Origin: Nitrososphaerota archaeon
Lineage (GTDB): Archaea; Thermoproteota; Nitrososphaeria_A; Caldarchaeales; Wolframiiraptoraceae
Direction: 5' to 3'
DNA: 35,787 nt
Assembly: GCA_021163925.1 (NCBI GenBank)
Contig: JAGGTD010000026.1
Location: 1-35,787, forward strand
Every line of letters begins with the position of its first letter. The stretch's first letter is position 1. Under the pieces are notes generated by a model. It searched no databases. It was not told where the DNA came from and worked only from the letters and a program-made list of their open reading frames with translations. A program made the position numbers and the translations under genes. Positions 1 to 35,787 of the stretch are shown piece after piece.

Positions 1-1605
1 GGCTTGATGGACGGTCTCATCCGGATAGGTCACCACGAGCTTCCTCGAAGCTATATCTCTAATCTTGAGTTTATCTCTCTTCTCCGGAGGGATCTTCTGA
101 ACGTCGCTGATAGTCACTATTCCGACGAGCTTTCCATCCTCAACCACGGGGTAGCCTGTGTGATGATATTCCTCGAAGAGGGTTTCAAGGGCTGGGACCG
201 GCATCTCGGGCGAGAGGGTGATCACGTTTCTATTCATCACCTCCTCAACCTTGATCGAGTCCAGGATGAACGATCTACCCATCCTAAGCCTAATCCCCCT
301 TCTCTCAAGCTTTATCGTGTAGATCGAGGATCCCCTGAGAATGAGCCAAGCTATGAAGAAGCTCATGGTCGATGACGCCATTATCGGCGGAATAAGAGTG
401 AATGTCCCGGACATCTCAGGTATCATTATTATGACGTTTATAGGTGCTTGAGCGGCTCCAGCGAATAGAGCGGCCATCCCGGCCAAGGCATAGGTTGCGG
501 GCTGGGTGACTATCGACGGAAACATTGTGTGGAATAGAATCCCCAGCGCTCCCCCAAACATCGACCCTATGTAAAGGCTTGGGGCGAAGATCCCGCCGCT
601 ACCTCCAGATCCTATCGTGAAAGATGTTGCTAAGATCTTCAAGAATCCTAGGAGTATGAGGAGGGTTAAGGTGAGCTTTCCAGCCAACACCAGATTTATT
701 CCCTCATATCCAACTCCCATGATCCCATAACCAGCGTAGAATACGCCTATCAACCCCACGATCAATCCACCTATGGCCGGTTTCAGCTGGGGAGATATAT
801 TGAGCTTCTCGAAGAAGTTCTCGACGGCGTAGAAGACCTTAACCCAAAGGATCGAGAGTATTCCAAACACTACTCCGAGGAGGAGATAGAGCGGGAGTTC
901 TTGAGGCGTCCACGTGGTTAACCCCTCAGGGTTGAAGGCTGGTTTACGCCCTAAAAATGCGGAGGCAACGGTCGCTCCTATGACCGAGGAGAGGATTACG
1001 GGCATAGCGTTGAATAATCCGATACCCCTATACAGGATCTCAAGCCCGAAGAGGGCTCCGCCGAGAGGAGCGTTGAAGGTTCCGGCTATGCCTGCCGCCA
1101 ACCCGCAGACGACTAGAAGCCTCATGCTCCGCGCATCGAGCTTAAACAATTGGCCCATGATCGATCCAAGCGTTGCCCCTATCTGAGCTATAGGCCCCTC
1201 TCTTCCAGCACTCCCCCCAGAGCCTATGGTTATCGAGGAGACTATCACCTTAAGGAACGCGACCCGCTTCCTAATCCTACCACCCCTAAGGATTGCGGCC
1301 TCCATAACCTCGGGAACTCCATGGCCCTTAGTCTCTGGGGCGAGCCTCGTGATTATAGGCCCTATTATCAGGCCTCCTAGGGCTGGTAATAGGATCATTC
1401 CGAGGTTAGTCTCGCCGAAATTGAGTGAGATGTGAGGGAGGATCGTGTCGAAGAAGAGCATGCGGTTTACGGAGATCATGAGCCTGAAGAGGACGGCCCC
1501 CAATCCTCCGAGAACCCCGACCACGCACCCTAACACGTCTAGAAGAATCCATCTCCTAGCATAGCTCGGAAGCCTAGGCTTCACAGGAACCTTTAAGATC
1601 TCCAC
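1..1605 (-). CDS. ClC-family chloride channel with C-terminal CBS domain (3' end runs off window)
   Basis: Not in the supplied ORF track because it is open at the window edge. My reverse-strand translation from GTG at 1605 gives VEILKVPVKPRLPSYARRWILLDVLG..., then ClC-like GSGGSAGREGPIAQIGATLGS and a CBS-like end RDIASRKLVVTYPDETVHQA. Confidence 0.9.
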   Translation of the reverse strand, partial: MEILKVPVKPRLPSYARRWILLDVLGCVVGVLGGLGAVLFRLMISVNRMLFFDTILPHISLNFGETNLGMILLPALGGLIIGPIITRLAPETKGHGVPEVMEAAILRGGRIRKRVAFLKVIVSSITIGSGGSAGREGPIAQIGATLGSIMGQLFKLDARSMRLLVVCGLAAGIAGTFNAPLGGALFGLEILYRGIGLFNAMPVILSSVIGATVASAFLGRKPAFNPEGLTTWTPQELPLYLLLGVVFGILSILWVKVFYAVENFFEKLNISPQLKPAIGGLIVGLIGVFYAGYGIMGVGYEGINLVLAGKLTLTLLILLGFLKILATSFTIGSGGSGGIFAPSLYIGSMFGGALGILFHTMFPSIVTQPATYALAGMAALFAGAAQAPINVIIMIPEMSGTFTLIPPIMASSTMSFFIAWLILRGSSIYTIKLERRGIRLRMGRSFILDSIKVEEVMNRNVITLSPEMPVPALETLFEEYHHTGYPVVEDGKLVGIVTISDVQKIPPEKRDKLKIRDIASRKLVVTYPDETVHQA

Positions 1606-1833
1606 TTCACCCTCACCCCCTCATAGCTTTACTTGAGACTCGGCTTTAAGGTTGGAGAACCGCCTCCACGATATAGTGAAAAACATGATCAGATATATTT
1701 AACGGAGCCATCCTCAGGTTCATGCTCAAATAGTAACCTTAGGGAGATTGCGAGATCTCTGGTGTAAGAGGTCTATCGAGGATGTTGGCCAAGGTTATGG
1801 AATTAAATCTAAGCTGATCGAATATGTTTCGGG

Positions 1834-3141
1834 ATGGCGGGGCTTAGAGAATTTCTCTCCAAGCTTGACATGCTCGGAATGCTAGCGAAGATCGATAGGA
1901 GGGTCTCGACGAGATTCGAGATACCAGCCCTCATCAAGAAGCTCGACCCAAGACCGGTGATCTTCACGAACATCGATGGCCATGAAGAATTTAGGTTGGC
2001 TGCGAATATGGCGGCTGATAGGGGGCTCGTCGCGAAGAGCCTGAATATCGGCGAGGAAGAACTGCTCGATAAACTGATCCACGCAATCGAGAATCCAAGT
2101 AAGGGCGAGATCGTGAAGGATGCTCCATGCCAAGAGATAATCATACATGACCCAGATCTGAGGAGGCTTCCATTCCTAGTCTTCGGCGAGAGGGATGGCG
2201 GACCATACCTAACCGCGGGGATAGTCATAGCATATGATCCTGAATACGGGTTTAACGCAAGCTATCATAGGTTGATGCTGATCGGGAGGAATAGGCTAGT
2301 CGCCAGAATCCTCCCAAGACATCTAAACAAGTATATCGAGAGAGGGAATAGGGATGTGGCGATAACTATCGGTAATCATCCAGCGTTCATGCTCGCCTCG
2401 GCGGTCTCATGGAAGCTTGGAGTGAGTGAGCTAGACATAGCCAACACCCTAAAGCCCATGAAATACACCTGGACAGTAACGAACAATCTACTCGTCCCAG
2501 CCGACTGCGAGGTGGTCTTAGAGGGTAGGGTGACGGATGAGTGGGCGGATGAGGGGCCATTCATAGACGTCACCGGAACCTACGACATAGTTAGGAAGCA
2601 GAGGGTCATAGAGATAAATTGTATAACCATGAGGAGAGACCCAATCTTCCAGCAAATCCTACCAGCAGGCTCCGAACATAGATTCTTGATGGGAACTCCG
2701 AGGGAGGCCGCGATCTTCAAGGAGGTCTCGAAGGTCTGTAACGTTCTAGATGTGAGGCTGACAAATGGTGGATGTAATTGGCTACACTGCGCGATAAGGA
2801 TCAGGAAGAGGGAGGAAGGTGATGGGAAGAGGGCTATCGAGGCAGCCTTCAAGGCGCATAGAAGCCTAAAGCACGTGGTAGTCGTGGACGAGGATATAGA
2901 CATCTCGAATCCAAGTGAGGTTGAGTGGGCTTTAGCGACGAGAACCCAGCTCGACGAAGACCTCATCCTAAAACCCGGCGAACTCGGGTCATCGCTAGAT
3001 CCATCGGCAGATCAGGTTACGAGGAGAACTTGTAAGGCTGGAGTGGATGCCACGATACCTCTCGATAGGGATAGGGGGAAGTTTATGAGGGCGAGGATAC
3101 CTGGTGAGGATGAGCTTAGGCTTGAAGACTACATCAAGTAA
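1834..3141 (+). CDS. UbiD-family decarboxylase, probable anhydromevalonate phosphate decarboxylase
   Basis: 435 aa with UbiD-like features (GPYLTAGIVIAYDPEYGFNASYHRLMLIG, DEWADEGPFIDVTGTYD); directly followed by aconitase X large and small subunits. Confidence 0.87.
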   Translation: MAGLREFLSKLDMLGMLAKIDRRVSTRFEIPALIKKLDPRPVIFTNIDGHEEFRLAANMAADRGLVAKSLNIGEEELLDKLIHAIENPSKGEIVKDAPCQEIIIHDPDLRRLPFLVFGERDGGPYLTAGIVIAYDPEYGFNASYHRLMLIGRNRLVARILPRHLNKYIERGNRDVAITIGNHPAFMLASAVSWKLGVSELDIANTLKPMKYTWTVTNNLLVPADCEVVLEGRVTDEWADEGPFIDVTGTYDIVRKQRVIEINCITMRRDPIFQQILPAGSEHRFLMGTPREAAIFKEVSKVCNVLDVRLTNGGCNWLHCAIRIRKREEGDGKRAIEAAFKAHRSLKHVVVVDEDIDISNPSEVEWALATRTQLDEDLILKPGELGSSLDPSADQVTRRTCKAGVDATIPLDRDRGKFMRARIPGEDELRLEDYIK

Positions 3142-3153
3142 CGAGGTGGAGAG

Positions 3154-4341
3154 ATGTATCTGACTAGAGAAGAGGAGAGGATGCTGGAGGGAGAATATGG
3201 ATATGCCGTGCAGAAGTCGATGGAGATCCTCGTGGCTCTAGGAGAGATCTATGAAGCCGAGAGGATGGTAGAGATTAAGAGCGCTCAGATCTCAGGGGTA
3301 TCCTACAAGAGCTTAGGAGAGGAGGGATTAGAGTTCATAGAGGAGCTTGCCGAGGATGGGAGGGTCAGGGTCCCAACAACCCTAAACCCATGTGGGATAG
3401 ATTTAGAGAGGTGGAGAGAGCTAGGATTCCCTGAAGAATTCGCCGAGAAGCAGCTTAGGGTGATCAAAGCATATCTAAAGCTTGGAATAAAGCAAACTCT
3501 AACCTGCACGCCATACCTAGCCGGAAATAGGCCGAGGTTCGGGGATCATATAGCTTGGAGTGAGAGTTCCGCGATAATCTACGCGAACTCCGTTCTCGGC
3601 GCGAGGACGAATAGGGAGGGTGGGCCGAGCGCCTTGGCCGCAGCAATAGCTGGTAGAACCCCACTCTATGGACTACACCTGGACGAGAATAGGGTTCCAG
3701 GGATCGAGGTGAAGATCCCAAAACCTTTAAGCGGTTATGGGTATGCGGCGCTCGGATTCTTGGTCGGGAGATTGGCTGGAGACAAGATACCATTATTCAG
3801 GGGAATGAAACTCATCTCAGATGAAGAATTAAGGCTTTTAGGAGCAGCCCTCGCATGCTCAGGCGGAATACCCCTATTCCACATCGAGGGAATAACTCCT
3901 GAAGCAAAGCTGAATCCGAACATGAGGGCATCCGAGAGATATGAGGTGGAAGCAGATGAGATTAAAGAAGTCTATGAGGAGCTGAACGACCATGATGTCG
4001 ATCCAGATTTAATCTTCATCGGCTGCCCCCACTCATCCATAAGAGAGCTGATAATATTTCTAGAATTGCTCGAGGATAGAGCCGTTAAGAAGAAGACTTG
4101 GATATTCACGTCAAGGGCCACGAGGGATTTGGGGGAGAGGCTTGGAGTGGTCGAGAAGTTGGAGAGGCTTGGGGTCAAGGTTGTATGCGATACGTGTCCG
4201 ATAGTCGCGCCGATAAGAGAGCTTGGGGTGAGGTCTATAGCCACGAACTCGGCTAAAGGCGCGTGGTTCTCAAGAAACCTAAACGGCTTAAAGATAAGGT
4301 TCATGCCTATTGAGAGTCTGGTGGAGCTGGCCGTGAAATGA
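3154..4341 (+). CDS. Aconitase X catalytic domain; probable phosphomevalonate dehydratase large subunit
   Basis: 395 aa AcnX-type protein (MYLTREEERMLEGEYGYAVQKSMEILVALGEIYEAERMVEIKSAQISGVSYKSLGEEGLEF). Stop overlaps the start of the small-subunit gene. Confidence 0.88.
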   Translation: MYLTREEERMLEGEYGYAVQKSMEILVALGEIYEAERMVEIKSAQISGVSYKSLGEEGLEFIEELAEDGRVRVPTTLNPCGIDLERWRELGFPEEFAEKQLRVIKAYLKLGIKQTLTCTPYLAGNRPRFGDHIAWSESSAIIYANSVLGARTNREGGPSALAAAIAGRTPLYGLHLDENRVPGIEVKIPKPLSGYGYAALGFLVGRLAGDKIPLFRGMKLISDEELRLLGAALACSGGIPLFHIEGITPEAKLNPNMRASERYEVEADEIKEVYEELNDHDVDPDLIFIGCPHSSIRELIIFLELLEDRAVKKKTWIFTSRATRDLGERLGVVEKLERLGVKVVCDTCPIVAPIRELGVRSIATNSAKGAWFSRNLNGLKIRFMPIESLVELAVK

Positions 4342-4837
4342 TAACGTTGAAGGGTAGGGCGATATGGAGAGGGTGGGCGAGGGGTGAAGCATTAGTATCG
4401 AATCAGCCCATAAGCTTCTACGGCGGAGTAGATCCAGAGACCGGGAGGATAATCGAGAAGGGCCACGAGCTTGAGGGAAGATCGATCGCTGGAAAGATAC
4501 TTGTATTTCCTTATGGTAAGGGATCTACGGTCGGATCATACATCATCCTAAGATTGAAGAGGAGGGGAATCGCCCCGAAAGCCATTGTAAATCTTAGATG
4601 CGAGCCTATAATCGCTGTCGGCGCGATAATCGATCTACGGTCGGATCATATATCATCCTAAGATTGAAGAGGAGGGGGATCGCTCCGAAAGCTATCGTGA
4701 ACCTTAGATGCGAGCCGATAATTGCTGTCGGGGCGATAATCGCCGAGATCCCAACCATCGATAAGATAGACGTATCGATGATAAGAGATGGAGACTTGGT
4801 GGAGGTCGATGGAGAGATCTTAAGGATCTATAGGTGA
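4338..4837 (+). pseudogene. Aconitase X swivel domain; probable phosphomevalonate dehydratase small subunit, frameshifted by a 110-bp internal tandem duplication (or assembly artefact)
   Basis: ORFs 4338..4661 and 4598..4837 share the peptide STVGSYIILRLKRRGIAPKAIVNLRCEPIIAVGAII. Removing one 110-bp copy restores a single 390-nt (129 aa + stop) ORF. Confidence 0.85.
4522..4741. repeat. 110-bp imperfect tandem duplication (4522-4631 and 4632-4741), 10 mismatches
   Basis: gatctacggtcggatcata...gcgataatc occurs twice back to back with period 110. The mismatches are all at third codon positions of the encoded peptide. Confidence 0.95.
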
Positions 4838-4934
4838 ATTATGTAAGATTCATCAGATACTGCAGCCCTCATCACGGCTCAGACACTACACCCACATCAT
4901 CCATCTAAACGATCTCGATCTCACTGCTTAAACC

Positions 4935-5807
4935 TTGCTGGAAAACTTCATATCAACCTTGATGGAACTTGATCGTGTGGACGGGCTCATGGATGAGGAG
5001 CTTTTGAGAAGATTGGATCGCGTCAAGGGATTCAAGACTAGGCTTATGATAATGGGGTTCTCAGGTTGGCCCGATGCCGGGAAAGTATCATCGCTCTCGA
5101 TAAAGTATCTGGTGAGCTCCTTGAAGGCTGAGAGGATCGGGGATCTGAAGACCTCCGGATGTTATGACCTGACCTCGACCAGACCCTTGGTGGCCGTTAG
5201 TAAGGGGGTGTTAAGAGACTTCAGACTTCCTTCAAACGACCTATATCTATGGACCAGCGGAGACCATGAGAAGGCATTCCTAATCTTGATGGGATCTGAG
5301 CCGAACATGAATTGGGAGGAATACACGGAGCAGATCTTATCCATCTGCGATGAATGCATGATAAGGAGGATCTATCTGATAGGTGGAGTCCTAGACCTGA
5401 TCCCGCATACGAGGAGGCCGAGGGTTAAGGTTGTCGTGAACATGGAGAATCTAAGGCGGGAGGTGGAGGCATATGGGCTGAAGCCCATAGAGTATTATGG
5501 GCCTGCGAGCATCCACAGCCATATTATGACCATGGCCTTGAGGCGTGGGATAGAGGCGATAGGAATCTGGGGCCATAGCCCAAGCTACGTCACGATCCCG
5601 AATCCTAAGACAGCCCTCCACGTCTTGAGGAAGCTATCGACGATGCTCGACATAAAGCTAGATCTAGGGGATCTTGAGAGGAGGGCGATGGAGTTTGAGC
5701 GAGAGGTTGATGAGGCGGTTGAGAAGAACCTAGAGCTTCAGAGACTCGTTAGAGAGCTTGAGAGGAGATATGATGAAGAGCTCGGAGCACCCCCATACAT
5801 CGCCTAA
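4935..5807 (+). CDS. PAC2 (proteasome assembly chaperone) family protein
   Basis: 290 aa, TTG start; PAC2-like pattern (GFSGWPDAGKVSSLSIKYLV, YLIGGVLDLIPHTRRPRV, GPASIHSHIMTMALRRGIEAIGIWGHSPSYV) with coiled-coil C terminus. Confidence 0.8.
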   Translation: MLENFISTLMELDRVDGLMDEELLRRLDRVKGFKTRLMIMGFSGWPDAGKVSSLSIKYLVSSLKAERIGDLKTSGCYDLTSTRPLVAVSKGVLRDFRLPSNDLYLWTSGDHEKAFLILMGSEPNMNWEEYTEQILSICDECMIRRIYLIGGVLDLIPHTRRPRVKVVVNMENLRREVEAYGLKPIEYYGPASIHSHIMTMALRRGIEAIGIWGHSPSYVTIPNPKTALHVLRKLSTMLDIKLDLGDLERRAMEFEREVDEAVEKNLELQRLVRELERRYDEELGAPPYIA

Positions 5808-6313
5808 ACCTCATCTTTGATCCTGTTAAGCTCTTCAGCGAATATTTGATATGTTTTATCGTCGTATAAGCAGAAGATCACCCTCTCGATATTGCTCCCA
5901 GCCTTCAAGTAATCGACTGTGGTTCTCAACATTATCTTCGCACACCTATCCTTTGGGAATCCGAAGATGCCTGTGGAGATGGCTGGGAACGCTATGCTCT
6001 TGACCCCATGCTTCTCCGCGAGCTTGAGGGAGTTTAGGGTCGCGTCTCTAAGCTTCCTATCCTCATCTCCCTCGCCCATCCTAGGGCCGACTGCGTGGAT
6101 AACATATCTAGCCTTCAATTTCCCCGCACCGGTTATCACAGCCCCACCAACCGGACAATATCCAATCTTATCACATTCTTCTTGGATGCTCCAGCCGCCC
6201 TTCCTCAAGATCGCTCCAGCGACCCCTCCACCCATCTTAAGCCTAGAGTTCGCGGCATTGACTATGGCATCCACCTCAAGCTCCGTTATATCTCCCTTCA
6301 CGAGCTCAATCAT
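5804..6313 (-). CDS. Macro-domain protein (ADP-ribose binding / deacetylase type)
   Basis: MIELVKGDITELEVDAIVNAANSRLKMGGGVAGAILRKGG and FPAISTGIFGFPKDRCA are classic macro-domain signatures. ORF extends to 6346 but ATG at 6313 fits the domain start. Confidence 0.92.
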   Translation of the reverse strand: MIELVKGDITELEVDAIVNAANSRLKMGGGVAGAILRKGGWSIQEECDKIGYCPVGGAVITGAGKLKARYVIHAVGPRMGEGDEDRKLRDATLNSLKLAEKHGVKSIAFPAISTGIFGFPKDRCAKIMLRTTVDYLKAGSNIERVIFCLYDDKTYQIFAEELNRIKDEV

Positions 6314-6443
6314 CGATCTACCAACCCTCAACATCATCAAAATCACGTAGAATCGATCCGGCTGATAAGGATTTAACTTCAGGGGCTCGTTCTCGAAGTC
6401 GTAAATCCTTTTAAGATGGCTTCAAGCGTTAAGTCTCGGCTGA

Positions 6444-7106
6444 ATGATCTCGGTTAAGCTTCTCGAAGCAGATGAGAAGAGCGTTAGGGTTGAGCTTGAG
6501 GGAGTCCCACTCTCGATAGCGAACGCGATAAGGAGGTTCACGATAAACGAGGTTCCAACTATGGCGGTCGAGGAGATCCTATTGATAGAGAATACCTCGG
6601 CCATGCCGAACGACGTCCTAGCCCATAGAATCTCCCTAATACCATTCAAGTCCGACATAGATAGATATGTTCCACCCGAGGAATGCGATTGCGGGAGTAA
6701 GCTTGGATGCGATAAGTGCGCTGTGAGATATATCTTGAGGGCTGAGGCGAAGGATGAGCCTATAACCGTCTACTCCGGGGACATGATCCCAGAAGATCCA
6801 ACCACCACCGTGAAGCCCGTGAGCCCTAAGATCCCGATAGTGAAGCTAGCGCCAGGCCAGCGGATAGAGATGGAGCTATATGTCAGGGTTGGGAGGGGGA
6901 GGAAGAATGCGAAGTGGCAGGCTGCGATCTCATCTCTCTATGAGTCGAAGGATGGAGACCCGAATAAGAGGATACTATATGTCGAGTCTATAGGGTTTCT
7001 GCCGCCGAAGCGCATCCTAATCGAGGCCGCGAAAGCCTTGGAGAAGAAGACCTCAGAGTTCGAGGAGAAGTTTAGCAAGCTTTTAGGAGAGTTGAAGGCG
7101 GATTAA
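6444..7106 (+). CDS. rpoD: DNA-directed RNA polymerase subunit D
   Basis: MISVKLLEADEKSVRVELEGVPLSIANAIRRFTINEVPTMAVEEILLIENTSAMPNDVLAHRISLIPF; located upstream of rpl18e as in many archaea. Confidence 0.96.
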   Translation: MISVKLLEADEKSVRVELEGVPLSIANAIRRFTINEVPTMAVEEILLIENTSAMPNDVLAHRISLIPFKSDIDRYVPPEECDCGSKLGCDKCAVRYILRAEAKDEPITVYSGDMIPEDPTTTVKPVSPKIPIVKLAPGQRIEMELYVRVGRGRKNAKWQAAISSLYESKDGDPNKRILYVESIGFLPPKRILIEAAKALEKKTSEFEEKFSKLLGELKAD

Positions 7107-7146
7107 TCTTTATGATTAACCCGAGCAAAACCATAGGAGAATCGAG

Positions 7147-7509
7147 ATGGTGAGTAGGAGGAAGACGGTTAGGCCGGGGCTCAAGCTAAGCATACTCAAG
7201 GCGATCCCGAGGCCGGCGGCGAAGACCAGATTCTGGAAGAGGATAATCGAGGAGGCCAAGAGATCTAGGAGGAGCAGGAGGGTCGTAAACCTCTACAAGC
7301 TCAATAGGCTCACGAAAAGCGGAGACGTGGTCTATGTCGTCGGAAAGGTCTTGGGCTCAGGAGAGCTAGATCACCCGATAACCATAGGAGCCTTCGGCTT
7401 CTCGAAGAAAGCCTATGAAAAAATTTTGAAGGCGGGTGGAACAATCCTAACGACCGAGGAGTTCGCCGAGAGGTATCCAAGCGGTAGCGGCGTCAAGCTG
7501 ATAGGCTAG
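7147..7509 (+). CDS. rpl18e: 50S ribosomal protein L18e
   Basis: 120 aa L18e pattern (VVNLYKLNRLTKSGDVVYVVGKVLGSGELDHPITIGAFGFSKKAYEKI). Confidence 0.95.
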   Translation: MVSRRKTVRPGLKLSILKAIPRPAAKTRFWKRIIEEAKRSRRSRRVVNLYKLNRLTKSGDVVYVVGKVLGSGELDHPITIGAFGFSKKAYEKILKAGGTILTTEEFAERYPSGSGVKLIG

Positions 7510-8075
7510 AGTGGGAGAACCTCTCTGCCGAGATGAGTATTCAAGACTATCCCAGCCGACGTATACATCGCGCTCAGCCCACAGAATATCCCCTCAACTC
7601 CAGCGATCCTGAGTAGTAGAATCGATCCGCCTGTAGCGATCGTGAAGAAGGCCGCTGAGAGGAGGAAGAATAGGATCGTTAATGAGATGAAGACCGTCGG
7701 CAGGGCGAATCTAGTTATCTTAAAGGATCCGGGTGTCAGGTAGGCGGTGAAGATCCCCCACATCAACATCGCATATCCGGCCTCCACCGGGGTTAGGGTC
7801 ACAATCTTGAGCCAGTCTAGGAGGGTCGCCAGCGACAAGCCTATCCAGAAGAGGCCATAGGAGGTGAAGGCGGTTAAGCCGAAGATGTCTCCACGCCTCC
7901 CATCGATTATCCCAGCGATCACTTGAGCCAATCCACCATAGAAGAATCCATAGCAAAAGGTGATCAAAGGCACCTTGACCAGCCCAGCATTATGGAGGTT
8001 TAGGAGAACGGTCGTCAACCCGAATCCAGCGAGCCCCAGAGCTCCTGGAGAAGCCCATTCACTCCTTCCAGACAT
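7506..8075 (-). CDS. GPR1/FUN34/YaaH (SatP-like) acetate/succinate transporter family
   Basis: 189 aa polytopic membrane protein beginning SEWASPGALGLAGFGLTTVLLNLHNAG with FCYGFFYGGLAQVIAGIIDGRRGDIFGLTAFTSYGLFWIGLS. Confidence 0.9.
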   Translation of the reverse strand: MSGRSEWASPGALGLAGFGLTTVLLNLHNAGLVKVPLITFCYGFFYGGLAQVIAGIIDGRRGDIFGLTAFTSYGLFWIGLSLATLLDWLKIVTLTPVEAGYAMLMWGIFTAYLTPGSFKITRFALPTVFISLTILFFLLSAAFFTIATGGSILLLRIAGVEGIFCGLSAMYTSAGIVLNTHLGREVLPL

Positions 8076-8147
8076 AGGTATTCAGATAAATCCGTCGTTA
8101 ATAAAATGTGCCTCAGAAAGATTGGAGCGAGATTATCGTCGCTGAAG

Positions 8148-8162
8148 TCGTCAATTTGACGA
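8148..8162. promoter_or_regulatory. Perfect inverted repeat TCGTCAA-T-TTGACGA in divergent intergenic region
   Basis: 7-bp arms, 1-nt centre, between the divergent SatP-like and AsnRS-like genes. Confidence 0.5.
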
Positions 8163-8166
8163 AAAA

Positions 8167-8182
8167 GCGATACGAGTATCGC
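8167..8182. promoter_or_regulatory. Perfect inverted repeat GCGATAC-GA-GTATCGC in divergent intergenic region
   Basis: 7-bp arms, 2-nt centre, 4 nt from the preceding inverted repeat. Confidence 0.5.
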
Positions 8183-8256
8183 GATTTTACCGTCAATATG
8201 CTCAAAATCTGATAAAAAAGACAAATACATGCCTTACATGGAGATCCTAGAGGCTG

Positions 8257-9225
8257 ATGAGGGCGAGGCTTAAAAGCTTCATGGAGCTTGAGAGGATCGC
8301 TTCCATCGAGGGGCTTGGAGATGAGAGGAAATGCGCGATATTCAGGGTTAAGACCGAGATCCTAAAGACGATGACAAGCGATCTACTCGAAAAGGGATTC
8401 TACTGGATCTTGCCTGTGATGCTTTCGAGGGCCACCGACCCGCTCTGGCCCGATCCAGGTGCGAGCATAGAGAAGAGGCCTGAGCTTGAGGTCTATGGGG
8501 TTAGGGTGAAGGCGATGCAGAGCATGATCCTCCATAAGAGGGTCTTAGTCTCCCTAGGGCCTGAGAGATTCTTTATCTACTCGCCTAACATAAGGATCGA
8601 ACGTAGGGATAGGGCCCTAACCGGAAGACACCTCTACGAGTTCACCCAGCTTGAGGTCGAGGTCGCCTATGCGAGGATGGAGGACATATTCAAGATCTAT
8701 GAAGATCTCATAGCAAAGTCGATTAGGGCTGTTAAGGAGAGGCTTAGAGACGAGCTTAAACTCCTCGGAAGAGATGGGATCGAAGTCCCAGAGACTCCCT
8801 TCAAGGTCTTTAAGAGGAGGGAAGTTGAGGAAAGATATGGTGCTGACTGGGAGCTAAAGCTTTCAAGAGATCTAAGGAATCCGGCATGGGTCACGGATAT
8901 CCCGAGAGAATTCTATGACTATGAGGATGAGGAGGCTGGGGAGTGGAGGAACTTCGACCTAATCCTACCTGAGGGCTATGGCGAGGTGATCTCGGGAGGA
9001 GAGAGGGAATACGAGTATGAGAAGATGCTTAGAAAGATCGAGAGAGATGGATTGAGGAGAGAGAACTATGAGTTCATCCTAAACCTCGCTAAACGCGGAT
9101 TACTCAAGCCCTCAGCCGGAGCAGGGCTCGGGGTCGAGAGATTCATAGCGTATGTCTGCGGGGTGAGGCATGTGGCCGAAGTCCAACCATTCCCAAGGAT
9201 CCCGGGAATAGTCTCAGAGCTGTAA
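8257..9225 (+). CDS. Asparaginyl-tRNA synthetase-like protein without anticodon-binding domain (archaeal asparagine synthetase A type)
   Basis: 322 aa class II aaRS catalytic core (HLYEFTQLEVEVAYARMEDIF, AGAGLGVERFIAYVCGVRHVAEVQPFPRIPG) lacking an N-terminal OB fold. Confidence 0.82.
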   Translation: MRARLKSFMELERIASIEGLGDERKCAIFRVKTEILKTMTSDLLEKGFYWILPVMLSRATDPLWPDPGASIEKRPELEVYGVRVKAMQSMILHKRVLVSLGPERFFIYSPNIRIERRDRALTGRHLYEFTQLEVEVAYARMEDIFKIYEDLIAKSIRAVKERLRDELKLLGRDGIEVPETPFKVFKRREVEERYGADWELKLSRDLRNPAWVTDIPREFYDYEDEEAGEWRNFDLILPEGYGEVISGGEREYEYEKMLRKIERDGLRRENYEFILNLAKRGLLKPSAGAGLGVERFIAYVCGVRHVAEVQPFPRIPGIVSEL

Positions 9226-9302
9226 GAGAATTGTTGTTGAGTATAATCGTTGAGATATTTGGAGCTAGGCTTATATAGTCAGGCCATGCGGAGGTTCTAG
9301 AG

Positions 9303-9788
9303 ATGAGCGTAGTGGAGACGAAGAGAACGGTCGTCGTGGATGCATCTAATCAGAGGCTTGGGAGGATGGCGTCTAGGATAGCTAAGATGCTCCTCCTGGG
9401 GATGAATGTGATCGTGGTGAACGCCGAGAAGGCGATAATAACTGGGAAGAAGAAGGCGATCCTAGAAAGGTATCAGAGGCTTTTGGCGAGGAGGCAGTTC
9501 TCATCCCATAAGAAGATAAATGTCTGGTATCCGAGAAAACCCGATAGACTAGTCTGGTACACGATCGCGAGGATGCTTCCTAGGAAGAAGCCTAAGGGTA
9601 GGGAGGCTCTAAGGAGGCTCAAGGTCTACGCTGGAGTTCCAAAGGAGTATGAGAAGGTCGAGAAGCTAAGCTTCCCCGAGGCGGCGTTAACGGAGGCGAG
9701 GAGCAGGTCTGGAAAGCTCATAAGGTATATGACGATAGCCGAGCTCAGCAACCTCATCTCAGGCGGAAGATATGGAGCTAAGAGCTGA
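9303..9788 (+). CDS. rpl13: 50S ribosomal protein L13
   Basis: VVDASNQRLGRMASRIAKMLLLGMNVIVVNAEKAIITGKK...RMLPRKKPKGREALRRLKVYAGVP. Confidence 0.96.
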   Translation: MSVVETKRTVVVDASNQRLGRMASRIAKMLLLGMNVIVVNAEKAIITGKKKAILERYQRLLARRQFSSHKKINVWYPRKPDRLVWYTIARMLPRKKPKGREALRRLKVYAGVPKEYEKVEKLSFPEAALTEARSRSGKLIRYMTIAELSNLISGGRYGAKS

Positions 9789-9866
9789 AGACCTTACTTA
9801 AGGAAGCAATCTCTTAAGAATCTTGAAGGTATAAAATATGGCTAGGTTGTGAATTGATCGGAGTAG

Positions 9867-10274
9867 GTGGCTGAGTTGACGAAGGTCTTAGGCCCATTCG
9901 TTGGAAAGAGGAAGACCGCCGTGGCTAGGCTCGTGATTAGGCCTGGGACTGGCAAGATATTCATCAATAATCAGCCCCTCGAATACTTTGGAAACGAGCT
10001 TGTTAGGGCGAAGATCTTAACCCCGCTCTACTTCAACGAGAAGTTCTGGAAGAGCCACGACTTCGACGTAAAGGTCAGGGGAGGCGGGATCGTAGCTATC
10101 GCCGACGCGGTCTCATTCGCTATAGCGAGAGCCTTGGCCTCTAAGAGTGAAGCGGTGAAGCAGCGGATAAAAGAGTATAATAGGGTGTTGTTGGCCGGAG
10201 ATCCTAGACAGGCTGAGCCTAAGAAGCCCAATCGATATTCTGCTCGAAGATTTAAACAGAAGTCATATAGGTGA
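9867..10274 (+). CDS. rps9: 30S ribosomal protein S9
   Basis: GKRKTAVARLVIRPGTGKIFINNQPLEYF... and C-terminal KKPNRYSARRFKQKSYR. Confidence 0.96.
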   Translation: MAELTKVLGPFVGKRKTAVARLVIRPGTGKIFINNQPLEYFGNELVRAKILTPLYFNEKFWKSHDFDVKVRGGGIVAIADAVSFAIARALASKSEAVKQRIKEYNRVLLAGDPRQAEPKKPNRYSARRFKQKSYR

Positions 10275-10292
10275 AATCTGGATAAGGCTTAT

Positions 10293-11381
10293 TTGCTGGA
10301 TGGAGATCACGGTCTTGGGTTAGAGGGTGAGAGGTTGGCGAGAATATCCGTGCCTCCAGCGGTCAAATCAATCCTAGACACGATCGGGAACACGCCCATG
10401 GTGAAGCTCAACAAGATCCCTAAGGAGGAGGGAGTGAAGGCGAATATCTGGGGAAAGCTCGAGTTCTATAACCCAACCGGAAGCCTAAAGGATAGAACCT
10501 ATCGCGAGATGATCCTAAACGCCATCAAGCGAGGAGACCTAAAGCCTGGGATGGAGATAATAGAGGTCTCAACCGGGAACGCTGGGATCTCATGCACCTT
10601 CATAGGAACCCTCCTAGGCTATAGGGTCACGATAGTCATGCCCGATGGGATGAGCGAGGAGCGGAAGAAGCTCATTAGAGCGCTTGGAGGAAACATAATC
10701 TTCACCCCCGGAGGGGAGAGTGATGTCGATCTAAGCATGGAGAAGGCCAAGGAGATAATAAGGGAGAACCCGGGAAAATACTGGTTCCCAAACCAATACG
10801 AGAATCCAGATAACATCGCAGCCCACTACAAGACGACCGCGCCTGAGATCTGGAAGCAGACGAAGGGGAGGATAGATGCCTTCGTGGCGACTCAGGGGAC
10901 GGGTGGAACCGTGAGCGGGGTTGGGAGATACCTGAAGAAGAAGAGAAAGAGGATCAAGATCTATGCGGGTGAGCCGACCGAAGCGCCCCTACTGGCCGAG
11001 GGTAGGTGGGGGTCTCATAGGATCGAGGGCATAGGCGATGGATTCGTCCCAAGAAATCTAGATCTAAGCGTCCTAGACGGCGTGATCCTAGTCTCATCCG
11101 AGGAGGCGATAGAGATGACGAAGAGGTTGATCAGGGAGGAGGGGATCTTCTGCGGAATCTCATCTGGGGCAAACGTCGTCATGGCGATAAAGCTCGCTAA
11201 AAAGCATCCAGAGCTAAAGAACATAGTCACGATGATAAACGACAATGGATATAGATACTTCTCGACCGCCGTCTTCGGAGTTAAGAAGGAGCTTAAGATA
11301 CCTGAGCGAGAGCATCCAATGGACGAATACACCAGGAAGCAGCTTGAGAAGTATCAGCCTAGATGGGAGATAATTAGATAG
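10293..11381 (+). CDS. PLP-dependent cysteine synthase family protein
   Basis: GNTPMVKLNKI, NPTGSLKDRTYREMI (PLP Lys), STGNAGIS, GTGGTVSGVGRYLK, GISSGANVVMAIKLA. Confidence 0.92.
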   Translation: MLDGDHGLGLEGERLARISVPPAVKSILDTIGNTPMVKLNKIPKEEGVKANIWGKLEFYNPTGSLKDRTYREMILNAIKRGDLKPGMEIIEVSTGNAGISCTFIGTLLGYRVTIVMPDGMSEERKKLIRALGGNIIFTPGGESDVDLSMEKAKEIIRENPGKYWFPNQYENPDNIAAHYKTTAPEIWKQTKGRIDAFVATQGTGGTVSGVGRYLKKKRKRIKIYAGEPTEAPLLAEGRWGSHRIEGIGDGFVPRNLDLSVLDGVILVSSEEAIEMTKRLIREEGIFCGISSGANVVMAIKLAKKHPELKNIVTMINDNGYRYFSTAVFGVKKELKIPEREHPMDEYTRKQLEKYQPRWEIIR

Positions 11382-11516
11382 AATGCCTCCGCTGAAAGAC
11401 CCCCGCGATCTCGTGACCCTATAAATCTAAGTCATCCACTTCGACCTTTAACGGCCTTAGCGCGATGGGAATACCTTAAAATATAGTCATCTCCCGTCTT
11501 TGGCTTGGAAACGGAC

Positions 11517-11744
11517 ATGATGTTCCCGATCAGATGCTTCACATGCGGAGCCTTGATAGCGGATAAGTGGGAGGAGTATGAGCGGAGGGTTGAGGCCGGA
11601 GAAGATCCCGGAAAGGTCTTAGACGACCTAGGGATAAAGAGATACTGTTGTAGAAGGATGTTCTTAAGCCACTATGAGTACTTTGACGAGGTGATTAGGC
11701 TCCACACCCTATTCAGTCAGCATAAGAAGTATCTTGGGAGGTGA
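11517..11744 (+). CDS. rpoN: DNA-directed RNA polymerase subunit N
   Basis: [25 protein letters not shown]...[26 protein letters not shown] (CxxC...CC zinc motif). Track ORF begins at 11505; ATG at 11517/11520 fits better. Confidence 0.96.
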
Positions 11745-11748
11745 GTGA

Positions 11749-13002
11749 GTGATGGCCGTCGAGATCAAGAGGGTTAAGGCGCGTAAGGTCTACAATAGCA
11801 GGGGAGAGGAGACGGTCGAGGTAGAGATATGGGCTGGAGAAGGATATGGGAGAGCCGCAGCCCCAGCTGGGAAGAGCAAGGGAGGGAAGGAGGTCGCATA
11901 CTATCCAGCTGGAGGGGTGGATGAATCTATCAGGCTGATAAATAATGAGCTAGCTAAGAAGCTCATCGGACTCGATGCATCGGATCAAGAGGCCGTCGAC
12001 GATCTGCTGAGAGAATTTGATGGAACCGAGGACTTTAGGAAGCTCGGCGGAAACGCAGCCTTCGCCACCTCACTCGCAACAGCCCTAGCCGCGGCTAAGG
12101 CTTTGGGAAAACCCCTCTTCGAACATCTCAAAATCGTTGACGAATTTAGGCTACCGTATCCGCTTGGAAACGTCATCGGCGGAGGGAAGCATGCTGGGAA
12201 GGGTGCTCCAGACTGGCAAGAGCTCTTAGTGAGCCCGATAGGGGCGGGGGATGTTTATTCAGCCGTTAAGGCGAACTTCATGGTCCATCGAAGGGCTGGA
12301 GAACTATTAGACAAGCATCTTGGAGGATTCACCCTCGGTAGAGGCGATGAGGGAGCCTACGCGCCGCCGATCAACACCGAGAAGGGATTGGAGATCTTGA
12401 AGCAGGCGGCGGACGAGGTATCCGATGAGCTTGGATTCGAGATAAGGGTTGGGGTCGATATAGCCGCCTCAAGCCTATGGGATCCAAAGAAAGGAAAATA
12501 CGTCTATCCAACTGAGGGGATAGAGCTTAGCAGGGAGGATCACATGAATAGGGTTGCCGAGTGGACGGATAGATTCAACCTATTTTATGTCGAGGACCCG
12601 CTCGATGAAAACGATATGGATGGATTCGTCGAGCTATCAAAGCAAATCGGATCGAAGACCCTGATATGTGGAGACGATCTAATAGTCACCAGACCTGAGA
12701 TACTAAGGGAGGCGGCGGAGAGGAATGCTGTTAGAGCCGTGATAATCAAGCCTAATCAAGTCGGACTCTTGACGACGGCCATGAAGACCGTGAGGATAGC
12801 CCATGAGAAGGGAATAGTTCCAACCGTATCCCATAGATCTGGGGAGCCGCCGGAGGGAACCCTAAGCCAGCTAGCGGTCGCTTGGGGCGGAAAGCTCTTG
12901 AAGGCTGGAGTTGTTGGAGGGGAGAGGGTTGCGAAGGCGAACGAGCTTCTAAGGATAGGGGAGATTATTGGAGGAGATAGGATGGCGGTGCTTAGGATAT
13001 GA
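11749..13002 (+). CDS. eno: Enolase
   Basis: 417 aa, KVYNSRGEETVEVEIW, GGGKHAGKGAPDWQELLVSPIGA, FYVEDPLDENDMDGFVELSKQIG, KPNQVGLLTTAMKTV, SHRSGEPPEGTLSQLAVA. Confidence 0.95.
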   Translation: MMAVEIKRVKARKVYNSRGEETVEVEIWAGEGYGRAAAPAGKSKGGKEVAYYPAGGVDESIRLINNELAKKLIGLDASDQEAVDDLLREFDGTEDFRKLGGNAAFATSLATALAAAKALGKPLFEHLKIVDEFRLPYPLGNVIGGGKHAGKGAPDWQELLVSPIGAGDVYSAVKANFMVHRRAGELLDKHLGGFTLGRGDEGAYAPPINTEKGLEILKQAADEVSDELGFEIRVGVDIAASSLWDPKKGKYVYPTEGIELSREDHMNRVAEWTDRFNLFYVEDPLDENDMDGFVELSKQIGSKTLICGDDLIVTRPEILREAAERNAVRAVIIKPNQVGLLTTAMKTVRIAHEKGIVPTVSHRSGEPPEGTLSQLAVAWGGKLLKAGVVGGERVAKANELLRIGEIIGGDRMAVLRI

Positions 13003-13622
13003 GCGAGGAGAAAGAGGTGCAGGCGGACATTCAGGAGATCCTCGTCAGACATGGACTACACATAGGATCTAGGATTAAGGTCAAGCACATGGAGCCATTC
13101 ATCTTCAAGCAGAGGCCCGATGGAGTCTACCTCATAGACATAAACAAGACGATCGAGAGATTGAATATAGCGGCCAAGTTCATCTCATACTATCCGCCGG
13201 AGAAGGTCGCGGTGATCTCAACCCACATCTATGGGACGAAGCCCGTCCAGAAGTTCTGCGAGCTAACTGGATGCATACCGATAACTGAGAGATTTGAGCC
13301 GGGGTCGCTCACGAACCCAATCCTCGAGACGTATATCGAGCCCGAGCTGATCCTAGTGTCGGATCCGAGGTATGATAGGCAGGCGGTTATAGAGGCGAAG
13401 ATAGCTCAGATACCCGTGATAGCTATGTGCAGCACCGATAACACGATCAGCGACGTAGACCTCGTGATCCCCATGAATAATAGGGGGAGATTGGCCCTAC
13501 CATATGCATTCTGGTATCTCGCTAGGAGGGTGTTAATCGAGAGGGGAGTTCTAACCCCCGAGCTCGCCGAGAACATCAAGCCAGACGACTTCTTAGCGAT
13601 CCAGCAAGAGCCTAAACCTTGA
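12999..13622 (+). CDS. rps2: 30S ribosomal protein S2
   Basis: HGLHIGSRIKVKHMEPFIFKQRPDGVYLIDINKTIERL...ELILVSDPRYDRQAVIEAKIAQIPVIAMCSTDN. Confidence 0.95.
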   Translation: MSEEKEVQADIQEILVRHGLHIGSRIKVKHMEPFIFKQRPDGVYLIDINKTIERLNIAAKFISYYPPEKVAVISTHIYGTKPVQKFCELTGCIPITERFEPGSLTNPILETYIEPELILVSDPRYDRQAVIEAKIAQIPVIAMCSTDNTISDVDLVIPMNNRGRLALPYAFWYLARRVLIERGVLTPELAENIKPDDFLAIQQEPKP

Positions 13623-14385
13623 GAACTGTTCCAAGAACCCTCTTGCCCAAAACTGCGTCCCTTATCCTCCCATCAACCAGCCCATTAACTATCATTACCT
13701 CGACACCTTTCTCAGCCGCCCTAAACCCCTCCTCAAGCTTCCCCATAACTCCTCCAGTAACATCCTCCTCGACCTTTCCGAGGGGTTCGAGTTTCATGCC
13801 GGGCTTAAGTTCTTCAGCTATCTTCACCTCGCCCGTAACCCTATCCCTAATGTAGATCCCGTCCAAATCTATCGCGTAGATCAGCCTCTTAGCCTTAAGC
13901 CTGATCGCGAGATACGATGCGATAGCGTCTCCCGATAAGACCGTGAATCCGAGCTCGCGGTCGAATACAACATCTCCACACGTGATCGGAGCGATCTTAA
14001 TCCTATGCGACAGGAATATGGGATCGAGGTTGCATGTGAGGATCTTTCCGGAGCTCGTCGAGAACATCGTCGATGATGGTATGCCTATACATCTCAGCCC
14101 TCCGTCAACTAGCTTCTCAACGACTTCGAGGTTTAATCTCCGAACAGCAATCGATGTCTCGATAAACCCCCTCAAGTGCTCCTCATCCCTATAGCCCTCC
14201 GAGACCGAGTACTTCTTCGCGACTGGATGGGCATATGATCCACCTCCATGGACGAGGATTAGAGAGTCTTCGAGGCCGGAGAGCTCGGATCCAATCCTCT
14301 CGAGAATATCTCCTCTGAGGGTGAATGGCTTATCCTTAACGGTTATGATCGAGCCTCCAAGCTTAACGACCGCGAGCTCCCTCAA
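13612..14385 (-). CDS. Isopentenyl phosphate kinase
   Basis: 257 aa amino-acid-kinase fold (VVKLGGSIITVKDKPFTLR, LILVHGGGSYAHPVAKKYSV, GDVVFDRELGFTVLSGDAIASYLA, DVTGGVMGKLEEGFRAA). Confidence 0.92.
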   Translation of the reverse strand: MRELAVVKLGGSIITVKDKPFTLRGDILERIGSELSGLEDSLILVHGGGSYAHPVAKKYSVSEGYRDEEHLRGFIETSIAVRRLNLEVVEKLVDGGLRCIGIPSSTMFSTSSGKILTCNLDPIFLSHRIKIAPITCGDVVFDRELGFTVLSGDAIASYLAIRLKAKRLIYAIDLDGIYIRDRVTGEVKIAEELKPGMKLEPLGKVEEDVTGGVMGKLEEGFRAAEKGVEVMIVNGLVDGRIRDAVLGKRVLGTVLKV

Positions 14386-14455
14386 ATGGTCGCACCGAGA
14401 GGAGATTCTGGGTCATGAATATAAGGATAGCCGAGTAGATCCTCTCTTGGAGGAT

Positions 14456-14926
14456 ATGGAGATTGGGGTGAGGGTTGAGAGGGCGGAGCCAAAGGACTTG
14501 GACGAGATCTATGAGATCGAGGTCGAATGCTTTGGGAGAGAATCGTATAGCAAGTGGATCTATAAGTGGCTACTTAGAGATGAGAGGGCTATCTTCCTAA
14601 AAGCCGTTAAAGACGACACCATATTGGGATTCGTCGTGGGGAGGGTTGAGAGATCTGGGAAAAGGTTGGTTGGAAGAATCTACACCCTGAACGTTAGACC
14701 TGAGCTTAGAGGTAAGGGTATTGGGAAGCTCTTGATGGAGATCATTGAAGACTCGTTTAAGAAGGAGGGATGTGAGGAGATAATCCTAGAGGTGGCGGTG
14801 GACAACCTTCCAGCACTAAACCTCTACAGAAGGATGGGCTATAGATTCGTCGAGAAGCTAGAGAACTATTATGGGGCTGGGAGAGACGCTTATAGGGCTG
14901 TGAAGAAGCTCGCCAACAGATCCTAA
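14456..14926 (+). CDS. GNAT-family N-acetyltransferase (RimI-like)
   Basis: MEIGVRVERAEPKDLDEIYEIEVECFGRESYSKWIYKWLL...IYTLNVRPELRGKGIGKLLMEIIED...EVAVDNLPALNLYRRMGYRFVEKLENYY. Upstream ORF extension overlaps the antisense kinase start. Confidence 0.9.
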   Translation: MEIGVRVERAEPKDLDEIYEIEVECFGRESYSKWIYKWLLRDERAIFLKAVKDDTILGFVVGRVERSGKRLVGRIYTLNVRPELRGKGIGKLLMEIIEDSFKKEGCEEIILEVAVDNLPALNLYRRMGYRFVEKLENYYGAGRDAYRAVKKLANRS

Positions 14927-14953
14927 CCTATATATCATCCATGGCCCACTCTG

Positions 14954-15679
14954 GTGAGAGGGATCGAGATGCCCCTCGCCGCGAAGGTCTTCGAGATAAG
15001 GGTGGATACGAGCCTAGAGGAGATAGCGGATAAGCTCAGGGATTATAGGGTTGTCGATGAGCGGAGTGAGGAGGGGATGGACTTTGAGCTCGTTACCGAG
15101 GTGAGAGACCTAGATCTAAAGGATGATATGCTCGAGGGAGTCTTCAGCAGGGATAAGATAATCTTGGTAAACCAGAGGGGGAGGAGGGTTCCAATCCTGA
15201 AGACGACCGAGGCCAGAATAATCTTCAGAAGGCTTGAAGACCTAACCCTCCTAACGGTAGTCCAGGAAAAACACTTCGCGAACGCTGTCGCGTCGATCCT
15301 CTCCCACCACCTCTACCTCTCATACAAGGCATTAACCGAGGCCAGAATATCCCCTGAAGTTATGAGGGAGTTTCATGAGAGGAATCCCGAGGCGACTAAG
15401 GTGATCTATTTCGACAACCTAGACTTCCCAGCCGTCGATAAGCTAGCCCTTTACGGCGAATCTCTAAAGGACTCAGGACTCTATGAGGAGTATCTAAGCC
15501 ATGGAAACATATGGTATATCGTCTTCACGGTCACCGGGACGAATAGGGTTATGGGGTTGACTAGGAACTGCGTGGTAACCGCCTTCACGAAGATGCCCGA
15601 ATCCGAGTTCATAGAATACATCCATAAGATAGTCCATCCACTTATCCTAGAAAGCAAAAAGAGGCGTGAGAGGCCGTGA
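14954..15679 (+). CDS. Hypothetical protein, 241 aa
   Basis: Long ORF with genome-typical codon usage; no family recognised. Confidence 0.7.
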   Translation: MRGIEMPLAAKVFEIRVDTSLEEIADKLRDYRVVDERSEEGMDFELVTEVRDLDLKDDMLEGVFSRDKIILVNQRGRRVPILKTTEARIIFRRLEDLTLLTVVQEKHFANAVASILSHHLYLSYKALTEARISPEVMREFHERNPEATKVIYFDNLDFPAVDKLALYGESLKDSGLYEEYLSHGNIWYIVFTVTGTNRVMGLTRNCVVTAFTKMPESEFIEYIHKIVHPLILESKKRRERP

Positions 15680-15753
15680 AACTACAGTTTGGATTCATAC
15701 GTCCACCTAGGCGTTATTGAGCCGATGCTTCGTTAGGTACGTTATGCTTCTCT

Positions 15754-16245
15754 TCAGAACTCTACTCTCTCGACCTGCTCAACCTTGAAATGCTTCTCTA
15801 GAATATTCTTGACTAGGAAATTTACGATCTCCTCAGTCTTTCCGCTCTCCACGAGTTCGGCGAACTTCTCATCATTTATTGTTGAAGCCAGGTCTGAGAG
15901 GAATTTCATGTAGCCTTGAGTGGATTTAACGACCAATAAAAGAACTAGATCGACGGGAATTTTCTTATCAGGCTCATCCATCTTATGGAAATATAGGGTT
16001 TTTGTTGGAAACATCGCTATGAAAGCTTCCTCCAAGACATGCTCTATATCTGCATGAGGTATAGCGACTCCGATTCCCTTCTCGCTTTGAAGACCTGTTG
16101 GAAACTCTTTCTCCCTCTTTAATAGAGATTCGACATAGGTCTCTTTCACAAGACCTTTATTGTAAAGATACTGGCTTGCTCTTCTAAGCGCTTCTATGCT
16201 TTCATCGCAGTCGATGAAGGTGTAGTAGACTTTCGTAGGCTTCAC
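15754..16245 (-). CDS. PTS sugar transporter subunit IIA (mannitol/fructose/galactitol type)
   Basis: GIGVAIPHADIEHVLEEAFIAMF contains the phosphorylatable His motif; adjacent to EIIB and EIIC. Confidence 0.9.
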   Translation of the reverse strand: MKPTKVYYTFIDCDESIEALRRASQYLYNKGLVKETYVESLLKREKEFPTGLQSEKGIGVAIPHADIEHVLEEAFIAMFPTKTLYFHKMDEPDKKIPVDLVLLLVVKSTQGYMKFLSDLASTINDEKFAELVESGKTEEIVNFLVKNILEKHFKVEQVERVEF

Positions 16246-16246
16246 C

Positions 16247-16555
16247 TCAGCTCTTCTTCAAGATATCAACTATCTGCTTCTTAACCTGTTCAACCCCAAC
16301 TCCGCTTAGGAATGGCACGCCGTTGACCACGGGTATTCCTTGAACATTTACGGGGGTGGTCGTGACTATTAGATCGACTTTCCCCAACATTGATATGTAG
16401 TAGTTGATTTCAGCCGCCTTACATTGAGTTACCTCGACCTTAATCCCATTCTCTTCGGCGATCTCCTTTATCTTACTCGCGACATATGTCGCGGTAGCTA
16501 TAGCCGTCCCACAACTCACAATAACCCTTTTTACGTCACTCTCCAAGCCCGTCAC
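16247..16555 (-). CDS. PTS subunit IIB, galactitol (GatB) type
   Basis: VIVSCGTAIATATYVASKIKEIAEENGIKVEVTQCKAAEI: phospho-Cys motif of GatB-type EIIB. Confidence 0.92.
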   Translation of the reverse strand: MTGLESDVKRVIVSCGTAIATATYVASKIKEIAEENGIKVEVTQCKAAEINYYISMLGKVDLIVTTTPVNVQGIPVVNGVPFLSGVGVEQVKKQIVDILKKS

Positions 16556-16592
16556 CTCTGAAAAATAGAGAAGGTTTAGGAAGCTTTAACCT

Positions 16593-17978
16593 TTAGCCGC
16601 TCGTAGCGGCAGCTTTGGCGGCTCTCTCCTCTCTCCTTCTCTCAGCGATATATCCTATTATTATGGACACTATGATCACAGCTATTAGGGCTCCGTAAGC
16701 TAGTGGTCTCCAGCCTATCCTTCCGAGCTGAATGAGGAACCAAGTCAATGGATTCGTTCCATCACATATGCTTGAGATATACAAAGCTCCCTTCGGCAAC
16801 GGGAATCCAACGGACTTCGCGGTGGCCGTGTAGATGTCTACGATCGTGCTTCCTAGGAGCAGGCCGACGATGTTCCAGATTGCCATATTTATTATGACCT
16901 TAACGGTGTCGTAGTTGAACAGCGGAACAGTCATGCACACCATGAATGGTATGACTGGGAGATCGGCGAGGAGCAGTATCTTGTTTCCTGGTATCAGGGA
17001 TTCTGCGATGAATATCGGTATGAGGATTAGGGAAGCCGCTATGGCTACGGGATGTCCTATAGCGATCGCCGAGTCCAATCCAATGTATAGTTCTCTCTTT
17101 CCAGCGTATTTCTTGACAAATGTCTCTCTGATAGCGTCCGCTAGGGGAACCAATCCCTCCATCAAGATCCTAACCATTCTCGGCAGGATCACCATTACAG
17201 CGGCCATGCCGACCGTGGTCTTAGCCACTGTAACATAGTCGGCTCCAGCTGCAACTGATAAGGCGAACCCTATTATCGCTCCGAGAACAGGAGTTTCGCC
17301 TATCAATCCGAACCTCTTCCTAATGGTCTCGGGATCAGCTCTAATGTTCCAAAGGCTAGGGATCTTCTGAAACAGCTTCATTACTGGATAAGCCAACGCG
17401 AAGTATGGAGCTGAGAATCCATGCGGTAGAGAGATGGCTGGAGTCTGAAGCATTTCTTGAATCTTTGGAGCAGACCAGTCTGCGATCGGCAAAATGGCTA
17501 CGAACATCGCTATTCCAGCCAATAGTCCCAACCAGAAGTCTCCAGTCGCTATATACGTCAGGCTCGCGACGAACGCGAAGTGCCAATAATTCCAGACGTC
17601 AACGTCTAAGGTTCTAGTTACCCTAGCAGCTAGTAGGATCAGGTTAACGGCAACGGTTACGGGAATTATCAAAGTCCCCAAGGGCGAGCCGAAGGCGATT
17701 GCGGCGGCTGAGGGCCATCCAACGTCTATGGCCACTAGCTGGATTCCCGTTCTCTCGACAAGCATCTTAGCAACGGGAGATATCGCGTCCATGAAGTATC
17801 CTATCAACAGGTTGATTCCGACGAAACCCACGGCGATGGTTATAGCCGATCTCGCAGCTCTACCAGGCTTAACCCTGAATCCGAGAGCTATGAAGAACAA
17901 GATTATCGGAATGGCGACAGAGGCACCGAGATTTAAGAAGCCTTGAACAACTGCCGATAAAGTTTCAATCCAACCCAT
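16593..17978 (-). CDS. PTS subunit IIC, galactitol (GatC) type
   Basis: 461 aa membrane protein; VGFVGINLLIGYFMD, VDVGWPSAAAIAFGS, VDVWNYWHFAFVASLTYIATGDFW, ISLPHGFSAPYF resemble GatC. Confidence 0.93.
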   Translation of the reverse strand: MGWIETLSAVVQGFLNLGASVAIPIILFFIALGFRVKPGRAARSAITIAVGFVGINLLIGYFMDAISPVAKMLVERTGIQLVAIDVGWPSAAAIAFGSPLGTLIIPVTVAVNLILLAARVTRTLDVDVWNYWHFAFVASLTYIATGDFWLGLLAGIAMFVAILPIADWSAPKIQEMLQTPAISLPHGFSAPYFALAYPVMKLFQKIPSLWNIRADPETIRKRFGLIGETPVLGAIIGFALSVAAGADYVTVAKTTVGMAAVMVILPRMVRILMEGLVPLADAIRETFVKKYAGKRELYIGLDSAIAIGHPVAIAASLILIPIFIAESLIPGNKILLLADLPVIPFMVCMTVPLFNYDTVKVIINMAIWNIVGLLLGSTIVDIYTATAKSVGFPLPKGALYISSICDGTNPLTWFLIQLGRIGWRPLAYGALIAVIIVSIIIGYIAERRREERAAKAAATSG

Positions 17979-18175
17979 TTCTTAACCCCCTATCTCAGTT
18001 GACAGTATTTTTGTATATCGTGCCCATAGATAAATTTTTCTTTTTTAACGTCATTTCTGACATCTACCTTGAATTGTTGCCCTAAAATTGTTAATTTTTC
18101 ACTCTAAGACTACACGAATCGCCGTCTCCAATAGTCGAGATGATTGATGGCTTCTTAACCATACCTTAGTAAACG

Positions 18176-18189
18176 GGCGCAGATGCGCC
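18176..18189. promoter_or_regulatory. Perfect inverted repeat GGCGCA-GA-TGCGCC between divergent EIIC and HPr genes
   Basis: 6-bp arms, 2-nt centre, in the 268-bp AT-rich divergent intergenic region. Confidence 0.45.
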
Positions 18190-18246
18190 AAATAGTAGAT
18201 AAGGTGGAAAATCTAAATACGGGAGATTATTGAGGAGTGAACGGCG

Positions 18247-18522
18247 ATGAAGATTTTACAGGCAAGCGCCGTTTTGACGAATAAGGTTGGTTTACATGCC
18301 AGACCTGCAGCGGTATTCGTCCAAACGGCTAAGAAGTTTAAAGCCAGCCTTAAGGTCAAGAAGGGAGATAAGATCGCGGATGCCAAGAGCATTCTTGGAG
18401 TTTTATCACTCGGGGCAGAGTGCGGCGATGAGATAACCATAATCGCGGAGGGCGAGGACGCTGAAGAAGCTTTAAACACCTTGCTGACTCTTATCAAGAA
18501 CAAGTTTGGAGAGAAGGAATGA
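18247..18522 (+). CDS. ptsH: PTS phosphocarrier protein HPr
   Basis: 91 aa; GLHARPAAVFVQTAKKFKASLKV (His-15 region) and ADAKSILGVLSLGAECGDEITI (Ser-46 region). Confidence 0.95.
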   Translation: MKILQASAVLTNKVGLHARPAAVFVQTAKKFKASLKVKKGDKIADAKSILGVLSLGAECGDEITIIAEGEDAEEALNTLLTLIKNKFGEKE

Positions 18523-18530
18523 CTTTGAAA

Positions 18531-19277
18531 TTACTTCTTCCGTGAATATTCTCGTAGAACTTCTTCATCAGGCTCTATAATAACCAAGCCCCTATATCCA
18601 TCCACTATCGCCATAACACCGCTTTTCACGTTTTTCATTAAGTCTTTCACGCTCACTACCGCTGGAATCCGTAGGGCTCTCGCAACTATCGCCGCGTGAG
18701 AGGTTATCCCGCCGATTTCTGTCACGAAGGCGAGCACCTTCTTCTTATCCATTCTCGCCGTATCTGATGGGAGAAGTTCTCTAGCGAAAACTATTGAAGG
18801 CTCCTTAAGATCTAAGCCTAGCGACTGTCTCCTTCCCCTGAGATTATTGATGATCCTATTCCGGAGATCTTTGATGTCATCCGCCCTAGATCTAAAGTAC
18901 TCGCTCTCCATCGCCTCGAACATCTCCATAATCTCCTTTGAAGCTTTTTCAACAGCCCTCTCAGCCGATAAGCCGCTATCCTTGATATATTTCACTACGT
19001 TATCAGTGAACATGGGATCCTCTAAGATCATTAGATGAGCCTCAAAAATCTTTGCTTCATCCCCTCCTATCTCTCTCTCGACCTTGTCTCTGAGCTTCGC
19101 CACTTGCGTCTTAGTCTCCTCTAATGCCCTCTTAAACCTGGAAATCTCCACATCAACATCTCCTGAAAAATCCGCAACATCGAGCTCTTCATGCACACCA
19201 TATACGAATGCCTTCCCTACAGCTACTCCAGGAGAAGCTGGTAGACCTCTTAGCTTCAGCATCCCATCATCAACCAT
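18531..19277 (-). CDS. PTS Enzyme I, N-terminal (phosphohistidine, HPr-binding) half only; C-terminal PEP-binding domain absent
   Basis: 248 aa; LRGLPASPGVAVGKAFVY, EAHLMILEDPMFTDNVVKYI, FVTEIGGITSHAAIVARALRIPAVV (active His), ends DGYRGLVIIEPDEEVLREYSRKK*. The next 8 bp lead to the convergent ptsH stop. Confidence 0.93.
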   Translation of the reverse strand: MVDDGMLKLRGLPASPGVAVGKAFVYGVHEELDVADFSGDVDVEISRFKRALEETKTQVAKLRDKVEREIGGDEAKIFEAHLMILEDPMFTDNVVKYIKDSGLSAERAVEKASKEIMEMFEAMESEYFRSRADDIKDLRNRIINNLRGRRQSLGLDLKEPSIVFARELLPSDTARMDKKKVLAFVTEIGGITSHAAIVARALRIPAVVSVKDLMKNVKSGVMAIVDGYRGLVIIEPDEEVLREYSRKK

Positions 19278-19312
19278 AAGTGAGACGTATATGAATTTTA
19301 TTCTTGAACGAA

Positions 19313-19363
19313 CGGCGTCCCGAATTTCCGGTCAAAGTTTAAATTAAGCTCGGTGGGACGCCG
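19313..19363. promoter_or_regulatory. Inverted repeat CGGCGTCCC ... GGGACGCCG flanking an AT-rich TATA-like core
   Basis: Perfect 9-bp arms at 19313-19321 and 19355-19363. The 33-nt interior contains TTTAAATTAA, between the divergent EIN and winged-helix genes. Confidence 0.5.
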
Positions 19364-19988
19364 AATCGGTGCCGACGACATGGTTGATTGGGATGAATTT
19401 CTCGTCCTAAATTACCTCGATATATATGGATCCTCCTCCCAGGAAGATATTGAAGATAATGTAAAGATTGTTGGAGAGAAGATCCAAGAAATCTTAAGCG
19501 ATTTACTGAGAAGAGGATTGGTGAGAAGAGTTGATGATCGATGGGAGATAGAACATGCGGGACGAGAAGAGATGAAGAGGCTTAGACAGGAAGTATTAGA
19601 GGGCTCGGGTAGAAGAGATGAAATTATCTTATATTGCAAGGAGTTTGAGGAGCTGAATACATGGTTCAAGGATCTCGTCACTAGATGGCAAGTGAAAAAT
19701 GAAGGAGGAATGCTTGTTCCAAATGATCATAGTGATCCTGAGTATGACTTGGCGATAATCAGGGAGCTGGGCGAGCTTCATAAGAAAACGCTGAAAGTTC
19801 TTGAAAAGCTCTCTAATGTGCTTCCAATATTGAAGACGTATATTATGAGGCTTAACAGGGCGCTGAACTTGGTGAGGCGTGGAGAAATTGAATACCTGTC
19901 AGGTGTTGATGTCCAATCATATCATAACATTTGGTTTGAGCTACATGAGGGATTATTAAGGCTTTCAGGCTTGAAGAGAGTTGAGTAA
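19353..19988 (+). CDS. Winged-helix DNA-binding domain protein with uncharacterised C-terminal domain, PTS-linked putative regulator
   Basis: 211 aa (GTG 19353, alternative ATG 19380). N-terminal wHTH-like VLNYLDIYGSSSQEDIEDNVKIVGEKIQEILSDLLRRGLVRRVDDRWEIEHAG; C-terminal helical region ending QSYHNIWFELHEGLLRLSGL. Confidence 0.65.
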   Translation: MGRRIGADDMVDWDEFLVLNYLDIYGSSSQEDIEDNVKIVGEKIQEILSDLLRRGLVRRVDDRWEIEHAGREEMKRLRQEVLEGSGRRDEIILYCKEFEELNTWFKDLVTRWQVKNEGGMLVPNDHSDPEYDLAIIRELGELHKKTLKVLEKLSNVLPILKTYIMRLNRALNLVRRGEIEYLSGVDVQSYHNIWFELHEGLLRLSGLKRVE

Positions 19989-20049
19989 GATTTGATAGCT
20001 GAGCAAGTATGAATCGGCGTAACATAAATAAACGCTAAGCCGCAAAAGG

Positions 20050-20970
20050 TTGATGATGAAGGCGCGCGCCTCGGCGCCGGGTAAAGTGATTCTATTCGGA
20101 GAACACTTCGTCGTCTATGATAAGCCAGCCATCGTCTCAGCAATCGGCCTAAGAGCCTATGTAGAGGCCATGAAATCTGATCGAGGGATAATTCTCGATG
20201 GCTGGAGCGGGGAGAACCCAGCGGTCAAGGCCTCAGCCTATGTAATCGATCAACTAGGATATTCCGGCGGGCTAAATCTTAGGATAAGGTCATCAATACC
20301 TCAAAGCGTTGGTTTAGGATCATCGGCATCGGTCTCGGTTGCATCGGCGGCGGCCACATGCCTGCTACTGAGGGGAGAACTCGATCTCGAATTGATTAGA
20401 AGGGCTGCTCACCTAGGTGAGAGCTTGGTTCATTATAGGCCGTCTGGAATCGACACGACTATCGCGACCTACGGCGGAGGCGGAATCTATACGCGATCCG
20501 AGGGATTTAGGGGTATGAGCCTCAACCTAGATGAGATCTTGATAATCAACACGGGGAAGGCTAGGAGGACCGGAGACTTGGTTAGGAGGGTTAAGGAGTT
20601 TAGGGATGCTCATGGAGAGGAGTTCGAGAAGATCTTGGAAGACGCTGAAGGGATAATCTGGGAGGCGGTTGACGCTCTAAAGGCCAGAGACCTAGAGCTT
20701 ATCGGAAGACTCATGCTGAGAAACCAAGAGCTCTTGAGGAGAGTTGGGGTATCATCGAAGGAAATAGAGGAAGCAATTGAATTATGTATGAGGTCTGGGG
20801 CTCTTGGAGCGAAGCTCACGGGAGCTGGTGGAGGCGGATGCGTGATAGCGGTCGCCGAGGATGAGAAGATCCCTCAATTAATGGAGGCTTTAGGTAGAAG
20901 GTTTGAGGTCATGAGATGTGAGCTAATGGCCGAGGGTGTGAGGGAAGATTCATTTCCCGATCCCTCCTAG
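20050..20970 (+). CDS. mvk: Mevalonate kinase
   Basis: ASAPGKVILFGEHFVVYDKPAIVSAIGLR, PQSVGLGSSASVSVASAAA, GAKLTGAGGGGCVIAV (GHMP kinase motifs). Confidence 0.94.
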   Translation: MMMKARASAPGKVILFGEHFVVYDKPAIVSAIGLRAYVEAMKSDRGIILDGWSGENPAVKASAYVIDQLGYSGGLNLRIRSSIPQSVGLGSSASVSVASAAATCLLLRGELDLELIRRAAHLGESLVHYRPSGIDTTIATYGGGGIYTRSEGFRGMSLNLDEILIINTGKARRTGDLVRRVKEFRDAHGEEFEKILEDAEGIIWEAVDALKARDLELIGRLMLRNQELLRRVGVSSKEIEEAIELCMRSGALGAKLTGAGGGGCVIAVAEDEKIPQLMEALGRRFEVMRCELMAEGVREDSFPDPS

Positions 20971-22344
20971 AATCCTATCGACCTCATCTAAGAGCATGGA
21001 CCCTATCCTAATGGCCTCACCAACATATTCGGTAGGCTTTGCCTCCTCAAGTCTCTTAACGACTTCGGCTGGTAGACCTCTATCCTTGATCTCCCTTAGG
21101 ACCTCGCTCCAGCCCTTACCAAGAGATCTCTGAACGAGTTCATATGCGTCTTCAACTCCCCTCGCCCTGAGATATACTTGGTATGCCTCGGCCAAGGATT
21201 CTGGATGCTCCTCGACCTCCTCTCTCATCCTATCCCTTAAGACGATCATCCTCCTGAATGCCTCCATCAAGCCCTTAAACCCGATTATGGTTAGGGTTAA
21301 TGGAAGCCCATAGAACCTCTTGATTATCGAGTCTGAGAGATCTCTATGAAGCCTACTTGAGATGAGTCTGCGGGCCATGAATGAAGCCGTGTTCGAGGCT
21401 AGGTCGAATGCTCCCTCGGCGTTTTCGAGGTGTAGTGGATTGGATTTATGAGGCATCGTAGATGAGTGGACCTCACCGACCCTCCTCCCAAACACCAATA
21501 ATCCCAAAGATGATAGGAGCCAGAGATCTCTGCAGAGATTCGACGCGATTGCATCTAGGATGGAGACCTTATTCAAGAACTCTGAGATCCTATCATGTGG
21601 GAGTATCTGGGTTGAGGCTGGAATGTATTCGAGTCCGAGGGATTCGACGAAATCCTTGCTAAACCTGATCCAATCAACTCTAGGATAGGTGAATTTTAGG
21701 GCTGAATGGTCTCCAACGGCTCCACCGAGCTTTCCTGGAAACTTGAACGATGCAAGCTCACCTGCGACCCTAGCCAATCTATATGCATAGTTCGATAGAA
21801 ATCTTCCAAATGTTGTGGGGACTGCTGGAACTCCATGGGTTCTGCCGAGCATGACTGTCTCAAGATTCTCTCTAGCCTTCTCAGATATAGTCTTGACCGC
21901 CTCGATTAGATTGGGTATGAGGATCTCATCTCTAAAGCGTGTTAGGAGGAGTGAGTATGCTAGGTTATTCACGTCATCCGAGGTCAATCCTAGATGAATA
22001 TATGGTGAGAGTTGCTCTAACCCGATTTGGTGGAGCTTCTCCCTAAGATAGTTTATGAGGGCCTTGACATCGTGGCCTAGGGTCTTCTCAAGCTCCTTAA
22101 CCCTCTCCGCTTCCTCAAGCTTAAACTCCTCAACCAGTCTCAGCAATCTATCCCTCCAATCTCGTGGAAGCTTGGATTCCAACTCCCCGCCGCAGGCCTC
22201 GACCATTCTTATCAAGAACTCTATCTCCACCCTCAACCTCTCCTTAATCAACGCATATTCTGAGAAGTAGTTCGAAGCCTCCGCGACTCTTCCACGATAT
22301 CTACCATCTATCGGGATTATCGCCTCTAGGGGCTTGAAGCTCAT
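20950..22344 (-). CDS. purB: Adenylosuccinate lyase
   Basis: MSFKPLEAIIPIDGRYRGRVAEASNYFSEYALIKERLRVEIEFL; HLGLTSDDVNNLAYSL; GRTHGVPAVPTTFGRFL; SSTMPHKSNPLHLENAEGAFDLA. ORF extends to 22458; ATG at 22344 is more plausible. Confidence 0.94.
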   Translation of the reverse strand: MSFKPLEAIIPIDGRYRGRVAEASNYFSEYALIKERLRVEIEFLIRMVEACGGELESKLPRDWRDRLLRLVEEFKLEEAERVKELEKTLGHDVKALINYLREKLHQIGLEQLSPYIHLGLTSDDVNNLAYSLLLTRFRDEILIPNLIEAVKTISEKARENLETVMLGRTHGVPAVPTTFGRFLSNYAYRLARVAGELASFKFPGKLGGAVGDHSALKFTYPRVDWIRFSKDFVESLGLEYIPASTQILPHDRISEFLNKVSILDAIASNLCRDLWLLSSLGLLVFGRRVGEVHSSTMPHKSNPLHLENAEGAFDLASNTASFMARRLISSRLHRDLSDSIIKRFYGLPLTLTIIGFKGLMEAFRRMIVLRDRMREEVEEHPESLAEAYQVYLRARGVEDAYELVQRSLGKGWSEVLREIKDRGLPAEVVKRLEEAKPTEYVGEAIRIGSMLLDEVDRILGGIGK

Positions 22345-23594
22345 CTCCAGACCTCCATCCCAGCCTCGGCTCCAACCGAGACTAGCTTGATCGGGACTCC
22401 GAGCAATTCCTCGACCAACTCCACATAATGTTTGGCCTCGGGCGGGAACGATTCCCAACCCCTCTCAGCGAGCCTCCTCCAATCCTCTTGACCTATATTC
22501 CATCCATCGACCTCGATATAGTTGGGCTTAACCCTCTCAAGCCTCTTTACACTTGGATGGGCGACCTCGACCACCTCGTCATCCACCACATACTCCTTGC
22601 AGATCTTGAGCTTCTTCAAACCTGTTAGGACGTCGAGTTTCATCATAGCTATCCATGAGACGTTGCTGAGCTTAACCGCATATCTCAATAATGGTATGTC
22701 CAGCCATCCAACCCTCCTAGGCCTGCCGGTCGTCGTCCCATACTCTCCACCAACCTCCCTAATCCGATGGGCGAGATCTCCATGTAGCTCCGTCGGGAAG
22801 ACTCCTGCCCCAACCCTAGTCGAGTAAGCCTTCATCACCCCGATGACCTCATCTATCCTAGTAGGCCCTATCCCTGAGCCCGTGCAAGCAGCTCCAGCGA
22901 TCGTATTGGATGAGGTTACGTATGGGTAGGTTCCATGATCTATGTCTAGGAGGGTTCCTTGAGCTCCCTCGAAGATTACTTCGGCCCCAGAGTCTAGGAG
23001 GTCGTTGAGATATATCTCGACATCTCCAACATATTTTCGGATAAATTTCCCAGCCTTAACGAGTTCGTCGAGCTCCTCGACCTTCATCCCATGAACTTTC
23101 TCAAGGATCTCAAGCTTCTCTCGGAGAGCTTTCTCATCTAAAAGATCTTCAACCCTGATCCCAGTTCTCAAAGCCTTGTCAGAGTAGGTTGGCCCAATCC
23201 CCCTCCTAGTCGTTCCAACCGCCCTACCTCCCCTAAGCTCCTCGATCATCCCATCGAGCCTCTTATGCAACCTTAAGACCACGTTGGCGGAGGCGCTTAT
23301 CTTAAGATCAGGCTCGATCCCTATCGATCGGAGTAGATCCACCTCTTCAATCACCTCGGCTGGATCCAAGACGACTCCTGAAGCTATGCATGGCTTTGCA
23401 CCGGCGGCCGATCCGGCTGGAAGCATGTTAAACTTCAATTTCCTGCCTGAGAGGACTACGGTGTGGCCTGCGTTCGCTCCTCCCTGAAACCTCACGACGC
23501 AGTCGGCGTTTCGAGATAGGAGGTAGGAGATCTTCCCCTTACCCTCATCTCCCCATTGGAGGCCTACAATAACTCTTGCAGGCATCTTATTCAC
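22341..23594 (-). CDS. purA: Adenylosuccinate synthetase
   Basis: VIVGLQWGDEGKGKISYLLSRNADCVVRFQGGANAGHTV; RGIGPTYSDKALRTGIRV; EGAQGTLLDIDHGTYPYVTSSNT. Confidence 0.96.
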   Translation of the reverse strand: MNKMPARVIVGLQWGDEGKGKISYLLSRNADCVVRFQGGANAGHTVVLSGRKLKFNMLPAGSAAGAKPCIASGVVLDPAEVIEEVDLLRSIGIEPDLKISASANVVLRLHKRLDGMIEELRGGRAVGTTRRGIGPTYSDKALRTGIRVEDLLDEKALREKLEILEKVHGMKVEELDELVKAGKFIRKYVGDVEIYLNDLLDSGAEVIFEGAQGTLLDIDHGTYPYVTSSNTIAGAACTGSGIGPTRIDEVIGVMKAYSTRVGAGVFPTELHGDLAHRIREVGGEYGTTTGRPRRVGWLDIPLLRYAVKLSNVSWIAMMKLDVLTGLKKLKICKEYVVDDEVVEVAHPSVKRLERVKPNYIEVDGWNIGQEDWRRLAERGWESFPPEAKHYVELVEELLGVPIKLVSVGAEAGMEVWR

Positions 23595-25048
23595 ACCTTC
23601 TCAACGTCGTGTGGTAAGCTCTCCCTGAAACCGCTCTCGGTTATCCTTATGAAGACTGCGTTCTCCCTCAACTCCTCGAGAGTCCTCGCCCCAAGATAGC
23701 TCATCCCAGACCTCAATCCAGCCACGAGCTGCTTAATCACCTCTGAGACCGATCCCGTGTAGGGGACGTAGGCCTCAACCCCCTCAGCATAATAGGAGTA
23801 TTCCGAGGCGTCTAGAAGGGCCTCGGCCTCGTTTCCAGCCTCCCTGACCTCTCTCCCAAGCATGGCGTAGAGTGAGGCCATCCCGCGATAAATCTTATAC
23901 TTTCTACCATTCCTCACGACGATCGCTCCCGGGCTCTCATCGGTTCCGGCCAGAAGCCTCCCTATCATGACGGTTGACGCCCCTGCGGCCAAGGCCTTAA
24001 CTATGTCTCCGCTATATCTGATCCCGCCGTCTGCGATTATCGGGATATCGAACTCCCTAGCCTTCTCGGAACACATCATTATCGCCGTGAGCTGGGGGAC
24101 TCCGACGCCCGCGACTATCCTAGTTGTGCAGACCGATCCAGGCCCTATCCCAACCTTAACAGCGTCAACTCCAGCCGATGCCAAGTCTTCGACCCCCTCC
24201 GGGGTTACTACGTTTCCCGCGACTATCTCGATTTCATCTCCATAGGTTCTCCTAAGCCTCTTAACCATGTTTACCACCATCTCGGTGTGACCGTGGGCGA
24301 CATCTATAACTATTACATCAACTCCAGCCTTAACTAAGAGATCAGCTCTCCGAATCGACTCCTCCCTCACGCCTATCGCTGCGGCGGCTAGGAGTCTCCC
24401 CCTAGAGTCTCTCGATGCGTTTGGATACATCTTACGCTTGACTAGATCGATGCTCGTTATCAATCCTTTAAGCCTATCATCCTCGTCGACTAGCGGGAGC
24501 TTCTCGACCTTATACTTCCTAAAGATCTCCTCAGCCTCCTCCATACTTATCCCAGGCTTCGCGACGATCATCTCGCTTCTAGGGGTCATCGCATCCTTGA
24601 CCAGCCTATCGTCATCCTCGAAGAGGACATCTCTCTTCGTCAGGATTCCGAGAACCCTCCTCTCCTTGTCGACGACGATCAGCCCGCTAACCCTAAGCCT
24701 ATCCATGAGCCTCTTCGCATCGCCGACCCTCATCTCCGGATCAACCGTGTATGGATCCTCGATCACTATGTTCTCGGCTCGCTTAACCTTTAGAACCTCT
24801 TCAGCCTGCTTCTCCGCCGGCATAAATCTATGGATCACCCCTATCCCTCCTTCCCTCGCCATGGCTATGGCCATCCTAGACTCAGTGACAGTGTCCATGG
24901 CGGCTGAGGCTATTGGGATGCTGAGCCAGATCCTCCTCGTGAACCTACTCTTAGTGATAACCGTCTTCCTAGATCTTATGGAGGATCTCCTCGGGATTAG
25001 GAGGGCGTCGTCGAAGGAGAGCCCGATCTGATCCAAGATCTTTGCCAC
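23591..25048 (-). CDS. guaB: IMP dehydrogenase with CBS pair
   Basis: [97 protein letters not shown]. Confidence 0.96.
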
Positions 25049-25096
25049 GAAATCCCTTCATGGAGCAGTTTTCCCAATATATAACGATGTTGTCGG

Positions 25097-26107
25097 CTAC
25101 CCTAGCTTAAACTCCTCTATAAGTCTCCAAAGCTCATCCCTAACCCCATCCCTAATCCTCTCCTCAGATCCATCACTCCTAACCAAGATGTTCCCCATCC
25201 TCCTACGCCTAAACCTGCCGATGACTCTTAGGCTTGGAATAATCCTCTTCGCCCTCTTGAGATCTTCCTCGGAAATAGATGCTATTAAGGCTCCAGAGGC
25301 TATCAACCTCAATGGATCGCAGTTTAATGCGTCGCAGATAATCTTGGTCTCGGAAGCGACTGGAATCCTATCCTCATAGATTATGAATGATAGCTTACTC
25401 GCCTCAGCGACCTCATATACACCTCCAAGAACCCCTCCCTCCGTCGGATCATGCATGGATCTACAGATGTTTCTCCTAGCAAGTTTTAATGCATCTTCGA
25501 CGACGCTTATCCTCCGATAGAATCTCCTAGCTCTCTCTAAGATCTTCTCTGGAACCTTGTCCTTGAGGATCTCGGCGAAGTCTGTTGAGAGGATGGCCGT
25601 TCCCTCGATCCCAGCGGTCTTCGCCATGACTATCAAATCACCAGCCTTCGCATCAGATGATCTTATAGGCTTCTTTGAGACGAGCTTACCGAGCATATGG
25701 CCGACGATTATCGGATTCATTATCCCAGGGGTTATCTCGCTATGGCCTGTGATGACGGCGACTCCAAGCTCCTTGGCGGCGGAGTGGATCTCCGACGCTA
25801 TCCTCTCGATCTCCTCAGCCCCAGCGTTCTCGGGGATTAGGAGAGTTGCTGAGAACCATCTAGGCTCACCTCCCATAACCGCGACATCATTCGCATTCAC
25901 GTTCACGGCGAGCCATCCAAGCATAGATCCAGAGCCAGTTATCGGGTCCATGGCGGCGACGACTAGATCCCCTGACCAGGTCTTGATCACAGATCCATCC
26001 TCTCCAAACCTTGGGCCTACTATGACATCTCTCCTCTTCTTACCAATCCTCTTGAAGATGATCTCTTCAAGTAATTTTCTCTCAAGTTTTCCAAGTCTGA
26101 GCCTCAT
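25097..26107 (-). CDS. AIR synthase-related / HypE-like protein
   Basis: 336 aa; GSMLGWLAVNVNANDVAVMGGEPRWFSATLLIPE, VITGHSEITPGI, SMHDPTEGGVLGGVYEVAEAS. Confidence 0.85.
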   Translation of the reverse strand: MRLRLGKLERKLLEEIIFKRIGKKRRDVIVGPRFGEDGSVIKTWSGDLVVAAMDPITGSGSMLGWLAVNVNANDVAVMGGEPRWFSATLLIPENAGAEEIERIASEIHSAAKELGVAVITGHSEITPGIMNPIIVGHMLGKLVSKKPIRSSDAKAGDLIVMAKTAGIEGTAILSTDFAEILKDKVPEKILERARRFYRRISVVEDALKLARRNICRSMHDPTEGGVLGGVYEVAEASKLSFIIYEDRIPVASETKIICDALNCDPLRLIASGALIASISEEDLKRAKRIIPSLRVIGRFRRRRMGNILVRSDGSEERIRDGVRDELWRLIEEFKLG

Positions 26108-26122
26108 CCAGTTCCCGAATCT

Positions 26123-26740
26123 TCAGCGTAGCATCTTCCTCAAGAATCTTTCAGCCCTATCCACATCCGCCTTACAGTTGACCCTGAAGAACATGTTAAG
26201 CTTCTCATCGAATATCTTTAGGCTGTTGCTTGAGAGATAGATGGCCCCCTTAAGCTTCCTCACAACCTCATCCATTCCAAGACCTGGATTCGACTTGAAG
26301 ACCCTCTCCAGAGGCTTCCTCTGATAGGATGCCGTTAGATAAGATACTCTTCTAGAGGGCGTTCTCGGGAGAACCGCCGGAAACTTCTGGGAGGCCTCAA
26401 CCAAGAACTTCGTGAACTCCATGGTTATCAGGGGAGCATCGCATGGAAGAACTAGAAATCTATCACCGCTAACCGAGTTCACGGCGAACTCCAGCTCCCT
26501 CCTAGAGTCTTTAAGCCCAGATCCGGAGACCACGACCCTAGCCAAGTATTGGTCTGCTAGATCTTGATACTCTGAGGCATCTCCCTCACCCTCGACGGCG
26601 ATCAAGATATCCCCTACCTCATCTGGGATCGAGTCTAGAACATACTCTATCATAGGCTTCCCGGCGATCGGGAAGAGGCCCTTCGAGACCCCCCTAAACT
26701 TACCCATATTCGCGAAGACTATGGCCGAAGGCTCGCCCAA
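26123..26740 (-). CDS. MobA-like NTP transferase domain protein
   Basis: SAIVFANMGKFRGVSKGLFPIAGKPMIEYVLDSI..., FLVLPCDAPLITMEFTKFLVE. Confidence 0.8.
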   Translation of the reverse strand: MGEPSAIVFANMGKFRGVSKGLFPIAGKPMIEYVLDSIPDEVGDILIAVEGEGDASEYQDLADQYLARVVVSGSGLKDSRRELEFAVNSVSGDRFLVLPCDAPLITMEFTKFLVEASQKFPAVLPRTPSRRVSYLTASYQRKPLERVFKSNPGLGMDEVVRKLKGAIYLSSNSLKIFDEKLNMFFRVNCKADVDRAERFLRKMLR

Positions 26741-26765
26741 AGCTCAGCAGCCTCAGATGAATAGC

Positions 26766-27743
26766 TTAAGACGGGGATTTAACTCCTTCGAGGCATAGCT
26801 GGAGTGAGGGCGAGGGCGGAGGCCACATGTAGAGTAGCTCGAAGCTCACCCCGATAGGTCTCATAGATTCACCGCCGAATAATAGGTCGAGGAGGCCCGG
26901 AGGCTTAGGCTTCACCCACCTATATGGAGCCGCTTCAGGTAATCCGGCTAAACGCTTGGCCTCTGAGATCGCCTTATCGAGGTCTCCAACATCGTCCACG
27001 AGCCCGAGTTCTCTCGCCTCTAATCCGAGGTATGGCCTAGCGGTTAAGACCTCGCTCCAATCCTCGATCTTATCGCCCCTCGCCTCCCTAACCCTCTCGA
27101 TAAAGACCTTTGCCGTCGAGTTCACCATAGATTGTAGGATTCTCCTCTCCTCATCGGTCAGCTCTCTATACGGGCTCCCAATATCCTTAAACCTACCGCT
27201 CTTGAAGACCTCGCTTCTCACTCCGAGCTTCTCAGCCAATCCTTGAATGTTGAAGTAGATAGAGACAGCTCCAATAGAGCCCGTCAACGAGGTGGGGGAG
27301 GCTATTATCTCATCGGCGGCCAAGGAGATATAGTATCCACCCGAGGTCCCATACTCCGAGATATACGCCACGACAGGTCTGGTCTCTGAAAGTCTCCTAA
27401 GAATATTGTAGATCTCCTCCGAGGCCGAGGCGCTTCCACCAGGACTGTTGATGTAGAGGACGACGGCCCTCGCATAGGGATCTGCCTCAACCTCCTTGAC
27501 GAGTTCCTCAACATCTTCTGGGGTTAGGGTTGCGCCTAGGATGGAGATCGGAGATTTTTGATAGGCTATGTTTCCAGATAGCTTTATGACGGCCACATAT
27601 CCACCATAGGTCGGCGCGCTCATCCTCGAAATAGCGAGCCATATCCCGGAAACAGCTCCAGCCGTTACTATCGCGGTCACCAAGACTACGAACCAAGTCC
27701 TCCTAAACAATTCCTTCATCTTCTCACAAATCCAGGACTCCAT
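26766..27743 (-). CDS. sppA: Signal peptide peptidase SppA (S49 family)
   Basis: VVLYINSPGGSASASEEIYNIL, YGTSGGYYISLAADEIIASPTSLTGSIGAV; N-terminal TM segment. Confidence 0.92.
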   Translation of the reverse strand: MESWICEKMKELFRRTWFVVLVTAIVTAGAVSGIWLAISRMSAPTYGGYVAVIKLSGNIAYQKSPISILGATLTPEDVEELVKEVEADPYARAVVLYINSPGGSASASEEIYNILRRLSETRPVVAYISEYGTSGGYYISLAADEIIASPTSLTGSIGAVSIYFNIQGLAEKLGVRSEVFKSGRFKDIGSPYRELTDEERRILQSMVNSTAKVFIERVREARGDKIEDWSEVLTARPYLGLEARELGLVDDVGDLDKAISEAKRLAGLPEAAPYRWVKPKPPGLLDLLFGGESMRPIGVSFELLYMWPPPSPSLQLCLEGVKSPS

Positions 27744-27832
27744 GAGATCTCCTAAAACCTTTTTCCGGCCGGCTAAGAGGTAAGATATGGGAGATCCGCG
27801 TGAGATGGGCTCAACATTAAGCTTGGGATAGA

Positions 27833-28420
27833 GTGTCGGCTTTAGGATTAAGAGATAGAATCGGCATACCTTTCAAGCCTGAGGAGGAAGTGCGTAAACT
27901 TGGCCTCAAAGAAGGGCAAAAAGTATTGGATTATGGATGCGGCATCGGCTCTTACACCTTTCCAGCTGCCAGACTGGTGGGTGATAGGGGGAGGGTCTAC
28001 GCCTCGGATAGAGAGCCATTAGCCAAAGGCACGGGAGAAGGGCTTCCACAATATAGAGACAATATTATCTGACCTGGATACCGGATTGCCTGACGAAAGT
28101 GTTGATGTGATCTTGCTATATGGGGTGCTACCTGAAATCAAGCACAAGGAGCCGTTGCTAAGAGAGTTGTATAGAGTTTTAAAGCCAAGTGGACATCTCT
28201 CTACCCGCTTTTGCTTTCCATGAAGAAGGAGAGAATCCTAGAACTCATGGAGAAAAAGAATCTGTTCCCTTTAAAGGAGCAAAAAGGTCACATGCTTAAC
28301 TTCTCCAAGAGAAACGGCAAGGGGCCATGGAGTCCGGTAAAGCTCTTTCCTAAAAGCCTTGAAATCCGGCGGTCATCCCATAAGATTCTAGAAGTCTTAC
28401 TCGGCTTCGAAATTCCTTGA
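27833..28420 (+). pseudogene. SAM-dependent methyltransferase, degenerate (frameshifts and small internal deletion)
   Basis: 27833..28072 encodes VLDYGCGIGSYTFPAARLVGDRGRVYASDREPLA. Another frame gives AREKGFHNIETILSDLDTGLPDESVDVILLYGVLPEIKHKEPLLRELYRVLKPSGHLST. A third segment from 28211 gives MKKERILELMEKKNLFPLKEQKGHMLNFSKR. Confidence 0.85.
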
Positions 28421-28461
28421 AGCGATAAATACAGGTCTATGGGTGGCATCTTGAGTAGGAG

Positions 28462-29094
28462 ATGAGGTTCCCATTCTTCAAGCAGGAGAGGAGGGTTGAG
28501 GAGAGGCCGAGAGACTTCAGGGTCATAAGCCCTAGGATCGTAGACATCTTAACCCACTTAAAGGTTCAAGCCGAGAAGCTGAAGAGAACCTATCATAGGC
28601 TCTTGGCGAGGGATAAGGAACTCTTCGAGGCATGCGTTAGAGCCGAGCAGGAGCTTGATAGAGATAGGGCGACCATCTACGCAAACGAGATAGCTCAATT
28701 GAGGAAGATGTCTAGAACGATTCTGAAGAGCCAGATATCGCTTGAGAAGGTGATCCTGAGGCTTGAGACTATAAGGGACTTTGGAGACGTTATGAACGTC
28801 CTCGCACCCGCCACAAAGATAATCAGGAGGATTCAATCGGATCTAAGCGGGCTCGTTCCAGAAGTTGCGCATAATTTGAGGATGGTGGATGAGATGCTTG
28901 AGGGAGTCATGGTCGAGGCTGGAAACGTGACTGGAGCAACCGTCTCCGTGATGGTGGCGGACAGCGAGGCGAGGAGAATCCTTGAAGAGGCCTCTGAGAT
29001 AGCTGCTCAGAGGATGAGCAACCAGTTTCCAGAGCTCCCAGAGCCCTTAAAGACCGATGAGAAAAGCCAGGTGAGCAGGGATAACGTAATCTAA
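28462..29094 (+). CDS. ESCRT-III / Snf7-like protein (CdvB family)
   Basis: 210 aa, helical and charged, with Snf7-like pattern (ILTHLKVQAEKLKRTYHRLLARDKELFEACVRA..., NEIAQLRKMSRTILKSQISLEKVILRLETIRDFGDVMNVLAPATKIIRRI) and acidic/Pro-rich tail. Confidence 0.85.
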   Translation: MRFPFFKQERRVEERPRDFRVISPRIVDILTHLKVQAEKLKRTYHRLLARDKELFEACVRAEQELDRDRATIYANEIAQLRKMSRTILKSQISLEKVILRLETIRDFGDVMNVLAPATKIIRRIQSDLSGLVPEVAHNLRMVDEMLEGVMVEAGNVTGATVSVMVADSEARRILEEASEIAAQRMSNQFPELPEPLKTDEKSQVSRDNVI

Positions 29095-29209
29095 GACGCG
29101 CATCGAAGCCTGAACACCCCCATTTCTTGACGATTTTGGCGTGGTGGAGAATCCGCGCTGGGCTTAGAGGGTAAAGGCGATAAGAGACTAAATCCAGGTT
29201 ATTTACGCC

Positions 29210-29590
29210 ATGTATAAGGTGAACGTCAGGCATGTTGAGAAGGTTCCGGTCGCGAAGGAAACCTATAAGGGGAAGAGGATATGGGCTCAATACCTGATAA
29301 CCGATAAGCAAGGAGCCAAGAAATTTCATATGAGAATCTTCACGATCGAACCTCACGAATCCACCCCACCAGACCAGCACATCTATGAGCATGAGGTGTT
29401 CGTCTTAAAGGGTAGGGGAAGGCTCTTGACGGCCAAGGACGGTGACCGGAGGGAGGTGGAGATAGGGGAGGGAGACGCCATATTCATAGAATCGAACGAG
29501 ATACATCAATTCTTCAACGACTATGATGAGCCCTTGATCTTCTTATGCATTAAGGGAGCTCCAGAAATTTACCGAGAGCGTGAGGAATGA
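29210..29590 (+). CDS. Cupin-domain protein
   Basis: FTIEPHESTPPDQHIYEHEVFVLKGRGRLLTAKDGDRREVEIGEGDAIFIESNEIHQFFN matches the two cupin motifs. Confidence 0.9.
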   Translation: MYKVNVRHVEKVPVAKETYKGKRIWAQYLITDKQGAKKFHMRIFTIEPHESTPPDQHIYEHEVFVLKGRGRLLTAKDGDRREVEIGEGDAIFIESNEIHQFFNDYDEPLIFLCIKGAPEIYREREE

Positions 29591-29629
29591 TTAGTAAGAT
29601 TAATTACGTGAATTGATCAATCAAATTCG

Positions 29630-30313
29630 ATGAATCTATCCGAATACGAGCTTAGAGAAAAGCTTTTGAAGATTGCGAGGAAGTGTCTCCGATATAGGCT
29701 TATGGCGGGGACTTGGGGGAATCTGAGCGCGAGACTTGACCGTGAGAAGGTGCTGATAACTCCGAGCGGATATGAGAAGACGGCCCTTAAGCCCGAAGAC
29801 CTCCTCCTCATGGATCTCGATGGAAATATCTTGAGAGGAGATCTAAAGCCCACGATCGAGACGAGCATGCACCTCGAGATCTATAAGGCTAGAGATGATG
29901 TGAACGCGGTGATCCACACGCACTCGCCTTACGCTATGATGTTATCCGTCATAAATGAGCCTATTCCAGTCTTAACGGTCGAGTTCGCCTCAGCGGTGGG
30001 CCACGAGGTTCCCGTGACGGAACTCGCCTTACCTGGAACCAAGGATTTAGCGGATGAGGTGGTGAGGGCCCTTGGAGAGGATAAGATGGCGGTCTTGATG
30101 AGGAATCATGGAGTCGTCGCGGTTGGAGGGAGCTTAGAGGAGGCATATAATGTCGCGATCTTGGTGGAGGAGGAGTCTAGGACGTATTTCTGGGCCATGC
30201 TTCTCGGAAGAGGTGAGGTGGGTAGGATGCCGGCGGAACTTGTTGAGAGGATGAGGAGATTCTTCAGAGAGGATTATGGGCAGGAGGGGAGAATAGTCTT
30301 AGACCTCGAATGA
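29630..30313 (+). CDS. Class II aldolase/adducin family protein (L-fuculose-phosphate aldolase-like)
   Basis: MAGTWGNLSARLDREKVLITPSGYEK, VNAVIHTHSPYAMMLSV, AVLMRNHGVVAVGGSLEEAYNVAILVEEE. Confidence 0.9.
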   Translation: MNLSEYELREKLLKIARKCLRYRLMAGTWGNLSARLDREKVLITPSGYEKTALKPEDLLLMDLDGNILRGDLKPTIETSMHLEIYKARDDVNAVIHTHSPYAMMLSVINEPIPVLTVEFASAVGHEVPVTELALPGTKDLADEVVRALGEDKMAVLMRNHGVVAVGGSLEEAYNVAILVEEESRTYFWAMLLGRGEVGRMPAELVERMRRFFREDYGQEGRIVLDLE

Positions 30314-30382
30314 TGAAGGAGAATCTAACGCGATGAAAACTTATCTTAACCCACTAAACGCTATAATCGAGGTGTAATCTAA

Positions 30383-31420
30383 TTGAAGGCCGCGGTCTTC
30401 TATGGTCCTGGAGATCTGAGGGTTGAGGAGGTTGAGAAGCCGAAGCCCGGTCCGGGAGAGATCCTCGTAAAGACCTCGGTGGCCTTAACGTGTGGAACCG
30501 ATCTGAAGACTTATCTTAGAGGTTATCCATTCACGAAGCCTCCGCTGATAATGGGCCATGAGTATACTGGAGTAGTCGAGGAGGTTGGGGAGGGTGTGGA
30601 TTGGGTTAAGCCAGGAGATAGGATAGTGACGGTTAACTCCGCTCCATGCGGCTATTGCATCTACTGCAAGCTCGGCAAGCCAAATCTATGCGAGAGGCTT
30701 ATGGATCAGATAATAGGATTCACGGTCGATGGAGCTTATGCAGAATACGTTAAAGTCCCTCCAAGGGTGGCCAGATTCAACCTATACCACGTGGCTGAGG
30801 ATGTCGAGCCCGTTGAGGCGGCGCTACTCGAACCATTTTCATGCGTAGTCAGAGGCCAGAGACTGATAAAAATAGACCTCGGCGACACCGTGGCGATAAT
30901 CGGGGCAGGGCCGATAGGGTTGATGCACCTCCTCCTAGCCCAAGCCTCGGGATCCAAGAAGACCATAATCATCGATATCAGCCCAGATAGATTGAAGTTT
31001 GCGGAGAGGCTTGGAGCGGATGTCACGATAAATAATCGAGAGGAGAACGCGGTCGAGAGGGTTAGGGAGGAGACTAATGGTATCGGGGCGGATGTGGTGA
31101 TAGAGGCGGTTGGAAGGGTCGAGACATGGGAGCAGAGCCTAAGCCTAGCTAGGAGGGGTGGAAAGATACTTTTATTCGGCGGATGCCCCTCTGGAACCAA
31201 GGCATCCTTCGATACATACATGATCCACTATGGAGAACTGACGATTCAGGGATCATTCCACCTAACCCCGCAAGATGTCTTGAAGGCCATGAGGATTATA
31301 GAGTCGAAGAAGCTCCCATTGAAGAAGTTGATAACAAGGGAGGCGAGGCTGGACGAGATCGTCGAGATGTTCAACAGGATAAGGCAGGGGAAGGAGCTTA
31401 AGGTTGCGATAAGGTTCTAG
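30383..31420 (+). CDS. Zinc-dependent (sorbitol/threonine-type) alcohol dehydrogenase
   Basis: GHEYTGVVEEVGEGVDWVKPGDRI, CGYCIYCKLGKPNLC structural Zn, VAIIGAGPIGLMHLLLAQ. Confidence 0.92.
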   Translation: MKAAVFYGPGDLRVEEVEKPKPGPGEILVKTSVALTCGTDLKTYLRGYPFTKPPLIMGHEYTGVVEEVGEGVDWVKPGDRIVTVNSAPCGYCIYCKLGKPNLCERLMDQIIGFTVDGAYAEYVKVPPRVARFNLYHVAEDVEPVEAALLEPFSCVVRGQRLIKIDLGDTVAIIGAGPIGLMHLLLAQASGSKKTIIIDISPDRLKFAERLGADVTINNREENAVERVREETNGIGADVVIEAVGRVETWEQSLSLARRGGKILLFGGCPSGTKASFDTYMIHYGELTIQGSFHLTPQDVLKAMRIIESKKLPLKKLITREARLDEIVEMFNRIRQGKELKVAIRF

Positions 31421-31486
31421 AGGACTCTTTGAGGTCCTAAGGCATCTTTAGAATTCACGTGGATGGAGATGTATTTGTCAACGAGG

Positions 31487-32509
31487 TTAGGCGACTATCA
31501 TCACCTTCATGCTCTTATGGGGATCGTGTGCGATCCTGAACGCCTCGCCGATCTCGCTAAGCTTAAACCTATGGGTTATCAAGTCGCTGAACCTAACCAC
31601 CCCGCTCGATATAAGCCGTAGAGCTAGATTCGTCTCAAGCTCTGAGGTTGAGTAGCTGGTGACTATGTTTATCTCGTTTAGGAAGATGTATGAGAAGTCG
31701 AGCAGCGCCTTCTCACCCTTCTCCGGAGCTCCAAATATTAGGAGTATCCCGCCCTTCCTCAAGGTGCTTAGGGCTGTGGGCAAGGCTTTAACGGATGGGG
31801 TTGTCAGCACGGCTATATCCACACCTCTTCCATCGGTCTCCCTCTTACATGCTTCAGCGAAGTCCTCCTCTTTTGGATTTAGGGCCACATCGGCTCCAAT
31901 CCGCTTAGCGAAGTCTATCCTGAAGGGAACCAGATCTGCGGCAGCTATGAAGGATGCTCCGAAAGCTTTGAAGAGTTTTATGAAGATCGCCCCCATCGGG
32001 CCGACGCCGGTTATCGAGACGCTCATCCCCGGCTTGAAACCACTTCTCTTAACGCCCTTCAACCCACATCCAACAGGCTCGATGAAGATCGCCTCCTCAT
32101 CGCTGACATGGTCGGGTATCTTGAGGACAGCTCCCCGCTCAACGTTCACCCTGGGAACCTTGAAGTATTCCGCGAATCCACATGGGATTATTGTAGTCTT
32201 CAGGAAGAGTGGACACATGGTATAGTTTCCATGATGGCAGTAGTAGCATTTCCCACAAAAAACGTGATGATGGGCGAACACTCTCTCCCCGACTGCATAG
32301 CCTTTAGCCTTGGAATCGACTATGGTTCCGACAACCTCATGGCCCAGCATCGGAGGGGTTACGGGCTTACCATATACCTTCTCTAGATCGGTTCCACAGA
32401 TCCCACAAGCTCTCATCTTCACTAATAGCTCGTCATCATCGATCTTGGGAACCTCAACCTCCCTAAGCTCAACAACGCCACTACCTGGAGCGGAGTAAGC
32501 CGCCTTCAA
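31487..32509 (-). CDS. Zinc-binding medium-chain alcohol dehydrogenase
   Basis: CGICGTDLEKVYGKPVTPPMLGHEVVGTIV, CGKCYYCHHGNYTMC, SITGVGPMGAIFIKLFKAFGA; 4-bp overlap with the E2 gene. Confidence 0.92.
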   Translation of the reverse strand: MKAAYSAPGSGVVELREVEVPKIDDDELLVKMRACGICGTDLEKVYGKPVTPPMLGHEVVGTIVDSKAKGYAVGERVFAHHHVFCGKCYYCHHGNYTMCPLFLKTTIIPCGFAEYFKVPRVNVERGAVLKIPDHVSDEEAIFIEPVGCGLKGVKRSGFKPGMSVSITGVGPMGAIFIKLFKAFGASFIAAADLVPFRIDFAKRIGADVALNPKEEDFAEACKRETDGRGVDIAVLTTPSVKALPTALSTLRKGGILLIFGAPEKGEKALLDFSYIFLNEINIVTSYSTSELETNLALRLISSGVVRFSDLITHRFKLSEIGEAFRIAHDPHKSMKVMIVA

Positions 32510-33612
32510 GGTTCAAGCTCCTCAGGATTCTCAAGAAAGCTCTTTATGGTTTGGAGGAATCTGGCGGCTGGCGCACCATCCACCAGCCTATGGTCGAAGA
32601 CTAGGGTTAGGTGGCCGATATGCTTCAATCTAACCTCACCTTCCTCAGTTAGAAATGGTTGAGGCTTGACCGTTCCAAGCGCTAGGATCGCGGCGTCGGG
32701 CGGATTGATTATCGGGGTGAAGTAGGCTACTCCTAGAGCTCCGAGGTTTGTGACGGTGAAGCTGTGGCCCGACTGCTCGGCGACGGTTATCTCACCCCTC
32801 TTACCCCTCTCAGCGAAGCCGTCGATTATCTCGGTGAGCTCCTTCAACGTCTTCTTGTCCGCCTCCTTAATGACTGGAGCCATCAACCCCTTAGGCGTAT
32901 CGACTCCAACCGCTATGTTCACCGACTCGTGGTAGATCAGCTCATCACCCTCGAGGGTTACATTTATCTCTGGATGCTTCTTCAAGGCCAAGGCCACAGC
33001 CTTAACCGCGTATGCTGTGAACGACGGCCTACCCTTAGCCTTTCTATGCTCGAGAAGTTTGTCCGCATCAAACTCCATGGTTAAGGCGACTGGCAGAGCT
33101 TCATGGAATCCTGGGCTAAGCCTCCTAGCTATCGCCCTCCTGACCCCGGCGAATGGAACTCTCTTAACTTTTTCCTCGACGACCTCCGCCTTTGGAGAGA
33201 TCTCTGGAGCCGCGATCCCATGTTCTCTAGCATATTTGATGACATCATCCCTCGTTATCCTACCACCAGGCCCTGTCCCCTTAACCTCCTCCAAAGATAT
33301 TCCCAGCTCTCTTGCAAGCCTCCTCGCAGCTGGGCTCGCCTTTATCCTGAGCTTGGGCTTAACCTTAGCTGGGACCTCGGCCTCCTCTATTATCGCTATG
33401 GCCTCTCCAACCTTAGCGATCTCACCAGCTTTCTTTAGGATTTTGACGAGCTTGCCCGTGTATGGCGACTCAACCTCGAATGTCGTCTTCTCACCCTCAA
33501 CCACCAAAACGGCCTCCCCCTTACTCACATCCTCGCCCTCCTTCTTCAACCACTCAACTATTCTACCCTCCTCCATCACTGGGTCGAGTCTAGGCATCTT
33601 GAGCTCGGCCAT
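32506..33612 (-). CDS. 2-oxoacid dehydrogenase dihydrolipoamide acyltransferase (E2)
   Basis: Lipoyl domain VVEGEKTTFEVESPYTGKLVKIL, E3/E1-binding SPAARRLARELGISLEEVKGTGPGGRITRDDV, catalytic LVFDHRLVDGAPAARFL. Confidence 0.95.
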   Translation of the reverse strand: MAELKMPRLDPVMEEGRIVEWLKKEGEDVSKGEAVLVVEGEKTTFEVESPYTGKLVKILKKAGEIAKVGEAIAIIEEAEVPAKVKPKLRIKASPAARRLARELGISLEEVKGTGPGGRITRDDVIKYAREHGIAAPEISPKAEVVEEKVKRVPFAGVRRAIARRLSPGFHEALPVALTMEFDADKLLEHRKAKGRPSFTAYAVKAVALALKKHPEINVTLEGDELIYHESVNIAVGVDTPKGLMAPVIKEADKKTLKELTEIIDGFAERGKRGEITVAEQSGHSFTVTNLGALGVAYFTPIINPPDAAILALGTVKPQPFLTEEGEVRLKHIGHLTLVFDHRLVDGAPAARFLQTIKSFLENPEELEP

Positions 33613-33613
33613 C

Positions 33614-34600
33614 TCACTCCACCAACCCCTTAACCGCCTTAACTATCTTATCGGCGTCGACCATATACTGTTTCTCAAGCTGTGGTGAGAACGGTATCGG
33701 TAGCGGCGGAGAGTTCACCCTAATTATCGGAGCATCTAGATAGTCGAAGGCGAACTCGCTGATATATGCTGAGACCTCGGCCGATATGCCGCATGTCTTG
33801 ACGCTGTCATCCGCTATGACCAGCCTATTCGTCTTCATGACGGATTTAACGATGGTGTCATAGTCCATTGGCTGGATGGTCATTAAGTCTATCACCTCTG
33901 CGCTTATACCCTCCTCCGCCAATCTATCGGCGGCCTTCAAAGCCTCGACAACGGTTCTAGCAACGGCGACTATCGTCACATCATCTCCCTCACGCTTAAC
34001 ATCACACTTACCCAAGGGTATCAGATACTCGTCTTCTGGAACCGGTCCCTTCAACCTATAGAGGACTCCAGACTCTATGAAGAGGACTGGATCATCATCC
34101 CTAATAGCTGACTTCAACAACCCCTTCGCATCCCTCGGGGTTCCGGGCAAGACCACCTTTATCCCAGGTGATTGGAGGAAGCACGCGGCCAAGAATTGGC
34201 TGTGCTGGCATCCATGAGCTCTTCCCAAGCTATATTGTGATCTTATAACCATTGGAAGCTTCACCTGTCCACCGCTCATGAACCTCGTTTTCGCGGCATG
34301 GGTTATGATCATGTCGGTTGCGATGGTTAGGAAGTCGACATACATTATCTCGGCCACTGGTCTAAGCCCCATCAAGGCGGCTCCTATCGCTGTCCCAGCT
34401 ATCGCGGCCTCCGAGATCGGCGTATCCAAGACCCTCTCAGGCCCAAACTCCTCCAATAATCCCTTAGTCACCCTATAGACTCCTCCAAGGACTCCCACAT
34501 CTTCTCCGAAGACTATCACCCTATCATCTCTCCTCATCTCCTCTTTCAGCGCCTCGTTCAGCGCCTCGGCATAGCTTAGCTCCCTAACGCCACTCTCCAT
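33614..34600 (-). CDS. 2-oxoacid dehydrogenase E1 beta subunit
   Basis: LSYAEALNEALKEEMRRDDRVIVFGEDVGVLGGVYRVTKGL...DTPISEAAIAGTAIGAALMGLRPVAEIMYVDF. ORF extends to 34621; ATG at 34600 chosen. Confidence 0.95.
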   Translation of the reverse strand: MESGVRELSYAEALNEALKEEMRRDDRVIVFGEDVGVLGGVYRVTKGLLEEFGPERVLDTPISEAAIAGTAIGAALMGLRPVAEIMYVDFLTIATDMIITHAAKTRFMSGGQVKLPMVIRSQYSLGRAHGCQHSQFLAACFLQSPGIKVVLPGTPRDAKGLLKSAIRDDDPVLFIESGVLYRLKGPVPEDEYLIPLGKCDVKREGDDVTIVAVARTVVEALKAADRLAEEGISAEVIDLMTIQPMDYDTIVKSVMKTNRLVIADDSVKTCGISAEVSAYISEFAFDYLDAPIIRVNSPPLPIPFSPQLEKQYMVDADKIVKAVKGLVE

Positions 34601-35636
34601 ATCTCGCACCCCCGCTAACATAGAGGTAATCCCATAGCTCGTCGAATGGCATGACCGGAGCCTCTTCAGCCTCCTTAACCGCCTCCTCTAGAGTCGAGGC
34701 TATCTCCTCATCCCATCTCCTAAACTCGTCTTCAGAGATTATCCCGAGGCTCTTGAGCTTCTTGAAGAACCTATCTATGGGATCCCTCTTCATCCAGAAC
34801 TCGACCTCATCCTTCGGCCTATACCAAGCCGTATCATAGACCCCATGCCCCTTCTTCCTATAGGTCCTACACTCGATGAACGCAGGCCCATTACCCGATC
34901 GAATATGCTCAACCGCCTTACTGGCCGCATAGTAGACCGCGACCACATCATTCCCATCCTCGACGAGGAACGATCTTATCCCATAACATGCCCCTCTAGC
35001 CGCTATACTCTCACCAGCAAACGACTTCCTATGCGGAACAGATAACGCATATTGATTATTCTCGCATACGAATAGTATTGGTAGCTTCCAGACCGCCGCC
35101 AAATTAACTCCTTCATTAAATGCTCCGGTGTTCGCCGCCCCATCCCCGAAGAAGACGGCCGCTATCCTATCCTCCTTCCTATACTTCAAGGCCAATCCAA
35201 CTCCACAGGCTATCGGTATACCGCTCCCAACGATCGCGGTGGCCATCGGGATATTGTGCTCGACGCTTAGGGCTGAATGCATGCTCCCACTCAACCCCTT
35301 ACAGGTTCCCGTGATCTTCCCGAAGAGCTCGGCCATCAAAGCCTTCATCGAGACTCCTCTAGCGATCGCATGGCCATGGCCCCTATAGGTAGAGACTATA
35401 ACGTCATCCTCTCTAAGAGCTTTTATAACCCCGACCGCAATCGCCTCTTCACCGAGATAAAGGTGCGCAGGCCCTATAAGCTTCCCCTCCACCAAGAACA
35501 ATCTCTCAACCATCTCCTCAAATCTCCTAGCCTCAAGCATCTTCCTAAGCATCCATCTAAGCCTTTCATCAGTGAGCCCGAGCTCACGATACTTATTGAC
35601 AGGCACCTCCTCAATGACTTCGATCAACGGATCCAT
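34584..35636 (-). CDS. 2-oxoacid dehydrogenase E1 alpha subunit
   Basis: LLEARRFEEMVERLF-type start, TPP motif GDGAANTGAFNEGVNLAAVWKLPILFVCENNQYALS, YRKKGHGVYD. ORF extends to 35705; ATG at 35636 is plausible. Confidence 0.94.
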   Translation of the reverse strand: MDPLIEVIEEVPVNKYRELGLTDERLRWMLRKMLEARRFEEMVERLFLVEGKLIGPAHLYLGEEAIAVGVIKALREDDVIVSTYRGHGHAIARGVSMKALMAELFGKITGTCKGLSGSMHSALSVEHNIPMATAIVGSGIPIACGVGLALKYRKEDRIAAVFFGDGAANTGAFNEGVNLAAVWKLPILFVCENNQYALSVPHRKSFAGESIAARGACYGIRSFLVEDGNDVVAVYYAASKAVEHIRSGNGPAFIECRTYRKKGHGVYDTAWYRPKDEVEFWMKRDPIDRFFKKLKSLGIISEDEFRRWDEEIASTLEEAVKEAEEAPVMPFDELWDYLYVSGGARYGEWR

Positions 35637-35787
35637 GGCGATAATAATCATGAAAAGGGATGGTAATAACTTATTCTTTTCTTTCACTTGATCGCTTTGC
35701 GACATGTAATTCTATTTTAAATTCATCGAAACTACCGTATGCGCGACCTTAAATATCTGAAAGCGGCGGGCTCAATAAATAACATGA

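Follow-up and report, generated by a model that had tools for sequence, protein, structure and literature searches.

A probably horizontally gained galactitol-type phosphotransferase system with Enzyme I reduced to its N-terminal half in a Nitrososphaerota archaeon

Characterised sugar phosphotransferase systems (PTSs) draw on phosphoenolpyruvate (PEP), for which Enzyme I (EI) provides the binding site in its C-terminal domain; the isolated N-terminal half of the E. coli enzyme (EIN) swaps phosphate with HPr, and PEP does not charge it. In E. coli, EIN corresponds to residues 1–249 and carries the phosphorylation site along with the HPr-binding site, the PEP being bound by the C-terminal half, EI-C (PMC8295985). 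A stretch of 35,787 nucleotides from a Nitrososphaerota archaeon (hereafter, the window) encodes a PTS whose EI consists of EIN only. Since the half taking phosphate from PEP is missing from this protein, the relay would have to be charged by some other protein, and an earlier note on this DNA, made from the sequence alone, was right to look for the donor elsewhere.

The truncation itself is clear-cut. Over its 248 residues, the EIN frame matches the Pfam domains PEP-utilisers_N (121/121 positions) and PEP-utilizers (positions 2–72 of 72), and PEP-utilizers_C is absent from it; the full-length EI profile TIGR01417 aligns with positions 2–242 of 565 only, scoring 212 bits, below its cut-off of 341.7 bits. 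Hence, the chain has the helical HPr-binding domain and the swivel domain with the active-site residue, His194, inside the GGITSHA motif, but no PEP-binding barrel follows at its C-terminus; the same holds for a sister species. Aligned with full-length archaeal EIs, E. coli EI and Thermoanaerobacter EIN, it terminates at a domain boundary, the start of the EIN–EI-C linker helix. The AlphaFold model (pLDDT 87) matches solved EI and EIN structures (2wqd, TM 0.90; 1zym, TM 0.84). The stop codon lies 8 bp from that of the convergent HPr gene, as the earlier note described, with the same spacing in the sister species. A possible relaxation of the EI-C-facing surface was looked for in the sequence alignment: of 48 positions that do not vary among five EIs, 7 are altered in the island protein, the corresponding counts being 1–6 of 42–47 for four of these EIs and, for the E. 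coli enzyme, 19 of 60. Loss of the arginine in GGRTSH was rejected as a hallmark of the EIN-only form, since GGVTSH or GGITSH also occurs in full-length archaeal EIs.

Features of the PTS island (positions in the window)
Feature	Positions	Strand	Basis or remark
Discrete PTS island, ~4.4 kb	15680..20049		flanking genes near-adjacent in sister genus g2
EIIA, galactitol-like, 163 aa, IPHAD site	15754..16245	-	Pfam and NCBIfam
EIIB, galactitol-like, 102 aa, SCGTA site	16247..16555	-	Pfam and NCBIfam
EIIC, galactitol-type permease, 461 aa	16593..17978	-	Pfam and NCBIfam
HPr, 91 aa, single copy in genome	18247..18522	+	domain match
EIN-only Enzyme I, 248 aa	18531..19277	-	helical HPr-binding domain and phosphohistidine swivel domain
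Winged-helix protein, 202–211 aa	19353..19988, start probably 19380	+	divergent from EIN; family near barrel-less swivel proteins

The remaining components of the relay are present. HPr, EIIA, EIIB and EIIC are complete and retain their phosphorylation sites, and the open reading frame translations contain the motifs listed by the earlier note, i.e., GGITSHA in EIN, GLHARPA in HPr, IPHAD in EIIA and SCGTA in EIIB. The transporter comprises an EIIC-GAT permease with galactitol-like EIIB and EIIA; these assignments exceed the Pfam cut-offs, fall below the NCBIfam galactitol equivalog cut-offs and do not imply galactitol as the substrate. The five PTS genes and a sixth one, coding for a winged-helix protein, lie between flanks (14954–15679 and 20050–20970) which are just 14–35 bp apart in the sister genus g2, so the block in this genus (g1) represents a discrete gained island. 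While the earlier reading of an EIN-only EI with intact motifs and an external donor stands, it overlooked this island and its sixth gene. The full-length EIs closest to the island EIN (G390, G253 and G238) share 49–54% identity with it, the upper value being that for the archaeal G390 EI compared over its EIN portion; the closest EIIC (64.5%) comes from G166, from a locus with a full-length EI. Judging by these relatives, the island EIN likely descends from a full-length ancestor, and the whole is best described as a probably horizontally gained galactitol-type PTS with EI reduced to EIN.

Several features of the surroundings deserve separate mention. Further along the window (29612–35711), an E2/E1 set for a lipoyl 2-oxoacid dehydrogenase is encoded together with a Class II aldolase and a pair of zinc alcohol dehydrogenases; the close EIIC homologue of G166 (L044) likewise has 2-oxoacid dehydrogenase genes next to it, hinting at a common sugar pathway. 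A tie between the PTS and these dehydrogenase and aldolase genes was judged weak, the E2 gene being found in the EI-less genome G003 as well. Orthologues of the protein encoded at 14954 carry one in-frame TAG each in two sister-genus genomes (G012:C12:13689-14387, L065; G009:C4:81228-81926, L067).

Just one further genome of this genus was found, G001 (contig L006; MAG Thaumarchaeota archaeon isolate AUK008), a draft like that of the window; it encodes the same 248-aa EIN with the same stop and gene order. At 84% protein identity, it represents a different species. The identical length, stop and synteny in an independent genome show that the truncation is neither a chance event nor a broken read; the intact EI of ~570 aa which, according to the earlier note, would expose a misassembly is not there. 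Most simply, the truncation would predate the split of the two species. The dN/dS ratios between them amount to 0.125 for EIN, 0.017 for HPr, 0.055 for EIIA, 0.064 for EIIB and 0.061 for EIIC, with 0.112 for the winged-helix gene and 0.03–0.08 for other neighbouring genes. At the level of coding sequences, this shows that each of the five PTS proteins is under purifying selection in the two species, and we infer that such selection has acted on EIN since their separation. The possibility of a decaying, non-functional PTS draws on the loss of EI-C and on the EIN ratio, the highest of the genes compared; since selection is evident on all five proteins and all phosphorylation motifs are kept in both species, it retains only the faintest credence, and the impression of an undecayed relay, formed earlier from one genome, holds for two.

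Such a reduction of EI is seemingly rare. A profile search detected PEP-utilisers_N in 19 of the 398 genomes of the phylum: 15 of these possess full-length EIs (open frames of 574–615 aa), two harbour fragments at contig ends and two, both of this genus, have EIN only. The profile can miss divergent EIs, as exemplified by that of G045, which it did not report. None of the other apparently truncated or split cases held: the fragments of G271 and G384 stop at contig edges, and the G045 frame, with its 570 aa, is ordinary. Thus, the survey of related archaea proposed in the earlier note yielded one further case with the same layout, G001, full-length EI being otherwise the rule. Tests for HPr in further genomes were positive for all nine with an EI and negative for all five family members without one. 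In the open-access literature, no report of an EIN-only archaeal PTS was found.

One explanation, a split EI with EI-C encoded elsewhere, gained no support. In each of the two drafts (81% and 88% complete), PEP-utilizers_C (PF02896) is found in a single protein, a PEP synthase (PpsA) of 817–818 aa, and EI-C of the closest full-length archaeal EI used as a query retrieved PpsA as the sole match at E<=10. Neither a stand-alone EI-C nor a second EI, the latter having been named earlier as grounds for dismissing the case, was found in either draft. One could still argue, in view of the incomplete assemblies, that both genomes have EI-C or a complete second EI in a portion that was not assembled. 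The chance of its being missed by both drafts is estimated from their completeness as ~2% if the two are independent; moreover, HPr is a single-copy gene and the region surrounding the locus is intact across more than 15 kb, which makes this explanation highly improbable.

PpsA, which combines a PEP barrel with a swivel domain as no other protein found does, is, therefore, the first candidate to consider as the donor; in the genome of the window (G000), swivel domains are confined to PpsA and EIN. It might phosphorylate the EIN histidine in trans, either through its PEP/pyruvate barrel with PEP or through its ATP-grasp domain with ATP, whereupon phosphate would pass from EIN to HPr, EIIA and EIIB and eventually to the sugar carried by EIIC. 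At the same time, ppsA is located on a different contig from the PTS island. The g1 PpsA looked divergent beside that of g4, but g2 and g3, two sister genera in which the search for an EI gave nothing, have the same unusual barrel, so a special adaptation of PpsA to the PTS was ruled out. The earlier suggestion of a PpsA-type donor thus survives in that no PEP-barrel protein besides PpsA was found, and fails to gain from the PpsA barrel, which bears no PTS-specific change. Charging of EIN by PpsA within a working PTS is accordingly put forward tentatively, with a chance somewhat short of even. As a side observation, the g4 and g5 PpsA proteins share 66–69% identity in the barrel and 44% in the ATP-grasp part, compared with 55% and 57%, respectively, between g4 and g1 (L001, L012-L016, L035, L053-L061); PpsA genes of the family look like a domain mosaic, and the barrel may have moved between PpsA lineages.

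The sixth gene of the island broadens the range of conceivable donors. Its product, a member of a family as yet without a name, has an N-terminal winged-helix domain of MarR/TrmB-like fold, although the Pfam scan gave only a sub-threshold TrmB match and the fold search only weak MarR/PadR-like ones (E>0.01). Relatives were retrieved by tblastn from plasmids of Rhodococcus, Mycobacterium, Streptomyces, Diaphorobacter and others; no member turned up in the other archaeal stretches inspected, those around full-length EIs among them. All 18 bacterial loci inspected (plasmid records only, with a few near-duplicates) have a swivel (PEP-utilizers) gene no more than ~3 kb from the family gene, and in most of them the neighbour is a ‘pyruvate, phosphate dikinase’ of ~460–580 aa. 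Six of these neighbours were scanned with Pfam, and all six contain PPDK_N and the swivel without the PEP barrel. Several of the gene pairs overlap by 4–8 bp, and two loci show fusions of the family domain, one with a PEP-utilizing protein and the other with an AMP-binding protein. The family is also hallmarked by a C-terminal motif (WQ and S-x-H-x-V/I-WFE-x-H-E), which the island protein possesses. The overlaps and fusions favour a role as a subunit, the divergent arrangement with EIN that of a regulator; hence, the protein might dock EIN to its donor, or sense EIN phosphorylation and control the island promoters. The bacterial members (L098-L115), annotated as MarR, ‘transcriptional regulator’ or hypothetical, occur near PPDK_N-swivel proteins and small stand-alone swivel proteins (122–238 aa), and their loci look like undescribed multi-component dikinases.

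These associations bear on two further explanations. According to one of them, EIN is charged from ATP in trans by a donor other than PpsA, e.g., acetate kinase or another kinase, or an ATP-grasp protein that stands alone; the winged-helix protein would assist, in the manner of two-component dikinases. The company kept by the bacterial relatives, mostly PPDK_N (ATP-grasp) and swivel proteins, is in line with this, as is HpeHI, where the swivel histidine receives its phosphate from an ATP-grasp protein that is a different polypeptide (PMC12167813), a precedent for the charging of a swivel in trans in general. Still, the island showed no ATP-grasp gene, and G000 no swivel-bearing barrel-less dikinase; this route appears unlikely, if worth keeping in mind.

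The other explanation denies EIN the role of the entry point: HPr would be charged elsewhere or the relay reversed, and EIN would store phosphate or carry a signal for the winged-helix regulator to read. The divergent transcription of the two genes, the MarR/TrmB-like fold and the precedent of DhaM, with its EIN devoid of EI-C, all fit such a role. Against it, we know of no HPr donor other than EI, the acceptor DhaL is absent, and the permease with EIIA and EIIB is intact and constrained, as befits transport; this reading, too, seems doubtful.

Overall, a relay charged in trans, in which EIN would receive phosphate from PpsA (using either PEP or ATP) or from some other ATP-grasp donor, with a partner whose relatives go together with barrel-less dikinases, has a slightly better than even chance of being correct; it would be a hybrid of a PTS and a two-component dikinase. 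A conserved, selected PTS without EI-C would mean that the relay can be fed from central metabolism or from ATP via another enzyme, and it would show how a transferred PTS becomes wired into an archaeal cell already holding a PEP synthase.

With canonical PtsI (TIGR01417) and galactitol-type EIIABC, the island shares the EIN fold, the swivel histidine motif and the set of HPr, EIIA, EIIB and EIIC; the canonical enzyme, however, includes the PEP-binding and dimerisation EI-C, which is missing from the island protein and, save for PpsA, was found in neither draft. DhaM, the component of the PTS-dependent dihydroxyacetone kinase in which EIIA, HPr and EIN are fused, likewise has EIN without EI-C, but the island EIN is unfused and accompanied by a sugar permease. 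With no EIIA-Man/HPr fusion and no DhaL in either draft genome, a DhaM-type use was ruled out, in accord with the distinction drawn earlier. Elsewhere in the phylum, an HPr gene lies ~1.4 kb from a DhaL (Dak2) gene, with EI on another contig (G253:C64:14043-16253, L047), possibly an archaeal PTS-dependent dihydroxyacetone kinase.

In the two-component dikinases (HpeHI, CreHI and the phenylphosphate synthase PpsAB), the swivel also resides on a chain without a phosphate-donor domain and is charged in trans (PMC12167813); these enzymes have a small-molecule site, in place of which the island EIN has the HPr-binding helical domain. The bacterial plasmid PPDK_N-swivel loci (Rhodococcus, Mycobacterium, Streptomyces and others), on the function of which no report was found in the literature, contain an ATP-grasp domain and catabolic genes and no HPr or EII proteins, but in them, as in the island, a homologous winged-helix partner stands beside a barrel-less swivel protein, making this partner family a handle on the poorly described barrel-less swivel kinases.
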